Assembly: GCF_000246855.1 (NCBI RefSeq)
Contig: NC_016609.1
Location: 4,712,001 to 4,776,000, forward strand
Direction: 5' to 3'
From: Niastella koreensis GR20-10
GTDB taxonomy: Bacteria; Bacteroidota; Bacteroidia; Chitinophagales; Chitinophagaceae
DNA length: 64,000 nucleotides
In this document: piece by piece, positions 1 through 64,000 of the stretch
Numbering within the stretch: position 1 is the stretch's first letter
How the letters are laid out: each line of letters begins with the position of its first letter
Translations under genes and position numbers: made by a program
The notes under the pieces: generated by a model
Databases searched by the model: none
Told to the model about the DNA's origin: nothing
What the model saw: only the letters and a program-made list of their open reading frames with translations

Positions 1-534
1 ATCCATTCCTTCCAACCCACCCCTGGCAGCATACTCCCACTGCGCTTCTGTTGGCAATTCTTTTCCCGCCCAGGTGGTATACGCTTCGGCATCTTCATAA
101 GCCACATGTACAACCGGGTGCTTCTCTATACCCTTTAGATCTGTTTTTGGGCCCTTGGGATGCTTCCAGCTGGTGCCGGGCACCCAGGCCCACCAATTGA
201 AATAATCGTTTAAGTCAACCGCGCCTTTTGCTTTTTGAAATACCAACGCTCCTGGCGCCAGCATATCGGGTTTTGCGCCAGGATAATCTTCCGCCTTAAG
301 CGGTCGTTCCGCTACCGTAACATAACCGGTTTCATCAATGAATTTTTTAAACTCCTCATTGGTCACTGCATACTTATCTATCCAGAATCCATCGACCGTA
401 ACGGCATGCACAGGCTTTTCTTCCGGGTAGAATTTATCGGAGCCCATCATAAATTTTCCACCCGGAATAAAAACCATGTTTGTCTGGTCCTTAACCTTAG
501 CATCTGAAAGCACTGTATTTGATTGTGTTTGCAT
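1..534 (-). CDS. Formylglycine-generating-enzyme-like (SUMF1/FGE-sulfatase) protein, 3' end cut by window
   Basis: The 178 visible residues from the ATG at 534 read as the N-terminal half of an FGE-sulfatase (SUMF1) domain: [14 protein letters not shown] near residue 20, then [17 protein letters not shown], a [13 protein letters not shown] block and [14 protein letters not shown] at the cut edge. Family members oxidise the active-site cysteine of type I sulfatases to formylglycine. The catalytic cysteines of true FGE lie in the missing C-terminal part, so a non-catalytic SUMF1 paralogue cannot be excluded. No signal peptide is visible, which fits action on unfolded sulfatases in the cytoplasm. 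The gene lies 18 nt downstream of a sulfatase and is probably the last visible gene of the minus-strand sulfatase operon, which supports a maturase role. Confidence 0.88.
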
Positions 535-552
535 TAGCGATTTGATTTAATA

Positions 553-2880
553 TTAATCTCTCGACAGTGCGCCTGCCGCTTCTTTTTCCAGATCGAGATA
601 CACTTCTTCACTCACATCAACAGCAACGCCAAGAATGGCCCCTCCCGTAAATCTTCCAGGGATACTATATTCCTGGCTTACATTATCCCCACTGTCGAAC
701 CCGACACACAACCCATCACCTGACAAAGAGAACATGCCGGCCTGGGTTTTCATGGGTCCTTCAGCTACCACCCTGCCGTCTACATACAACCTGGTTGTTC
801 CCAATGATTCGCTGTATTGTCCGGCCTTCTCGCGCATGAACTCCATCCCCAATGTATGTTTACCGGCATTCACCACCTTCGACACGAATTTCTGTTCACT
901 GATACCCAGGAAATTATAAACGTAATACAGCATCCGGTCCTTTATAAAAAGCGCATGACCGCCAAAGCGGGAACCATGAGCGAAGATGACGCCTGATGCT
1001 TCATGCGTTAAATCAACATCTGCAACGATCTTGTAAGAACGTCCACGAATGCTTACAGCTACACTTTCGGGAACGGGCTCCGTATCCGGATAATAGATGT
1101 ACCGGGTTCTCACCGGTTCCGATTTCGGCCGATCCATTCCAAGTATTTCCAAAGCCGACCGGTCATCCAATGGCAATACAAAATTTTTGTCTGCTTCTTC
1201 GAACCAGACGTCGATGAGCGCTTTTAGTTTATCGGGATATTTATCGGCCAGGTTGGTTGATTCTGAATAATCTTCATCTGTATGATAGAGTTCCCATTCA
1301 TCTTTATCGAAATGTCCTTTACTGCTGAGCGGTGCATGAATGGCCGCTGCTTTCCAGCCATCCACCCACATACCACGGGTTCCCAACATCGAGTAGTATT
1401 GGCGTTGTTTGGTGGTGGACGCTTTGGCATTGTCAAACGTGTATTTCATGGAAACCCCGTTAAGCGGATATTGCTCTGCCCCCCGGTAAACTTTCGGCAT
1501 CTCCAATCCTACAATTTCCAGGATGGTAGGAACGATATCTACTGAATGATGATACTGTGTACGCACTTCGCCTTTTGCCTTAATGCCATTGGGCCAGTGA
1601 ATAACCAGCGGACAACAGGTACCACCTGCAAATTGTGAATACCGCTTGAACATCTGGAATGGCGTACTAAAGGCAACTGCCCAACCGGTTGGATAGTGAT
1701 TATAAGTATCAGGCTGGCCAATTTTTTCCAGGTATTTCATATTTTCAGCCAGGTCGTCCGGATATCCATTGAAGAACTTATTCTCGTTCACCGACCCATT
1801 CGGAGTTCCTTCACCAGACGCGCCATTATCGGAACAATAAAAAATAATGGTGTTATCTAACTGTCCCGATTTTTCGAGATAGTCTACAAGGCGCCCTACC
1901 TGTATATCGGTGTATTCAGAAAAACCGGCATACACTTCGGCCATGCGGGCAAACAACTTTTTTTCATCTGCATTCAATGTATTCCACGGACGTACTGCAT
2001 CTGCGGGGTTGGCCATATCTTCCGGCATTGGGTTGATGGGCGTTAATTTTGTGCCTTTGGGCGCAATGCCTTTGGCGATCATTCTTTCCAGTGCCCAGTC
2101 CCGGTAGGCTTCATACCCGTCGTCAAATTTTCCTTTGTATTTATCAGCATAGTCTTTCGGACAATGATGCGGCGCATGATTGGCGCCCGGGCAGAACCAC
2201 ATGAACCAGGGTTTGGAAGGGCTGCCCGCTTTCTGGTCACGGATCATCCTGATGGCCTGGTCGGCCAGGTCTTTTGATAAATGATACCCGTCTTCAGGAC
2301 TATATGGCTGTTCAATAAAATGACTGTCCTCCACCAACTCGGGATACCAGTTATTGGTTTCTCCACCGAGGAATCCATAAAACCGGTCGAACCCTTTTGA
2401 GAGTGGCCATTCGGAGCGGCTGCCGCCACTGGAAATATCTTCTACCGGAACATTATGGTTCTTACCCAGCCAGAAAGTACCAAATCCATTTTCCTGCAAT
2501 ATTTGCCCAATGGTGGCGCACTCAGCCGGCAAACGGCCGGCCCAGCCGGGAAAACCTTGTGACCCTTCCGTAATACAGGAGCAACGGTTTACATGGTGAT
2601 TACGGCCTGTAAGGAAGGTAGAACGGGTTGGTGAACACAACGCCGTTGTATGCCATTGCGAATATCTTAACCCGTTATCAGCCAACCGTTGCAGGGTGGG
2701 CATATTTATACGGCCACCAAAAGGCGACCAGGCTGCCAGACCGGTATCATCGTACAGTACGATCAAAATATTGGGGGCTCCTTTAGGAGGCTGTTTTAAT
2801 TCAAACGGCTTCCAGTCGGGTTTTGAATCCCGGATATCGAGCTTAATTACACCTTTGAATTGTTCATTAGCTGTTGGCAT
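553..2880 (-). CDS. Type I sulfatase (large arylsulfatase, about 775 aa), no signal peptide
   Basis: Hydrolyses a sulfate ester; the substrate is unknown. The formylglycine motif CSPTR is at residues 82-86, preceded by the metal-binding YDDTG near 43-47. Further metal-site elements are IIFYCSDNGASGEG mid-protein and the sulfatase-typical GTCCPLVIHWP stretch. The roughly 200 C-terminal residues (GVIFAHGSRFGGHALFIKDR onwards) look like a beta-sandwich extension seen in the large AtsA-like arylsulfatases. I chose the ATG at 2880 (MPTANEQ), because the longer frame begins at a TTG. There is no export signal, so the enzyme is predicted to be cytoplasmic, unlike the two sulfatases near 14-17 kb. 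It sits between a second sulfatase and the FGE-like gene in one operon. Confidence 0.93.
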   Translation of the reverse strand: MPTANEQFKGVIKLDIRDSKPDWKPFELKQPPKGAPNILIVLYDDTGLAAWSPFGGRINMPTLQRLADNGLRYSQWHTTALCSPTRSTFLTGRNHHVNRCSCITEGSQGFPGWAGRLPAECATIGQILQENGFGTFWLGKNHNVPVEDISSGGSRSEWPLSKGFDRFYGFLGGETNNWYPELVEDSHFIEQPYSPEDGYHLSKDLADQAIRMIRDQKAGSPSKPWFMWFCPGANHAPHHCPKDYADKYKGKFDDGYEAYRDWALERMIAKGIAPKGTKLTPINPMPEDMANPADAVRPWNTLNADEKKLFARMAEVYAGFSEYTDIQVGRLVDYLEKSGQLDNTIIFYCSDNGASGEGTPNGSVNENKFFNGYPDDLAENMKYLEKIGQPDTYNHYPTGWAVAFSTPFQMFKRYSQFAGGTCCPLVIHWPNGIKAKGEVRTQYHHSVDIVPTILEIVGLEMPKVYRGAEQYPLNGVSMKYTFDNAKASTTKQRQYYSMLGTRGMWVDGWKAAAIHAPLSSKGHFDKDEWELYHTDEDYSESTNLADKYPDKLKALIDVWFEEADKNFVLPLDDRSALEILGMDRPKSEPVRTRYIYYPDTEPVPESVAVSIRGRSYKIVADVDLTHEASGVIFAHGSRFGGHALFIKDRMLYYVYNFLGISEQKFVSKVVNAGKHTLGMEFMREKAGQYSESLGTTRLYVDGRVVAEGPMKTQAGMFSLSGDGLCVGFDSGDNVSQEYSIPGRFTGGAILGVAVDVSEEVYLDLEKEAAGALSRD

Positions 2881-2921
2881 GATCAAATATTTTAAATACT
2901 GGAAATATCTTTCTGAACTGG

Positions 2922-4499
2922 TTAATGAGCTGTTTCCATTTCCGGCTTTACTTCTTTGTCTTTGGACGCCGGTTCCATACCGGTATCCTTTGGCATTAAT
3001 TTTTCCATAGCCTGGTCTATGCTAAAGCTGGCAGCTTTTGCCCGTGGCGGAAAATCCTTGAAGCTCTTAAGAAATTCCTCAACAATGGCTTGCGCCGGCA
3101 CCAGCAAAAACGCACGGTCTGCCATCCACTTATCGTAAAAAATACTGGCATCCTCATTTCCTCTTTCAAATGGATCAGACCTTAAATTGCACATGCTGGG
3201 CGCACGTAAAGTAACCAGTGGTTCCTTCCAAACACCCAGGCCATGGCTACGCTGTTCCATAAAATTGACTTTCCAGTTATCTACACGCAAAGCCATCAAA
3301 TCGCCATCATCACTCCAGTACAAAAATCCCTTACGGGGCGATGTTTTTTCTTTACCACTCAAAAAAGGCATGAGGTTATAACCATCCAGATGTACCTTGA
3401 AAGTTTTGCCATCGGTTGTATAGCCTTTCTTTGCTTTCTCAACCAGGTCCGGCTCACCTGCTGCTGCAGCAAAAGTGGGGATCATATCCTGCAAAGAACA
3501 GATCTCATTGATCACCTGCCCAGGTCTAATTACACCAGGCCACCGCATTACAAAAGGCACCCGCCAGCCACCTTCCCAGTTGGTATCTTTCTCGCCCCGG
3601 AATGGCGTAGCCCCACCATCGGGCCAGGACATAACTTCTGCGCCATTGTCAGTTGTAAAAGCAACAATTGTATTTTCAGTAACACCAAGATCGTCGAGCT
3701 GTTTCAATAATTCACCAATATATCCATCCAGCTCCACCATGCCATCCGGATACACACCGAGGCCTGTTTTCCCTTGTGAAGATGGTTTCAGATGTGTCCA
3801 TATATGCATGCGGGTTGTATTGAAGTAACAAAACCAGGGTTTATTTTCCTTTGTTTTACGGTTGATGAAATCCTTTGCCGCAGCCAGGAATTCTTCATCT
3901 ACTGTTTCCATGCGCTTTCTACTGAGCGACCCGGTGTTTTCGATCACCTGTTTGCCAACTTTGCCAAACTGCGGATCAACAGTAGTATCATCTTTATCTG
4001 TTGCTTTGCATTTTAATACGCCGCGGGGGCCAAATCTCTTCTTGAAATTGGGATCTTTTGGATAGTCCGGATTCTCTGGTTCTTCTTCTGCATTCAGGTG
4101 ATATAAATTGCCAAAGAATTCGTCGAAACCATGAACTGTAGGAAGATGTTCATTACGATCGCCCAAATGATTTTTGCCAAACTGTCCCGTTGCATACCCT
4201 AACCCCTTCATAAATTCGCCTACGGAAGGGTCTTCAGCGCTTAAACCCAGTTTAGCCCCGGGTAAACCAACTTTTGTAAGCCCCGTTCTTATAGGCGATT
4301 GCCCTGTAATAAAGGCGGCACGGCCAGCAGTACAACTTTGCTGACCGTAAAAATCGGTGAACATAGCACCCTCTTTTGCAATGCGATCAATATTGGGTGT
4401 TGTATAACCCATGATGCCGTGGTTGTAACAACTTACATTGAACCAACCTATATCATCAGACATAATGAACAGGATGTTTGGTTTCTTTTTGTCTGCCAT
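2922..4499 (-). CDS. Type I sulfatase with CTAGR formylglycine motif, no signal peptide
   Basis: A 525-aa alkaline-phosphatase-superfamily sulfatase. Metal ligands are at MSDDIGW (D15, D16), the FGly motif CTAGR is at residues 56-60, followed by FITGQSPIRTGL. The downstream motifs GQFGKNHLGD and FTTDNGAEVMSWPDGG complete the active site. The start at 4499 puts the catalytic core right at the N-terminus and leaves no room for a signal peptide, so a cytoplasmic location is inferred. The C-terminal tail is charged (KDKEVKPEMET). Position 4 of the motif is Gly rather than the common Ser/Thr, a variant that still leaves the Cys and Arg required for formylglycine formation. It is 41 nt upstream of the larger sulfatase in the same operon. 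Confidence 0.93.
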   Translation of the reverse strand: MADKKKPNILFIMSDDIGWFNVSCYNHGIMGYTTPNIDRIAKEGAMFTDFYGQQSCTAGRAAFITGQSPIRTGLTKVGLPGAKLGLSAEDPSVGEFMKGLGYATGQFGKNHLGDRNEHLPTVHGFDEFFGNLYHLNAEEEPENPDYPKDPNFKKRFGPRGVLKCKATDKDDTTVDPQFGKVGKQVIENTGSLSRKRMETVDEEFLAAAKDFINRKTKENKPWFCYFNTTRMHIWTHLKPSSQGKTGLGVYPDGMVELDGYIGELLKQLDDLGVTENTIVAFTTDNGAEVMSWPDGGATPFRGEKDTNWEGGWRVPFVMRWPGVIRPGQVINEICSLQDMIPTFAAAAGEPDLVEKAKKGYTTDGKTFKVHLDGYNLMPFLSGKEKTSPRKGFLYWSDDGDLMALRVDNWKVNFMEQRSHGLGVWKEPLVTLRAPSMCNLRSDPFERGNEDASIFYDKWMADRAFLLVPAQAIVEEFLKSFKDFPPRAKAASFSIDQAMEKLMPKDTGMEPASKDKEVKPEMETAH

Positions 4500-4540
4500 T
4501 TGATTTGATTTAACAGTTTTTAAATATTGTTATTCCATTT

Positions 4541-4786
4541 TTAACAACCATGCGTTTTCCCACGTTTAAACCTGCCAGCCAGGGCGGCGCTAACAGGCTG
4601 ATGCGAACAGCTATTGCCATTATTGTTTTCTCCTGGCCAGGAACTATGCTCCCGGGCTACCTGTACAGGTCCGCAGGAGATCACGCGTTCTTTTTTAAAG
4701 CTGTTCACATCTTTCTTACCAATGGCCCCAAAAGCCACACCCAGTAAAAGCAACGTACCAATAACTGTTGTATAAATTTTATCCAT
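4541..4786 (-). CDS. Small protein with N-terminal membrane segment, unknown function
   Basis: An 81-aa frame from an ATG at 4786, 8 nt after the OrfA-like gene and 41 nt before a sulfatase. Residues 1-23 form a hydrophobic stretch (TTVIGTLLLLGVAFGAIG) followed by KK, so it could be a membrane anchor or uncleaved signal. The rest is Ser/Asn/Gly-rich with three cysteines and ends in HGC. I do not recognise a family. The second half reads less like an ordinary folded protein, so the gene may be a truncated remnant whose original C-terminus has been lost. Confidence 0.5.
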   Translation of the reverse strand: MDKIYTTVIGTLLLLGVAFGAIGKKDVNSFKKERVISCGPVQVAREHSSWPGENNNGNSCSHQPVSAALAGRFKRGKTHGC

Positions 4787-4794
4787 ACAATTTG

Positions 4795-5121
4795 TTACCG
4801 TTTCACTTTCTTTAATTCATCCTCTTTTTTATTAAGCTCCAGGGCCATGTCGGCAATTATCTGTTTTAACCGCATATTTTCTTCATACAGGTGCTTTAGC
4901 TCCGACCTGGTTTTTGTGTATGATTGATTCGAGGGTTCATTTTTTATCAGTTGTTGTTTCCACCGGGCAAATACGCTGTACGAAAGGTTGTGTTCCCGTA
5001 ATACCGCTGTAATACCCATCTTCGTCGCCTGATTCAGGATGGCGATCTTTTGGTCTTCGGTGAATCTTCTGCGGCTAGTCATGTTGAACATATAGTTTAT
5101 ACCATCCACAATGGTATCCAT
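4795..5121 (-). CDS. Orphan IS3/IS911-type transposase OrfA-like protein
   Basis: About 108 aa, with a helix-turn-helix typical of HTH_Tnp_1 (RRRFTEDQKIAIL, then VLREHNLSYSVFARWKQQL) and a C-terminal leucine-zipper-like coiled coil (ELKHLYEENMRLKQIIADM). This is the architecture of IS3-family OrfA, which binds terminal inverted repeats and is normally fused by frameshifting to the DDE protein OrfB. No OrfB follows: the next frame is an unrelated 81-aa peptide 8 nt away, and I saw no flanking terminal repeats. The longest frame starts with GTG at 5133. ATGs at 5121, 5091 and 5082 are all possible, and 5082 (MTSRRRF) is closest to family starts. It is either a relic or a DNA-binding protein co-transcribed with the sulfatases. 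Confidence 0.75.
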   Translation of the reverse strand: MDTIVDGINYMFNMTSRRRFTEDQKIAILNQATKMGITAVLREHNLSYSVFARWKQQLIKNEPSNQSYTKTRSELKHLYEENMRLKQIIADMALELNKKEDELKKVKR

Positions 5122-5204
5122 TATAAAAGACACCTCTGCAACCTGTATTCCGCCAACTTGCTAAAAAAATGGCGCCCCCAGCTACTCATGAGTGTCTATA
5201 GGAT

Positions 5205-6230
5205 ATGTTCCGGCTTTTTGTTTCCATAACTTTCCTGGCATTTATAATTTTGGGCAATCTTGCTTTTGCCCAGGTTAGAGACACCATAGTATTGTATAAA
5301 GGGCAAACGCTTATCGGGGAGATAAAAGGCGGCCAGTATGGAGAGATCTACATCGATGATATAGATCTTAAAATGATCCATGTTAAGCAGTACAAAATAA
5401 AATCACTTACCGCAAACAGGACTTTCAAAATAGAAACCAGTGATAAAAGGATCCTGATCGGCATGATGAAACCATCCACAAAAGACGGATGTGTCAATAT
5501 CCTGCTCGATACCGGTACTATTTTTGATGCGGAGATCATGAGCCTTAACACGATATTTTCTGTGAACCAGCATTTCTTTTCACAACTGAACGGCTCTGTC
5601 TCCACCGGTTTTACATATACCAAATCGAGCGAAATAGGCCAGTTTAACCTGAGTGCTAACGTATTTTACATGACCAGTTTTTGGGATTATCAGCTCACTG
5701 CATCCACAAACGGCACATTGGATTCTATAGGCTACTCAAGGGACCGGGAAGAACTGTCTTTCTTTACCGCCTATACCTTCAGCCCCACCTGGTTTGCAGC
5801 CATCAACCTGGCTTACCAGCGAAACCTGGAGTTAGACATTGCCCGTAGATATCAGCAAATGATCGGCGGCGGCAATAAACTGATGGTGCGTCAATATTCC
5901 CAGCTCTATGCAATAACTGGCCTCGTTTTCAACCAGGAAAAAAGCACTTCCGGCGACCAGAGTGGATTGTTGCTTGAATTGCCCGTACTATTGAAATTCA
6001 ATTTTTTTAAATATTCGCAGCCCAACATCCAGATCAGCACCCAGCAAACTGTTTTTTTCGGACTTACGCAAAAGGGCCGCATCCGTTTTTCTGGTAACAC
6101 CAGTTTTTCGTGGCAGATCATCAGGGACTTCTACCTTACCATAAACCCCTATACAAACTTCGATAACCAGTCTTCCGAAACCAGTGATTTCGACTATGGG
6201 GTTTCTGTAAGTGTGTCGTACAAGTTTTAA
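5205..6230 (+). CDS. DUF481-type outer-membrane beta-barrel protein
   Basis: A 341-aa exported protein with a clear signal peptide (residues 1-22, ending LAFAQ). Residues about 25-125 form a small beta domain (GQTLIGEIKGGQYGEIYIDD and a second ETSDKRILIG repeat). From about 130 on there are alternating amphipathic strands (FNLSANVFY, LSFFTAYTFSP, GLVFNQEKS), ending in an aromatic residue (VSVSYKF), the usual outer-membrane barrel terminus. The length and layout fit DUF481, a family of uncharacterised outer-membrane proteins. It is a single gene, divergent from the sulfatase operon with 83 nt between the starts and convergent with the sigma-factor gene. Function unknown. Confidence 0.85.
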   Translation: MFRLFVSITFLAFIILGNLAFAQVRDTIVLYKGQTLIGEIKGGQYGEIYIDDIDLKMIHVKQYKIKSLTANRTFKIETSDKRILIGMMKPSTKDGCVNILLDTGTIFDAEIMSLNTIFSVNQHFFSQLNGSVSTGFTYTKSSEIGQFNLSANVFYMTSFWDYQLTASTNGTLDSIGYSRDREELSFFTAYTFSPTWFAAINLAYQRNLELDIARRYQQMIGGGNKLMVRQYSQLYAITGLVFNQEKSTSGDQSGLLLELPVLLKFNFFKYSQPNIQISTQQTVFFGLTQKGRIRFSGNTSFSWQIIRDFYLTINPYTNFDNQSSETSDFDYGVSVSVSYKF

Positions 6231-6274
6231 GTAGTAGAGATATCTATCTTACCACTATCTTATAAACCTTATTC

Positions 6275-6850
6275 TCATATAGTCATTTCATGCATTACCA
6301 GCCGGTCGCGCAGGATATACATAGCTTTACGTAATTGTTTCTCTACGGTATTCACCGGCCTGTTCAACACTTCCGAGATCTTTTTTACGGTAAAATGGTT
6401 CTGGTCATGTAATAAATATACCGTCCTGTATTTCTCGGGCATGTGGCACACGGTATCATTTATTTTATTTTGTACATCCATAAAATTAATCGCCTGCTCC
6501 ACATTGTTATGCGAGGGCATCAATTTTTTACCCGCCAAAGTAATATGCTTTTTATACAATGCCGTGTTTCGCAGATAATTATATACCCGGTTCCTGATAG
6601 CTACAAAAAGATAAGCCGACAAAGAGGAATTTATTTTGAGCCGGGGACCTGAAGTATGCAGTTGTACAAATAACTCCTGTACAATTTCCTGGCATGCATA
6701 GCTATCTTTTACGTACCGGAAGGCAAAATGCAACAGGCGGTTCCAGTACTTTTCATACAACAGATCGAAGGCAAAGTTGTCGTTCTGTCTGATCAATTCA
6801 ATAATATCTTCCTCGGGCAGCGCACTGGTCTGGATGCTTTTTTTCGACAT
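6275..6850 (-). CDS. ECF RNA polymerase sigma factor (Bacteroidota sigma-70 family)
   Basis: A 191-aa protein with region 2 at about residues 20-90 (FAFDLLYEKYWNRLLHFAFRYV, then ACQEIVQELFVQLH) and region 4 at about 130-185 (FTVKKISEVLNRPVNTVEKQLRKAM, a helix-turn-helix). It recruits RNA polymerase to extracytoplasmic-stress or uptake promoters. In Bacteroidota such factors are commonly paired with a FecR-type anti-sigma gene and a SusC-like receptor. Here neither is adjacent: the downstream gene is the convergent DUF481 protein, and the upstream 296 nt hold no coding sequence. Its target and its control cannot be read from this window. Confidence 0.93.
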   Translation of the reverse strand: MSKKSIQTSALPEEDIIELIRQNDNFAFDLLYEKYWNRLLHFAFRYVKDSYACQEIVQELFVQLHTSGPRLKINSSLSAYLFVAIRNRVYNYLRNTALYKKHITLAGKKLMPSHNNVEQAINFMDVQNKINDTVCHMPEKYRTVYLLHDQNHFTVKKISEVLNRPVNTVEKQLRKAMYILRDRLVMHEMTI

Positions 6851-7146
6851 AACAGGTCGGTTTACATGTCAGAAATGTCATTGCAACCAGTTTAGGGTGA
6901 AGAAAGTAATCTCAACAAAATGTGGTTCCGGCAACAAAGATATCTGTATGCTATTGCAAAACGGGAATGCATGAGCCGGTATTGGACAAGTTTTAGAAAT
7001 GTTGGCAAATGAATTGCGAAGAATATTCGATGGTGTAACCGGCAAACAGAACGTAGAGCAAAATCAGCAATTTATGCCTTGATTTATTGAATTTTACGGT
7101 ATAGTTTTTATGCGTAATTCATTATTACATTTTAAAACCTTACGTC

Positions 7147-7707
7147 ATGGCTACACAAAAATTATCAGGAAAGCGAGTGGCAATTATTACAGAAAATGGA
7201 TTTGAAGAGGTGGAATTAACCAGTCCTTTACAGGCATTGAAAGATGCAGGTGTGAATGTACAGATCGTTTCTCCCCAACCAGATAAAGTGAAAGCATGGG
7301 ACCACGATCATTGGTCACAGGAATTACCGGTTGATGTGCAAATAGATTCAGCTAATCCTGAAGACTACGATGCGCTGGTGGTTCCGGGTGGGGTGATGAA
7401 CCCCGACCATGAAAGAATGAACGAGAAATGCATAGCATTTGTAAAACATTTTCTGGATGCCGGAAAACCGGTTGCCGCTATTTGTCATGGCCCACAATTA
7501 TTAATTGAAACAGGTTTGTTGAAAGGACGCACGATGACTTCCTATCCTTCTATTAAAACAGACCTGAAGAATGCTGGTGTGAATTGGGTTGATAAAGAAG
7601 TAGTGGTAGATAATGGCCTTGTCACCAGTCGGAGCCCTAAAGATCTCGAAGCGTTCAACAAAAAAATGCTGGAAGAAATTGCAGAAGGCGTACATGAACA
7701 CGCGTAA
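7147..7707 (+). CDS. DJ-1/PfpI family protein (type 1 glutamine amidotransferase-like)
   Basis: A 186-aa cytoplasmic protein spanning one DJ-1/PfpI domain. The nucleophile elbow AICHGPQLL places the reactive Cys at 113 next to His114. The conserved acidic residue sits in GFEEVE near 20, and YDALVVPGGVMNP is the usual loop before the elbow. The family includes the archaeal PfpI protease and deglycase/stress-protection proteins; the exact activity cannot be deduced. The start at 7147 follows the AT-rich stretch ATTTTAAAACCTTACGTC. A strong hairpin terminator follows the stop, so the gene is probably monocistronic. Confidence 0.93.
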   Translation: MATQKLSGKRVAIITENGFEEVELTSPLQALKDAGVNVQIVSPQPDKVKAWDHDHWSQELPVDVQIDSANPEDYDALVVPGGVMNPDHERMNEKCIAFVKHFLDAGKPVAAICHGPQLLIETGLLKGRTMTSYPSIKTDLKNAGVNWVDKEVVVDNGLVTSRSPKDLEAFNKKMLEEIAEGVHEHA

Positions 7708-7727
7708 TTGTTCAAACCTTTAAATGA

Positions 7728-7768
7728 ATGCCAGGTAGTGCCAACGTGCTACCTGGCATAATCTTTTT
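7728..7768 (+). terminator. Rho-independent terminator after the PfpI-family gene
   Basis: An 11-bp perfect stem, ATGCCAGGTAG (7728-7738) pairing with CTACCTGGCAT (7749-7759), with a 10-nt loop, followed within 4 nt by a T-rich tract (ATCTTTTTGTG). It lies 21 nt after the PfpI stop and 20 nt before the next small gene, so it separates the two transcripts. Confidence 0.8.
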
Positions 7769-7788
7769 GTGTCTTATAAAAAAAGCAT

Positions 7789-8004
7789 ATGAATTCAAAT
7801 AAACGTGATGAAGAGTTGAAAAATTCAACCGCGGAAGATCCCCAAAAAGATGCAAAGAAAACTGCGTTTATCAATGGCCAATCGCCGGAATCTGTTAAAA
7901 TGAATCCTAACCCCAGGGCTAATGAGAACCTTTCTGATAAAGAAAAAACGACCGGTGATACCACGGGCGCCGGTAGTGAGATCACGGATGGGGAAGATGG
8001 ATAA
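7789..8004 (+). CDS. Small hydrophilic protein, unknown function
   Basis: A 71-aa, highly charged, Lys/Asp/Glu/Asn-rich frame from an ATG at 7789 without hydrophobic segments, so it is predicted cytoplasmic and disordered (KRDEELKNSTAEDPQKDAKK; ending GSEITDGEDG). Bacteroidota genomes often encode such small acidic proteins next to stress genes, but I recognise no family. It has its own space after a terminator, and its stop lies one base from the stop of the convergent gene. Moderately likely to be a real gene. Confidence 0.55.
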   Translation: MNSNKRDEELKNSTAEDPQKDAKKTAFINGQSPESVKMNPNPRANENLSDKEKTTGDTTGAGSEITDGEDG

Positions 8005-8005
8005 G

Positions 8006-9013
8006 TTACTGCTGGAATATCAGCTCACGATTGGCTTCAATAAAACGTTGCGCCTGCTGAAAATCACTTTTTACGTTTGGCGATAAATGTTCACTCCAGG
8101 CGGGAGCATGTTCACCACGCACATACGCAAATAATGCCAGCGAATAACCCCACTGCATTTGCGATAAATAGCCTAATGAAGTATAGCCCCACGTTCGCTT
8201 ATCTTTATAACTTTGAAAGGCTTCATTGGCATTAAAGATGCCCAGTCCGAAAACCACTGTTGTCAGATCAGTCAGATATTCATTATTTGAAATTCTCCGT
8301 TCTTCACCCAGTAGTTTTATGTGAGCTATCTCATGCGCCAGGATCGCCACCAACCTTTCCGGGAAAACAAGGTTATTACGGCTCACCCAGATTTCGTATT
8401 TGCCATTTTCCTGCATGCCCATATAAAATCCCTGGGCATTATGATCGCCTTTAACCGATTCCAGGTAAAGATTTGTTCCAAAAGGACTGCCCGATGACAA
8501 TTCCGTAATCCTGTCATCATAAAACCTCAATTCAATGCTTTCAAAAGGCACTTCCATTTGGGAGGCAACAACCTTCATGGTTTCATAGGCCGATTGTTCT
8601 GTTTTATCATAAGGAACAGGAAAATCAGCATAATGCGGAATAAGTACCTTTTTTTGCAGGATGTTTTCCTCACCGAAAAAATCGAGCAGCACACTAAAAG
8701 CATTCTCCAGCCAAAGCCGGTTATATTCTGAAACCGGGCAGCCTTCCAGTTTAGTGGCGTTTACAACAGCCTCCCGTTCTTTTTCTGTTAAATCGGTAGT
8801 CAGGTGCCTGGCATCAGGCGCCACCTTTGATAAGATCTCTTTATGCACCTCCCCTGTACCCTTGCAATAAGCACAGGAGCCGGTGCCCCATTTCCCTTGC
8901 ATGTTAAGCCGGATAATATCGTCCCGGTCTACATGGCCTTTGCCTAAACACCTTGGACAGGTGATTTGATCTGATGAATCTGCTTTCCTGAATAACCGGT
9001 TGAAGAAACCCAT
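8006..9013 (-). CDS. Predicted zinc metalloprotein: DnaJ-type zinc ribbon plus HExxH domain
   Basis: A 335-aa protein without a signal peptide. The N-terminus has two CxxC-type knuckles in DnaJ-like context (CPRCLGKG at 19-26 and CAYCKGTG at 47-54), predicted to bind one zinc. The C-terminal half has LVAILAHEIAHIKLLGEE with HEIAH at 227-231, followed by EYLTDLTT, whose acidic residues could supply a third ligand. This is the pattern of a gluzincin-like metallopeptidase. The combination suggests a protease with a substrate- or chaperone-binding zinc ribbon, but no characterised family is recognised and catalysis is unproven. The start at 9013 is the only good ATG before the ribbon. Confidence 0.75.
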   Translation of the reverse strand: MGFFNRLFRKADSSDQITCPRCLGKGHVDRDDIIRLNMQGKWGTGSCAYCKGTGEVHKEILSKVAPDARHLTTDLTEKEREAVVNATKLEGCPVSEYNRLWLENAFSVLLDFFGEENILQKKVLIPHYADFPVPYDKTEQSAYETMKVVASQMEVPFESIELRFYDDRITELSSGSPFGTNLYLESVKGDHNAQGFYMGMQENGKYEIWVSRNNLVFPERLVAILAHEIAHIKLLGEERRISNNEYLTDLTTVVFGLGIFNANEAFQSYKDKRTWGYTSLGYLSQMQWGYSLALFAYVRGEHAPAWSEHLSPNVKSDFQQAQRFIEANRELIFQQ

Positions 9014-9063
9014 GATGCGATGCTTTTGCTACGATTTTCCGCACAACATAATGATAAATATCT

Positions 9064-9597
9064 TCAACTGCAAAAGGCGCCCACAAAATCCGCCATCAGC
9101 CCAAGTGCTTTTTTCGAGGCGGCAGCAGCAATATCATTAAAGGGCCATACATGTTGTTCGCCTTCAAATTCAATACACTCCGATTGAACACCGGCTTTAC
9201 CATATTGCTGATGTAATTTGCCGCCCGCGCTATCACCCATAATTCCGAAAGTAATAGTTGGATGTTGCTTACAAAACGTTTCAATAACGTTTACGCAATC
9301 ATTCAGTCCAGCCGGAAAAGGATGCTCCGGCGCCAGGGGATAATCGATCACCAGCGCCTTACGGTTTATCGCCTGTGCAATATGGCTTACCAGCGCAGCA
9401 TGCGAGTTAACAGATCCATAAATAAAACCACCGCCGTGAATATACATCACCACCTCATCGGCAACGGCTGTTGCCGGTATAACCCAGGCACAACGCACAT
9501 TGGCAATGGAGGTGTTTTCAATAACAACATGTCTGGCAACAGGGTATTGCCGGCCAAGCAGCTCAAAACCGGCGCGTTCTTCGATCAGATTCACCAT
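9064..9597 (-). pseudogene. Alpha/beta hydrolase (HSL-type esterase) with internal deletion
   Basis: The 177-aa frame starts like a hormone-sensitive-lipase-type esterase: the oxyanion motif HGGG near residue 54, YPLAPEHPFPAGLND, and the nucleophile motif GDSAGG near 120. It then jumps directly to sequence belonging near the C-terminus (YGKAGVQSECIEFEGEQHVWPF), which holds the catalytic His. About 90-100 residues normally between these, including the catalytic Asp and strands 6-7, are absent, although the frame stays open. Family members are usually about 270-310 aa. The Ser-Asp-His triad is therefore incomplete and the product is probably inactive. It is divergent from the Crp-type regulator, 100 nt apart. 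Confidence 0.8.
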
Positions 9598-9697
9598 TTG
9601 TTTAATTTATAGCAACAAAATTCAGCGCTGAAGCTTTAAAAAAAATTAAGGTATCTTAGTTTTTTTAAAGCCTGCAAGGAGGAAATTTGTAGTACTT

Positions 9698-10282
9698 ATG
9701 CCTTTTGATAACATGTTGAAAAACATCAGGCGCTTTACTTCATTAAGTCCCCAGGAGGAAAAGGCCTTTAGTGCGTTATTGAGCATCCGAAAAGTAAAAC
9801 GTAAAGAATTCCTTTTGCGGGAAGGCGCCGTCTGCAATTTTGAGTGGTATGTAAACCAGGGTTGTTTCAGAAGTTTTTACGTTGACAAAAAAGGCCTCGA
9901 GCACAACATCTATTTTGCTATTGAGGACTGGTGGGTTTCTGACCTGTATAGCCGCACTGTGCAGGAACCGTCCAATGTCAGCATAATAGCCCTGGAAGAT
10001 TCAGAAGTAATACAAATAAAACAGGCAGACCTGGAAGCGTTTATGCTGGAAGTGCCGGCAATGGAGCGTTTCTTCCGCCTCTCCTATCAACAATCACTGG
10101 TGAGCCAGCATTTAAAAAATCTCCGGTTATTGTCAATGAACGGCGAGGAACGTTATATTCATTTCAGAGAAAAATATCCAGCTCTGGCCAAACGCATTCC
10201 ACAGAAACATATAGCTACATTTTTAGGACTTACACCTGAATTCTTTAATACTATTCATGCAAGAGTGTTACGCCTTAAATAA
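9698..10282 (+). CDS. Crp/Fnr-family transcriptional regulator
   Basis: A 194-aa protein with an N-terminal cyclic-nucleotide-binding-like fold (residues about 10-120: ALLSIRKVKRKEFLLREGAVCNFEWYVNQG, a typical Bacteroidota Crp N-terminus) and a short C-terminal helix-turn-helix (PQKHIATFLGLTPEFFNTIHARVL). The cAMP-contact residues of E. coli Crp are not evident, so the ligand is unknown. Many Bacteroidota proteins of this class are local regulators of stress or neighbouring genes. It lies divergent from the decayed hydrolase gene, a likely former target, and 10 nt upstream of the next plus-strand gene. An AAGGAGG at 9676-9682 is unusually SD-like but lies 15 nt from the ATG. Confidence 0.9.
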   Translation: MPFDNMLKNIRRFTSLSPQEEKAFSALLSIRKVKRKEFLLREGAVCNFEWYVNQGCFRSFYVDKKGLEHNIYFAIEDWWVSDLYSRTVQEPSNVSIIALEDSEVIQIKQADLEAFMLEVPAMERFFRLSYQQSLVSQHLKNLRLLSMNGEERYIHFREKYPALAKRIPQKHIATFLGLTPEFFNTIHARVLRLK

Positions 10283-10292
10283 TCTCAACCAC

Positions 10293-11249
10293 ATGCACTA
10301 TCGAATACCTGTATTCTTAAGCCTGATCCTTTGCTGCCAGACTTGTTCCCTTGGCAGCTTCGCTCAAACGAAAGGAAATATTTTCACATCCGACATCGAT
10401 CATTTCTGGCAAGCGTTCGACAGCGTTCAAACCACCAGGGACACGATAAGGCAGGTTGAAATTATGCAGTCATTATACATTGATAAAGGCACAGCCGGGC
10501 TCCGGGAATTTATGCAGCTACGAAATTTTGATGCCAAAAGACTGGTTACTGTTATCGATAGCTATCCGCTTTTCTGGAAATCGATCCGGAGCAGCACACT
10601 TACCATACCTCCACAGATCCCAACCATTGAAACCTACCTGGATAAACTTAAAAACGTTTATCCTGATACGAAGCCCGCAAATGTGTATTTCACCATCAGT
10701 GCCGTTCGCGCCGCGGGAGTTACCCAGGATTCGGTAATATTGATCGCGGCTGAAATTGCCATGGGCGATCAACATACAGTTGCTTCAGAATTCCCCGATA
10801 AACGGCTGGCCAACTTCTTTAAACCGAAAGCAACTGTTGATATCATTCCTATTATTATCCATGAATATGTACATGCACAGCAAAAAGGGGAAGGTAAAAA
10901 CCTGCTTGGACAATGCATTTATGAAGGCGCCTGTGATTTTATTACTGAACTGGTCCTGAACAAGCCACTGAATCAAAGCTATCTCGTTTATGGAAGGGAA
11001 AACGAACAGGAATTGAAAGCCCAATTCAAAAAAGAAATGTTCAGTGAAGATCTCTCCAACTGGCTGTATAATGGCACTACTACAAAAACCATGGGCGATC
11101 TGGGATACTTTATGGGGTATACCATCTGTAAATCGTATTACCGAAATGCAAAAAATAAACAGCAGGCCATACAACAGATCATCCGGTTAAATTATGCGGA
11201 TGCTGCAGAAGTAAAAAAATTCCTGGATGACTCGAAGTTTTATAACTAA
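10293..11249 (+). CDS. Exported predicted zinc protease (HExxH...E), unknown function
   Basis: The ATG at 10293 gives 318 aa beginning with a signal peptide (MHYRIPVFLSLILCCQTC, ending GSFAQ). A start at 10257 would overlap the regulator gene and bury the signal. The central IIIHEYVHAQQ supplies HExxH, and 20-odd residues later YEGACDFITEL supplies the glutamate expected of a gluzincin. The arrangement resembles DUF2268/GldB-related predicted periplasmic proteases, but the assignment is tentative. It follows the Crp-type regulator by 10 nt and is probably co-transcribed. Its 3' end overlaps the convergent membrane-protein gene by 4 nt. Confidence 0.8.
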   Translation: MHYRIPVFLSLILCCQTCSLGSFAQTKGNIFTSDIDHFWQAFDSVQTTRDTIRQVEIMQSLYIDKGTAGLREFMQLRNFDAKRLVTVIDSYPLFWKSIRSSTLTIPPQIPTIETYLDKLKNVYPDTKPANVYFTISAVRAAGVTQDSVILIAAEIAMGDQHTVASEFPDKRLANFFKPKATVDIIPIIIHEYVHAQQKGEGKNLLGQCIYEGACDFITELVLNKPLNQSYLVYGRENEQELKAQFKKEMFSEDLSNWLYNGTTTKTMGDLGYFMGYTICKSYYRNAKNKQQAIQQIIRLNYADAAEVKKFLDDSKFYN

Positions 11250-12718
11250 TCTACCAGCACCTTTTCTACATCGATGGCTATTGATCCTGGCCCCACGTTC
11301 ACACTATCCCTTTCTTCAACCGGCAGATTAATAATAGCTGTTTGCTGGGCCTTCGCTCTGTTGCCTGTAGCTTCCAGCACCATTTGTTTGATCAGTGGTT
11401 CCGGCGTCCATTCTTTGTGGGTAGAAGGTAAACCAAATTCATCTTTGTATAAATTCTGGTTGTAGAGCTTTTTAAATAAATTGTCGGGGGGTCTTACAAA
11501 ATAGATGCTTGTTTTTGAGCTGTCATAGTTTTGTTGAAAGTAAGTATGAACAGCCTGGTATTCTTTTTTAAGCGGAGAGACGTAATTCAGATTAAAATTA
11601 CACCAGGCCACCACCACTACTATTCCCGCTGCCAGGTAAGGGATGAAGTTTTTGAAGTTGCTTTGTTTAACCAGTCTGAGTATTACATCAACCAGCAACA
11701 TAGTGCCGGCTAAATTTAAACAAAGCATGGTGCGGTAAGAAGCAAAATTTTCCCTGGGCACCATTACTGAGATATACATCAGCATCAGCAGGCACAGTAC
11801 TCTTCCTACATAAGCAAATTTGTAGACCAGTTTTTGGTCCCGCTCCAAAGCAAAGACAGAAAACAACCACGCGGCCAACATAACAGGATAAAATGCCTGG
11901 GAAAAGATGCCATGCATGTTATACAGGAAATTAAAGCTGAATGCCTGCGCCAGCGGTTGAGAAAAGAAAAACGATAATTTCGCCAGCGGATCGAGCGACA
12001 GCGTTGTTCTATCGCTGGCGCCTATACCATAGGCAACAAGGGAATATTTAAAAAGAATATAGTAGAGTAAACTGATGGCCAGGTAAAAACCTACGCCAAT
12101 ATACATCACCGGGTCAGGCTTTTTAAACCGGTCGTTCAGGTGGCATAAAAAGAAAGGCAACAAATAGGCGCCAATTGCAGGCTGATAAAGCGAAAGCGAA
12201 GCCAATGCCAGTACCACTACTAAAATTGCTTTCCCCACGGAAATGCGTAGCCCCTTCTTCCCATACGTATTTATAAACAGCAGGTGCCCACTTAGAAGCG
12301 CCAGGATAAAGGCCAGAAAAACCTGGGCAAGACCAGCCCAACCGATGGAGATAGCTACCGAAATGCTACAGGGAAGACAGATACTTAAAAAGAGTACCCA
12401 CCGTTCATTTAAATTAAAGACCTTCTTCCAGCTGTATAATATAGCATTCCAAACTATTACAGCCATCACCCAGCCGCCAAAAGAAATCACCCGGATCCAT
12501 TTTAATTCGTTTATAGCAGCCGTAGAGGTAAAAAACTTTTGCATAACCAATGCACCCAGGCCCCTGCCCTGTTCAAAAAGCATGTTAAAATTTGAATTGT
12601 CGTCATTGTGCCAGAGTTGATATGCCTCATCCATATAAGCATAATCGGCAAAGAAAACAGGGTAAAAAATAATGAACAGGAGGATAATGCAAATGGCTTG
12701 GGTAGTGGCTAACTTCAT
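11246..12718 (-). CDS. Polytopic membrane protein, possible GT-C-type glycosyltransferase
   Basis: A 490-aa protein with about 10-12 predicted membrane segments (for example AICIILLFIIFYPVFF at the N-terminus, AILVVVLALASLSLY, FIPYLAAGIVVVVAWC). Directly after the first segment lies ADYAYMDEAYQLW, an acidic loop motif positioned like the catalytic DE/DD loop of GT-C lipid-linked-sugar transferases. A soluble C-terminal domain of about 110 residues follows the last segment. This layout suggests a cell-envelope glycosyltransferase (GtrB/PMT-like), but family membership is inferred from topology only. It is a single gene, convergent with the protease gene. Confidence 0.65.
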   Translation of the reverse strand: MKLATTQAICIILLFIIFYPVFFADYAYMDEAYQLWHNDDNSNFNMLFEQGRGLGALVMQKFFTSTAAINELKWIRVISFGGWVMAVIVWNAILYSWKKVFNLNERWVLFLSICLPCSISVAISIGWAGLAQVFLAFILALLSGHLLFINTYGKKGLRISVGKAILVVVLALASLSLYQPAIGAYLLPFFLCHLNDRFKKPDPVMYIGVGFYLAISLLYYILFKYSLVAYGIGASDRTTLSLDPLAKLSFFFSQPLAQAFSFNFLYNMHGIFSQAFYPVMLAAWLFSVFALERDQKLVYKFAYVGRVLCLLMLMYISVMVPRENFASYRTMLCLNLAGTMLLVDVILRLVKQSNFKNFIPYLAAGIVVVVAWCNFNLNYVSPLKKEYQAVHTYFQQNYDSSKTSIYFVRPPDNLFKKLYNQNLYKDEFGLPSTHKEWTPEPLIKQMVLEATGNRAKAQQTAIINLPVEERDSVNVGPGSIAIDVEKVLVD

Positions 12719-12824
12719 GGCTTATATAGAACGAATTTTATATCTATGTAGGGATTCGCTACAAAAATAATAACGGCAATCTATATTTCTGTAGTTTATT
12801 ATTTCATCCCTGTCTTTCGCTCCC

Positions 12825-14159
12825 TTATTGCAGGCCCCCATGCCCCCTGTATAATTTAACCGGGCCCTCCAGTTCTACCGCAATTATATCCATATAGGCA
12901 TCATTGGCAGTGGGTGGCAACGGGATATAAATCAGCCCTGGTACCGGGCTCCAGGATATTTTGCCTACCTCTTTGTATTTCAACTGTTCATTGCTGCCAA
13001 CCAGCCGCACCCTTTTAATTTTTGAGCTAAGGCCTTTTATCACTAATTGTCCCTTTGCGTTTGCAGGTGCAAAAAGATAAATAGTATTTGAATCTTTTGA
13101 CAGGGTGGTTGGCCCGTAAAAATGCCCCTGGGGTAAGCCGCCCAGTGTACCAAATACAGCTTCCTGGTGTTTTTTATTCCATTTACCCAGTTCTTTAAGC
13201 ACCTGTACCTGTTTTTCCGGGATAATACCTTCTGCAGTGGGGCCAATATCCAACAACAGGTTTCCGCCATTACTGATCACATCGGCAAAAATACTTATGA
13301 TTTCATATGGAGTTTTCCAGGCAGTATCACGTGGTTGATTACCCCAGCTGTTATTAATGGTCATGCACAATTCCCACCAATTATACGTGGGACGGGTAAC
13401 AGGAAAATTCTGCTCGGGTGTATCATAATCGCCATAACCCGTCAACCGGCCATTTATAATAGCCGTTGGGGTTTGTTGCAGGATCTGTTGCCGCACTTTG
13501 GGCGCCTGCCATTCATCTGAACTGTGTTCCCAATCGCCATCGAACCACCACAGGTCAGGGTGATACTGCATATTCAACTCATTGATCTGCCCCTGGTAAA
13601 AATTCAGGAACCGTTGCCACCGGGCGGGCTCATTCGCAATTTTATAGCGGCTGCTGTCTTTTAAAAAACCGGGATAATCGGGATAGCTCCAGTCGATCAA
13701 AGAAAAATAGGCGCCCTTCTTTATACCCTCTTTATCCAATGCTGTAAAAAAAGGCGTCAGCACATCCCGCTTCGCAGGAGAATTTTGCGGAATGTTATAA
13801 TGATGCTGTTTGGTTGGCCACAGCGCCACTCCGTCATGGTGTTTGGTTGTGATAACCGCATACCGGGCCCCGCTTTCTTTTATCAAAGCAGCCCATGCAC
13901 TGGGATCATATTTAGCTGCTGTAAACCCATTCAACTGTTTCATGTAGTCGGGGTGGCTGATCTCCTTATTATGGAAACTCCAGCTTTCACCTATGCCCTT
14001 TACCGCATAAATGCCCCAATGGATGAAAATGCCCAGTTTGGCATCGGCAAACCATTGCATTTTAGACCGGATAGAATCTGCAGGTATTTTAGTTTGTGCT
14101 TCCAGGTTGTTAAAGAAGCAAATAAAAAGTAACCCAATGGCAAAAACAACTTTCTTCAT
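12825..14159 (-). CDS. Alpha-L-fucosidase, GH29
   Basis: A 444-aa exported retaining fucosidase. Signal peptide 1-22 (ends LEAQ). GH29 blocks are ADAKLGIFIHWGIYAVKGIGESW near 38-60, TTKHHDGVALWPT near 104-116, and the nucleophile region LWWFDGDWEH with Asp207 as the expected nucleophile. NGGNLLLDIGPTAEGIIP closes the catalytic barrel, and a C-terminal beta domain follows. It removes terminal alpha-L-fucose from glycans in the periplasm. It is the last gene of the nine-gene fucose operon, 14 nt after a sulfatase, so the natural substrate is probably a sulfated fucose-containing glycan. Confidence 0.95.
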   Translation of the reverse strand: MKKVVFAIGLLFICFFNNLEAQTKIPADSIRSKMQWFADAKLGIFIHWGIYAVKGIGESWSFHNKEISHPDYMKQLNGFTAAKYDPSAWAALIKESGARYAVITTKHHDGVALWPTKQHHYNIPQNSPAKRDVLTPFFTALDKEGIKKGAYFSLIDWSYPDYPGFLKDSSRYKIANEPARWQRFLNFYQGQINELNMQYHPDLWWFDGDWEHSSDEWQAPKVRQQILQQTPTAIINGRLTGYGDYDTPEQNFPVTRPTYNWWELCMTINNSWGNQPRDTAWKTPYEIISIFADVISNGGNLLLDIGPTAEGIIPEKQVQVLKELGKWNKKHQEAVFGTLGGLPQGHFYGPTTLSKDSNTIYLFAPANAKGQLVIKGLSSKIKRVRLVGSNEQLKYKEVGKISWSPVPGLIYIPLPPTANDAYMDIIAVELEGPVKLYRGHGGLQ

Positions 14160-14173
14160 TTCTTAATATTTAT

Positions 14174-15733
14174 TTATGGGATTATCTCCGGTACCGGATC
14201 TTTGTATTGTTTCTTAAGTTCCAGCAGCTTTTGTTTCATTTCCGCCTGTACTTTACCATAGGCAGGATCGTTATAAACATTGTGCATTTCCGATTTATCT
14301 TTCTGCAGGTCATACAACTCCCATTCATTCTTTTCGTAAAAACAGATCAGTTTGTACCGGTCGGTTCTTATCCCAATGTGTTTGGCTACTTTGTGTTCCT
14401 GGTTCTCATAAAAGTGGTAATATAAAGCATCATGCACATTTCCTTTTTGTTTACCCTTCAACAATGGAACAAAACTTTTTCCCTGCATATCGGTGGGAAT
14501 TGGTAAACCGGCCATCTCCAGGATGGTTTCAGCAAAATCTACATTCTGCACCATACTTTCCGTGACTACCTTTTTATTGGTAACGCCGGGCCATTTTACA
14601 ATAAGCGGCGTGCGGAAAGATTCTTCGTACATCCATCGTTTATCAAACCACCCGTGTTCGCCCAGGAAGAATCCCTGATCGGAGGTATAAATAATGATGG
14701 TGTTTTTATCGAGGCCATTCGCTTTCAGATAATCCATCAACCGGCCCACATTGTCATCCACACTTTGCACACAACGCATGTAATCTTTCATATAACGCTG
14801 GTATTTCCAGATGGCCAGTTCCTTACCGGAAAGATGAGCTTTATAAAACGCATCATTAGATGGTTTATAGGCCTCTTCCCATTTTTGTTTTTCTTCCGGC
14901 GTTAACCGGTTGTAAATACTTGTCCATAAACTATTCAATCCGCGTTGGCTTTCCTTAGGCAGATCAAAGGCCAGCTTAAGATCGTAGGTATCGGTCATAT
15001 GCCTGGCGATCTCCATTTCCTGTTCGCGGGCAGCGCTGGTTCGGGTACTGTAATCATCAAAGAAGTTGGCAGGAACCGGGAACTGCACACTGTCGAACAG
15101 GTGATAATATTTTGGTTCCGGCATCCAGTTGCGGTGGGGCGCTTTCTGTTGATAGATAAGAAAGAACGGTTTGCTTTTATCCCGTTGATCGAGCCATTTA
15201 ATGGCAAAATCTGTAACAAGATTAGTGCTATACCCTTCTACCCTTTTACGTATGCCGTTTTCAATAAAATCGGGATTGTAATAATCACCCTGGCCCGGAT
15301 GGACGTTCCAGTAATCAAATCCCTGTGGATCAGAAACCAGGTGCCATTTGCCTATAACAGCGGTAGTATACCCGCTATTATGTAAGAGTTTGGCAACCGT
15401 TTGCTGGTTGCCGTCAAACGTACTGTGATTATCAGTAAACCCATTTACATGACTGAACTTACCGGTAAGCATTACCGCCCGGCTGGGGCCACAAATAGAG
15501 TTGGTAACATAAGCCCGCTTGAACAAAACGCCCTGTTCTGCCAGTTTATCAATATTGGGCGTTTGGTTCAACCCATAGCCATACGCGCTGATGGCCTGGT
15601 AAGCATGGTCATCGCTCATCATGTAAATGATATTGGGCCGTTGAGCGGTGGCCTGGGAAAACGTATTTCGTAGAGCAAACAATTGCAAAGTTGCAATCAT
15701 TATTATACGGATAACCTGTGTATGTTTATTCAT
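14174..15733 (-). CDS. Exported sulfatase with CGPSR motif, resembling N-acetylglucosamine-6-sulfatases (S1_11-like)
   Basis: A 519-aa enzyme starting at the ATG at 15733 (the longer frame begins with GTG). The N-terminal segment of about 27 residues is a signal peptide ending TFSQ. MSDDHAYQAIS supplies metal ligands, and the FGly motif CGPSR is at 81-85 in SICGPSRAVMLTGKFSHVNGFTDN. GKWHLVSDPQGFDYWNVHPGQGDYYNP and YTSDQGFFLGEHGWFDKRWMYEESFRTP complete the core; this wording is typical of GlcNAc-6-sulfatase-like families. Clustering with fucosidases suggests desulfation of a fucan or sulfated N-glycan/mucin-type substrate. Subfamily assignment is from memory of motifs and tentative. Confidence 0.93.
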   Translation of the reverse strand: MNKHTQVIRIIMIATLQLFALRNTFSQATAQRPNIIYMMSDDHAYQAISAYGYGLNQTPNIDKLAEQGVLFKRAYVTNSICGPSRAVMLTGKFSHVNGFTDNHSTFDGNQQTVAKLLHNSGYTTAVIGKWHLVSDPQGFDYWNVHPGQGDYYNPDFIENGIRKRVEGYSTNLVTDFAIKWLDQRDKSKPFFLIYQQKAPHRNWMPEPKYYHLFDSVQFPVPANFFDDYSTRTSAAREQEMEIARHMTDTYDLKLAFDLPKESQRGLNSLWTSIYNRLTPEEKQKWEEAYKPSNDAFYKAHLSGKELAIWKYQRYMKDYMRCVQSVDDNVGRLMDYLKANGLDKNTIIIYTSDQGFFLGEHGWFDKRWMYEESFRTPLIVKWPGVTNKKVVTESMVQNVDFAETILEMAGLPIPTDMQGKSFVPLLKGKQKGNVHDALYYHFYENQEHKVAKHIGIRTDRYKLICFYEKNEWELYDLQKDKSEMHNVYNDPAYGKVQAEMKQKLLELKKQYKDPVPEIIP

Positions 15734-15750
15734 CACCTGAATAAATTTTA

Positions 15751-17250
15751 TCAGTTTACTTTTGCTGCAGGCCTTACTTCGGTGCCGGTTTGTTTGGTCA
15801 GATCATCACCTAATTCCTTCCTGTATTTATCGGCGATGTTGGTGAGCTGTTTCACGATATCAGGGTATTGCACCTGTAAATCCAGGGTTTCACCCGGATC
15901 GGTCCTTAAATTATACAAGGCCAGGTGTACAGAATCGGATGCATATTTTCCCGGCCAGCCATCATTGCCGATAGCAGAAGCCCGTTTATATGTTTGAGAA
16001 ACACAGGGGAACACCAGCTTCCATTCGCCTTTCCTTATACCTTTTAAACTATTGCGATCATAATAATACGCAAATTCATCTCTCGGGCTGGCGTTGGAAA
16101 CACCGCTTAACAAGGGCCACAGGTTTACGCCATCGATCTTCTTTTCCGGCATGCCGGCTTTACACACAGAAAGCACCGTAGGCAACAGGTCCATGCTGGC
16201 CACCATATTATTACAAATACCCCCTGAAGCCAGCGTACCCGGCCAGCTCATGATGCAGGGCACCCGCAGGCCGCCATCCCAGGCGCTGCCTTTTCCTTCG
16301 CGCAACCCGCCGGTATTACCTGCATGGTTACCGTAGGTTAACCAGGGACCATTGTCGCTGGTAAAGATCACAATTGTATTTTTTGTAAGACCGTTTGCTT
16401 CCAGCGTTTTCATGATCTCGCCTACCGACCAGTCAATTTCTTCCATTACATCGCCAAACAAACCTGCATGGCTCTTCCCTTTAAATTTTGCAGAAGCAGC
16501 CAATGGTACATGCGGCATGGCATGCGCCAGGTACAGGAAGAATGGCTGGTTCTTATTTTTCTTTATAAAACCGGTTGCTCTTTCTGTATACAAGGTGGTA
16601 AGCGTGGCTGCATCATCCAGCGTAGTAATCGTTCTTATGGGCGTATTGCCTTCAATTAACCGGAGCGTGGGCCACTTGCCTCGTTGGGTAGTAGTATCCA
16701 GCGGGGTACCATCATAGTTAACCGGCCAGTAATCGTGTGAGTACGGCAGTCCCAGGAATTCATCGAACCCATAATTCAATGGCAGAAATGGCGCTTTTTG
16801 TCCTAAATGCCATTTACCCATCATCCCTGTTTTATAGCCTTTGTTTTTAAGCAGCTTTGCAATCGTTTCCTCTTCAGGGTTCAATGCAATTTTACTTTCC
16901 GGACTAAAAGCCCCCCATATACCGATCCTGGTGGGATAACAGCCGGTAAGATAGGCCGACCGCGATGCACTGCAGGTAGCCTGGGCTGCATAAAAGTTGG
17001 TGAACCTGATCCCACTGGCCGCGAGTTTATTAATATTCGGCGTGTGATAAGGAAAGCCACCATAACATTCCAGGTCGCCATACCCCATATCATCCATTAA
17101 AATAAGAATTACGTTGGGAGTGGCTGGGGGCGCAAGAGATTCGCCATCATCTTTACTTCTTGTTCTGAGTGATAAGAAACAAAAAGAAAGAAAAGTCAAT
17201 ATCGGTAAAAAGGCGCTTGTAAGAATTATTTTTTCTTTTTTTCCTGGCAT
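15751..17250 (-). CDS. Exported sulfatase with CSASR motif
   Basis: A 499-aa enzyme with an N-terminal hydrophobic signal/anchor (residues about 8-28), metal residues at ILMDDMGYGDLECYG, FGly motif CSASR at 93-97 (TCSASRSAYLTGCYPTRIGI), GKWHLGQKAPFLP and IVIFTSDNGPWLTYGNHAGNTGGLREGKGSAWDGG. This is the layout of galactose/fucose/GalNAc sulfate-type S1 enzymes such as S1_15/16/20; the exact group cannot be fixed by eye. It sits between the other exported sulfatase (14 nt downstream) and the broken fucosidase (63 nt upstream), so it probably trims sulfate before exo-fucosidase action. Confidence 0.93.
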   Translation of the reverse strand: MPGKKEKIILTSAFLPILTFLSFCFLSLRTRSKDDGESLAPPATPNVILILMDDMGYGDLECYGGFPYHTPNINKLAASGIRFTNFYAAQATCSASRSAYLTGCYPTRIGIWGAFSPESKIALNPEEETIAKLLKNKGYKTGMMGKWHLGQKAPFLPLNYGFDEFLGLPYSHDYWPVNYDGTPLDTTTQRGKWPTLRLIEGNTPIRTITTLDDAATLTTLYTERATGFIKKNKNQPFFLYLAHAMPHVPLAASAKFKGKSHAGLFGDVMEEIDWSVGEIMKTLEANGLTKNTIVIFTSDNGPWLTYGNHAGNTGGLREGKGSAWDGGLRVPCIMSWPGTLASGGICNNMVASMDLLPTVLSVCKAGMPEKKIDGVNLWPLLSGVSNASPRDEFAYYYDRNSLKGIRKGEWKLVFPCVSQTYKRASAIGNDGWPGKYASDSVHLALYNLRTDPGETLDLQVQYPDIVKQLTNIADKYRKELGDDLTKQTGTEVRPAAKVN

Positions 17251-17313
17251 ATCAATCTTGTTTAACTAAAGCGTTGGCCACAATATATATATTCTATTTA
17301 TCTATCAGCAGCA

Positions 17314-18271
17314 TTATTCACCAACTGCTGCTTTGTATATACCAATTTCTGATAACTGTATTTGATCGTCAAACTTTGCCTGTATTATAGTAAGCCTGAG
17401 TTTTGAACTTTTAATAGTATCAAACCGAAACAACCGTTTATAACCGATCGTTGAAAATGTCTTAAGTAGTTGCCAGTAGGCGCCATCCCAATATTCCCAC
17501 ACTCCCTGTTTGATACTTTGTCCATTTGCAATATTCTCCTGGAGTAACAACCGGTCGAAGTCCCGTGCTTTGCCCAGATCTATAACAAATGGCTCATTTA
17601 ATTTCAACGACATAAAACTGTTTATTTTTTTGTCGGTAAGCTCCCTTTTAGTTCGTGCGGTGGCCAGGTTAACTGCAAAGGTTTCATTCAGAATTGTACG
17701 AAAACTGTCAATAGCGCGAATATCCGTTTCCTCAAACAAACCGTCTTTATTGGGTGGAATATTCAGCAACAACAAACTATTTCTACCTACTGATTGATAA
17801 TACAGGTTCACCAGATTTTTCGCCGAACGCACCTGGCTATTTTCTTTTTCATGCCAGAACCAACCCGGACGAACACTGACATAGGTCTCGGCGGGGATCC
17901 AGCTTTTTCCATTTTCATCGCCTTTATTTAAATAAGCAGGATTTACTTTACCGGGCCACATCCCATCGGTAGTGATCGTTGACCAGAATGATGGCCATTT
18001 TAAAGCCGGCATGCTTTAATGCTTTCACCCATTGCCGGGCATCAAATTGTACAGGATTGAAGAGCTGAGGATCTTCCTTGCCATCGCCCCATTCCTTATC
18101 GGTAAACGTATTGATGGAAAAATGTAAAAAGGCCGTTGTTTCATAAGCCTGCCAGTTTAATTGCAACGAAGTTGGTTTCAGCGCTGTTCGCTGTGCCTTT
18201 AAAAAAGGCATTTGACTGAAACCAGCAACAGTTAGTAAGAAAACCCGGAACAACATCATTCTTCTTATCAT
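17314..18271 (-). pseudogene. Second GH29 alpha-L-fucosidase, inactivated by internal deletion and frameshift
   Basis: The first reading frame starts at ATG 18271 (MIRRMMLFRVFLLT, signal peptide) and encodes the GH29 N-terminus: LNWQAYETTAFLHFSINTFTDKEWG and ARQWVKALKHAGFKMAIIL. It then turns into unrelated residues and stops at 17948. A second frame (stop at 17314) resumes with FWSTITTDGMWPGKVNP, WIPAETYVSVRPGWFWHEKE and SLLLLNIPPNKDGLF, then a discoidin-like C-terminal domain. The missing middle (about 150-170 residues) would hold the HHDG block and the nucleophile Asp. Junction sequence is at about 17980-18000. The product cannot be active. It is 13 nt after the mutarotase gene in an otherwise intact operon. 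Confidence 0.85.
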
Positions 18272-18284
18272 AATATTATTCGCA

Positions 18285-18716
18285 CTATTTATTATAAAAC
18301 ACTTCCTCCATTTTTGTCCAGATCTGTTTTTTTGCCACCGCTTCCAGCAAGGGTAATTGACAGGGATCTGTTTCACGCCACCAGCGTTGGGTAGCGGTAT
18401 CCGCAGCCATTTTCTTCATATCCGCATCAAAGTCGTTCCCGGTGTATTCAAAATAAGAGAACAGAAAATAGTTGCTATCTATTTTCTGCAGATAGATGGA
18501 GTAGTTTTCAATATTGCATTCCTTTATTTTGGCCAACACTGTTGCCCATGGCTTCCCATGCAATGATTTATAATAATCCAGCTTCTCCGGCTTCACCCCT
18601 GTTATCATTCCATACCGCACCCGCTGCTTTTTTTCACTATCCCTGGCAGCAGATTGTTGCAGGCATCCCTGCATCACCAGGAGTATAGGCAGCAAGAATA
18701 AAAAAATATTTTTCAT
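18285..18716 (-). CDS. L-rhamnose/L-fucose mutarotase-like lipoprotein
   Basis: A 143-aa protein. The lipobox VMQGC at about residue 18 marks it as a lipoprotein. The remainder matches the ferredoxin-like L-rhamnose mutarotase family (COG3254/RhaM): RYGMITGVKPEKLDYYKSLH near the start, IENYSIYLQKIDSNYFLFSYFEYTG in the middle, and WWRETDPCQLPLLEA with a METDPCQ-like active-site stretch near the end. The family interconverts anomers of 6-deoxy-L-sugars. Given the flanking fucosidase, symporter and fuconate dehydratase genes, L-fucose is the likely substrate. Export as a lipoprotein is unusual for RhaM and suggests anomerisation in the periplasm before uptake. Confidence 0.88.
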   Translation of the reverse strand: MKNIFLFLLPILLVMQGCLQQSAARDSEKKQRVRYGMITGVKPEKLDYYKSLHGKPWATVLAKIKECNIENYSIYLQKIDSNYFLFSYFEYTGNDFDADMKKMAADTATQRWWRETDPCQLPLLEAVAKKQIWTKMEEVFYNK

Positions 18717-18732
18717 CTCTGATTAATGGGTC

Positions 18733-20385
18733 TTACTTAAATATAAAATACAAAACAACCATGAGTACGATCAACAACGCCGACTGCAATTTATAATTCC
18801 CCAACCCACGCCAGGCCTTTCCCTGCAACGGTTCCAGGGGCGATTTCCAATAGAGGGTTGCGCTTTCGGCCGTATGTTTAACCGGAAAAACATACGACAA
18901 CACCACCTGCATGAACACGCAGGCACAACACAGATAAAACGCCATCATCATAAACGGTACTTTGCTGATAGCAACATCAGGCATCAGCTTGTTGATGGCA
19001 AACACGACAGCACCCAGCAACGAACCAAACCATAAAGTATACTGTGCTGATTTGGCCGATGCCTTTTTCCAGAAAATCCCCAACACAAATACGGTAGTGA
19101 TCGGCGGTGCCATATGCGCTATGATATCATTGATGCCGCTGAATAAACTTTCGTACTGGTTAAGCAATGGCAATAAGGCTATAGAAATAATCAATGCCAG
19201 TACAGCGGAGATGCGTCCCATCTTTACCAGCTGCGCATCGGTGGTAGCAGGTTTGAAGCGTTTATACAGATCATAACTGGCCAGCGTGGCTATTGAATTC
19301 AGCGCGCCCGAGATCTGGCTCATCAATCCAGATAATAAGGCAGCCGCCAGTACACCCACCAGCCCAGTTGGTACCAGTTGTGCGATCATCAGGGTGTATA
19401 TACCTTTTGTTTCTGTAACGGTTCTGCCTGTATTATCGAGATGCTGAATGCTACTGATATCAAAAACACCTCTTTTGTTCAGCACAAAAGCCATTAAACC
19501 GGGTAATACAAAAATAAAAACCGGAAAAAATTTTATAACGCCGCAGAACAGCGCGCCTGCCCTGCCATGATTTACATCTTTGGCACCCAGCACGCGTTGT
19601 ACTATGGTTTGGTCGGCACACCAGTACCAGATCCCCAGCACCGGGTAACCGAGAAATACAGACTGCCACGATAGGCCACTGGCATCGCCCACCGGGCGGA
19701 TCATAGAGAGTTTATCGAGGTTATGGGTATCGCTGAGTGTTTGGGTGAAGGAATGCCAGCCGCCTGTTTTCTGAAAACAAATGACGGTGATAATAATGGC
19801 CCCGGCAAGCAATACAATGGTTTGAATGGATTCGGTTACCACTACGGCCCGCAAGCCGCCAATAATGGTATAAATAGACGTGAGCACTGCTATGACGAAC
19901 ACGCTCACGTACATATTTACACCAAAGATCGTCTTCAGCACAATGCCACCGGCAAGGAACGAGAAGGCAATATGAATAACAATTGCTGAAACTATAGAGA
20001 TGATGGCCAGCCAGTCGCGGCAGGCCCTGTTATACCGCTTTTCCAGAAAATCAGGAAGCGTTGCCACATTCGATTGTAAATAAAACGGCACAAAGAACAA
20101 CGCCAGCAGTATAAGGGTGAACACGGCCATCCACTCAAAATTGCCGTTCAGCAAACCGGAGTCGAAACCCGATTGCGCCAGGCTTACCAAATGCAAACAG
20201 GAAATATTGGTGGCAAACAAAGCCAGCCCGATCATGGGCCACTTCAGGGTTTTACCAGCCAAAAAATAATCGCCCGATTCCGTCTTCGCACCCACCTTGC
20301 TCTTTTTTAACCCGGCCCATAAACCTACAGTTACTATAAACAGGATGTACAGTACACTAATGACAATATCAATATTCTTGATCAT
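18733..20385 (-). CDS. Sodium:solute symporter (SSS/SGLT family), probable fucose importer
   Basis: A 550-aa inner-membrane protein with about 13-14 predicted segments, from IDIVISVLYILFIVTVGLWAG at the N-terminus to ALLIVLMVVLYFIF at the C-terminus. SSS hallmarks are GDYFLAGKTLKWPMIGLALFATNISCLHLVSLAQSG (TM1-2, with the Na2-site region) and YTIIGGLRAVVVTESIQTIVLL. It is a typical Bacteroidota SGLT-like sugar symporter. Spacing of 13-16 nt to fuconate dehydratase and mutarotase genes argues that it carries L-fucose or a fucose derivative. Specificity is inferred from context. Confidence 0.9.
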   Translation of the reverse strand: MIKNIDIVISVLYILFIVTVGLWAGLKKSKVGAKTESGDYFLAGKTLKWPMIGLALFATNISCLHLVSLAQSGFDSGLLNGNFEWMAVFTLILLALFFVPFYLQSNVATLPDFLEKRYNRACRDWLAIISIVSAIVIHIAFSFLAGGIVLKTIFGVNMYVSVFVIAVLTSIYTIIGGLRAVVVTESIQTIVLLAGAIIITVICFQKTGGWHSFTQTLSDTHNLDKLSMIRPVGDASGLSWQSVFLGYPVLGIWYWCADQTIVQRVLGAKDVNHGRAGALFCGVIKFFPVFIFVLPGLMAFVLNKRGVFDISSIQHLDNTGRTVTETKGIYTLMIAQLVPTGLVGVLAAALLSGLMSQISGALNSIATLASYDLYKRFKPATTDAQLVKMGRISAVLALIISIALLPLLNQYESLFSGINDIIAHMAPPITTVFVLGIFWKKASAKSAQYTLWFGSLLGAVVFAINKLMPDVAISKVPFMMMAFYLCCACVFMQVVLSYVFPVKHTAESATLYWKSPLEPLQGKAWRGLGNYKLQSALLIVLMVVLYFIFK

Positions 20386-20398
20386 CGATAACCGGTTT

Positions 20399-21622
20399 TC
20401 AGTTTTTCAGTTCGCAACTGCTGCCTGGCTCCTGTGGTGTTTTGTAAACACCGTTCTCAATATTTGCAGGATGAACAAAATGTTTTTGTAAATGGGGTAT
20501 ATGTTCCAGGAACAAGGCTTCATGCCCCATTGCAATATGATTGAACAATACCAGGTGCTGGTGTAACTGTCCCATGTCGCCCACATGTGGCACTACCGGG
20601 ATGCCATATTTTTTACTCAACAGGCTAACCGTAATAAATTCACTTACGCCACCCAATCGAACGGCATCGGCCTGGATAAAACCGGCACAACCGGTTTGCA
20701 AATAGTTTTTAAAGATGATCCGGTTGGGCACATGTTCACCCAACGCCAGCTTTACCGGCGCAATGGCATCGGCCAGGGTTTTATGCGCCAGCACATCATC
20801 GGGATGCGTTGGTTCTTCTATCCAATAGGGGTGCATGGATTGCAACTCACTGCAAATATCCAAAGCCTGGGGCAGCGTCCATTGCTGGTTGGCATCCAGC
20901 ATCACTTTGCAGTTACTGCCCGCTTCATTTCTTACCAGGTTCGCTCTTCTTATATCTCTTTTTGGATCAGCTGAACCCACTTTTAATTTCATGGCAGTAA
21001 ACCCTTCGGCAATTGCTTTCCTGCAATTTTCCTTTACCTGTTTATCATCATAATTGAACCAGCCAACAGAAGTATCATAACCGGGATAACCTTTTTCCAA
21101 AATGGCGCTTCGTGCTTCCTTACAAGGCAATGCCTGCATTATGATATGCATCGCCTCTTCCCTCGTGAGCACATCTTCCAGGTACGACAGATCAAGTGTA
21201 TTGACTATTTGTCCGGGAGTGAGATCGATCAACAATTTCCAGAGCGGCACGCCCGTCTTCTTTGCCCACAGATCAAAACAGGCGTTGGTAACAGACGCCA
21301 GGCCTAAATGCACGATTCCTTTATGCGGCCCCAGCCATCTGAACTGTTGTTCATTGGACAGTTGCCGGAACAGGCTGCCAAAATCGGCCATGATCTCCGC
21401 GATATCTTTTCCTTTCAATTGTGCGGCATAAAAAGCGGCCGCCCTACAAACCAGTTCATTTCCTTCGCCTAACGTAAATGCAAACCCCGTTCCGGTTAAA
21501 CCACTGTCATCTATCAACTCGGTAACTGCATAGGAATATACCGGGTCCCGGTGAATGGCGTCGCTGCCGGCGCCTCCATCCAGTTTAAACCTTCTATCGT
21601 GTATTTTAAATGACCTGATCAT
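20399..21622 (-). CDS. L-fuconate dehydratase (enolase superfamily)
   Basis: A 407-aa cytoplasmic enzyme converting L-fuconate to 2-keto-3-deoxy-L-fuconate. Active-site residues appear in the order and spacing of the characterised Xanthomonas fuconate dehydratase: base Lys212/Lys214 (TAMKLKVG), metal ligands Asp243 (MLDANQQW), Glu269 (WIEEPTHPDD) and Glu296 (LALGEHVPN), and His346 (VVPHVGDMGQLHQH). GYDTSVGWFNYDD, diagnostic for this subgroup, is at 181-193. It defines a non-phosphorylative L-fucose route. It is 13 nt upstream of the symporter and 28 nt after the SDR gene. Confidence 0.93.
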   Translation of the reverse strand: MIRSFKIHDRRFKLDGGAGSDAIHRDPVYSYAVTELIDDSGLTGTGFAFTLGEGNELVCRAAAFYAAQLKGKDIAEIMADFGSLFRQLSNEQQFRWLGPHKGIVHLGLASVTNACFDLWAKKTGVPLWKLLIDLTPGQIVNTLDLSYLEDVLTREEAMHIIMQALPCKEARSAILEKGYPGYDTSVGWFNYDDKQVKENCRKAIAEGFTAMKLKVGSADPKRDIRRANLVRNEAGSNCKVMLDANQQWTLPQALDICSELQSMHPYWIEEPTHPDDVLAHKTLADAIAPVKLALGEHVPNRIIFKNYLQTGCAGFIQADAVRLGGVSEFITVSLLSKKYGIPVVPHVGDMGQLHQHLVLFNHIAMGHEALFLEHIPHLQKHFVHPANIENGVYKTPQEPGSSCELKN

Positions 21623-21650
21623 CGTTCTTCCCGATTTTACAAGTTAAATG

Positions 21651-22442
21651 TTAAACATCATTCTCTAAAGACGTCGCCAGCACACTCCGGTACCCCAGTT
21701 CAGCCCCTCCACTCACTGGCATAATACAACCGGTAATAAACCGGGCCCGGTCCGACAACAGGAACACGCATGCATCTGCCACTACATCCGCATTAGGGCA
21801 ATAACCCAATGGATGCATCGCATCCAGGTACTCGCCGATCAACTGCGGATTGGGCTGTTCTTCTTTCCATTTGTGCAACATAGGTGTATATACACCGGAA
21901 GGGCTTACCGCATTCACCCGGATATGGTATTTGGCATAATCGAGCGCCATGGCTTTTGTAAGACCATTTATTCCGCCTTTGGTAGCTACATAGGCGGCAT
22001 GCAATTCCTGGCCAATTTCACCTACCATGCTACTCGTATTCAAAATAGAGCCGGCCGTTTCTTTCAGTGCATCGATGCCATATTTAACGGTATGATAAAT
22101 ACCTTTTAAATTCACGTTCATCAGGTTTTCCCACTCCTGGTCGGTTGTTTCATCGAGTGTTTTTGCCGGATGCGCAATACCGGCATTGTTGTGTATACAA
22201 TCGATGCGGCCAAATTTGCTCAGGGTTTGTTCAAACGCCATTTCAACTTCATGGGCCTTACCCACATCACAACAAATGAACAAATGATCCTGGCCAAATT
22301 CATGTTTCGCATGGGCAAGGCTTAGCGCATCATTCGCCACAATCACTAACCTGGCGCCTTCTTTTATATAAGCGCGGCCACATTCCCGTCCTATTCCCTC
22401 ACTCCCCCCTGTTAAAAAGATCACTTTGTTGTATAATTCCAT
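21651..22442 (-). CDS. SDR-family dehydrogenase of fucose catabolism
   Basis: A 263-aa classical short-chain dehydrogenase: TGGSEGIG cofactor loop at 11-18, HNNAGIAHP, catalytic Ser in LNTSSMVGEIG, and Tyr/Lys in AAYVATKGG. The C-terminal GCIMPVSGG is normal for the family. By position before fuconate dehydratase it is either L-fucose 1-dehydrogenase or the later 2-keto-3-deoxy-L-fuconate 4-dehydrogenase; both are SDRs of this length and sequence alone does not decide. The lactonase and the C-terminal hydrolase of the pathway are not in this operon. Confidence 0.9.
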   Translation of the reverse strand: MELYNKVIFLTGGSEGIGRECGRAYIKEGARLVIVANDALSLAHAKHEFGQDHLFICCDVGKAHEVEMAFEQTLSKFGRIDCIHNNAGIAHPAKTLDETTDQEWENLMNVNLKGIYHTVKYGIDALKETAGSILNTSSMVGEIGQELHAAYVATKGGINGLTKAMALDYAKYHIRVNAVSPSGVYTPMLHKWKEEQPNPQLIGEYLDAMHPLGYCPNADVVADACVFLLSDRARFITGCIMPVSGGAELGYRSVLATSLENDV

Positions 22443-22448
22443 GCTGTG

Positions 22449-23621
22449 TTATTTTATAGGAAGACACACATTAAACGTATTATATGCCGGTACTACGTTT
22501 TGTATATCCCCCTTTGAAGGCTCATTAATAGCTGCTGCGGCAAACAACGCCAATACCTGTCCGTTTTTATCAGTTACCGCAAACGGCCGTTCCAGGTGTG
22601 CCAGTTCAATCTTCCTGCCATTTTTAAATTGGATCTCCCGTAACGAAATAAACGGGTGACTGGCAGGCTGCCATTTCAACCCGTCTGTTGACGTCAAAAG
22701 CGCCAGGGCGCCGAATTGCGGCACCAGCTTTTTACTGTTTGAATAATATTTGACGGCTGCGTAAAACCGCTTTCTTTTCTTATCGTACCACATACAGGGA
22801 TCTTCACCCGCCATTTCCTCACTGGTAAACACCTCACCGGACAATTTAAAAGGCGCATCAGGATGTTCAGCCATTGCCATCCAGAAGGTCATATTTCCGT
22901 TATTTGGCTTTCTCGATTTAAACATCATGTAATATTTTCCATCCGGTCCCTGAGTAACCGTGGGGTTGGTAGCCACCTCAAACGTATGAACACTGTCAAT
23001 CGTCATTACCGGTTTCTCCGGTTTTTCATACTTACCTGCTACCAGGTCTTTTATGCTTTTAGCCCGCAGCACACCAATGCTTTGTGAGCAATTGTATTGC
23101 AACCAGTGATACCAGTCTCTCCGGGTTGCTGAATCTTTATAAATGTATCCGGCATTAAATGAATTGCTGATATAGTAGAGGTAATAATAGTTCCCGAATT
23201 TCCTGATCTGCGGATTGTGCATGGTATAGCGGTCCCAGCGGGCAGGATCACCCGTACCTTTGAGAACAGTTTTTACGTATTTATAGGGACCCATTAAACT
23301 GTCTGACACCGCACAGGCAATTTCAGAATATTTCAACCACCCTCTGAAGCCATCAAAAATATAATTCATGGAATCATCATCGAATGCTCTTTTTCCATGC
23401 GGCCACCGCGAATAGAACATATAATATTTTCCATCGTCTCCCTTGATCACGCTGCTGCACCAGGTGTAATAATTTGGTGCAGAAAAGATATTATTGGAGT
23501 CTACTTTCCCGATCCTTTTATTCAGATCAAGATCGTCCTGGGCCCTAGCAGGCGCGCTAACCAGCCAGCCAATTATTGGCAGGCATAATAAACGCAGCAA
23601 ACAATCAATGGCCTTGTACAT
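22449..23621 (-). CDS. Exported five-bladed beta-propeller glycoside hydrolase (GH43/GH117-like fold)
   Basis: Starting at ATG 23621 (MYKAIDCLLRLL) gives about 390 aa with a signal peptide ending PARAQ; the longer frame would run into the divergent regulator region. Repeated blade motifs occur (GDDGKYYMFYSRWPHG, FGNYYYLYYISN, GPDGKYYMMFKSRKP, KKRKRFYAAVKYY), with acidic candidates at RWDRYTMHNPQI, VATNPTV and EMAGEDPCMWY. This is the pattern of inverting propeller glycosidases (GH43, GH117 and relatives), but I cannot assign a family. First gene of the nine-gene fucose operon, 6 nt before the SDR, so it probably attacks a fucose- or anhydro-sugar-containing linkage. Confidence 0.75.
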   Translation of the reverse strand: MYKAIDCLLRLLCLPIIGWLVSAPARAQDDLDLNKRIGKVDSNNIFSAPNYYTWCSSVIKGDDGKYYMFYSRWPHGKRAFDDDSMNYIFDGFRGWLKYSEIACAVSDSLMGPYKYVKTVLKGTGDPARWDRYTMHNPQIRKFGNYYYLYYISNSFNAGYIYKDSATRRDWYHWLQYNCSQSIGVLRAKSIKDLVAGKYEKPEKPVMTIDSVHTFEVATNPTVTQGPDGKYYMMFKSRKPNNGNMTFWMAMAEHPDAPFKLSGEVFTSEEMAGEDPCMWYDKKRKRFYAAVKYYSNSKKLVPQFGALALLTSTDGLKWQPASHPFISLREIQFKNGRKIELAHLERPFAVTDKNGQVLALFAAAAINEPSKGDIQNVVPAYNTFNVCLPIK

Positions 23622-23800
23622 GTAAATGGTTTTCAGCTGCCTCAAAATTATAAATGACGGCGGCCCGATCAATAGAGTATTCACCGGAATTGATAGATTA
23701 TCCGCTGGCTACCTTAAGACAACCTTTTACAAACAAGCACCCAGCGCACCCATTTCTATTGACACTTCCGGTAAGTACAAACCATCAAAGCGATAAAATA
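23622..23800. promoter_or_regulatory. Divergent promoter region of fucose operon and AraC regulator
   Basis: These 179 nt separate the minus-strand fucose operon (start 23621) from the plus-strand AraC-type regulator (start 23801), so both promoters must lie here. An inverted repeat GATCAAT/ATTGATA (about 23669-23699) is a candidate regulator site, but this is a weak, short match. No convincing Bacteroidota -33/-7 pair was found by eye. Confidence 0.4.
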
Positions 23801-24763
23801 ATGGACTTTCCTATGCAGGGGAATTATTATTTTTGTATATATAATGCGCGTCATATGATCAACCGGGTTAACGAGCCTGATGCGATTGCCACAAAACGAA
23901 AAGATGGTTTTATCGGGGAAAAGCAGATAAACATTCCCAGGACCATTCTCTCAAAGTTTATCAGAAAAAAGGAATTTCTGCAGGCGCTTTTTATTACACA
24001 CATCGGTTATTTCCCCAAGGCTGCGTATCATTTCCGCGAAAGAAAACATGGTTGTGACGATTACATTCTGCTTTATTCACTGGGTGGGAAAGGCTACCTG
24101 GAATTGGAAAAGAACCGGTTTGAATTAAAGGCAAACCAGTTCATCATCATTCCACCTCACCGGTTTCACCAGTACCAGGCAGACCTCACCGACCCCTGGA
24201 CGCTTTACTGGGTCCACTTCAGCAGCAATAAGTTAACCACCTTAGATCATGAATTCAATGTAGAAAAATTCTACAAACCTACTGATCTGTTGTATAATGA
24301 AAAGATCCTGGAAACATGGGCCGACATGTATTCCAGCCTCGACAGCGGCTACTCCACTGCAAACATCGGATACGCCAATTTTTGTTTATACCGGTTCCTC
24401 TCTTTCTTCATCTTCCCGGAGAAAAAAAATGTACTTCCTGATAACACCGTAACGCCGCTCGACAAATCCATCGAATACATGAAAGCGAATATCGGCAAAA
24501 GACTGAGCGCTGAAGAACTGGCGAAACCGTTTTCGTATTCAGCTTCCCATTACACCGCTATTTTTAAAAAGAAGACGGGTATGTCGCCCATTGATTACTT
24601 CATCAAAATGAAAATGCAGTATGCCTGCCAGCTCCTTTCCCAAAGCCAATTGAAGATCAAGCAGATTGCAGAAAAGGTAGGCTATGATGATCCCTATTAT
24701 TTCTCCCGTTTGTTTAAACAGGTAATGAACGAATCACCTAAAGATTATAGAAACAGGGGGTAG
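23801..24763 (+). CDS. AraC-family transcriptional regulator of the fucose locus
   Basis: The ATG at 23801 (MDFPMQGNYYF) gives 320 aa; the longer frame starts within the divergent promoter. N-terminal cupin-like sensor (residues about 15-170: LYSLGGKGYLELEKNRFELKANQFIIIPPHRFHQY and LYWVHFSS) and C-terminal double helix-turn-helix (SIEYMKANIGKRLSAEELAKPFSYSASHYTAIFKKKTGMSPIDYF, then IKQIAEKVGYDDPYYFSRLFKQVMNESPKDYR). This architecture is that of ligand-responsive sugar regulators. Divergent orientation to the fucose operon and position just before susCD suggest it activates both in response to fucose or a fucose metabolite. The ligand is inferred. Confidence 0.92.
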   Translation: MDFPMQGNYYFCIYNARHMINRVNEPDAIATKRKDGFIGEKQINIPRTILSKFIRKKEFLQALFITHIGYFPKAAYHFRERKHGCDDYILLYSLGGKGYLELEKNRFELKANQFIIIPPHRFHQYQADLTDPWTLYWVHFSSNKLTTLDHEFNVEKFYKPTDLLYNEKILETWADMYSSLDSGYSTANIGYANFCLYRFLSFFIFPEKKNVLPDNTVTPLDKSIEYMKANIGKRLSAEELAKPFSYSASHYTAIFKKKTGMSPIDYFIKMKMQYACQLLSQSQLKIKQIAEKVGYDDPYYFSRLFKQVMNESPKDYRNRG

Positions 24764-24953
24764 TTATTCAACTTCCTTTTCGTTTATCAGATCGCTGAAT
24801 TTGTCAGCTGAAATCCCGCGTTGGTACAAAACCTCATTCAGCAGGCTGCATTCCTGCTAACTTTTCCACAAACTGTAGTGAAGAATGTTTAGTGTGTTGA
24901 TCCTGGTTAAAAGTGTATTTCCCCCTCTCAAAATCCATCAGCGGATACTCCAT
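24764..24953 (-). pseudogene. Small (about 62-aa) protein gene with single-base frameshift
   Basis: On the minus strand an ATG at 24953 opens MEYPLMDFERGKYTFNQDQH, continuing HSSLQFVEKLA. It hits a stop about 40 codons in, while an overlapping frame continues ECSLLNEVLYQRGISADKF and ends DLINEKEVE at a TAA at 24764-24766. The start-to-stop distance is 190 nt, one more than a multiple of three, so removing one base near 24836-24850 would give a 62-residue protein. Both halves look like real soluble protein (helical, LYQRGIS, LINEKE). I recognise no family. It abuts the AraC stop directly. Confidence 0.5.
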
Positions 24954-25030
24954 CAAAAATCCTGCTTACTCTATTTTTCACGACAGGGCTTACAAATAAT
25001 TTTATGTGATACTTTAAAATGTATCTGCTT

Positions 25031-28000
25031 ATGAGATTCAACATTGAACGATTGCTGCCATTGGTCTTTCTCCTCTTTTCATCCATCGCATTTGGTCAGA
25101 CGGAACTAAAGAAGATGGTAAAGGGGGTGGTGAAAGATGAAAAAGGAGCCACACTGCAAGGTATTACTGTTACTGAAAAAAGATCAGGAAATACCGCCAT
25201 CACTAACGAAAAAGGATACTTTGAGATCCCTGCTAAAACACCTGCTACTTTACTCTTTACCGGTATTGGATTTGAAGCGCAGGAGTTAAAAACCGGGTCA
25301 AATGAAAACGTAACCATTACACTGAAGAATGAATCAAAGTCACTTTCTGATGTAATAGTAATAGGGTACGGTTCACAAAAGAAAGCAAAAGTTACCGGTG
25401 CTGTTGCTACCATAACAATGGACTCGCTGCTGGGCGACCGGCCTGTAAGCAACCTTGGAACATTATTACAGGGCGCTACGCCGGGCCTGGAAGTGTCTAT
25501 TGGCTCAGGACAACCGGGCGCATCCTCTTCCTGGAACATAAGAGGTGGTACAGGCTTTGGCTCCTCTCCAACATCCGGGATAAATGCAGGCAGTCCTTTC
25601 ATCATTGTAGACAACGTACCTTTTAATGGGCCCACCAATCTGCTTGACCCCAACGATATTGAATCGGTTACTGTTTTAAAAGATGCCAGCTCTGCATCCA
25701 TATATGGTTCCCGTTCTGCTTTTGGTGTTGTGCTTATCACCACCAAGAGTGGAAAGAAAAATCAAAAAGCACAATTCAGCTACAGCAATAATTTTGTTTC
25801 GGCCCGCCCTAACAATCTGCCGGTTAAAGCTACGCCTTTGCAACAGGTACAAGCCTGGATGGACGGCGGCATGGTTACCTATAATGGAGGCCAGAACCTG
25901 GCGAAATGGAAAGACCTATTGCTGGATTATCAACAAAACCCCGGCAACTATCCCCTGGGCGGTGACACAGTAAGCAATGTTTATTATCAACTGGCCGCAA
26001 CAGATGCCATTAAAGCATTGCTGGGAAATTCTTCCAACCAACAAATGCATAATTTTTCAGTAAGCGGCGGAAATGATAAAACCTCTTACCGCGTTTCTTT
26101 TGGTTCAACCAATGAAAAAGGCACCTGGTGCCACAGGCCAACCAGGATAATTACAAAAGGTACAATATCAAATCAGTCATTTCCTCTGATGTGAATTCCT
26201 GGTTGAACCTTCAGTTGGATGCAGGTTATTATAACTCAACCGCGAAATCTCCATTCTATACCAATGCATTTGGCGATGCTACCAATACACCTTCTGCCCT
26301 GCCACTGGACTCCATTCCACAAAAATATCCCGGCCAGACCATTAAGACGGCCAGGAATGAAATTCTGGCACAGGCGCCCATTGTAACTACCATCGGCGAT
26401 ATCCGGATGACGGGCAGAACCATTCTGAAACCATTTAAAGGAATGACGGTTACCGGTGAGTACACGATCGATGATGTAAACAGACAGCAAACCAATTATG
26501 ATAAAAAGCCAAGCACGCTGTACCTGAACCCTTATGGCTATACACCTGAACCAATTGGTAATGACAAATACTCAAAAGCTGATTCAATGTCAACCTACAA
26601 GGCGATCAACGTATTTGCCAATTACGTTCATTCGTTTGGCGATCACAATTTTACGCTGATGGGTGGCTTTAACCAGGAACAATACCATGCCGAAAACCAG
26701 ACCGCAACTGCCTCTGGTTTGCTCAGTCCTGATCTGCCTTTCCTGAGTGGAACAACCGGTCTTATTCCGCCAACCGCTTCGGATAATTATACCGACTGGA
26801 GCACCCGTGGCTTTTTTGGAAGGATCAACTATGACTTCCAGAATAAATACCTGTTGCAATTGAATTATCGCTATGATGGTTCTTCCAAATTTCCACAAGG
26901 CCATCGCTGGGTAGGTTTGCCTTCCGGTTCTATTGGCTGGCGGGTGATGGAAGAAAACTTTATGAAAACGATAAGACCTTATGTCAACGAATTTAAATTA
27001 AGGGCTTCGTATGGCAGCGTAGGCAACCAGAACATTGGCGACTACCAGTTCTATGGAGGCATGGGCATTGCGATCCCTAACTGGCTATACAATGCTAATC
27101 GTATAGGCTCACTGTCGACCCCGCCACTGGTAAGCACCAATTTTACCTGGGAAACTGTAGAAACAAAAGATTTTGGGTTTGATGTGGCATTCCTGAACAA
27201 CAAACTTACCGGTTCGTTCGACTGGTACCAACGCAATACAAAAGATATCCTTACTACCAACGCAACGCCTGTGCCTGCGGTACTGGGAACCGGAGTTCCA
27301 TTACAAAATTCCGGCGCACTCAGAACAAAAGGTGTTGAACTGCAACTGAACTGGAGAGACCACTTTGGAAAAGTAACTTATTATGTGGGCGCCAACCTGT
27401 ACGATTATAAATCGGTTGTTACAAGCTCCGTTAACCCGCAGGGTGTTCTTGTAAGCAACGGCAACTATTACCTGTATAATGGCAAAAACATGGGTGAGAT
27501 CTGGGGGTATACTACCGACAGGTTTTATGATGAAAAAGACTTCGTGGCCGGTTCTTTGAACTCGAGTTTAAGAGCGGGCACATTAATAGCAGGCACACCC
27601 AAACAAAATGGTCAGGCCCCTAATCCTGGTGATATTATGTACAAGGATTTAGACACCAATGGACTGATCAACAGCGGCGCCGGTACTTTGGCGAATCATG
27701 GCGATCTGAAAGTAATTGGCAACTCTACCCCACGTTATCAATTTGGTATAACCGGCGGCGTATCCTATGCCAATTTCGATCTCTCCTTTGTAATAGCTGG
27801 TGTGGCCAAACGCGATATGTGGGTAAACAATACGTTGACCTTCCCTAACCAATGGGTTTCTTATGGCGCTTTATATGCCAACCAAACCAATTACTGGACA
27901 CCTGATAATCCAAACGCTCATTACGGGCGCATCTATTCCATTGTAAGTGATGGCGGGCTTCAGGCGTTTAACCAGGTAGCACAAACCAGGTTCCTGCTAA

Positions 28001-28239
28001 ACGGCGCTTACACCAGGATCAAGAACGTTACTTTACGCTATTCAATTCCTTCTTCAATAATTAAAAAGGCACATTTATCCAAACTGCAGTTATTCACTTC
28101 TGTAGAAAATCTTCTCACCTTCAAACATATTCCACAGGGAATGGATCCTGATATTACCGTACAGGGTGGTACCGTAGGCGGCGGACTGGGTTATCCCTTT
28201 ATGCGCAAAATGTCTGCAGGTTTAAATATGACTTTTTAA
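25031..28239 (+). pseudogene. susC-like: SusC-like TonB-dependent receptor with one-base frameshift at about 26124
   Basis: Signal peptide (RLLPLVFLLFSSIAFGQ), CarboxypepD_reg-like domain (VKGVVKDEKGATLQGITVTEK), TonB-box/plug (SDVIVIGYGSQKKAKVTGAVA, IIVDNVPFNGPTNLLDPNDIESVTVLKDASSASIYGSR) and a 22-strand-type barrel ending FMRKMSAGLNMTF. The frame breaks after SFGSTNEKGT: a run of three C has lost one base near 26124. Restoring one C gives KGTLVPQANQDNYKRYN, and the rest of the barrel then reads through to 28239 (about 1,070 aa, normal for SusC). The first frame stops at 26194. Either a recent inactivating mutation or a sequencing error. It imports an oligosaccharide with the SusD encoded 19 nt downstream. 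Confidence 0.88.
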
Positions 28240-28258
28240 CCAGTAAAACTTACTATTA

Positions 28259-30205
28259 ATGAAACGATATATTGCTATACTATCAGGGGCGTTGATGCTT
28301 GCTGCGTGTAATAAAGATTTTTTGAACAAGGTGCCTACCAACCAGTTTACCGAGCAAACGGCTTTCTCAACCTATCAGAACTTCCAGACCTATTCATGGA
28401 GTTTTTATGATTACTTTGCCGGCTACGGAAATTCAGGAGCCACCATGCCCCCGGCCTTTGCCAGCCAGGAGAATGGTAATTCTGACAATATCTGCAATGG
28501 CAGTCAGTCTGGCTACGTTAACCAAACCAAACAACCAGCGGCGGCAGCAGGTGCCCAAACAACCTCTTTGCAGATCTCAGGCTGGGACTTTTCTTTTGTA
28601 AGAAAGGTGAACGTATTGCTGGACAATATCGATAAATCCACCATGACCCAGAAAGACAAAGATCATTGGCGCAGTGTTGGGTATTTCTTCCGGGCCCTGC
28701 GTTATTACGATCTGATAGCTGCTTTTGGAGATGTGCCCTGGATGGACCATGCTGTTTCAGACACCGCTACATCTATGCTGTTTGGAGCAAGAACCCCACG
28801 TGATGTCGTAGCGCAAAACATCCTGAACGATCTTATCTGGGCAGAAAGCCATATCAACGTAGCGGGTGAAGGCGCCAATACCAATACCATCAATCAGAAT
28901 TGCGTTCAGTTCCTGATCAGCCGTTTTGGCCTCTTTGAAGGCACCTGGCGTAAATACCACAACCTGCCCGATGCCAATACTTATTTACAGGCCTGTGTTA
29001 CCTATTCGCAAAAACTGCTTCCCAAGTTCCCCACATTAATGAGCAGCTATGACGATGTATTCAATACAGAAGACCTGAGCGGCGGCAAACCCGGTATCAT
29101 CCTGTACAAGCAATATGTAAATACCATTTATAACAACCCGCAGGTAACCCGTTATACCGGAAGCACGTCCTGGACCACTGAAGTTCCTAAGACTGCTGTT
29201 GAAAGCTTTCTGTGCACCGATGGAAAACCCATTTCAACCAGTGCTGTCTACAATGGCGATGACTCCATGTATGCCGCATTTAAGAACCGCGACAGGCGTT
29301 TGTATTATATCGTAATGCCGCCTTACAGCGTTAAATTCATCAATCCAGGTATAACCAATCAGGCAGGTAATTCCGATAACCTGTGGGCCTATGATGCCAA
29401 TCCGGCTTATGGCTATTTTGTCCACTACATGAACGATTCCATTACCGGCAATACCAACAAAAGACTACCGGTACTTTCCCAAACAATCGATATGAAATCG
29501 GGCAATGTAATTCCAAACATGCCGCATTTCACTTCCTATAATGTAGCCCTGAGTAATTTGCCGGCGACAAAAGCTGCTATTCCACAGATGGTGGGCACCT
29601 TAGGATATTATTTCTGGAAATTCTATTGCCGGTTACCCATGGATGGAAGCTCCAACTATGGTGGCACCCAGGACTGCCCGCTGTTCAGGATCGAAGAAAC
29701 GATGTTAAACTACGCAGAAGCGCAATTTGAGTTGGGCGGTTTTAACCAGACCATTGCCGATCAAACAATCAATATTATAAGACAAAGGGCTAACCCCACC
29801 AACTGGCCCGCCATGAAAATGCTCGTGGGCAATATCGACGCAGGCTTTGATACAAAAAGAGATGCTACAGTTGATCCTGTATTGTGGGAAATAAGAAGAG
29901 AAAGAAGAATTGAGTTGTTTGGTGATGGCTTCCGGTTCAATGACCTGAAAAGATGGAGCAAAGGTACTTATATGAATGATTATCCCTATGGGGTTAAGGT
30001 GTATGACAAGAACAGGATGTATCCCAATGTTCTCGGACTGTCAAACGCCAACATCAAATTGGATAATGGTGGTAATTCCGGGTATGTAAAGAATCCCAAT
30101 ATCGCTACTCCGCTTGGCTGGTTAGATAAATATTATCTGGAACCTGTTCCATTGCAAGAGATACAGATCAACCCCAATTTAGTGCAAACTTCAGGCTGGC
30201 AATAG
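28259..30205 (+). CDS. susD-like: SusD/RagB-family surface glycan-binding lipoprotein
   Basis: A 648-aa lipoprotein: lipobox MLAACN at about residue 17, then the SusD N-terminal region (KDFLNKVPTNQFTEQTAF). TPR-like helices follow (FFRALRYYDLIAAFGDVPWMD, an invariant-style SusD motif), and the C-terminal RagB part has VLWEIRRERRIELFGDGFRFNDLKRW and ends PLQEIQINPNLVQTSGWQ. It binds glycan at the cell surface as the lid of the SusC channel. It is longer than many SusDs (about 500-600). Encoded 19 nt after susC and followed by a strong terminator. Confidence 0.94.
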   Translation: MKRYIAILSGALMLAACNKDFLNKVPTNQFTEQTAFSTYQNFQTYSWSFYDYFAGYGNSGATMPPAFASQENGNSDNICNGSQSGYVNQTKQPAAAAGAQTTSLQISGWDFSFVRKVNVLLDNIDKSTMTQKDKDHWRSVGYFFRALRYYDLIAAFGDVPWMDHAVSDTATSMLFGARTPRDVVAQNILNDLIWAESHINVAGEGANTNTINQNCVQFLISRFGLFEGTWRKYHNLPDANTYLQACVTYSQKLLPKFPTLMSSYDDVFNTEDLSGGKPGIILYKQYVNTIYNNPQVTRYTGSTSWTTEVPKTAVESFLCTDGKPISTSAVYNGDDSMYAAFKNRDRRLYYIVMPPYSVKFINPGITNQAGNSDNLWAYDANPAYGYFVHYMNDSITGNTNKRLPVLSQTIDMKSGNVIPNMPHFTSYNVALSNLPATKAAIPQMVGTLGYYFWKFYCRLPMDGSSNYGGTQDCPLFRIEETMLNYAEAQFELGGFNQTIADQTINIIRQRANPTNWPAMKMLVGNIDAGFDTKRDATVDPVLWEIRRERRIELFGDGFRFNDLKRWSKGTYMNDYPYGVKVYDKNRMYPNVLGLSNANIKLDNGGNSGYVKNPNIATPLGWLDKYYLEPVPLQEIQINPNLVQTSGWQ

Positions 30206-30223
30206 TAGGATAGGTTTTGAGAC

Positions 30224-30253
30224 AAAATCCTCCCGATGCATCGGGAGGATTTT
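30224..30253. terminator. Perfect 30-bp palindrome, bidirectional terminator
   Basis: A fully self-complementary 30-nt sequence centred between 30238 and 30239, with arm AAAATCCTCCCGATG repeated as its reverse complement on the other side. On the plus strand it ends in TTTTT-like sequence after susD, and on the minus strand it ends in TTTT after the convergent OmpA gene (stop at 30280). It therefore serves as a two-way Rho-independent terminator. Confidence 0.85.
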
Positions 30254-30279
30254 TGTTTAAAGTATTAAGAACAATGCGC

Positions 30280-31038
30280 TTATTCCTTTAAAGCATTCAG
30301 TATTTTTTCCAAATCAGGATTGAGAATAATTTCTGTTCTTCTGTTCTTAGCCCTGCCATCTGCTGTGGAATTATCAGCAATGGGACCATACTTACCCTGA
30401 CCTGCCGCAACCAGCCGGTCCGGGTTAACATTATAATTTCCAACAAGTGTACGCACCACTGTATTTGCCCTGTCTGTACTTAAACCCAGGTTGTCTTTAT
30501 CTATCCCTTTTTTAAAACTTACACTGTCTGTGTGACCTACTACAAATACTTGTAATTCCGGATATTGATTTAGTGCACTTGCTACCGGCCCCAGCGCTTT
30601 CATTCCTTCTTCTTTCAGTTTGGAGCTTCCGCTTGAATACATCAGGTTGTCCTGCATATCCACATAGATCCTGCCTTCCTTTTCATATACCGACACCCCC
30701 TTACTGGCAAAATCGGCTTCACCGGCAGCTAATGCCTTTTGCACTTCGTCAATCCTGCCTTTTAATTGATGCAGGGCCGTTTCGTAAGTAGCCAGCTTTT
30801 TTTGAGCTCCTTCACAACCGGTTTTATAACTGGCGTACTCTGCCTTCACCGATCCATATTGATCATTTACCTCACCGAGCTGTTTCTTCAGTGTACTATT
30901 TTGTTGTGAAAGTGACTGATTTTGTGAATTAAGCTGATCTAACTCCGATTTAACTTCTTTATATTTTTTACTCGATACACATGCACTTAAAAACAAACAG
31001 TTCACAACAAGTACTTTTGTGATAATTTGAAGTTGCAT
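30280..31038 (-). CDS. OmpA-family lipoprotein with coiled-coil stalk
   Basis: A 252-aa protein. Lipobox LFLSAC near residue 20, a coiled-coil of about 100 residues rich in Gln/Ser/Lys (ELDQLNSQNQSLSQQNSTLKK), then a C-terminal OmpA peptidoglycan-binding domain: DNLMYSSGSSKLKEEG, VVGHTDSV, LSTDRANTVVRTLV, RLVAAGQGKYGPI and the diagnostic AKNRRTEIIL. It anchors the outer membrane to peptidoglycan. A single gene, convergent with the susCD operon across the shared palindromic terminator. No functional link to the glycan loci is apparent. Confidence 0.93.
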   Translation of the reverse strand: MQLQIITKVLVVNCLFLSACVSSKKYKEVKSELDQLNSQNQSLSQQNSTLKKQLGEVNDQYGSVKAEYASYKTGCEGAQKKLATYETALHQLKGRIDEVQKALAAGEADFASKGVSVYEKEGRIYVDMQDNLMYSSGSSKLKEEGMKALGPVASALNQYPELQVFVVGHTDSVSFKKGIDKDNLGLSTDRANTVVRTLVGNYNVNPDRLVAAGQGKYGPIADNSTADGRAKNRRTEIILNPDLEKILNALKE

Positions 31039-31231
31039 ACTATATAGAATTTATTGAAAAAATGTAATACTCCATGTCTCAATAAGAGGCTGTAAGTTTT
31101 TACATTTTGCAGATATAGCAATGCAATATGGGTCCTTTGTTGCCAAAACATATAAAACCGGGCACCCTGGCATTTTATTACCCATATAATTGAGGTCAAT
31201 AGCCAGCTTACCGCGAAAACATCGATCGCAA

Positions 31232-32677
31232 TTATGCTTTCAGGTTCCAGCCCTGGCGGTAGTCGCGTTTCAGGAACTGGTTCACCTCGTCAAAATTGGT
31301 CACCTTCATATTATCGTTATCCCACAACAGTTTGATACCCCGGCCAGGGAAACTGAATTTGCCATTATCCTTTGGCTTCCGAACATCATTTGCCCGGATG
31401 GCCAGGTTGGCCATCAGCAATGCTTCTGTAAGCGGGCCTGCTACTTCAAATGGTGAGCTCAATTCAATTTTACCATAACCTGCAATACAGGCTTCTACCC
31501 ATTGGGTATAGTGGCCTTCCTCCTGCCCCACTACGCGGGGATATTTTTGTTTTACCTTCACTTCCTTCGTGCGTGACGTAGGCAACAGTTGCGGGTTTCT
31601 TGAATACGTGCCGGCCATCATTTTGCCCTTTGTGCCTATGAACAGCATGCCGTTGCCATTATCGCCAAAAACCTCATTGGCGCCCAGCTCTTCCGGCCGT
31701 TCAGGTTGTATGCCGCCATCCATCCAGTGCAGGGTTACATCGCTCTTTGTTTTTGATGTTTTGGGAAAGGTAAGCGTAATATGGCTCGATGGCGGACAGC
31801 TTTCGGGGAAGTATCCTTGTTTAAACTCATCTACATATACCGTACCCACACTTGCCTGTACATCTTTGGCATATTGAATGCCCAACACCCGGAATGGGGT
31901 TTCCAGCAAATGGCAACCCATATCGCCCAGGGCGCCGGTACCATAATCCCACCAGCCGCGCCAGTTAAACGGCACCAGTTTGTCGATATAGTCCTTATAC
32001 GGCGCCGTTCCCAGCCACAGGTCCCAGTCAAGCGTTTTGGGAACCTCGGCTTTGTTAGCCGGCCATTGAATACCCTGCGGCCAAACAGGACGGTTAGTCC
32101 AGGTATAAACAGTATGCACATGGCCTATCAACCCGGCATCATACCATTCTGCCATTATCCGGGTGCCATCGTGCGAGGCACCCTGGTTGCCCATTTGGGT
32201 AACTACTTTATATTGCTTCGCTGCTTCGGTAAGCAGGCGGGCTTCGTAAATATCATGAGTAAGGGGCTTTTGCACGTATACGTGTTTGCCCAGTTGCATG
32301 GCGTGGTAGGTAATGATGGCGTGGTTGTGATCGGGGGTTGACACCGACACGGCATCGAAGTTCTTTTGTTCCTTATCGTACAGTTCCCGCCAGTCTTTGT
32401 AATATTTGGCTTTGGGAAATTTTGCTACCGATTCAGCTGCCCGGCGCTCATCCACATCACATAAAAAAGCGATCTCACATTTACCGCCTTTATAAAAACC
32501 CGCAATATCGCTGGCACCTTTGCCGCCTACACCTACACTTGCAATAAGCAGTTTATCGCTGGGCGCCACGTACCCCCGGCCCAGTACATGGCGGGGAACG
32601 ATCATAAAACCGGCGGCGGCCAGGGCCCCGTTTTTCAGGAACTGACGCCGGGAAGCGCCTTTTTTATTTTCATTCAT
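31232..32677 (-). CDS. Tat-exported Gfo/Idh/MocA-family oxidoreductase (481 aa)
   Basis: The start at ATG 32677 (MNENKKG) places a twin-arginine signal, SRRQFLKNGALAAAGFMIVP, at the N-terminus. Next come a Rossmann domain (LIASVGVGGKGASD, FLCDVDERR) and the MocA catalytic motif (YVQKPLTHDIYEARLLTEAAKQY with the EKP-like QKP). The large substrate domain has WPANKAEVPKTLDWDLWLGTAP and WWDYGTGALGDMGCHLLETPF. NAD(P) is folded in before export in this class. Some members act on glycosidic substrates via 3-keto intermediates; the substrate here is unknown. It is separated from the symporter gene by 81 nt and is probably the last gene of the lyase operon. Confidence 0.9.
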   Translation of the reverse strand: MNENKKGASRRQFLKNGALAAAGFMIVPRHVLGRGYVAPSDKLLIASVGVGGKGASDIAGFYKGGKCEIAFLCDVDERRAAESVAKFPKAKYYKDWRELYDKEQKNFDAVSVSTPDHNHAIITYHAMQLGKHVYVQKPLTHDIYEARLLTEAAKQYKVVTQMGNQGASHDGTRIMAEWYDAGLIGHVHTVYTWTNRPVWPQGIQWPANKAEVPKTLDWDLWLGTAPYKDYIDKLVPFNWRGWWDYGTGALGDMGCHLLETPFRVLGIQYAKDVQASVGTVYVDEFKQGYFPESCPPSSHITLTFPKTSKTKSDVTLHWMDGGIQPERPEELGANEVFGDNGNGMLFIGTKGKMMAGTYSRNPQLLPTSRTKEVKVKQKYPRVVGQEEGHYTQWVEACIAGYGKIELSSPFEVAGPLTEALLMANLAIRANDVRKPKDNGKFSFPGRGIKLLWDNDNMKVTNFDEVNQFLKRDYRQGWNLKA

Positions 32678-32758
32678 ACGTATATTATTTAAATTTCTGA
32701 CCATTGACGGGTTTTCGCGGTTACCGGTTGCAATAATGGTATTAAATCACGCAAACGT

Positions 32759-34324
32759 TTACGCATATCGTATATAAAAATAAAGTACCAGTACCGTTAT
32801 CAGCGCCCACCACAAACCTGTATTGCGCCAACCGGTGTTGAATTGTCTTTCATTCTCCGGAACCCGCAGCACCGATCTGTTCCACATCAACCCATTTAAC
32901 TGCAGCTCGGATTTGGGTTTGGTTACCAGGCTTACAATTATACTAATAATCATACAACTCCAGAACACAATGCCGGTTCGATTGAAAAAGGGCATTTGCG
33001 GAAAAGCCAGGTTGAGTGCAATGGAGAGTGGAATGGTAAGTAACCCCGCGGCCAGCGCCCCTTTTTCCGTAGCTCTTTTCCAGAACACGCCTAGTAAGAA
33101 CATAGTGGCAATACCAGGCGTGAACAATCCATACAGGTTCATCAGGTAAAGAAAAACCGGCCGGTCAGAATAATGTATTAACAGGATAGCGCTGCCTATT
33201 CCTACCAACAGGATCATGATGCCCGACAACCGGCCAAATCGCACCGCCTGGGTATCGGTAGCCGTTTTATTGATGTAAGGCAAATAAATATCCATCGTCA
33301 ATATCGTGGTGCACGAGTTCACCGCGCCCGAAATATGCGACATAATCGCCGAGATCAATCCTGCCATTACAATCCCCACCAGTCCCGACGGCAATAATTT
33401 TTCAACCAGCGTGGCAAATAACAGGTCTGGTTTTTCAAGGGAAGGTAAAATAGCAGGCGCTACCAATGCAGGAATGGTGATGATCAACGGCACCAGGAAT
33501 TTGAGGTAATCACCAAAGATTACGCCCATGCGGCCATGCCATTCATTTTTTGCAGCCAGCACCCGTTGTACTATAAACTGGTTGGTGGCGCAATAAAAAA
33601 CACTGATACAAAGCAATCCTCCCAGGTACATGGTCCAGGGAAAATCGGGATCATTGGCGGGATAAAACATTTTCCAGTTGGCAGTGGTCTTTAGCACTGC
33701 CTTTACCCCGCCCGATGCATGCACCGTGGCAACCGACAACGCAATACCGCCGATTATCAGGATCCCCAACTGCAACATTTCGGTCCAGATAACTGCCCGT
33801 AATCCGCCAATAATGGTATAAACTCCGGTAAGCAGCGCCAGCGCCACAATGCTGTAAATGACGGGTATCCCAAACAATGAATACAGGCTGAGCGCCCCCA
33901 GGTATAATACGGCGCCAATCTCCACCAGGATATAAGTCAATAAGATCAATACTGAATACACGGTGCGGGTGCCGTTGCCAAATCTCTTTTGCAGGTATTC
34001 GGGCACGGTATAAAAACCATTGCGCAAATAAAAGGGCAGAAACACCCAGAGCAATGCATTGAACCCGATCAGGATGGCGCCCCACTCCATGGCAATGGCC
34101 ACAAAACCGCGGCTGTAGGCAGCGCCCATGGCGCCCACCAGGTGATGGCTGCTGATATTGGCTGCAATGATGCTGCCGCCGATCATCCACCAGGGCAACT
34201 TATCGCCCGCCAGGAAATAATCGCGTTTGGTATCTTTTCCCTTGCGCGAAGCATACAAACCCAGGCCAATGATCAACAGGATGTAGATGACGAAAATAAT
34301 AATATCAATAGGAGCTAACTGCAT
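32759..34324 (-). CDS. Sodium:solute symporter (SSS family)
   Basis: A 521-aa polytopic protein with about 13 membrane segments, starting IDIIIFVIYILLIIGLGLYAS. SSS hallmarks are RDYFLAGDKLPWWMIGGSIIAANISSHHLVGAMGAAYSRG and YTIIGGLRAVIWTEMLQLGILIIGG. It is a Bacteroidota sugar or sugar-acid importer of the same broad class as the one at 18.7-20.4 kb but clearly divergent in sequence. It is 5 nt from the ceramidase-like gene in the second catabolic operon; the likely cargo is a breakdown product of the lyase encoded upstream. Confidence 0.9.
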   Translation of the reverse strand: MQLAPIDIIIFVIYILLIIGLGLYASRKGKDTKRDYFLAGDKLPWWMIGGSIIAANISSHHLVGAMGAAYSRGFVAIAMEWGAILIGFNALLWVFLPFYLRNGFYTVPEYLQKRFGNGTRTVYSVLILLTYILVEIGAVLYLGALSLYSLFGIPVIYSIVALALLTGVYTIIGGLRAVIWTEMLQLGILIIGGIALSVATVHASGGVKAVLKTTANWKMFYPANDPDFPWTMYLGGLLCISVFYCATNQFIVQRVLAAKNEWHGRMGVIFGDYLKFLVPLIITIPALVAPAILPSLEKPDLLFATLVEKLLPSGLVGIVMAGLISAIMSHISGAVNSCTTILTMDIYLPYINKTATDTQAVRFGRLSGIMILLVGIGSAILLIHYSDRPVFLYLMNLYGLFTPGIATMFLLGVFWKRATEKGALAAGLLTIPLSIALNLAFPQMPFFNRTGIVFWSCMIISIIVSLVTKPKSELQLNGLMWNRSVLRVPENERQFNTGWRNTGLWWALITVLVLYFYIRYA

Positions 34325-34329
34325 ATCGC

Positions 34330-35706
34330 TTATAGGTTTCGGATGGCATCAATAACACCTTGTGTCAACACCTCCAGTGCCCCGGCAGCATAAGGAGTGG
34401 TATTACATGAATAAATATCTTTTCCGTAAAATTTTGCATCGGGCATATACCCCACATACCCGTTGGCTATGTTCACCACGGCAATCTTTTTACCGGGTAA
34501 GGCTGCACGCAATTGTTGTTGAAAATAAGAATAGGTTTCGTTGGGTTGTGCTACCATATAAGCATCGCCCAGCTTCCACAACCATACAGCTACTTTCGCC
34601 TTTGTTCCATTACCCACTACCTGCCGGGTATTCAGCTTGCGCCAAAGCCGGTCCTTTAAAACCCGGTCCTGGCACTGTTCCCATTCCATTTTAATTGCTT
34701 CCAGGGAGGGCAGTTCTTTCAACGGCACTTCCAGCTCCAGTTTTTGCATCGCCATAGCCGCATTTTCTTTCAGGGCGAAGTACTCCCAAATGGCCAGCGG
34801 CGCCCCTGATGGCAACGCCTGTTTAAAACGATAACCGGTAGCTGCAGGCAGATTGCCTTCATATACCGAAAGGGCGGCATAGGCCAATTGCCGTCCATGC
34901 GCATCGGCAATAGCAGTATCAGCAACATATTGCACCCTCGGCGACAGCTCGCCGGAAGCGCCTTGTAAAAACAAACAGGGCGCCTTTGTTCTGCTGCTGA
35001 TCACATCCCGCATTTCACCCACAAAGTCGGGTGAGAACAAGCGGTTCTCATGCGCCAGCGTAGTGGGGTGACAGGCATAATTTACAATGGAGCAAAGCGG
35101 TTCGCCCGCTTCGGTAAGGATGTGACCGAACAACAACGTATCATCGGCCGGTTCAGCAGGATTATACCCTACCAGGTATGATTGTCCATCTTCTTCCCGC
35201 AGATCGCGGTTGGTAGCCAGGTTGCACTTTCCATACTCCCAGCTCAGGGTACCCGCAACCAGCTTTTCCCGGCTCTCGCGGATAAGCGTGGCCATCGTTT
35301 CCTGCAACTGTTGTAAATAAGGAAGGATAAACTCACCGCCTATCCTGTCGCTGTTGTTGGAACAAATGGAAGGGCCCGCATGGGTATGTGATAAACAAAA
35401 TAGTAATTGTGATTCTTCTAATTGAAAAGTATGAAGCACGTGGCTCCTGATGGCATATTCATCCCCGGCATTGATCCACCAGCCCAGATCGGCGGTTACC
35501 ATAATCAAGTCGCTGCCGCCTGTTTGTGGCTTGATGGCCAGACATTGCATCTTCAGGGTTTTGTGAAAACCGATGGCTTCATCCCAGGCCGAAGCGCCCC
35601 AGTTACGAAAATATATTTCCTGCGGCGGGTTTATAGAAGCTTCCGCCACCCCAAAAAAAGCCTTGAAATAATCAGGTTCTATAGTACGCACATCCTTTTC
35701 CTTCAT
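34330..35706 (-). CDS. Neutral/alkaline ceramidase-like zinc hydrolase without signal peptide
   Basis: A 458-aa protein related to the N-terminal domain of neutral ceramidase. It has FFGVAEASINPP at the start, zinc-ligand motifs LSHTHAGPS and IVNYACHPTTL, and LFLQGASGELSPRVQYV around the catalytic serine region. The C-terminal immunoglobulin-like domain of true ceramidases seems absent, and no export signal is present. In sugar-catabolism operons such proteins probably hydrolyse an amide or ester of a small molecule rather than ceramide; this is inference from location. It is 5 nt upstream of the symporter and 15 nt after the SDR. Confidence 0.82.
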   Translation of the reverse strand: MKEKDVRTIEPDYFKAFFGVAEASINPPQEIYFRNWGASAWDEAIGFHKTLKMQCLAIKPQTGGSDLIMVTADLGWWINAGDEYAIRSHVLHTFQLEESQLLFCLSHTHAGPSICSNNSDRIGGEFILPYLQQLQETMATLIRESREKLVAGTLSWEYGKCNLATNRDLREEDGQSYLVGYNPAEPADDTLLFGHILTEAGEPLCSIVNYACHPTTLAHENRLFSPDFVGEMRDVISSRTKAPCLFLQGASGELSPRVQYVADTAIADAHGRQLAYAALSVYEGNLPAATGYRFKQALPSGAPLAIWEYFALKENAAMAMQKLELEVPLKELPSLEAIKMEWEQCQDRVLKDRLWRKLNTRQVVGNGTKAKVAVWLWKLGDAYMVAQPNETYSYFQQQLRAALPGKKIAVVNIANGYVGYMPDAKFYGKDIYSCNTTPYAAGALEVLTQGVIDAIRNL

Positions 35707-35721
35707 AATTAATTTAAACTT

Positions 35722-36489
35722 TTAGGGGCGAAGCAGTGACAAGCCACCATCCATCAACAAACAACTTCCGGTAAGATGCCTGTTGGCATCGGCGCAGATC
35801 CAAAGGATCTGTGCCGCTACTTCATACGCTTCTATTAATCGTTGCAACGGCACTTTTAGCTTCGCAGTTTCTGCGAGATCAGCACGCTGGTCCCACACTT
35901 CTTTACTCAATCCCGCATTTACATAACCGGGGGCAATTTCATTCACCCGAATATCCTGTGCGGCAAATTCCAGCGCCATACACTTACACAACATCCGCAT
36001 CCCGGCTTTGGCCACACTATAAGCGGGAATGTAAGGATGAACGGCATGCGCTGCCCAGCTGCCCAGGAAAACAATATTTCCTTTTATGTGATGCTTTGAA
36101 AAATAAATGGCCGCCTGTTGCGCCAGAAAGAAAGCGCCATTCAGGTTCACCTGAATTTCGGCCTGCCATGCTGCGGCTGAAATGTCGGCAATGGATTGCA
36201 TGGTAACCGTGGCCGCATTTACCACAGCCACGTCTATCCGCCCCCAGCTTAAATGAACTGCATTCACCCATTCGCTTACCGCTGCCGCAACTGCAATATC
36301 AACCTGGTTATATAAAAACGTGATATTCTCCCTTTGTAATAACTCTAATTTACCGTTGGCATCCGCCGGCATTCTGATATCAGACAAAGCGATCTTCGCG
36401 CCTTCCCTGCCAAATGCCAGCGCCGTGGCCAGGGCAATATCGCCCAGGCCACCACTGATCAATACTACTTTATTTTCCCAGGGTTTCAT
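35722..36489 (-). CDS. SDR-family oxidoreductase
   Basis: A 255-aa short-chain dehydrogenase: SGGLGDIA cofactor loop near residues 11-18 (Gly-rich, variant of TGxxxGIG), VAVVNAATVTM, FLGSWAA (catalytic Ser at the family position), and AYSVAKAGMRML with the Tyr-xxx-Lys pair. The Rossmann loop has GGLGDIALATA in place of the usual GxGIG. It probably oxidises or reduces a hydroxyl of a sugar acid intermediate. It lies between the dehydratase and ceramidase-like genes with 15-nt gaps. Confidence 0.88.
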   Translation of the reverse strand: MKPWENKVVLISGGLGDIALATALAFGREGAKIALSDIRMPADANGKLELLQRENITFLYNQVDIAVAAAVSEWVNAVHLSWGRIDVAVVNAATVTMQSIADISAAAWQAEIQVNLNGAFFLAQQAAIYFSKHHIKGNIVFLGSWAAHAVHPYIPAYSVAKAGMRMLCKCMALEFAAQDIRVNEIAPGYVNAGLSKEVWDQRADLAETAKLKVPLQRLIEAYEVAAQILWICADANRHLTGSCLLMDGGLSLLRP

Positions 36490-36504
36490 TGTAGTTAGTT
36501 TAAC

Positions 36505-37683
36505 TTACCAATCGCCTATGCTGCCATCTTTATAAAATACCCGTTGCAATACTTCCTGCTGGAACGGATGTTTTTTGATCTCTTTTTCATCGATCTCGAT
36601 CCCCAGGCCTGGTTTTTTGTTTGGATAAACGATCCGGCCTTTGGGTTCTACCGTAAACCCTTCCGATACAATATCACTCCGCCAGGGCACATCACTGTGC
36701 ACACTTTCGCAAATAATATATGACGGCGTGGCAAAGCCTAATTCAATAGATGCCGCTGTGCTTACCGGTCCCTGCGGATTATGCGGCGCCATGGCCACGC
36801 GATAGGCTTCGGCCAATGCACCGATCTTGCGCGCTTCAGACAAACCTCCGCAATGCGTAATATCGGGTTGAATTACACTAACCGCACGTTTTTCCAGCAA
36901 CTCCCTGAATGCATGTACACCTACCAGCCGCTCGCCGGTCGCAATCGGCGTTTTTACCGCCCGTTGTATCAGGGCAATATCTTCCATGGATTCAGGCCAG
37001 CAGGGTTCTTCAAAAAAATATAAACCGTACGGTTCAAGCGCCTGCGCAAACAGCATGCCCATGCGGGGCGAAGGACGCGCATGACAGTCAACCATAATAT
37101 CTATCTGATCGCCTACCGCTTCCCGCATAGCTTTTACACAGGCTTCGGCATGTTTCACCGGCATCAGTCCTTCTATGGGCATAGTGGGCGGCACCGCCAT
37201 CGATTTAAACGCCGTAAACCCTTCTTCAACCGCCTGTAAAGCCAGCTCGCCAAACCGTTTGGCATCGGAGGTATCGGTTTCATAAAAGTCTTCCATTTTA
37301 CCACCACCAAGGTGACAATACAACCGGATATAATCCCTTACCCGGCCGCCCCATAATTCATGACAGGGCACACCATGTATTTTACCAAGAATATCCCACA
37401 GGGCAATATCGATACCACTGATAGCGGTACCGCGCACGACACCGTTTCCATGCCAGAAATGCTGCCGGTACATCATTTGCCATAAGTATTCAATCCGGCG
37501 GGGATCTTCGCCTATCAGTAAAGTCTCGATGTCTTTTATAGCACCCACCACGGCCTGGGTGTGCCATTCGAGCGTTGCTTCGCCCCAGCCATACAACCCA
37601 GGCTGGTCGGTAATAATTTTTACAAAGATCCAGTTACGCATGCGTGCGTGACAAACATGTGTTTCTATTGCTGTTATTTTCAT
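36505..37683 (-). CDS. Enolase-superfamily sugar-acid dehydratase, D-galactonate-dehydratase-like
   Basis: The ATG at 37683 (MKITAIE) gives 392 aa; the longer frame begins at TTG. Metal ligands Asp199, Glu225 and Glu251, plus His201 (VDCHARPS) and His301 (APHNPQGPV), fall at the same spacings as D-galactonate dehydratase (DgoD/GalD). [28 protein letters not shown] is the typical subgroup sequence. It dehydrates an aldonate to a 2-keto-3-deoxy acid. The true substrate may differ (galactonate, gluconate or a product of the lyase pathway). A DapA-family aldolase gene that could cleave the product lies at 54-55 kb in a co-regulated operon. Confidence 0.88.
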
Positions 37684-37696
37684 TGCCCGCAATTAA

Positions 37697-39019
37697 CTAT
37701 AATGATTTAACTATTTTGCTGGTTACTTCCAGTGTTTTTTCAATATCTGCCTTTGTGTGCGCAAATGAAATGCTACCCTGCTTAATAGGTAAAGGGAAAT
37801 GGTATACCCCATTCTCGATCAGCGCCCGGCGGTACTTTTTATCCAACTCAAAATTGTGATGCAACAACACATCATGAAAGTCAACCGGCTGATGGTCCAT
37901 AAAATATACACAAAATGCAGAACCTATCCGTGCTATATGGAAAGGTACGCCTAAAGCGGGCAATATTTCTTTCAAACCCTTTTCCATTTGTTCGCCCAAT
38001 GCATACACATGCTCGTATACTTTAAACTCCGGTGAAGCCAGCTTTTGCAAGGTGGCAATACCGGCGGCGATGGTAAGCGGGAAGGCGTTATAGGTGCCTG
38101 CGATCAACACGCGTTTTGCTTTATCGGAGTGTACAAAATAGTCCATGTATTTCTTTTTACCACCTATTACGCCCAGGGGATAGCCATTGGCAACTGCCTT
38201 ACCAAAAGTAGCCAGGTCGGGTTGTACGCCGCAGATGGACTGATAACCAGCCAGCGCATGACGGAAACCGGTTTTCACTTCATCAAACACCAGCAGGAAA
38301 CCATTTTCATCGGCCAGTTTGCGCAACCCTTCGAGGTAACCGGCTTTGGGCTGAACAATCCCGATATTCTGCAGTACAGGTTCCAGGATGATGCAGGCTA
38401 CGGGATAGCGTTTTATTACATATTCAACAGAAGCCAGGTCGTTGTAATTCACCACATGCACCAACGACTTGTGTGCTGCAGGAATACCCGCCGAAGTAGT
38501 ATCGTAAGGATATTCCCCGGGGCTTACGCGGGGGCCAATATCTTCCAGCGTACTGATCACATTACAGCTCACATCATTGTGCCAGCCATTGTAACCGCCC
38601 TGCATTACGATCACATGATCGCGGCCGGTTACAGACCGGGCAATACGGATGGCGTGATAGGTAGCTTCAGATCCGGTTGTGGTGATCTGAATCTTTTCAA
38701 TAGTAGGTACATATTTGCAAAACAGGGCAGCAAAGGTCCCTTCCAGCTCCGTGGGGCCGGCGCCCATCAACACAGCATTAGAAGCGAGTGAATTTGCTAC
38801 GGCTTTATTTATATCAGCATCGTTGTGACCAAGGAAAGAGGCGGCAAAACCTGCCTGGTAATCGATATATTCATTACCATCCATATCATACACCCGGCTT
38901 CCAACTCCCCGTGTGAAACAAATATTAGGGTCAGATTTTCTGTTAAGGGAAACTACTCCGCCAGGTATCCATGCTTCATTTTTTTGGACCAATTCTGCAG
39001 ATCCGCTCCATTTACTCAT
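37697..39019 (-). CDS. Class III PLP aminotransferase/aminomutase (glutamate-1-semialdehyde aminomutase-like)
   Basis: A 440-aa PLP enzyme. Cofactor residues: GSEAT near 116-120, DEVKTGFR at 246-253, and the Schiff-base lysine Lys274 in LATFGKAVANGYPLG. Overall it resembles HemL. Its place at the head of a sugar-acid operon, rather than near tetrapyrrole genes, argues for a catabolic aminotransferase or aminomutase acting on an amino sugar derivative. It is 13 nt upstream of the dehydratase gene. The 195 nt before it are a heptamer repeat island, so it may have its own promoter or be read from the upstream operon. Confidence 0.85.
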   Translation of the reverse strand: MSKWSGSAELVQKNEAWIPGGVVSLNRKSDPNICFTRGVGSRVYDMDGNEYIDYQAGFAASFLGHNDADINKAVANSLASNAVLMGAGPTELEGTFAALFCKYVPTIEKIQITTTGSEATYHAIRIARSVTGRDHVIVMQGGYNGWHNDVSCNVISTLEDIGPRVSPGEYPYDTTSAGIPAAHKSLVHVVNYNDLASVEYVIKRYPVACIILEPVLQNIGIVQPKAGYLEGLRKLADENGFLLVFDEVKTGFRHALAGYQSICGVQPDLATFGKAVANGYPLGVIGGKKKYMDYFVHSDKAKRVLIAGTYNAFPLTIAAGIATLQKLASPEFKVYEHVYALGEQMEKGLKEILPALGVPFHIARIGSAFCVYFMDHQPVDFHDVLLHHNFELDKKYRRALIENGVYHFPLPIKQGSISFAHTKADIEKTLEVTSKIVKSL

Positions 39020-39061
39020 ATTCTATTGTTGATTTAGTTAATAATTTGAAGACCGCCGAAC

Positions 39062-39238
39062 GCTGAAGGCTTAACGCTTAACGCCTGCCCGCAATAGCTC
39101 AACATTCTTTACTATTTGCCATCTGCGTTCGGCGTTTAGCTGTATTTGTATTTGCTTTCGGCTTTAAGTTTTTAGCTTTCAGCTGTATTTGTATTCGCGT
39201 TAAGCGTTCAGTCTTTAGTCTTTAGCCTTCAGCCTTAG
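39062..39238. repeat. Heptamer-periodic inverted repeat island
   Basis: The 195-nt gap between the aminotransferase and dehydrogenase genes is filled by 7-nt units. The left block runs from 39062 (GCTGAAG, GCTTAAC, GCTTAAC, GCCTGCC). The right block from 39199 reads GTTAAGC, GTTCAGT, CTTTAGT, CTTTAGC, CTTCAGC. The two blocks are inverse complements (GCTGAAGGC and CGCTTAACGC occur in both), apart from two extra heptamers. Between them lies a direct repeat AGCTGTATTTGTATT (39139 and 39181). The right block overlaps the last codons and stop of the downstream gene. Confidence 0.75.
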
Positions 39239-40771
39239 TTCTTTCAATTCTGCCAGGTACAGCGGTTTGTCTTTTACCAGTTGGGTTTTCATGAAATTCA
39301 ACAGGTCCAGCATTTGTTCGTCTGTTAAGAAAGAGAACGCGGGCATGCTTTGCGAATAGGTTGCGCCCATTATTTTCTGATCGCCGTTCCGGCCATGGGT
39401 TAAGATGTTGACCAGTTTTTCGCTGTTCAGCAGGGTGGGATTGTTCTTCAGCGGCGGGAAGTTTCCGGCCAGTCCTTCCCCACCCGGTTTATGACAACCT
39501 GAACAATAGTTCAAAAAGAGCTCCCTGCCTTTATCGCCGGTTGCTGCTTCCGCTTTCGTGTGCGCTTCTTTTAGTTGTGATTTGTCTATATCATTACTAT
39601 TGGCCGCAGTTATTTTCAGAATATGATCATCGCCCGGTTTGGGATAACCGGCTGAAGGGTTCCAGTCGCGGTTACTGGTGCCTAGATACACCTGCCCTTT
39701 GTCATCTACACAAATGGAACGAAGCCGTCCCCAGGTGTTTTTAAAATAAATATCATGACCGGTAACCTTCCTGCCGCTTTCATCGAGATGTATTGCATAG
39801 AGCGCGCTTCCTTTCAAGGTAACCAGTAACAAACTGTTTTGAAAATCTTTGATGGGGCCTTTGCCATAATAAACAATAGCGGCTGGTGCAATGGTGGGTG
39901 TCCAGCTGATCATAGGCTCGGTCACCGTCAGCTTTAAAGAGTCAACCTTGTGTTTTTCTTCAGGCATATCCAGCTTGCCTTCCACCACCGGCCAGCCATA
40001 GTTGCGGGATGGTTCAATCAGGTTCACTTCATCATCCAGGGCATCGCCATGTTCCGAGGCATACAACAAACCATTTTCACCAAAACAGATCCCCTGCTGG
40101 TTACGGTGCCCATACGACCACACATAAGAATTTTTAAAGGGGTTACTGGCCGGCACCGTACCATCCTTCATCAGGTGCAATACTTTTCCATTTAGTGACT
40201 TCAGGTCCTGCGCCACCATAAAGCCAGAGATATCGCCGGTAGTTACATACAGATCGTTCTTATTACCTATCAATACCCTTGAGCCGTTGTGACCGGTATT
40301 GGCCATCCATTGCAGCATGGTTGTTGGCTGCCCCAGGGTATCCTGTTGCGCATCGTAGGTATAGCGCACCAGTTTGGTCACCAGTACCGAGCTATCGAGT
40401 TTGGTGGTGTCGGTACGCTGGTTAAAAACCAGGTACACGTGTATGGAGTCGCCGCTGTGATCAACAGCCATTCCCAGGGCGCCCATGGTTCTTAAGCGGA
40501 ACACATCCGCCACCGTAAGCACTTTATGGGTAGCACCTGTTTCCAGGTTTGTTCGCCAGATCTCTCCTTTTTGCAGACTGTACCAAATAGACCCATTGTC
40601 GTATTTTATTTCCCAGGGCACATCGAGTTTATCCTGGATGGAAGTAACCTTTACCGGTTGCTCCCTCAACTGGTAATAACCAATCAGGGTTTCCTTTTTA
40701 CTTTCCTGTTTACAGGAAAAGAAAGGAAACAATAAAACAATTAAGGCACACCAGGATCTTGTCAGTTTCAT
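39215..40771 (-). CDS. PQQ-type sugar dehydrogenase fused to cytochrome c, lipoprotein
   Basis: A 518-aa lipoprotein (lipobox FFSCKQ). Residues about 35-400 form a GSDH-type six-bladed propeller (VTSIQDKLDVPWEIKYDNGSIWYS, YGHRNQQGICFGENGLLYASEHGDALDDEVNLI, KTWGRLRSICVDDKGQVYLGTSNRDW). The C-terminal 107 residues carry a class I cytochrome c domain with CSGCH at 423-427 and a likely axial Met476 (SQSMPAF). Predicted to oxidise a sugar or aldose with PQQ in the periplasm and pass electrons to the attached haem. It is 7 nt after the lyase gene. The final codons (LRLKAKD) and stop are encoded by the heptamer repeat island. Confidence 0.9.
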   Translation of the reverse strand: MKLTRSWCALIVLLFPFFSCKQESKKETLIGYYQLREQPVKVTSIQDKLDVPWEIKYDNGSIWYSLQKGEIWRTNLETGATHKVLTVADVFRLRTMGALGMAVDHSGDSIHVYLVFNQRTDTTKLDSSVLVTKLVRYTYDAQQDTLGQPTTMLQWMANTGHNGSRVLIGNKNDLYVTTGDISGFMVAQDLKSLNGKVLHLMKDGTVPASNPFKNSYVWSYGHRNQQGICFGENGLLYASEHGDALDDEVNLIEPSRNYGWPVVEGKLDMPEEKHKVDSLKLTVTEPMISWTPTIAPAAIVYYGKGPIKDFQNSLLLVTLKGSALYAIHLDESGRKVTGHDIYFKNTWGRLRSICVDDKGQVYLGTSNRDWNPSAGYPKPGDDHILKITAANSNDIDKSQLKEAHTKAEAATGDKGRELFLNYCSGCHKPGGEGLAGNFPPLKNNPTLLNSEKLVNILTHGRNGDQKIMGATYSQSMPAFSFLTDEQMLDLLNFMKTQLVKDKPLYLAELKELRLKAKD

Positions 40772-40778
40772 AATTTGT

Positions 40779-43493
40779 CTATTTCAGAATATAAGGAAGG
40801 CCGTTAGGCGCCGACCAATAAGCGCCATTAGGATCTCTGCCGGGCAACAGTTCGTAACTGCCTTCAGGCAGGTGTACCTGTAAAGTGTTCTTACCCGGAC
40901 GCACATAATAATTGGTATTGGCTGTTTCGCCTTTTTTCCGCACATGCCAGAAGCCTTCTTTCAACCCGGTTGCTACCAGGTTGTATGTACCTGCAGGAAT
41001 ATCGATAGTAACTGTTTCGTTGATCGATTCCCCGGCGCTCAGCACCTGTACTATATCAGCCACGCGCACTTCATAATAACCGGCCTGTTCTTTAAAATAA
41101 ACCGGCAGACGCTGCGCCGTATCGGTGGTCATTTGAAAAACAGTAAGGAATTTATTCCGGCCAGTTTTTTCGCGGGGCGAGATCATAATGCGGTATGCCC
41201 TGCTTTCCGCCTTTGACGTGTCGGTGGGATAGTAAGTACCAAACACACTCCGCGAGCTATCACCGCCCTTTATCTGCAGCACTCTCTCTGCAGGTGCGGG
41301 CAGCAACATGTCAACAGCTGTATACCCGGTTATCCCTGCCACTTTACTTTGTAAAAAGAGGGTTGAACCAGAAGTTGCCGGCTGGTTATATGCATTTATC
41401 TGCCAGTATTTTTCTATTCCAGGTGTTGCCGTTTCCATATCATCGGCAATGATCATTACGGCCGGCACAACCGCATTATTGGTATTCAAAAAACAAAAAC
41501 TGCGGGTATAGCGGCTCATCTTTGCCGAATAGGCGGGTGTAAGGTCTGCCTTCCAGTAACTGTACAACGGTGTTTTTGCAGATGGTCCTGCATCGGCAGA
41601 CAGCACCGCACCGAGGTTAAACCAGGGATCGGTTATTGTTTGTTCGGGACTTACGGGAAAACGCTGACTAAAGCGGGCGCCCCCATCATTGGTCTTTGTG
41701 CGGTAATATAATTTTTCGGCTGGATCATATGCCAGCATCATACTGTGCGCAACCGATCGTTTATTGAAGTTGAAATCATACGGCGAACCATAACCCAGGT
41801 ACAGACCAATATCGCCAAACTGCATGCCGTGGTAATATAGTTGGATGGCGCCGGCATCGGGATGCTGGTGATTGCCAAACCCATAACCACCGCCTTTTAT
41901 CTCGGCCACTACATCATTGCTCTCAGGCGTATTGTTCCAACCAGTACGGGCCACCATGCCACCGAGTACTTGTCCAAAATCTTTTGTAAGCGGTAATGCA
42001 GTGGGTTGTGGTATTGCTTTAATCGACGGATCGTTCAGCAACAAATACAACACAGGATCATCGGGCAAACCGCCCTCCCGTTCAAACTCGCCTTTTATCA
42101 AGGGATCCTTTGAATATGCATAGCACAGCAACATGGTTTGGGGTTGCTTCCAGTAACTGTTGGCGCCATTGCCTTTTTTATTACTGAACATATCGCCATC
42201 GCGCAGCATATAGCCATCAGGCGTACGCATGTACAGCCAGTAGTACGGCAGGTTCTTTATATTATCGGGGTATACTTTTTCGCCCAGCATACGATAGAAA
42301 AGCATAGCGCCATGCATTTCCCAGCCAAAGCGGTAAGCGCCATAATCGATGCCCTGGTTATGCCGCGGGCTTTGGTATTCAAACGCGCGCATGGGTACCA
42401 GTTGCTCCAGCAACGCATATGAGGTGTAGCGATAGGGCAATGTATCTTCATTATATACCGCAATGCTCATGGCCAGCAGATCGCGGCTCACCTGCGCTTC
42501 ATTGGCATGACCGTTTATAATAGGATCAACAAAAGGGGGCCAGCCAATTTCCATATCACGGGAAAGGCGCATAAAATGCTGATGGAAATAATCTTTCTGT
42601 GCAGGGGTAAGCAGGTCATAACACCAGTCGTACACCAACGCGCCGGTATAAATGGCGCGGCCAACTTCGCGGGTAATATCACCGTAGGTAACATTACCGA
42701 ATTCCAATACACCAAAATATTTGTACAGCAAACTCACCGCTTCCTGGCCAATACGGTTTTCATGGCTAACCAGGTAATAAAATGCCTTGGAGCGGATGAT
42801 ATTTTCCAGTTGTTCGTTGTAAAAGATCTCTTTGGTGGTATCAGGCGTAAAGGGGTAATCGGTCAGGGCTGTTTGTTGCACCTTGTTCCACGCGGTATTG
42901 TTTTCTGCGGCCTGTATTCTTTCTTTCAACACCGGCAAAAAGGCGGGTGTTACCCATAACCGGGGATGCGCTGCCGGCGGGGTCACCGACGGAACATAGC
43001 CGGTCATTCCCGCTGGTAATTCGGGTGCTTCGTATTTTTTATAAGTAATGGAAACCAGCTTTACCGCTGCGGGCAACCCAATCTTCAAGGTCTTTTTCTT
43101 AGCGGTAAGATCGAACTTCCCTACGTACTGATTACCCTTTGCATAATTATCATATACAATTCTGCTGGTAACGCGGCTGTTGTTCCATTGCCATTGCATG
43201 CGGAAGGTGCTAACCGGGTTCCCTTCATTTTTTCCGGTGAGCGTGGCGGCACTAAAGAATTCATAGGTCCCTTCTTCCAGCTGATCGAACGACAGCGTAA
43301 TCGTACTGTCTTTACGGGATACCGGTTTCCCTTTCGCCTTATCCACATCCACCGTTGTGCGGTTATCCTGTTTTTGAAAACCTGGCTGGCCGGCTGCTGA
43401 TAGCACCAGCAGCAACGACCAACTCAGGCAGGTTACAACGCTCAAACGGGAAGTGCAAAAAATTTGATCCAGGTACTTACGCCCCATAATCAT
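40779..43493 (-). CDS. Heparinase II/III-type polysaccharide lyase, exported (904 aa)
   Basis: Signal peptide (LSWSLLLVLSAAGQ), an N-terminal beta domain (about 45-155), an alpha-toroid (about 175-500) and a C-terminal beta-sandwich (heparinase II/III-like, from about 505). Candidate catalytic and binding residues are His329 (INGHANEAQ), Tyr384 (GIDYGAYRFG) and the conserved GNHQHPDAG at 540-548. The fold cleaves uronic-acid-containing glycans by beta-elimination. It resembles PL12/PL15/PL21-type enzymes, but the substrate cannot be fixed. It follows susCD (14 nt), so it degrades the polysaccharide captured by that pair. Confidence 0.82.
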   Translation of the reverse strand: MIMGRKYLDQIFCTSRLSVVTCLSWSLLLVLSAAGQPGFQKQDNRTTVDVDKAKGKPVSRKDSTITLSFDQLEEGTYEFFSAATLTGKNEGNPVSTFRMQWQWNNSRVTSRIVYDNYAKGNQYVGKFDLTAKKKTLKIGLPAAVKLVSITYKKYEAPELPAGMTGYVPSVTPPAAHPRLWVTPAFLPVLKERIQAAENNTAWNKVQQTALTDYPFTPDTTKEIFYNEQLENIIRSKAFYYLVSHENRIGQEAVSLLYKYFGVLEFGNVTYGDITREVGRAIYTGALVYDWCYDLLTPAQKDYFHQHFMRLSRDMEIGWPPFVDPIINGHANEAQVSRDLLAMSIAVYNEDTLPYRYTSYALLEQLVPMRAFEYQSPRHNQGIDYGAYRFGWEMHGAMLFYRMLGEKVYPDNIKNLPYYWLYMRTPDGYMLRDGDMFSNKKGNGANSYWKQPQTMLLCYAYSKDPLIKGEFEREGGLPDDPVLYLLLNDPSIKAIPQPTALPLTKDFGQVLGGMVARTGWNNTPESNDVVAEIKGGGYGFGNHQHPDAGAIQLYYHGMQFGDIGLYLGYGSPYDFNFNKRSVAHSMMLAYDPAEKLYYRTKTNDGGARFSQRFPVSPEQTITDPWFNLGAVLSADAGPSAKTPLYSYWKADLTPAYSAKMSRYTRSFCFLNTNNAVVPAVMIIADDMETATPGIEKYWQINAYNQPATSGSTLFLQSKVAGITGYTAVDMLLPAPAERVLQIKGGDSSRSVFGTYYPTDTSKAESRAYRIMISPREKTGRNKFLTVFQMTTDTAQRLPVYFKEQAGYYEVRVADIVQVLSAGESINETVTIDIPAGTYNLVATGLKEGFWHVRKKGETANTNYYVRPGKNTLQVHLPEGSYELLPGRDPNGAYWSAPNGLPYILK

Positions 43494-43507
43494 GTTCCTT
43501 CTAATTA

Positions 43508-44950
43508 TTAATAATCTTTGTTCTGCTCAATATTGGGGTTCACATTCTTTTCAGATAAAGGAATGGGCTGTATGCGTCGGAAATCAGTTGTCAGCACACT
43601 GGGATAGTTGGATACCGCTTTTGCGCCCATATCCTCGCGCTTAAAATCTATATTGGTCCTTTGCAGATCGAGGTACCGGAAACCTTCAAATGCCAGCTCC
43701 CGCTGCCGCTCCCTCAGGACCACGTTTATGACATCGGTTGCGGAAAGCGCATTGGTATAACCGGTAAATGCCGGGTCGCGCTTTTTGGCCAGGGTGTTCA
43801 GGTAAGTTAACGCATTGTCAACATCGCCGCCACGGGCATAAGCTTCCGCTGCGATCAGTAATACCTCTGCATACCTAATCATTCGCATCTGGTCGCGGTC
43901 GGTGCCGGTAGCATTTTTGTATTTCTGTACTACGTAGGCCTGTTTGCCGCTGCGTAAACTATCACGGATCAACCCTCTGCGAATATCTGTGGCGGTGTAA
44001 ATATTGTACAATGAATCCGTAGCCAGCAGATCGCCAAAACCTTTGGGTGAATAGATATAGTCAAGACCTTCCACGCCATTGTTCGCAGTAGATGGATTGT
44101 TTATTTCAAAAATGCTCTCTAATTTATCGGTTCTTCCTGTTACTCCACCCCAATAAGTCTGGTAGGCGCTGTTGTCCGCCGCCAGGGTAAAACCGCCTTT
44201 GGTTATTACCTGCATCGCGGCATCACGGGCTTTATCATTCTGCCCCATAAACAGGTAGGCTCGTGCCTGCAAAGCCTTCGCTGCATATTTAGAAAGGAAG
44301 TTACTGGTGTTGCCATGCAGGGCCGGCGCATCTGACATCATGTTATAGGCGCTGTCGAGGTCGGTAATGATCTGCGTATATACTTCGCCTACGGTGTTGC
44401 GGGCCGGGTATACCAGCGGCCCGGTTATATTGGCCGATTGCAATACCAGCGGCACGCCGGGTGCATCTGCTGATGCGGTGTATGGTTTTGCAAACCAGTT
44501 CACCAGGTAGAAGTAACACAGCGCACGCGCCGTTAAACATTCACCCCGTAAATAATTCACATTGCCGGTACGGGGCAAATTGCTCCAGATGATGCGGTTT
44601 GCCTGCAAAATGCTGTAATAAGTATACCGCCACAAAGCCAGCGCTTCGGGAGATTCAGAAGTCCATACAAAGGCGCTCTGACCTAAAAAACGGCTCGAAT
44701 TGGTATTGCTTAGGTATACGTTATCACTCAACAGATCACCCATTACCTGGTAGTTGCGGCCAAAGGTGTAATAGGTTGTCATTGACCGGTACATCCCGGC
44801 TACCGCTTCCAGCATGGAAGCTTCTGAAGTAATGGCATTGTCAACCGGCAATGAGATATTAGGCGACTGATCGAGGAAACTCTTTTTGCAGGCCCCCAGT
44901 GATGCGATCAGTATCAGGGCTATAGAAAATCGGGAGATTAAGTACTTCAT
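43508..44950 (-). CDS. susD-like: SusD/RagB-family surface glycan-binding lipoprotein
   Basis: ATG 44950 (MKYLISRFSIALILIASLGAC) gives 480 aa with lipobox SLGAC. SusD features: SFLDQSPNISLPVDNAITSEASM, YLRGECLTARALCYFYLVNWFAKPYT, and the C-terminal VVLRERQRELAFEGFRYLDLQR with RIQPIPLSEKNVNPNIEQN. It is the partner of the SusC encoded 13 nt upstream. Gene order SusC-SusD-lyase defines a small polysaccharide utilisation locus. Confidence 0.94.
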   Translation of the reverse strand: MKYLISRFSIALILIASLGACKKSFLDQSPNISLPVDNAITSEASMLEAVAGMYRSMTTYYTFGRNYQVMGDLLSDNVYLSNTNSSRFLGQSAFVWTSESPEALALWRYTYYSILQANRIIWSNLPRTGNVNYLRGECLTARALCYFYLVNWFAKPYTASADAPGVPLVLQSANITGPLVYPARNTVGEVYTQIITDLDSAYNMMSDAPALHGNTSNFLSKYAAKALQARAYLFMGQNDKARDAAMQVITKGGFTLAADNSAYQTYWGGVTGRTDKLESIFEINNPSTANNGVEGLDYIYSPKGFGDLLATDSLYNIYTATDIRRGLIRDSLRSGKQAYVVQKYKNATGTDRDQMRMIRYAEVLLIAAEAYARGGDVDNALTYLNTLAKKRDPAFTGYTNALSATDVINVVLRERQRELAFEGFRYLDLQRTNIDFKREDMGAKAVSNYPSVLTTDFRRIQPIPLSEKNVNPNIEQNKDY

Positions 44951-44963
44951 GTTGAAAAAGTTT

Positions 44964-47900
44964 TTAGAAACCAACATTGATTCCACAGGTGATCGTTTTA
45001 TACTTGTTCATGGTGTTGCTGTCGAACCCGGAATAGCTTACTTCCGGATCAAATGGCAAACGTTTGTCGAACAGGATGGTGGCCAGGTTGGTACCCCGCA
45101 CATACACGTTCAGTTTGTTGATGCCATATTTTTTGAACAGCGCAACTTTCTTCATGTTAATGAAGTCGTAACCCAGTGATACATTACGCAGCCTGATATA
45201 ATCTCCTTTATAAAGCCGGTAAGTACTGGTGGTATTATCCTGGGTGAGCGAATATTTGGGAACATCTGTAACCTGGCCGGGAGTGGTCCAGCGATGCTCA
45301 TAAATATACAGGTATTTGTTGATGGTATAGTTAACGCCGGATGTAAAGTTCAGGTCCGACGCGCCATAGATGTAGTTACCCATGCTGTAGTTTACATCTA
45401 CCGACAGGGTGATGCCTTTGTAATTAAAGGTATTGCTGAAACCACCAATATATTTGGGATTGGCCTGTTTATTAAGCACTACATAGCCGGCCTGCGCCCC
45501 TTTATTGGTAGTTTTTGAATGGGTTGAATCGGTGTAATACAGGGCATCGCCATTGTCGGGATCAACACCTGCATACTCCTTCATGTAGTAGTTATAATAA
45601 TTGTAACCTTCTTTCAGGTAAAACTGACCGTTGAGCGGATTGGTGCCGGCATACAGGGAAGTAACCTTGTTTTTGTTGAAGGCGATATTGAAGTTGGTGG
45701 TCCAGGTAAAGTTCTTTGTTTGAACGATGTTGCCATTCAACGTGAACTCCCAGCCTCTGTTAACCATGGCGCCTACGTTCTTCAGGGTAGAAGAAAATCC
45801 GGAAGTATACGAGGTATTCACATTCTGAATAAGGCCATCGATATTGTTGTAATAATAATCAACTATTAAATTGAAACGATTGTGTGCAAACCCGAAATCG
45901 AGACCGGCATCAAACTTCTTTGAACGCTCCCATTTCAGATCGGTATTACCGGGCGTGGTGTATTGCTGGCCAGTGATGCCATTGTATGCATAACCGGTTG
46001 CGCCGCTATACGATACCAGGGGCATCCATGCATAATCGCTCAGGTTGGCATTACCGGTGATACCGTAGGAAGAGCGAAGTTTAAGCGAAGACAGTACATG
46101 TTGTTTTGCAAAGAATTCCTCCTGGTCAATGTTCCAGGCGCCGCCTGCAGAATAGAAATCGGCATAGCGGTTGTTGATCGCAAAACGGGATGAGCCGTCT
46201 CTTCTTAAAGAACCCGTCAACACAAACCGGTTGTTATAATTGGCAGAAAGAATACCATAGCCCGAAACAAAGGAATAGCCCGAATTCTGGCCATACGTTC
46301 CTACAGGCGTAGCTGCATTGCTCAACGCTGTTAAACCCGATGCGGCTGAAGGCATTCCGTAGCCATCGGCTGCCAGCAGGTAAAACTTCGATTGTTGCGC
46401 TTCATAACCCGCGGTAGCCGAGATGTTTAAATTATCAACCCCGGGCACATTGAAATTATAATCAAACTGGTTACGCGCCAGCCAGTTAAAATAACGCTCA
46501 AAGTAGTTTTTGCTGCGGCCGTTAACACCCTTTCCATCACCCATAATGGCATTCAGGAAAGTGGTTTCTTCCATGGTATTATAGTCTACGCTGAAATAAC
46601 TGGTGTAATACAGTTTATCAAAGATGTTCCATCTTATTTTGGCATTGCCCAGGATGCGGGTTTGCTCCATGTTCTTTTTATCGTACTTCGCAATCACCAG
46701 TGGGTTGTATACTCCGGGGAAGTTGGTATTTCCGGTTGTGGAAGTATTCAGGGTGCCATCATCGTTATAAGCCAGTTGAAAAGGCCGTAAATAGCGCGCG
46801 GCATAGGTGGGGTTACCAAAAAATGCATCTGCATAAGGCGCATTCTGGCTTACCTGCGATACGTTCATGCCCGAAGTAAAGGTGATGCGGTCGTTGATCT
46901 TATGATCTACGTTCAGCAAAATGGTCTTTTTGTTAAAGTCGGCGCCAACTGTGGTGGCATCCTGTTTAAAAAGACCGGCCGATGCGTATAATTTTGTTTT
47001 ATCGGTGCCGCCGCTCATGCTTACATTGTATTGTTCCTGTTTTCCGGTGCGGGTAACCAGGTCGTACCAGTTGTTGCTTTTACCACTGTTCAACCCATAG
47101 CTGTTGGCGGCCGTTTCAATTTGTGCGGAGGTTTGTCCGGCATTGGCCAGCACTTCCCGGAACATTTCTGCATACTGGTCGGCATTCAATGGGCGGCCTC
47201 CTTTTGGCAGGTCCATTGCTTTTGAGTTACCCGCTTCCACATCTACATTCACCTTCGTTTTACCATACTTGCCGGCTTTAGTGGTAATAACAATAACGCC
47301 ATTGCTGCCTCTCGATCCATACAGCGATGTAGCCGCCGCATCTTTTAAAACCGTTACATTCTCGATATCATTCTGGTTGATCCCCGACAAGGCATCCATT
47401 GTTTTGATGTTGTTTGCCAGGTTACCGGTATTCATGATCATGCCATCTACCACAATCAACGGGTTGGAAGAAAGGGCCATGGAACCAAGTCCCCTGATAC
47501 GGATACTTTGCTCGGCGCCCGGTTGTCCGCTGAAACCAACAACGGTAACGCCGGCTACTTTTCCCTGCAGGCTTTGCTGAAAGGAAGAAAATGGTTTGTT
47601 CTCCATCACCTTACCATCTACTTTACCCGTGGCGCTAACACTCCCCACTTTGGTACTGGTGCGGTAACCATCAACCACAACTTCCTCCAATTCTTTGGGC
47701 GCCGCCTCCAGGGTAATATCCAGGCTGGAAGAAGACACGGCCACTTCCTGCATTTTAAAACCAACATGACTAAAGCTGATCTTACTACCCGCGGTAACAT
47801 TGGAGAGTTGAAAGGAACCATTATTATCGGTAAGCACAGATTTGCTCTTACCTGCAATTTTTACGGTTACATCACTTAACGGATTGCCGGTAGCATCCTT

Positions 47901-48104
47901 GACCTGTCCCTTCAAAACAAAACCCGGTTCACTGGCCTTGTTTGTTTCCTGAGCCTGCATAGTGGGGATCACGCTAAAGGACAAACAAATAATAAAACAC
48001 AGTTTTGGGATAAATCGCTTGCACACGTTGTACAGACTGGCGCGGGTAAAGCAGTTACCTCCAGCTCTGTTCCCTGTGATTGCGGCATCACATTGAAAAG
48101 CCAT
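44964..48104 (-). CDS. susC-like: SusC-family TonB-dependent outer-membrane transporter, intact
   Basis: 1,046 aa. An unusually long N-terminal stretch (about 50 residues, MAFQCDAAITGNRAGGNCF first) precedes and includes the signal (KLCFIICLSFSVIPTMQAQ). It is followed by a CarboxypepD_reg-like domain (LKGQVKDATGNPLSDVTVKI), TonB box/plug (ELEEVVVDGYRTSTKVGSVSATGKV, IRIRGLGSM, IENVTVLKDAAATSLYGSRG) and a barrel ending TITCGINVGF. No earlier in-frame ATG better fits the signal. It imports oligosaccharides with its SusD. A divergent start with SMP-30, with the GntR-type palindrome between, suggests joint regulation. Confidence 0.95.
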   Translation of the reverse strand: MAFQCDAAITGNRAGGNCFTRASLYNVCKRFIPKLCFIICLSFSVIPTMQAQETNKASEPGFVLKGQVKDATGNPLSDVTVKIAGKSKSVLTDNNGSFQLSNVTAGSKISFSHVGFKMQEVAVSSSSLDITLEAAPKELEEVVVDGYRTSTKVGSVSATGKVDGKVMENKPFSSFQQSLQGKVAGVTVVGFSGQPGAEQSIRIRGLGSMALSSNPLIVVDGMIMNTGNLANNIKTMDALSGINQNDIENVTVLKDAAATSLYGSRGSNGVIVITTKAGKYGKTKVNVDVEAGNSKAMDLPKGGRPLNADQYAEMFREVLANAGQTSAQIETAANSYGLNSGKSNNWYDLVTRTGKQEQYNVSMSGGTDKTKLYASAGLFKQDATTVGADFNKKTILLNVDHKINDRITFTSGMNVSQVSQNAPYADAFFGNPTYAARYLRPFQLAYNDDGTLNTSTTGNTNFPGVYNPLVIAKYDKKNMEQTRILGNAKIRWNIFDKLYYTSYFSVDYNTMEETTFLNAIMGDGKGVNGRSKNYFERYFNWLARNQFDYNFNVPGVDNLNISATAGYEAQQSKFYLLAADGYGMPSAASGLTALSNAATPVGTYGQNSGYSFVSGYGILSANYNNRFVLTGSLRRDGSSRFAINNRYADFYSAGGAWNIDQEEFFAKQHVLSSLKLRSSYGITGNANLSDYAWMPLVSYSGATGYAYNGITGQQYTTPGNTDLKWERSKKFDAGLDFGFAHNRFNLIVDYYYNNIDGLIQNVNTSYTSGFSSTLKNVGAMVNRGWEFTLNGNIVQTKNFTWTTNFNIAFNKNKVTSLYAGTNPLNGQFYLKEGYNYYNYYMKEYAGVDPDNGDALYYTDSTHSKTTNKGAQAGYVVLNKQANPKYIGGFSNTFNYKGITLSVDVNYSMGNYIYGASDLNFTSGVNYTINKYLYIYEHRWTTPGQVTDVPKYSLTQDNTTSTYRLYKGDYIRLRNVSLGYDFINMKKVALFKKYGINKLNVYVRGTNLATILFDKRLPFDPEVSYSGFDSNTMNKYKTITCGINVGF

Positions 48105-48199
48105 AAGCAGTTGTTTAAGAAATGAACAGATAATTAGTTTTACTCAATGTTCGGATAGAGGTGGTATGGTTTCAAGCTTGTACGTCCAAATTACATATA

Positions 48200-48215
48200 T
48201 TTTTGTATACAAAAA
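48200..48215. promoter_or_regulatory. GntR-type operator palindrome between susC and SMP-30
   Basis: A perfect 16-bp palindrome with core TTGTATACAA (48203-48212) lies in the 148-nt divergent intergenic region. A degenerate second copy, AATTGTATAATT, follows at 48225-48236. TAAATTTG at 48238-48245 matches the Bacteroidota -7 consensus TAnnTTTG for a rightward promoter to SMP-30. The same core occurs at 57408-57417 upstream of the Nramp operon. The core resembles the UxuR/ExuR operators of GntR/FCD regulators. A direct match to the local GntR protein is inferred. Confidence 0.6.
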
Positions 48216-48252
48216 ATTATATTTAATTGTATAATTTTAAATTTGTCCTTTA

Positions 48253-49080
48253 ATGAAGTGTATGCAAACACCTATAATAATGTCTGACCTCCGTTTTCCG
48301 GAAGGGCCTGCTTTTGACCGTAATAAAAACTGCTGGTGTGTGGAACAACTGGGGGAATCGCTGGTTTGCATTTCGGACCATTCGGCCAAACGCATCCAGG
48401 TGGGTGGATGCCCCAATGGCATTGCTATTGACGGGGATGGGCTGGTTTGGTTTTGCGATTCGGGACAGAACAGCATCAGAACCTGTAACCCAGAAACCGG
48501 GGTAACGGAAACCATCCTCAAAACCCTGGACGGCGAACCCCTGAATATGCCCAACGACCTGGCGTTTGACCACCGCGGACAACTGGTGTTTACCTGCCCG
48601 GGTCCCCGGCTTGATTCAAATGAAGGCTATATTTGTGTATACAATTTTGAACACAAATTGCATAAGATTGCAGATGGACTATATTATCCAAACGGGCTGG
48701 CTTTTACCCAAAACGGCCGGCAATTGCTGGTAGCCGAAACCGGCAGGCAACAGATCTGGACCGGCGACTGGGATGCGGAATCGGCCAGCTGGACAAACCG
48801 CCGGGTCTTCGCCCAAACCGGGGGCGCCATTGGGCCAGACGGGATGGCGCTTGACGAAGACGGTTTTTTATATGTTGCCATTTACGGAAGTGGCTGCATC
48901 AGGGTCTTTGACCCGGCAGGCAACTTCGTGAACGATCTTATTACGCCGGGCATAAACCCCACTAATTGCGCATTCGATCCTTTTCAACGGTGGTGGCTGG
49001 TTGTTACCGAAGCGGAAACGGGAACGGTGGTGAGTATTCCGGTTTTAAAAAAAGGGATTATGAGGAATACAGAATATTGA
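48253..49080 (+). CDS. SMP-30/gluconolactonase-family lactonase
   Basis: A 275-aa cytoplasmic six-bladed propeller: FPEGPAFDRNKNCWCVEQ with the metal-binding Glu, GGCPNGIAIDGDGLVWFCDSG, LNMPNDLAFDHRGQLVFTCPG (Asn ligand) and GPDGMALDEDGFLYVAIYGSGC (Asp ligand). These are the four metal-site blocks of SMP-30 lactonases, which open aldonolactones. Three ATGs are possible (48253, 48262, 48280); MSDLRFPEG at 48280 fits family starts best, while 48253 is the longest. Divergent from susC across a predicted GntR site, so it is likely the lactonase step of the same sugar-acid pathway. The last residues (RNTEY) run into a heptamer repeat. Confidence 0.9.
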   Translation: MKCMQTPIIMSDLRFPEGPAFDRNKNCWCVEQLGESLVCISDHSAKRIQVGGCPNGIAIDGDGLVWFCDSGQNSIRTCNPETGVTETILKTLDGEPLNMPNDLAFDHRGQLVFTCPGPRLDSNEGYICVYNFEHKLHKIADGLYYPNGLAFTQNGRQLLVAETGRQQIWTGDWDAESASWTNRRVFAQTGGAIGPDGMALDEDGFLYVAIYGSGCIRVFDPAGNFVNDLITPGINPTNCAFDPFQRWWLVVTEAETGTVVSIPVLKKGIMRNTEY

Positions 49081-49135
49081 ATATTGAATGTCCAATTTTG
49101 AATGTTGAAGTGAAAGGCAGGGAAATGCGGAATGT
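49065..49135. repeat. Heptamer-periodic tract after SMP-30
   Basis: From 49065 the sequence runs in 7-nt steps: GAATACA, GAATATT, GAATATT, GAATGTC, CAATTTT, GAATGTT, GAAGTGA, AAGGCAG. The tract starts inside the SMP-30 coding region, supplying its last codons and stop (TGA at 49078-49080), and fades into AT-rich DNA. Confidence 0.6.
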
Positions 49136-49205
49136 GATAATTTGCTAATGTGATAATTCGATAATGAAATATACGTATGATGTTTGAATGGTTTTAAATA
49201 CAAAA

Positions 49206-49240
49206 TCCCCAGATCATAAGTAACCTGGGGACTTTTATTG
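49206..49240. terminator. Terminator hairpin between SMP-30 and the DUF1080 gene
   Basis: Stem TCCCCAG (49206-49212) with CTGGGGA (49225-49231), 12-nt loop, followed by CTTTTATTG on the plus strand; on the minus strand the stem is followed by TTTTG. The plus-strand SMP-30 gene and the minus-strand DUF1080 gene converge here, so it can act in both directions. Confidence 0.7.
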
Positions 49241-49261
49241 TATCAATACTTTACTTTGTCT

Positions 49262-49320
49262 TCAAATCCCTGCCTTCTGCCCTCTGCCTACTGCCTTTGT
49301 CTGCCGTCTGCCGTTTGCCT
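49262..49320. repeat. CTGCC heptamer tract
   Basis: A pyrimidine-rich stretch made largely of 7-nt units with core CTGCC (CTGCCTT, CTGCCCT, CTGCCTA, CTGCCTT, then GTCTGCC, GTCTGCC). It lies immediately downstream of the terminator and up to 9 nt before the DUF1080 stop. The reverse complement AAGGCAG also occurs at 49114-49120. Confidence 0.6.
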
Positions 49321-49328
49321 ATTCCTTT

Positions 49329-50297
49329 CTATTCCGCCGGTGTCAACACAATATTCCTATACGCAACCGGTCCATGATCGCCTTGCAGATAAATCGGTCC
49401 GGGTTCGCCTTCTTTACTATCCAATGCACCACCGGTTATACCCGGGATTTCCTGGTTGGCAATAATGGTTTTGCCATTGGCCACGACTGTAACCATTCTG
49501 CCAACAAGGGTGATGTCGAAGCTTTGCCATACATCAGGTCCTTTGGCCGCCATTTCACTGGGAACCAGGAAACCATAAATACCGCCAAAAAGGTGACTGT
49601 TCGGATGGTCTGCCGGGTCATTGTCTATCACCTGCGTTTCATACCTTCCTCTCAGATACACGCCGCTATTGCTTTTTGGTTTAAGCTTGAATTCAATATG
49701 CAACTTAAAATCGCGGAACTTTTCTTTGGTAATGATATTGGAACCTGATTCCGGACTAATCAATTCACCGTTTTGCACGATCCATTGATTTTTCTTCCCG
49801 TCTACATCCCAACCGGTCAGGTCTTTACCATTGAACAATTGAATGGGCTTTTTCCATTTCACTGTTTTGGGAGCTGTAAGTAAAGGCGCTTTTACCCCGG
49901 TAAAGGGATAATCCTTACCGTTACTGGCATGAATAACACCTTTAATCCCGTCGGCAGTTGGTTCGCCTTCCAGCACCATGTCTTTTTCTTCCCGTTCCCA
50001 TTGTGGAGGAATGGAGAAGGAGAACTTGTTTTGATCGAGCAGGATCTTTGAAACCGGTCTGGCGCTTCCGCCTGCGCCAACAAAGCGCCCGACCAGGGTT
50101 TTAAAACCACTTATTTCTATTTCCAGCCAGGAAGCTCTTTCTTTTCCCTCTTCTGTTACTGTCAGGTCCCATCTTCCTACCAGGTCGCCACCCGTAACTG
50201 TTTTTGCGTTGACGGCCGCTACCTGTGCATGTGTAAATTGCGGCGCCGTGGCCAACAAACCGAGACAAACAACCGCTATGCTTTTTTTTATGTTCAT
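49329..50297 (-). CDS. DUF1080 (3-keto-disaccharide hydrolase-like) exported protein
   Basis: A 322-aa protein. Signal peptide (VVCLGLLATAPQFTHAQ), a small beta domain (residues about 38-145), then a DUF1080 jelly-roll: PIQLFNGKDLTGWDVDGKKNQW, GSNIITKEKFRDFKLHIEFKLKPKSNSGVYLRGRYE, PDVWQSFDITLVG and GPIYLQGDHGPVAYRNIVL. Members of this family hydrolyse 3-keto-glycosides produced by Gfo/Idh/MocA oxidoreductases. Two such oxidoreductases are encoded directly upstream, supporting an oxidise-then-cleave role in the periplasm. Last gene of its operon. Confidence 0.87.
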   Translation of the reverse strand: MNIKKSIAVVCLGLLATAPQFTHAQVAAVNAKTVTGGDLVGRWDLTVTEEGKERASWLEIEISGFKTLVGRFVGAGGSARPVSKILLDQNKFSFSIPPQWEREEKDMVLEGEPTADGIKGVIHASNGKDYPFTGVKAPLLTAPKTVKWKKPIQLFNGKDLTGWDVDGKKNQWIVQNGELISPESGSNIITKEKFRDFKLHIEFKLKPKSNSGVYLRGRYETQVIDNDPADHPNSHLFGGIYGFLVPSEMAAKGPDVWQSFDITLVGRMVTVVANGKTIIANQEIPGITGGALDSKEGEPGPIYLQGDHGPVAYRNIVLTPAE

Positions 50298-50332
50298 GAA
50301 TTCAATGTTTCAGATTAACAATGCAATTACTC

Positions 50333-51700
50333 CTACCCTATTACTTTCATGCCAACGGGATCCCACCGGATTGGCTTGTGATTAAAGTAACTATCGTTAC
50401 AGATCAATGCCGGTGCGGCAGCGCGGTAACCGAATACGGCATCTTCCACCACGGTACCATTGTTACGGATGGCATTGAAAAAGTTATTGAAGTGATCGTA
50501 ATGCGCACCTTTGTATCCTTCTTCAGCCGTGAAAACAAAATTTTCGGGGGCCAGCATTTTCTTTCGGGTATCCTGTGCATTCCCTGCTTTTGCCATTTGC
50601 GCCAGCATAAAGGGATCGGTGCTCTCGAAACTTTTATTTCTTTTTAGTGTAACCTTATCCCACTCTACATCCATAGCGCCTTCGCTGCCAATCAACCGTA
50701 AATAGGTGGTGCCGCTGGTGCCATCTACAAAGTTACAACGGAGTGACAGGTTGAAAGCAGGTGAGTTAGCCCGTTCGTTATAATCGAAGCTACCCAACAA
50801 TACGTCGGGCACTTCGCGGCCATCGTTCCAGAACCGCAAACCACCGGTTGCATATACCTGGTTAGGACCTTCTGATTCGGTGATGAAGTGCAGGCTGGAG
50901 AACAGGTGCACAAACAGATCGCCGGCCATACCGGTACCGTAATCGCGGTAATTGCGCCAGCGGAAGAAGCGCATTTTATCAAAAGGGCGTTTAGTGGTAT
51001 TGCTTATATAGGTGTCCCAGTCAACTGTTTTTTCAGAAGCATCATCCGGGATAGGATATTGCCACACTTCAACCGGCGCCCGGCGGGCCCAAAAACCTTC
51101 TGCATAATTCAGTTTACCAATGGCGCCATCTTTCAACAACTGACGAGCTTTTTCATTGCCCAGTGACGACAGGCCCTGACTACCCACCTGGAATACCTTG
51201 CCATATTTCTTTTGAGCTGCAATCACCGCCGGGCCTTCATCAACGCTGTGCACCATTGGCTTTTCGCAATACACATGTTTGCCTGCAGCCATGGCATCTA
51301 TGGAGATTTGTTTGTGCCAGTGATCGGGCACGCCGATGATAACCGCATCTACATCTTTGCGGTCAAGAATATCTTTATAATGTTTTGTGGTAAACAGGTC
51401 CTTGCCCCATTTCTTTTTTGCATCTTCCAGGCGGCCATCGTACAGGTCGCAAATGGCTACTACCTTTACGCCAGGTACTTTCAGCGCGGTAGTAAGGTCT
51501 GATGAACCCATGCCGCCGGCGCCAATCAATGCTACGTTGATATTATCATTGGCAGAATAGCGCTTCCCCTCCTCTTTTTCTCTCCTGATATTTTCTATAT
51601 ACGCTGCAGAAGCATCTGTTAAGGCGCCACCGGCCAGTAACCCACCGGTAGCCAGGGTAAGGTTCCTTAAAAACCCGCGACGACTATTTTCCTTTTTCAT
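50333..51700 (-). CDS. Tat-exported Gfo/Idh/MocA-family oxidoreductase (455 aa)
   Basis: Twin-arginine signal NSRRGFLRNLTLATGGLLAGG, then INVALIGAGGMGSSDLTTAL (Rossmann GxGxxG), AICDLYDGR, and the catalytic EKP motif in HVYCEKPMVHSVDEGPAVI. The C-terminal domain has RFFRWRNYRDYGTGMAGDLFVHLFSSLHFI. Predicted periplasmic NAD(P)-dependent oxidation of a sugar or glycoside. It lies 35 nt before the DUF1080 gene. A 20-bp-stem hairpin sits in the 136 nt separating it from the upstream oxidoreductase gene. Confidence 0.9.
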   Translation of the reverse strand: MKKENSRRGFLRNLTLATGGLLAGGALTDASAAYIENIRREKEEGKRYSANDNINVALIGAGGMGSSDLTTALKVPGVKVVAICDLYDGRLEDAKKKWGKDLFTTKHYKDILDRKDVDAVIIGVPDHWHKQISIDAMAAGKHVYCEKPMVHSVDEGPAVIAAQKKYGKVFQVGSQGLSSLGNEKARQLLKDGAIGKLNYAEGFWARRAPVEVWQYPIPDDASEKTVDWDTYISNTTKRPFDKMRFFRWRNYRDYGTGMAGDLFVHLFSSLHFITESEGPNQVYATGGLRFWNDGREVPDVLLGSFDYNERANSPAFNLSLRCNFVDGTSGTTYLRLIGSEGAMDVEWDKVTLKRNKSFESTDPFMLAQMAKAGNAQDTRKKMLAPENFVFTAEEGYKGAHYDHFNNFFNAIRNNGTVVEDAVFGYRAAAPALICNDSYFNHKPIRWDPVGMKVIG

Positions 51701-51741
51701 CTGTTATTATTTTTTTTTGAGTTTTGGCCAGATGGAACTTA

Positions 51742-51793
51742 CCATAGCAAAATTTTCATTACCCTGTGTATAATAATGAAAATTTTGCTATGG
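51742..51793. repeat. Perfect 20-bp stem hairpin inside an operon
   Basis: Arm CCATAGCAAAATTTTCATTA (51742-51761) is exactly reverse-complementary to 51774-51793, with a 12-nt loop. Each arm contains the smaller palindrome AAAATTTT. No T-run follows on either strand, so it is not a standard terminator. It lies between two Gfo/Idh/MocA genes transcribed in the same direction and could process or attenuate the mRNA, or be a mobile palindrome. Confidence 0.8.
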
Positions 51794-51836
51794 ACGTTTC
51801 ATTGAGCAATTGTTTATTTATGAATATGGTTATTAA

Positions 51837-52838
51837 TCAAAAACGATGCAACTCCACTGGTTTACCCCGGTGTTGTTTACTTTTTTGGTAAGCGCTCATA
51901 AAGGCATAGATCTCTTTGGTCTCCTGCACCGGCACCGGTACATTGCCGGTTTCAAAATAGCGCACAATTTCATTTAGCAAACCTTCGTACCCTTCATAAT
52001 CACTCAGCACCATATTGCGCTTTTCGCCAAAAACCTCCCCACCAAATGCATAGATCCCTGAGCGTGTTCCCCTGAACGTTCCTGTACGGCCATCTTCCCA
52101 GATCCCCGTTGCCACATCCACATCGGTTGCATGACTGGCCTGTACCATTTTACAACCCGAGCCCATAACCGCAAACAACATCTCCACCCCATGAATACCG
52201 TACCAGTACAGATCTTCATGGGTGGGCTCCAGCGTACAGGGCGAGAAGGTAAAAGCACCTACAACCTTTCCAAATGCAGCATCTTCTTTAAGCTTTTTAA
52301 TGGCCGATGTATACCTGAGTGAACTGCTGGAAAAAAAAGAACTGCCATATTTAGCGGCAGCCTCGTAAACCTGTTCCACTTCTTTCAGGTTTGCACCCAG
52401 CGGCTTGTCGATAAACACACGTTTGCGTGATTGAAAAACAATGGCCGCCTGTTCCGGGTGCAGGTGACCATCATTGGTCTCCAGCAGCACACAATCCACC
52501 TGTTTCAACAATTCATCAATATCAGCACAAATGGCAACCCCGTACCCTTTCACTTTCTCAATATAACCCGGAATCCGGTTATAACTGCCGGCAATTTTTT
52601 TACTGCCATACGGATAGGCAGCTGTTACGCGGTAACCGTTATAGGGCGCCTCCGCTGTTGCAGTGTTTAACACTTTTGCAAACGCTTCGCTGTGCGAGGT
52701 ATCCAAACCGATGATCCCTATCTTTTTTCCAGGTGCAGAAATCCGCAAATGGCTATCCGGCCAGGCCTGTGCATGGCTGCCAATGAAAGCGGAGGAACCC
52801 AGCACCATCGCGTTCTTAAGAAAGGACCTTCGTTGCAT
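51837..52838 (-). CDS. Gfo/Idh/MocA-family oxidoreductase, Tat-like signal (333 aa)
   Basis: Short N-terminal QRRSFLKNAMVLGSSAFIG is a Tat signal. KKIGIIGLDTSHSEAFAKVLN is an atypical Rossmann start (GIIGLDTSH rather than GxGxxG). It is followed by VLLETNDGHLHPEQAAIVFQSRKRVFIDKPLGANLKEVEQVYEAA (DKP in place of EKP). This divergent subgroup is often seen in sugar-catabolism loci. Substrate unknown. It is 5 nt after the M20 hydrolase gene and precedes the hairpin region. Confidence 0.85.
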   Translation of the reverse strand: MQRRSFLKNAMVLGSSAFIGSHAQAWPDSHLRISAPGKKIGIIGLDTSHSEAFAKVLNTATAEAPYNGYRVTAAYPYGSKKIAGSYNRIPGYIEKVKGYGVAICADIDELLKQVDCVLLETNDGHLHPEQAAIVFQSRKRVFIDKPLGANLKEVEQVYEAAAKYGSSFFSSSSLRYTSAIKKLKEDAAFGKVVGAFTFSPCTLEPTHEDLYWYGIHGVEMLFAVMGSGCKMVQASHATDVDVATGIWEDGRTGTFRGTRSGIYAFGGEVFGEKRNMVLSDYEGYEGLLNEIVRYFETGNVPVPVQETKEIYAFMSAYQKSKQHRGKPVELHRF

Positions 52839-52843
52839 ATAAA

Positions 52844-54040
52844 TTAATTTCCCAGTTTCTTTAAAGCAATATACGTCATCAGGGCGCTGCTTATTCTAAA
52901 CAAAGGTTCTTCATCAACATCGAAGCGGGGGTTATGCAACGGAGCATCGATGCCTTTCTCCACATTTCCCGATCCTATGCGGTAATAACAACCGGGAACA
53001 TCCCGGGCAAACTCACCAAAATCTTCACCAGCCATCCAGTAATCAAGGGCTACTACATTTTCCTCACCCAGGAACTCGCGGCTCCATGCAATTACCTCGG
53101 CAGTGAGCGGTTCATCGTTCTCCACATTGGAAAATCCCTGAATATGTACTTCGCAGCTGGCGCCCATCGCTTCGGCAATACCCTGCGAGATCTGTTTTAT
53201 TTTTTCATGCGCCTGCTGCCGCCATGCTTTATCAAATGTTCTAAGGGTACCATACATGTGCACCACTTCGGGAATGATATTATTGGCGCCATCAGCAACA
53301 ATTTTGCCAAATGATAAAACCGTTGGTTCGGTTGGATTGGCTACCCGGCTCACAATCGTTTGCATAGACAAAAGAATTTGCGCGGCAACAATTACCGGAT
53401 CAACCAGCGCATGCGGTAAGGCGCCATGGCCGCCCCTGCCTTTGATGGTGATATTCACTTCATCATTGGCTGCGGCATATCTGCCAGCCTTCACCCCTAC
53501 CTTGCCGGCTTCCAGTTCAGGCATTACATGTTGTGCTAATACCACATCCACATCAGGCCCCTTCAGGGCGCCCGCTTCCACCATGGCCCTGGCGCCGCCC
53601 GGAAACTTTTCTTCGGCAGGCTGAAACAGGAATTTCACCGTTCCGCCAAACCGGGGCTGTAAAGCCAGTAAGATCCGTGCCACACCCAATAAAGCTGCCG
53701 TATGCACATCGTGCCCGCAGGCATGCATCACGCCGGTATTCCTTGACTTATAAGGTTTTTCATTTTGTTCCTGGATGGGCAATGCATCAAAATCGGCCCT
53801 TAACGCCACTACTTTTTCTCCGGGCAGTTTGCCTTTGAAGTGCGCCACCACACCCCTGTTGGGGAGCAGCGTACAGGCAAGACCCATTTTTTTGAGCTGG
53901 GTTTGAATATAAAGCGTGGTATTTTCCTCCTGGAAAGATAATTCCGGGTACTGGTGCAGGTGATGGCGGTCTTCCAGCATCACAGACATGAGTTCATCAC
54001 TGATAGCCAGTATTTCTTTTGGCGAAAGCGGCGGCATCAT
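52844..54040 (-). CDS. M20-family amidohydrolase (IAA-amino-acid/hippurate hydrolase-like)
   Basis: A 398-aa cytoplasmic metalloamidase: RHHLHQYPELSFQEENT at the N-terminus, HACGHDVHTAALLGVAR (metal His/Asp), FLFQPAEEKFPGGARAMVEAGAL (Glu pair), the dimerisation domain around GHGALPHALVDPV, and DYWMAGEDFGEFARDVPGCYYRIG near the end. The family cleaves N-acyl amino acids or N-acetyl groups. In this operon it may deacylate an N-acylated sugar acid or amino acid derived from the glycan. It is encoded 8 nt downstream of the aldolase gene. Confidence 0.9.
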   Translation of the reverse strand: MMPPLSPKEILAISDELMSVMLEDRHHLHQYPELSFQEENTTLYIQTQLKKMGLACTLLPNRGVVAHFKGKLPGEKVVALRADFDALPIQEQNEKPYKSRNTGVMHACGHDVHTAALLGVARILLALQPRFGGTVKFLFQPAEEKFPGGARAMVEAGALKGPDVDVVLAQHVMPELEAGKVGVKAGRYAAANDEVNITIKGRGGHGALPHALVDPVIVAAQILLSMQTIVSRVANPTEPTVLSFGKIVADGANNIIPEVVHMYGTLRTFDKAWRQQAHEKIKQISQGIAEAMGASCEVHIQGFSNVENDEPLTAEVIAWSREFLGEENVVALDYWMAGEDFGEFARDVPGCYYRIGSGNVEKGIDAPLHNPRFDVDEEPLFRISSALMTYIALKKLGN

Positions 54041-54048
54041 GATTCAAT

Positions 54049-55077
54049 TTAAGACAAAGAAGTGAGAGCGGGATACGATTTTATCACCCGGCTTAATGCC
54101 TCAGCCTGTCCTGCCGACAACACCTCATTCGGATTCAAACACCATAAGCCGTCCATCAGCCCCTCGCGGCGCAGCACTTCGTGTATGCCTGCTATGCTGC
54201 CTTTAAACCCATGCTCAGGATCGAACAGGGCCTGGTTCAGATCGGTTACGTTCACATTCAATGCCAGCAATTGTTCCAGGCTGCCTGAGTTGTTTTGATG
54301 ATAAGCCAGGATGTCCCTGAAATAACGAACAGCGGGGGCCGTCCAAACACTCCAATGCCCTAACAATCCACCCACAAAACGCTTTTCTACGATGGTTGAT
54401 CCTACAGGGATTTTATAAGTAGTGAGCAGGTCGGTAATTATATTATCGTCATTACCCGTATACAGGTCTATCTGCTGCGCGCGTGACGACTCACATACCG
54501 CTTTCACCACATCGAGGGTTTGATACCGGTTGAACGAGGCCACTTTAATGGCTTCCACATTAGGGATCTCTGCAAATGCCCGCCAGAAATCCAGGTCCAG
54601 CAACCTGCCGCCAACAGCCGGTTGCAGGTAGAACCCAAACACCGGGATAACTTCGGCAATCGCTTTTATCCGCTCCAGCAGTTGCTCATTGGTCCAATTG
54701 TTCAACCCGCCATTGCTCACCAACCCCAGTTGATATCCATATTTAACAGCCAGCTCCGCTTCTTTTACCGCCTGTGCGGTGGGACCGCAAATACCTGCCA
54801 CTTTTATGAAAGCATCCTGCTTTTTCCCAGCCTTATCAATGGTTTCAGCTGCGAGCGCCAATACCGGTTCCAGCAACGCATGCTGTTTTTCCCGGATCTC
54901 AAACTGGGTAGTATGTACGGCTACGGCCACGCCATCAACCCCTGCATTGAGATAATAATTGGTGAGGCCTTTTTGCCGTGCGGTATCCAGTTTAAGGTCT
55001 TTTGTGAGCGCCAGCGGATGCGCCGGAATAAAAGCGCCCGTACTTAATATTTTTTTTATGGATGAGTTCAACTGCAT
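54049..55077 (-). CDS. DapA/NAL-family (class I aldolase) protein
   Basis: A 342-aa TIM-barrel enzyme of the dihydrodipicolinate synthase family. Start ILSTGAFIPAHPLALTKDLKLD; HTTQFEIRE near 55; the Tyr motif IPVFGFYLQPAVGG; and the Schiff-base lysine in EAIKVASFNRYQTLDVV. Longer than typical DapA (about 290), with an extended C-terminus. By context it is likely to cleave a 2-keto-3-deoxy sugar acid to pyruvate and an aldehyde, as KDG-aldolase-type members do, rather than acting in lysine synthesis. It is 4 nt after the epimerase gene. Confidence 0.85.
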   Translation of the reverse strand: MQLNSSIKKILSTGAFIPAHPLALTKDLKLDTARQKGLTNYYLNAGVDGVAVAVHTTQFEIREKQHALLEPVLALAAETIDKAGKKQDAFIKVAGICGPTAQAVKEAELAVKYGYQLGLVSNGGLNNWTNEQLLERIKAIAEVIPVFGFYLQPAVGGRLLDLDFWRAFAEIPNVEAIKVASFNRYQTLDVVKAVCESSRAQQIDLYTGNDDNIITDLLTTYKIPVGSTIVEKRFVGGLLGHWSVWTAPAVRYFRDILAYHQNNSGSLEQLLALNVNVTDLNQALFDPEHGFKGSIAGIHEVLRREGLMDGLWCLNPNEVLSAGQAEALSRVIKSYPALTSLS

Positions 55078-55081
55078 AACA

Positions 55082-56098
55082 TTAAAAATTTCCTTTTCGT
55101 TCCTGAAAATGGGTGGGCTTGTTCAAGGTTTTACCGCCTTCGAGTAGCCAGGCAGCATCCAATTCTATCATCTCTTTTAATGTAACGGAAGGATAACCGA
55201 ATAACCGGAAGCATTCCGCGGAGTTACTCAACAAAGCGGTAACCTGTTCTTCGCCGGTAAACACGGGCACCTTGCCCATTAACCGGCCAAACTCCTGGGC
55301 TATCCAACGTACGGAGGCAGTTTCAGGCCCGGTTACATTCAATAATTTCGGCGGGTTAGCACAATGAAGTAAAGAACGGATAGCCACTTCATTGGCATCC
55401 TGCTGCCAGATCACATTCACATGTCCCATGTTCAGGTCAACAGGCAGGCCGGCTTGCACCGCTTTGCCAATCTCCAGCAACACCCCATACGATACATCGT
55501 TGGCATAGTTCAACCGGTAGATCAGCATTTCCGTTCCATAGGTAGCGGAGCCATATTGAAATACGCGTTCGCGGCCCAGGCAGCTTTGTGCATATTCACC
55601 AACAGGACCGGTGGCATCGAGTTCACTGGCGCCGCCCATGGCCAAAGGCGTAAGCGGATAAACGTTACCGGTACTGAAAACAATGATGCGGGAACGCTGA
55701 AACTTTTCAGCCACCATGCCGGGCAGATAACTGTTCATGGCCCAGGTAAAATATTCTTTACCCGTGGTACCGAATTTTGTTCCGGCCAGGTAAACCACAT
55801 TCTTCACTTCAGGCAGTTTGAACAACTCGTCGCGGTTCAACAGATCGGAAGAAATGGTAATGATCCCTTTGCTCTCCAGCTCTGCCTTTATCTCTGGCTG
55901 CGAAAAGCGCGATGCGCCATAGATCTTTTTCTTTAAACCGGCAGCCTGTACTGCTTCAGCGGTCATGATGGCCATGGAGGGTCCCATTTTTCCGGCAACG
56001 CCTAAGAAAAGAATATCGCCGTCTATTTTCTTTATATCCGCTATAAGCCGGTCTGAAGGCTTAAGCAGGTTCTCATAACGTTTCTGTAATTCGGTCAT
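55082..56098 (-). CDS. NAD(P)-dependent epimerase/dehydratase-family (extended SDR) protein
   Basis: A 338-aa Rossmann protein: ILFLGVAGKMGPSMAIMTAEAV is the nucleotide-binding segment, ITISSDLLNRDELFKLPEVKNVVYLAGTKFGT is typical of extended SDRs, and a RIIVFSTGNVYPL block gives the catalytic region; YGTEMLIYRLNYAND follows. The glycine pattern is G-x-x-G-x-x-G with a non-standard KMGPS. Likely modifies a sugar-acid intermediate. It lies 35 nt after the transporter gene and 4 nt before the aldolase gene. Confidence 0.82.
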   Translation of the reverse strand: MTELQKRYENLLKPSDRLIADIKKIDGDILFLGVAGKMGPSMAIMTAEAVQAAGLKKKIYGASRFSQPEIKAELESKGIITISSDLLNRDELFKLPEVKNVVYLAGTKFGTTGKEYFTWAMNSYLPGMVAEKFQRSRIIVFSTGNVYPLTPLAMGGASELDATGPVGEYAQSCLGRERVFQYGSATYGTEMLIYRLNYANDVSYGVLLEIGKAVQAGLPVDLNMGHVNVIWQQDANEVAIRSLLHCANPPKLLNVTGPETASVRWIAQEFGRLMGKVPVFTGEEQVTALLSNSAECFRLFGYPSVTLKEMIELDAAWLLEGGKTLNKPTHFQERKGNF

Positions 56099-56133
56099 AG
56101 CACTATCTTTAAAACTTTATGTTGATAAGCACA

Positions 56134-57345
56134 TTACTTAAAAAACAGGGTCTTTATATTCATCCCCGCCAGTACCAGGATCAATAACAAGCCGGCACAA
56201 GCGCTGATTGCTTGAAAAGCATTGTTCTTCCATTTACCCATTACCGCCCCATCGTTTGAGATAAGCAGTAATGCCAGCCCGATCACCGGAACTATAAGAA
56301 TGGTAATGCCCTGCGCAAAAACGATCATCTGCAAAGGCATGGCGCCGAAGATGTAAGCCAGGATGGCCCCTAACGCAATGATCACGGCAATACATCCCTT
56401 CACCCGTTTCTGGTCCATGCTGTATCCCCATTGAACGGCATCCGAAAAGATGGTGCCGCCCAGCACGGAATTGCCAACCAGGGCAGAAAAAGAAGAGGCT
56501 AATAATCCCAGCAGGAACAACTGGGCCGCGCGCAATCCAAACAACGGCTCCAGCGCCTTGCCCATGTCTTTGGCGCTTTGCACGGCTATACCCCTGGGAT
56601 GCAATACAGCCGCAGCACATAACATTACGGCCGCACTCATAATACCCAACATCAGCATGCCGGTAAGGCTTCGGTCTTTCATGGCGAGCCGGGCTTCATT
56701 ACTCAAAGCAGCAGCACGCTGTTGCACCAGATACGATTGATAAAAAGCAGCCACCAGCGAAAAGGTACTCGCCACAAAGGCTATCACCAGCGTATCGGCG
56801 CCGGGCGGAAGGCCGGGTTTAAAACCGGTTATTATTTCATTAAAAGAAGGATGTGACACCATACAGGTAACCAGGAAGGAAAACAACATCAGCAATACTA
56901 TCCCGATCATTACTTTGGATAGCAGGGCGTAAAACCGCCGGGCAAAGAGCAAGGCTATTGCGATGAGACTAATAACAATGCTCCAGGGTTTGCTGGCGGT
57001 ATGCGTAAGCTCGCCGATAGCGATGCCGGCGCCCACTGCATTGCCGATCTGAAAAGAAGTACATACCGCAAAAACGCCTAAACCGATAAGCCCGGCCCCG
57101 GCATTACCCCATTTTTCCCGGATGGTTGTAAGCAGGGACTTTTGCGTAGCCATGCCTATGCGGGCAGCCATGTTGGTAAAAATAGCCATAAAGAAAATGG
57201 TTATTACAATCACCCATAGTAAGGAGCTGCCATACTGGGCCCCCAGCTTTGAGGCGATGGTTACCTTACTGGGCCCGAATACAACGGCCACTGTTATGAT
57301 ACCGGGAACCAGGGAACCAAGCCAACTTTTCCATGCACCTTTCAT
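56134..57345 (-). CDS. Nramp-related membrane transporter lacking the metal-site motifs
   Basis: A 403-aa protein with about 11 membrane segments and the LeuT/Nramp ordering. TM1 normally carries DPGN in metal transporters; here it reads VVFGPSKVTIASKLGAQYG. TM6 normally carries MPHN-type residues; here it reads AAFYQSYLVQQRAA. The Asp/Asn/Met residues that bind Mn/Fe are therefore absent. As first gene of a sugar-acid operon with a GntR-type operator at 57406-57419, it more likely imports an organic acid or derivative than a metal. The database label would probably be Nramp-family divalent metal transporter. Confidence 0.8.
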   Translation of the reverse strand: MKGAWKSWLGSLVPGIITVAVVFGPSKVTIASKLGAQYGSSLLWVIVITIFFMAIFTNMAARIGMATQKSLLTTIREKWGNAGAGLIGLGVFAVCTSFQIGNAVGAGIAIGELTHTASKPWSIVISLIAIALLFARRFYALLSKVMIGIVLLMLFSFLVTCMVSHPSFNEIITGFKPGLPPGADTLVIAFVASTFSLVAAFYQSYLVQQRAAALSNEARLAMKDRSLTGMLMLGIMSAAVMLCAAAVLHPRGIAVQSAKDMGKALEPLFGLRAAQLFLLGLLASSFSALVGNSVLGGTIFSDAVQWGYSMDQKRVKGCIAVIIALGAILAYIFGAMPLQMIVFAQGITILIVPVIGLALLLISNDGAVMGKWKNNAFQAISACAGLLLILVLAGMNIKTLFFK

Positions 57346-57405
57346 AAGCCAGTTAGTGAGTTTTGGGTATGCGTATAATGCTTAAGTAGACAAACAAATC
57401 TATAT

Positions 57406-57419
57406 AATTGTATACAATT
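57406..57419. promoter_or_regulatory. GntR-type operator upstream of the Nramp-like operon
   Basis: A perfect 14-bp palindrome AATTGTATACAATT, 61-74 nt upstream of the ATG at 57345. It shares the core TTGTATACAA with the palindrome at 48203-48212 and lies about 360 nt from the gene for a GntR/FCD regulator. Well placed for repression of the transporter-aldolase-oxidoreductase operon. Confidence 0.6.
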
Positions 57420-57521
57420 TAAAAAATAAAATGTATTCTTTTTAATGTATTAATAGTAGACTGGTGTGCCGGAATGCGCAAATAGATCATGCAATGGACG
57501 AGATAACAGACAGACTGTATT

Positions 57522-57708
57522 GGGATGGTAGTGGGATTGTAGCGGGATTGCCTGGGTATTGCCTAAGTATTGTCTGAGGATTGCCTGGGTATTGCCTAGC
57601 AGGCACCAGGATATCCAGAGAGTCTCCAGAGTATCCCCTGAGAATATTCAGAGTATATGACTACCATTTCCCTGCCATTCCACTACCATTCAAGCACATT
57701 CACTCCAG
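57522..57708. repeat. 11-nt-periodic imperfect palindromic element
   Basis: Seventeen successive 11-nt units can be read without a gap from 57522: GGGATGGTAGT, GGGATTGTAGC, GGGATTGCCTG, GGTATTGCCTA, AGTATTGTCTG, AGGATTGCCTG, GGTATTGCCTA. Then, after a centre near 57600, come units in inverted sense: GATATCCAGAG, AGTCTCCAGAG, CATTTCCCTGC, CATTCCACTAC, CATTCAAGCAC. The left unit ATGGTAGTGG pairs with CCACTACCAT on the right. The element occupies most of the 436-nt gap between the transporter and regulator genes and contains no gene; the rest of the gap holds only the operator and the regulator's downstream sequence. Confidence 0.75.
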
Positions 57709-57781
57709 GTACGGGTACAACAAAAAAGGCCGCCCGCAGCAGCGAACAGCCTTTAATTTATTGAAAATGTGACAATTGTAT

Positions 57782-58429
57782 TTAGCTTTCCACCAGCACC
57801 ATTTCAAGCATCAGTTTTTCGCCCCGGGTCAGGTGCTGTAAAAGCGTTTGGGAAGCGGCTTCCAGGTCGTTGTTCTTCAAACACTCCACAATGCGGCGAT
57901 GCTCGGTATCGGTCTCGGAATAGTCGTTTACGTGGCCTGAGGAGCTTAATTTGAAGTGGAACAGTGGAATGTTGCTGTTGGTATAGATCGTCATCAAACG
58001 GGCGTTTCCTGAGCCTTTAATGAGGGTTTCGTGAAACTTCACATCCGCCTCGCAGGCGCCGCTGTGGTACCCCCGTTCCACCATGGATGAAAAATCGCCG
58101 CAGATCTGCTCCAGTTCTTTGATCACCTCCTTATTGCGGTGTTTAAAAAGCAATTTCAGGGCCCCCAGCTCCAGAATTTCCCGCAACTCCCTGATCTCCT
58201 TCACGTCTTCGGTGGTAATGGAGCGTACAAAACAGCCGCCCTTCTCGCCAAATTCCACCAACCCTTCACCCGACAGGCGGATCAGCGCTTCCCGTACGGC
58301 CACACGGCTTACTTCCAGTTTATTGGCCCAGGTATTTTCGGCCAGCCTGGAACCGCCGGTTAACTGATTGGCGAGGATCTTTTTCCTGATCTCCCCATAC
58401 ACTAAACTTGCCAGAGAGTTCTCTTTCAT
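57782..58429 (-). CDS. GntR-family regulator, FadR/UxuR (FCD) subgroup
   Basis: A 215-aa protein: winged helix at about residues 5-70 (LVYGEIRKKILANQLTGGSRLAENTWANKLEVSRVAVREALIRLSGEGLVEF), then an FCD ligand domain with the metal-binding residues in EADVKFHETLI, DTEHRRIVECL and LLQHL. Such regulators respond to uronates, hexuronates or other organic acids. The lyase, lactonase, dehydratase and aldolase genes nearby, plus two copies of a UxuR-like palindrome, suggest it represses that set until a sugar acid binds. The upstream GTAAAC direct repeats (about 58459-58475) could be an autoregulatory site, but the match is weak. Confidence 0.92.
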   Translation of the reverse strand: MKENSLASLVYGEIRKKILANQLTGGSRLAENTWANKLEVSRVAVREALIRLSGEGLVEFGEKGGCFVRSITTEDVKEIRELREILELGALKLLFKHRNKEVIKELEQICGDFSSMVERGYHSGACEADVKFHETLIKGSGNARLMTIYTNSNIPLFHFKLSSSGHVNDYSETDTEHRRIVECLKNNDLEAASQTLLQHLTRGEKLMLEMVLVES

Positions 58430-58535
58430 GAGTCGGGTTCAATTTATTAAAACAAAAGTAAACAATTTTTGTAAACATTTTCAGGCAAAAATTTAGACAG
58501 TTTTAATGTTCCCCGCTCCCTTTTACCTGACAGCG

Positions 58536-59381
58536 CTATTTTTTTATGCTATGAATAGCTTCATCGATATCCTCAATAAACACTTCATCCTGCATTTCGC
58601 AATAGATGTCTGACAAATGGTGATCGGCGGCTGCCAGGGTCCTGGCTTTTTCCAAACTTGCCATAGCTTCTTTTTCCTGGCGCAGTGATTGATAGATGAG
58701 GCCCTGGTAATAATAGATCTCGGCGTAATTGTCGTATTTTTTTAGTTGCAGGTCAAGATCAGCCAGGGCGCCTGCATAATCTTTGGTTCTCATTTTGGTT
58801 ACAGCCCGGTGGATGTAGTCTGAAAACCCTATCCATTTATCGCCCTGCTGCGCCAGCACACTGTCAATACCCACCGCAAAATAATGGAAGGCCTGCGGGT
58901 AATTCCCCAACTCCCGTTCACAAAGCGCCATAACAATGTACAAATTATAATTGCCATCGCCACTATTCATAGGGTGAAATCCCGATAGCGTGTCGAACCT
59001 GCGCAGATCGGTTAAAGCACCGTTATAATCCCTGAGAAATTTAAACAGGCACCAGCCCCGGATGCCTAAAAAAGGATAAGGCTTCAAATCAACCGCCCGG
59101 TCCATATATTTTCGCCAGGTATAAAAATCGCCGCGTTTGAGATAAGGAACGCTTATCTCCCGCCAGGCTTCGGCATAATCAGGACATGTTCTTATAGCAC
59201 TGTCGTAGTATTGCTGCGATTTGCGTGTGCCTTGCGGAAATTGATCGGCTGCATTGTATATAAGACAGGCTTTGATATGGCAACTATCGTGAAATACATT
59301 GCAGTTGGTTTGTGCATGGCACCATTGCATAACTATGAGCAAACCCAACAACAGGCTGCTTTTTTTCAGGGTAGTACACAT
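58536..59381 (-). CDS. Exported TPR-repeat protein
   Basis: A 281-aa protein with a signal peptide (LLLGLLIVMQWCHAQ) and several tetratricopeptide-like repeats: SQQYYDSAIRTCPDYAEAW, GDFYTWRKYMDRAVDLKPYPF, YNLYIVMALCERELGNYPQAF, KDYAGALADLDLQLKKYDNYAEIYYYQGLIYQSL, REKEAMASLEKARTLAAADHH-like end. Predicted periplasmic scaffold. Its start overlaps the preceding gene's stop by 16 nt, suggesting translational coupling. It is the last gene of the export operon. Confidence 0.85.
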   Translation of the reverse strand: MCTTLKKSSLLLGLLIVMQWCHAQTNCNVFHDSCHIKACLIYNAADQFPQGTRKSQQYYDSAIRTCPDYAEAWREISVPYLKRGDFYTWRKYMDRAVDLKPYPFLGIRGWCLFKFLRDYNGALTDLRRFDTLSGFHPMNSGDGNYNLYIVMALCERELGNYPQAFHYFAVGIDSVLAQQGDKWIGFSDYIHRAVTKMRTKDYAGALADLDLQLKKYDNYAEIYYYQGLIYQSLRQEKEAMASLEKARTLAAADHHLSDIYCEMQDEVFIEDIDEAIHSIKK

Positions 59382-59911
59382 GCTATCCCTCCTTTATTTA
59401 GTTTGAAGGTGATGTATTGATAGCTGTCGTAGTTCTTATCTTTATATACAGCTGGCTGCCAGCCCCGCAACTCTTTTGTAAGTTTCAATAACCGGCTGGC
59501 TATACGAGGATCGAATTTGACAGGCTGGTATTGAGTATTCAATTCATATACCCGGAAGCGACCGGTTTGTCCCGAACAATTTATTATAAAACGAATAGTG
59601 AGGTATCCGTTCCCGCCCGCAGGATCAACAACAGGTTTGTAGCTATTTTTAAAGTAATGTTCTATTTCTCTTTTATGCTGTTTATAGTAAGAACCGGTAT
59701 TGTAGTATTGAAAAACTATTTTGGAATTACAAACGGTAAAGCCGGGATCGTCGAGTGCAGCATTGAACGCAAGATCTCCTGTATTGAGGGGGAAACTGTC
59801 AACGCGTACATAAACTGAATCGTTCTGCTGTGCAAAAGCAGTGCCTCCACCGGCCAGCATTAAAAGGAAGAACAAGGTTCTTATTTTTCGTTGCGCTACC
59901 AACTGCATCAT
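59366..59911 (-). CDS. Exported protein with TonB-C-terminal-like domain
   Basis: A 181-aa protein: N-terminal signal (RTLFFLLMLAGGGTAFAQ), a linker, and a C-terminal domain with GYLTIRFIINCSGQTGRFRVYELNTQYQPVKFDP and LLKLTKELRGWQPAVYKDKNYDSYQYITFKLNKG. This matches the beta-alpha-beta pattern of TonB_C domains (GxVxVxFxIxxxG followed by WxPAxxxGKxVxxxxxxxixF). It lacks the N-terminal membrane anchor and proline-rich linker of true TonB, so it is probably a secreted relative, with a structural role in the export system. Gap of 6 nt from the HlyD-like gene. Confidence 0.75.
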   Translation of the reverse strand: MMQLVAQRKIRTLFFLLMLAGGGTAFAQQNDSVYVRVDSFPLNTGDLAFNAALDDPGFTVCNSKIVFQYYNTGSYYKQHKREIEHYFKNSYKPVVDPAGGNGYLTIRFIINCSGQTGRFRVYELNTQYQPVKFDPRIASRLLKLTKELRGWQPAVYKDKNYDSYQYITFKLNKGGIACVLP

Positions 59912-59917
59912 CTGTTT

Positions 59918-60622
59918 TTAATTAAAGTAACCGAAGATCCGTTGGATCAATCTTCTGTTACCGGTTATCAGTTGCGCTTCCCCTTCCAGTAAAGCGGTGG
60001 AAGGCAGGGCGCCGGCAGGAAGATGAATACCACCAGGAAAAATAACGGTAACAAGATAGTGTTTTTTATCCGGTACCAGCGACATGCCGGCAGTAGTTCC
60101 GGAAAATGAAAGGGTTTCTTTATTTCGGGTACCTCTCATGGTAACGTTTACCGGCAGCCCATTACGAACCCGCAATGCTTTTTCAACCGGGATCAACATG
60201 CGCCCCATCATGGCCGGGGTATCAGCAGGCACTACTACGGCTATCAGGCGGCCTTTTTCAATGGAAGTGGTTTCATACAGGAAGCTGAGTTTTCCGGTAG
60301 CAGGACTTTTTATAATACGTTTGGTTTGCGGGCCTGCGATCAGGCAAAGCGGTGAATCTTTTTGCACCAGCTGGCCATCGCCCACCAGCGTGTATAGCAG
60401 GCCGCTATCAGGCGCTGTGATCCGGGCTACCTGCCTGTCGGTACCCAGGGTAATGGCGCCTGTAATGCGTTCCGGTACATAAATGATCCAGGAAAATACC
60501 AGTAATATCATTACAATCCATAAGATCAATCCCGAACCATATAAAATGATCAGGGGCGGTGGCTTTCCAATAACCTCCCGCGTAACTTCCTTTTCTTCGG
60601 ATAACTGGTCCAACTTGCTCAT
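59918..60622 (-). CDS. Short HlyD-like membrane-fusion protein
   Basis: A 234-aa protein with one membrane segment (LIILYGSGLILWIVMILLVFSWIIYVP, residues about 24-50) and then two lipoyl/barrel-type halves (GLLYTLVGDGQLVQKDSPLCLIAGPQTKRIIKSPATGKLSFL; VRNGLPVNVTMRGTR). The long coiled-coil hairpin of normal HlyD/AcrA adaptors is missing, so it is roughly half the usual length (400 aa or more). It is the adaptor for the adjacent ABC exporter, which lies 11 nt upstream, and would couple it to an outer-membrane exit or peptidoglycan. Confidence 0.8.
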   Translation of the reverse strand: MSKLDQLSEEKEVTREVIGKPPPLIILYGSGLILWIVMILLVFSWIIYVPERITGAITLGTDRQVARITAPDSGLLYTLVGDGQLVQKDSPLCLIAGPQTKRIIKSPATGKLSFLYETTSIEKGRLIAVVVPADTPAMMGRMLIPVEKALRVRNGLPVNVTMRGTRNKETLSFSGTTAGMSLVPDKKHYLVTVIFPGGIHLPAGALPSTALLEGEAQLITGNRRLIQRIFGYFN

Positions 60623-60633
60623 ATGAAATTATA

Positions 60634-62832
60634 TTAATTACCCAGTTCCAGTTGATTTTTGATAAGCGTAAAATAATGTCCTTTTGTAGCCACCAATTGC
60701 TCGTGGGTGCCGCATTCCACAATGCTGCCTTTACTCATTACCACAATCTGATCGGCGTTTTTAACGGTGCTTAACCGGTGTGCAATGATCAGCACGGTTT
60801 TGCCTTTATAAAACTGCGATAACTTACCCAGGATCTCCTTTTCATTATTGGCATCGAGCGAACTGGTAGCCTCATCCAAAAAGAGATAGGATGGATTTTT
60901 ATAAACAGCCCTGGCAATAAGCATTCGTTGCTTTTCGCCCCCACTCATCGAAACGCCGTTATAACCCAGGTTGGTGGTATACCCATTGGGTAAACTTTCA
61001 ATCAACGTACTGAGATTGCTTATTTCCACTGCGTCTTTTAACCGTTCTTTATCCAGCGGTTCATCTGATGCCGATTCGGTAATGTTCCTGGCAACGGTAT
61101 CGGAAAAAATAAAACCATCCTGCATTACCACGCCACACTGCCCGCGCCACTGATCGGTATTTATGGCCAGGATATTTTCATCCGCCACCCTGATCTCGCC
61201 CTGCGTTATTTTGTACAGCTTCAGTATCAACTTTAATAAAGTGGTTTTACCGCTTCCGCTGGCGCCTACGATCGCCGTCACTTTTCCCTGTGGAATTTCG
61301 AGATTGATATTATTCAGTATCCACCTGGTGGCGCCGCCATACCGGAAGCTGGCATTTACTAATTTGATGTTACCTGGTTGAGGTGCTACGGTGACCCCAT
61401 TTTGGGCCAGCTCATCTTCCTCTGATAATTCATTGTGGATCTCTGCAAGCCGCTTGATACTTAGTCTTGCATCCTGGGCCGATTGAAAAAAGGTGATCAG
61501 GGAATTAATGGGCGCGTTCAGTTGCCCGATGATGTATTGAATAGCCATCATGCTGCCGAGCGTGATCCGTCCCTGCACTACATTTTCTGCAGCTACAATG
61601 ATGATGATAATATTCTTTAGCTGGTTTATAAAGTTGGCGCCGTTTGACTGGATCTGCCCCAGCGATAATCCCTTCATCAACACTTTATACAACCGCATTT
61701 GAATAGTTTCCCATTCCCAACGGCGGCGCAGCTGGCTGTTGTTAAGCTTTATTTCGGTGATCCCATTGATCAATTGAAGAATGCCGCTTCTGTTGGCCGC
61801 TGCTTCATCGTGCCGCTGGTAATCGAGGATGGCCCGTTTTTTTACAAACAAAACCACCCAGCTGATGTAAACGATGGTGGCTACCAGGAAAATAAAAAAG
61901 ATCTTCCCATCATAAGTTGCCAGAATAGAACCAAAGATAACCAGGGTCACCATCGAGAACAGCACATTGAGCGTGGTGGATGATAAAAAATTCTCGATGC
62001 GCTGGTTGTCTTCAATTCGTTGTAACAGATCGCCCGTCATTTTTGACTCAAAGAATGAAACAGGCAGTTTCATGATCTTCGCCAGAAAATCGGAGATAAT
62101 GGAAATGTTTATGCGCGCACTCAGGTGCAGCAACAACCAGCTTCGCACCGTTTCAATAGCTGACTGTGAAATAAACAACATCAACTGTCCCAGTAAAATA
62201 ATATAGATAAACGACAGGCTTTTACTGCCTATGCCATAATCAACGATCGCCTGGGTGGTAAAGGGAAAGATCAACAAAATAAGCGTAGCCGCTATAAGCC
62301 CCAGTAATAACTGGTACAGGATCTTTTTATGTGGCCGGATATAATGCCAAAGGAATTTTCCTTCTTCCCACATCTTCTTTTCCGGCGCACCCTCGTTATC
62401 ATAAAATTCTTTATTCGGTTTTAAGATCAATACCGGGCCGGCACTGGCTTTGTCGGAATTTTGCAACCACCCTTCCTGAAATTTATCGTGCCGGTATTTT
62501 AATAAGCCTATGGAAGGATTTGCTACATAAATATACCGGTTGTCGGTTTTGTAAACGACCACAAAGTGCTTTTGTTTCCAGTGGGCGATGCAGGGTAACG
62601 GCGCATCGTCCTTTAATTTTTGAAAATCAATATTTACCGACAGCGTTTTAATGCCGATCGATTCTGCCGCCTGTGAAAGCCCCAAAAAACTAACCCCATT
62701 CCGGGTTATATGACTCTTTGTTCTTAAATACTCTACACTATAATTCTTCCCATAGTGTTTTGCAATCATTTTTAAACACGTGGGACCACAATCCATTTGA
62801 TCGAGCTGACGGAAAAAAGGAAATTTTTTCAT
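60634..62832 (-). CDS. Peptidase-C39-containing ABC exporter (ABC-type peptide secretion)
   Basis: ATG 62832 (MKKFPFFRQLDQMDCGPTCL) gives 732 aa; the longer frame overlaps the upstream gene. N-terminal C39 domain: catalytic Cys15, His89 (KHFVVV) and Asn105 (VANPSIG), where most members have Asp. Six membrane segments follow (about 155-440). The ATPase domain has Walker A GASGSGKTT, signature SGGEKQRM, Walker B LFLDEATSSLD and AHRLSTV. Such proteins cleave double-glycine leaders and export the peptide. The upstream methyltransferase (10 nt) and downstream adaptor (11 nt) form one operon. No GG-leader precursor is visible in the window. Confidence 0.93.
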   Translation of the reverse strand: MKKFPFFRQLDQMDCGPTCLKMIAKHYGKNYSVEYLRTKSHITRNGVSFLGLSQAAESIGIKTLSVNIDFQKLKDDAPLPCIAHWKQKHFVVVYKTDNRYIYVANPSIGLLKYRHDKFQEGWLQNSDKASAGPVLILKPNKEFYDNEGAPEKKMWEEGKFLWHYIRPHKKILYQLLLGLIAATLILLIFPFTTQAIVDYGIGSKSLSFIYIILLGQLMLFISQSAIETVRSWLLLHLSARINISIISDFLAKIMKLPVSFFESKMTGDLLQRIEDNQRIENFLSSTTLNVLFSMVTLVIFGSILATYDGKIFFIFLVATIVYISWVVLFVKKRAILDYQRHDEAAANRSGILQLINGITEIKLNNSQLRRRWEWETIQMRLYKVLMKGLSLGQIQSNGANFINQLKNIIIIIVAAENVVQGRITLGSMMAIQYIIGQLNAPINSLITFFQSAQDARLSIKRLAEIHNELSEEDELAQNGVTVAPQPGNIKLVNASFRYGGATRWILNNINLEIPQGKVTAIVGASGSGKTTLLKLILKLYKITQGEIRVADENILAINTDQWRGQCGVVMQDGFIFSDTVARNITESASDEPLDKERLKDAVEISNLSTLIESLPNGYTTNLGYNGVSMSGGEKQRMLIARAVYKNPSYLFLDEATSSLDANNEKEILGKLSQFYKGKTVLIIAHRLSTVKNADQIVVMSKGSIVECGTHEQLVATKGHYFTLIKNQLELGN

Positions 62833-62842
62833 GAATGCCTGT

Positions 62843-63991
62843 CTATGTTTTGACAATGGTGAGAATTTGTTCGCGTACCAAAAATTGGGTAAGGGTAAGC
62901 ACAGACTGAATGGAATCATTGTCGCCTGATTGATTACCATATTCAATGGCCAGTTGGCGTACTGATCTTTTACCATTTACCAGGAAGAGAAAATCAATCA
63001 CCTGCCTGGCGTCTTTATACTCCTTACCCTGGTAGCAATTGTATAAAGTATGGCTGATGGTTTCACCGGCACTGCTTTTTTCTCCCGTTATAGTAAACCT
63101 GAAATTTGAATGAAGACTGATAACACTATCAGCATTGAGGTAGGCAGCAGTTATTTGCGGATCGGCTGCTTCTTTTTTCCGGGCTGCATACACCCAGTTA
63201 GCGTAATGATCGGCATGCATTTTTTCACCCGTTTTCATATGCCAGGCGCCGGCCGTGTTTTCATAAACGCTTTCATAATCATATTTGACCAGGTAGGCTT
63301 TAATATCCTCGGCGGTGAACATTGCCTGTACCTGGCTGAAATTATTGCCCAGGGGACCAAAATGAATAAACAGTCCGTCTTTTTTAAGCACCCTGTTTAT
63401 TTCGGGAAACAGTTGTGGGAACGGGAGCACATCGGTAAAATAAACCGAGAGTATACAGGATACAGAACGATCAGGCAGGGGCAATTGCGTGGCATCAGAC
63501 AAAAAATAAGCAATCTTATCGTTGATGTGAGCCCGGTCGGTTTCGGTATAACCAACTGCCGCCGCTGAGGCAGTCAGGCTGTTGGTGCTGTGTTTATTAT
63601 CCCTGATCTGGGAAAAGTTGAGGTCCGCAAAATTGATCTGCTTCCCTTTCGCGATCCCGTTATAGAACGATGCCATGGGAAAGGCCAGATCAGTTGCATA
63701 CAGGTGATCGAAACGATCGCTGATGTCCCAGGCTATACGTCCCAGTCCCGCGCCCAATACCAATGCCGTTTGCGTGTCATGACAATGTTCGCTGATAACA
63801 GCTGATAGACTATTGCGAATAATACTCAATTGTTCTTCTGCCTCCGGAAAACCGCACCAGTCTCTTTTCAGGTAGTTAAACGCTTTAACCTGGAACAGGT
63901 CCTGGAATTTATTGTTTACCGCTACATTCAGTAATTGTTTTTTGCTGAAATATTTCTCAATACCATCGATAGCATGCCGGATAAGTCCCAT
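62843..63991 (-). CDS. N2227/carnosine-methyltransferase-like SAM enzyme with PqqD/RRE-like C-terminus
   Basis: A 382-aa protein. Residues about 20-280 resemble the N2227 family: NNKFQDLFQVKAFNYLKRDWCG, the SAM-binding ALVLGAGLGRIAWDISDRFDHLYATDLAFPMASFYN, FLSDATQLPLPDRSVSCILSVYFTDVLPFPQLFPEINRVLKKDGLFIHFGPL. Residues about 290-382 (SLHSNFRFTITG...VIDFLFLVNGKRSVRQLAIEYG...VLTLTQFLVREQIL) look like a winged-helix PqqD/RRE-type domain. Together with the adjacent C39 exporter this suggests leader-guided peptide methylation. The ATG at 63991 is 9 nt from the window end and the frame is open upstream, so the gene may start further right. Confidence 0.7.
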   Translation of the reverse strand: MGLIRHAIDGIEKYFSKKQLLNVAVNNKFQDLFQVKAFNYLKRDWCGFPEAEEQLSIIRNSLSAVISEHCHDTQTALVLGAGLGRIAWDISDRFDHLYATDLAFPMASFYNGIAKGKQINFADLNFSQIRDNKHSTNSLTASAAAVGYTETDRAHINDKIAYFLSDATQLPLPDRSVSCILSVYFTDVLPFPQLFPEINRVLKKDGLFIHFGPLGNNFSQVQAMFTAEDIKAYLVKYDYESVYENTAGAWHMKTGEKMHADHYANWVYAARKKEAADPQITAAYLNADSVISLHSNFRFTITGEKSSAGETISHTLYNCYQGKEYKDARQVIDFLFLVNGKRSVRQLAIEYGNQSGDNDSIQSVLTLTQFLVREQILTIVKT

Positions 63992-64000
63992 ATTTGAAAG

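What the first reader, a model, noticed from the sequence alone, without database searches (positions are those of the whole stretch)
58536..63991. Possible undescribed RiPP-type system: N2227-like methyltransferase with RRE-like tail, C39 exporter, stub adaptor, TonB-CTD and TPR proteins
Seen in the sequence: five tightly packed minus-strand genes (gaps of 6-11 nt, one overlap). The ABC protein has a C39 peptidase and intact ATPase motifs. The upstream enzyme resembles carnosine N-methyltransferases, a family not usually tied to peptide export, and ends in a domain resembling PqqD/RRE leader-binding modules. Known: C39 exporters cut GG-leader peptides, and RRE domains guide RiPP tailoring enzymes. 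Inference: the operon methylates and secretes a peptide whose gene lies just beyond 64000.
Basis: partly seen in the sequence, partly recalled or inferred. Interest (0 to 1): 0.75.

Follow-up and report, generated by a model that had tools for sequence, protein, structure and literature searches.

The report
Secreted-peptide operon with Cys-His core
A soil-type bacterium carries a nine-gene operon that most likely makes, chemically modifies and secretes a small peptide, and related operons in other bacteria of its phylum share peptides with the same Cys-His pair, pointing to a modification system for which we found no published description.

Summary
The five genes are real, but they are the downstream part of a nine-gene operon cut by the window edge. 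Beyond base 64000 lie the missing start of the methyltransferase, a second SAM methyltransferase, a protein with the fold of aKG-HExxH peptide oxygenases, a TonB-receptor-type barrel, and a 51-residue precursor...ELMEMITGG/VEGDCHPGDPTC....

Of 47 loci holding the oxygenase, 43 have precursors with a Cys-His pair just after the leader end. Among 64 leader-like ORFs at 41 loci picked without that criterion, 54 have CH; the next commonest dipeptide reaches 20. CH is therefore the likeliest modification site. The main methyltransferase folds most like CARNMT1, then OvoM/OvsM, histidine-imidazole N-methyltransferases.

Unexpected: the export adaptor lacks its coiled-coil hairpin in the 4 loci that carry the barrel gene and in 0 of the 28 others with a complete adaptor, on two separate branches. 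The barrel may be the exit, or a receptor for the product. No chemistry, secretion or activity is shown.

The parts
58536..59381 (-). TPR protein, 281 aa; homologs beside the oxygenase in 38 of 47 loci
59366..59911 (-). TonB-CTD-like protein with a signal-peptide-like N-terminus (by eye), 181 aa; homologs in 22 of 47 loci
   Evidence: hhalign against 8 TonB_C domains of the same genome, score 41.8, P 4.7e-7, best of 20 shuffles 15.0; Pfam hmmscan 0 of 19 members
59918..60622 (-). HlyD-type adaptor, 234 aa, without the coiled-coil hairpin
60634..62832 (-). C39 peptidase / ABC exporter; the listed ORF starts at 62976, the likelier start is 62832
   Evidence: Pfam domains; catalytic Cys and His present, catalytic Asp position is Asn; start by comparison with N. 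vici
62843..64000 (-). CARNMT1-like methyltransferase with winged-helix-like tail; the gene continues to 64273 on the window's scale (476 aa). Further parts of the same operon lie OUTSIDE the window (locus L002 = G000:C1:4768000-4787999, all minus strand; window numbering continued in brackets): CmoA-like methyltransferase L002:8282-8989 [64281-64988]; aKG-HExxH-fold oxygenase L002:8986-10164 [64985-66163]; TonB-receptor-type barrel L002:10181-12613 [66180-68612]; stem-loop L002:12649-12678 [68648-68677]; precursor peptide, 51 aa, L002:12687-12842 [68686-68841]
   Evidence: methyltransferase; outside parts:

Best explanation
A RiPP operon. It encodes a 51-aa precursor with a C39-type GG leader (shown as sequence). 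Inferred steps: an aKG/Fe oxygenase of the HExxH zincin-like fold oxidises the Cys-His pair at core positions 5-6, most likely by beta-hydroxylating the His; a CARNMT1-like enzyme, perhaps guided by its winged-helix tail, methylates the imidazole of the same His; the CmoA-like enzyme adds a second methyl group; the C39 exporter cuts after GG and moves the 22-residue product into the periplasm; in Niastella, where the adaptor has no hairpin to reach a TolC-type channel, the product leaves (or is recognised) through the TonB-type barrel of the operon, with the TonB-CTD-like and TPR envelope proteins helping. Resting on sequence or fold: precursor, leader, enzyme folds, exporter domains, operon layout. 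Inference only: every reaction, its site, and the exit route.
Against: No chemistry was tested. In the window's genome the motif Glu is Gln and a His conserved in 33 of 36 relatives is Tyr, so its activity may differ from the known enzymes or be lost. The oxygenase itself has no NCBIfam or Pfam match. The first motif His was part of the search pattern. 10 of 64 leader-like ORFs lack CH in their first 12 residues. N. vici lacks the CmoA-like gene. The methyltransferase model has mean pLDDT 69 only. The C39 catalytic Asp is Asn in both Niastella.
Confidence: 0.6

Rival explanations
1. The oxygenase-fold protein acts on the Cys, or joins Cys to His (a crosslink or an oxidised thiol), rather than hydroxylating the His; the methyltransferases then cap the product.
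For: Cys is as constant as His in the 61 cores by construction, and in 38 of 61 it is the only Cys. A Cys-Tyr crosslink by another aKG enzyme in a RiPP is reported (PMC12636437 introduction). Cys and His are the substrates of OvoA, whose structure is among the fold matches of the methyltransferase (8khq).
Against: The reactions reported for this fold in the passages seen are hydroxylations and one oxidative backbone cleavage.
Confidence: 0.25
2. The HQCGH protein of Niastella has lost catalysis and only binds or presents the precursor; the real tailoring in this operon is methylation.
For: Glu to Gln in the motif, and Tyr in place of a His found in 33 of 36 relatives; degenerate second copies exist in five other loci.
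Against: HQxxH is the majority motif (33 of the 40 rows that keep HxxxH; 7 have HExxH), both motif His are kept in Niastella, and the gene is 76% identical between two species.
Confidence: 0.15
3. The TonB-type barrel takes the mature peptide back in or senses it (a metallophore or signal), and is not an exit; export uses a TolC-type channel elsewhere despite the hairpinless adaptor.
For: TonB-dependent barrels are known mainly for import (PMC6434023 abstract); a Cys-His peptide could bind metal (inference).
Against: Barrel and hairpinless adaptor coincide in 4 of 4 loci against 0 of 28 and need at least two origins in both gene trees; a TonB-dependent transporter needed for secretion is known.
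Confidence: 0.45
4. It is an ordinary lanthipeptide or graspetide cluster of Bacteroidota.
For: LanB and LanC stand beside the oxygenase in L012, a LanB-type protein in L044, and an ATP-grasp protein in L024.
Against: None of the nine genes of this operon matched those families; the CH pair and the oxygenase are shared by loci with and without such enzymes.
Confidence: 0.04

Closest known systems
aKG-HExxH peptide oxygenases (ChlB HExxH domain 8s5f, SjiH 22ob, NCBIfam TIGR04267)
   Different: Gln instead of Glu in the motif in 33 of 40 rows that keep HxxxH; below detection of the curated model in the own protein; its own precursor type with CH at core positions 5-6
CARNMT1 and the ovothiol methyltransferases OvoM/OvsM (histidine-imidazole N-methyltransferases)
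   Different: Bacterial, in a peptide-export operon, with an N-terminal piece that matches Trm112p in 1 of 9 relatives and, in some members, a winged-helix-like tail
RiPP clusters with C39 exporters in Bacteroidales (PMC10352776, passages seen)
   Same: C39 exporters, GG motifs; the figure legend names membrane fusion, outer-membrane and tetratricopeptide proteins
   Different: The terms HExxH and 'hydroxyl' do not occur in that paper's text; here the adaptor is hairpinless and a TonB-type barrel follows the precursor
TonB-dependent transporter Oar and secretion of PopC in Myxococcus xanthus (PMC6434023, abstract seen)
   Same: A TonB-type barrel proposed as an outward route for something first found in the periplasm
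   Different: PopC is a protease, here a 22-residue peptide; an exit role is only inferred here

Membership tests
aKG-HExxH peptide oxygenase | Fold of the ChlB HExxH domain / SjiH | tested here: met
aKG-HExxH peptide oxygenase | Literal HExxH motif | tested here: not met
   HQCGH in the window's genome; HExxH in 7 and HQxxH in 33 of 40 rows that keep HxxxH
aKG-HExxH peptide oxygenase | NCBIfam TIGR04267 above its cut-off | tested here: not met
   No match in the own protein; 11 of 36 relatives match at E up to 1, best 8.5e-5; a remote relative, L005, is above the cut-off
aKG-HExxH peptide oxygenase | Fe(II) and aKG dependence, peptide hydroxylation | not testable with these tools
   needs enzyme assays
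CARNMT1-like histidine methyltransferase | Pfam CARME above cut-off and CARNMT1 fold | tested here: met
CARNMT1-like histidine methyltransferase | Methylates the N(pi) of a histidine | not testable with these tools
   an Asp aligned with CARNMT1 Asp316 is in 10 of 10 sequences; its role is recalled
CmoA (carboxy-SAM synthase) | Arg199, which binds the carboxyl group of the cofactor | tested here: not met
   Ala in the own protein, Thr in 8 of 8 relatives aligned; Arg199 role from PMC3663124 passages; score 154.5 below the TIGR00740 cut-off of 193.3
RRE (PqqD-like) leader-binding domain | PqqD-like sequence and fold of the methyltransferase tail | tested here: inconclusive
   hhalign score 16.3, P 0.0037, against at most 8.8 in 10 shuffles; Pfam PqqD E 0.022 in 1 of 9; three strands, three helices and a strand in the model; the tail was not folded or searched alone
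C39 peptidase-containing ABC exporter | C39, ABC-membrane and ABC-ATPase domains; catalytic Cys and His | tested here: met
   the catalytic Asp position is Asn in both Niastella
TonB C-terminal domain | Profile similarity to TonB_C | tested here: met
   hhalign P 4.7e-7; but Pfam hmmscan 0 of 19 members; no fold was predicted
Class I lanthipeptide or graspetide cluster | LanB/LanC or ATP-grasp enzyme in the operon | tested here: not met
   no such match among the nine operon genes

The most novel reading that the evidence does not exclude
A new RiPP family, spread thinly over Bacteroidota, whose defining event is oxidation of a Cys-His pair at core positions 5-6 by a distinct HxxxH oxygenase subfamily, followed in Niastella and some others by histidine N-methylation, and in which some members have replaced the TolC route by a TonB-type barrel that works as the peptide's exit, with the adaptor's hairpin lost in step.
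Probability: 0.25. Interest if true: 0.88.

Novelty: new variant of a known kind. Interest (0 to 1): 0.7.

Why it matters
It ties a divergent subfamily of a recently recognised oxygenase class to a short, concrete substrate motif in dozens of genomes, so that one co-expression experiment could read out its chemistry. A CARNMT1-like enzyme in the same operon suggests bacterial histidine methylation of a secreted peptide. The coincidence of hairpinless adaptors with TonB-type barrels makes outward peptide transport through such barrels directly testable.

Tried and rejected
Rejected: carboxymethylation by a CmoA-like enzyme (Arg199 position not Arg). Rejected: a standard lanthipeptide or graspetide cluster (none of those enzymes matched among the nine genes). 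Not settled: the RRE tail. Led nowhere: 10 of the precursors against NCBIfam and Pfam gave no match over a cut-off; the own oxygenase against the plasmid collection gave no match; the phage and E. coli collections were not searched; the TonB-CTD-like family against PDB sequences gave only matches at E about 1.

Controls: Markov simulation for GG..CH; dipeptide counts on ORFs chosen without CH at 41 of the 47 loci (the first version, crashed); shuffled columns for hhalign. One search held one antisense row by mistake among the TonB_C domains and was repeated without it.

Against the reading or limiting it: 10 of 64 leader-like ORFs have no CH in the first 12 residues (one of them, in L039, has CH further on). 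4 of 47 loci have no CH precursor found: L017, L032 and L053, where the contig has little or nothing upstream of the oxygenase, and L044. In L024 and L028 the leader ends in GL, not GG, and those rows were found by eye. The family is rare: 4 of 394 genomes of the window's family, 11 of 397 of the family of G586 (three of these matches lie between E 1e-7 and 1e-3), 5 of 395 of the phylum with an earlier two-row profile. The pattern includes the first motif His and neighbouring residues, so their conservation is partly built in. Each tree is of one gene; a joint transfer of adaptor and barrel is not excluded, though both gene trees need at least two origins. Rows left out before counting: four partial or short oxygenases (L032, L044, L052, L053) and the five degenerate second copies in the oxygenase tree; in the adaptor count L039 (runs off the contig end) and L053 (ends at a stop 56 bases before the contig end and keeps its hairpin region). 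L040 has a 302-aa protein with a weak match (22 bits) to the barrel profile, which Pfam sees only as a CarboxypepD-like domain, and a full-length adaptor; it was counted as without a barrel.

Recalled or judged by eye, from no call: the role of CARNMT1 Asp316, papain-like use of Asn, the species name Niastella koreensis for the window's genome (the genus rests on G723, same genus, whose contig has the length of the N. vici record), the label grasp-with-spasm for the L024/L028/L031/L039 pair (Pfam supports only an ATP-grasp domain in L024), the signal peptide of the TonB-CTD-like protein. What SjiH does is not known to me; only the entry title was seen.

Novelty searches of the open-access library; no listing showed a description of this precursor family, but most subscription papers are not held. 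Papers: PMC12636437 introduction and passages, PMC13060819, PMC12275196, PMC3663124, PMC10352776, PMC13097080 and PMC9576775 passages, PMC6434023 abstract; the rest search listings only.

Full report
Observation. The five genes exist as described, with two corrections. The methyltransferase runs off the window: in the parent genome, a single 9.03-Mb contig, it is 476 aa. The C39 gene most likely starts at window 62832, which leaves a 10-nt gap. The finding is the downstream part of a nine-gene minus-strand operon: precursor, barrel, oxygenase, CmoA-like methyltransferase, CARNMT1-like methyltransferase, C39 exporter, adaptor, TonB-CTD-like protein, TPR protein, with gaps of 73, 16, -4, 7, 10, 11, 6 and -16 nt. 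A 13-bp stem-loop lies between precursor and barrel (such sites are commoner than chance in the region, 22 against 10.9 expected). A similar stem-loop follows the precursor in Niastella vici, with the outer G-C pair replaced by A-T.

Precursor. The first gene encodes 51 aa with a GG leader and the core VEGDCHPGDPTCKTGDTGDVLA. N. vici, whose oxygenase is 76% identical, has GG/NETDCHPGDPNCNASVES. I used 47 loci with the oxygenase: the own locus, two from a phylum search, 38 from genome contigs and 6 from later profile searches. Precursors with CH after GG occur in 41 of 47 (61 ORFs); two Chitinophaga loci have GL/AAAACH instead, making 43. The spacing from GG to CH is four residues in 49 of 61, and 38 of 61 cores have no other Cys. 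To avoid circularity, leader-like GG ORFs at 41 of the loci were selected without asking for CH: 54 of 64 have CH within 12 residues, and the next commonest dipeptide is found in 20. Five simulated sets gave 0, 0, 0, 1 and 0 against 51 real. Of the four remaining loci, three have little or no sequence upstream of the oxygenase (L017, L032, L053); in L044 none was found.

Export. Of 32 loci with a complete adaptor, the four with a barrel gene of this type (both Niastella, Aureivirga, Mucilaginibacter) have adaptors of 169-317 aa and the other 28 have 423-442 aa. In the alignment the missing part is the coiled-coil hairpin, wholly in Niastella and Mucilaginibacter, partly in Aureivirga. The oxygenase tree and the C39 tree each need at least two origins for these four. 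A TonB-dependent transporter is known to be needed for secretion of PopC in Myxococcus (PMC6434023 abstract). I therefore hold an exit role about as likely as a receptor role. The 181-aa protein is related to TonB C-terminal domains by profile comparison though not by Pfam.

Interpretation. The system works like other GG-leader, C39-exported RiPPs, with an aKG-HExxH-type oxygenase as the tailoring enzyme by which these loci were found. That enzyme fails two formal membership features (the literal HExxH motif and the TIGR04267 cut-off), so I call it a divergent relative, not a member. The best-supported substrate is the CH pair, because it stays while the neighbouring enzymes change: methyltransferases in some loci, LanB/LanC in L012, an ATP-grasp protein in L024. 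Which atom is modified, and what the product does, is not known; a metal-binding or antimicrobial role is a guess.

Noticed in passing
L042, L045, L046, L047, L051 (Kordia, Aureivirga, Mucilaginibacter): A second, degenerate oxygenase copy (second motif His lost in 5 of 5, first in 4 of 5) stands beside the intact one exactly where the precursor core has CHxxxCH.
   Followed up: partly
L013:9186-10835: The oxygenase ORF reads straight on into a TonB-CTD-like domain (549 aa), a fusion or a lost stop.
   Followed up: no
L020, L024, L026, L027, L028, L036, L043, L049: An aldo/keto reductase gene on the opposite strand recurs beside the oxygenase locus (Pfam for L020).
   Followed up: no
L024, L028 (Chitinophaga): Leader ends in GL rather than GG, core starts AAAACH, and an ATP-grasp protein is next door: possibly one peptide with both the CH modification and graspetide-type rings.
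   Followed up: partly
L023:9069-9543: Three short ORFs with GG followed by Q[ST]SS(I/M)IIED repeat upstream of the CH precursor: another precursor-like set without CH.
   Followed up: no
L002:16936-19993 (beyond the window): TIR-domain protein, a MAP3K_TRAF_bd/TPR-S protein and a patatin-like protein, the last two adjoining on one strand: looks like a defence-type cluster.
   Followed up: no
G000:C1:1052370 and G000:C1:2793513: Two further C39 proteins in the same genome.
   Followed up: no
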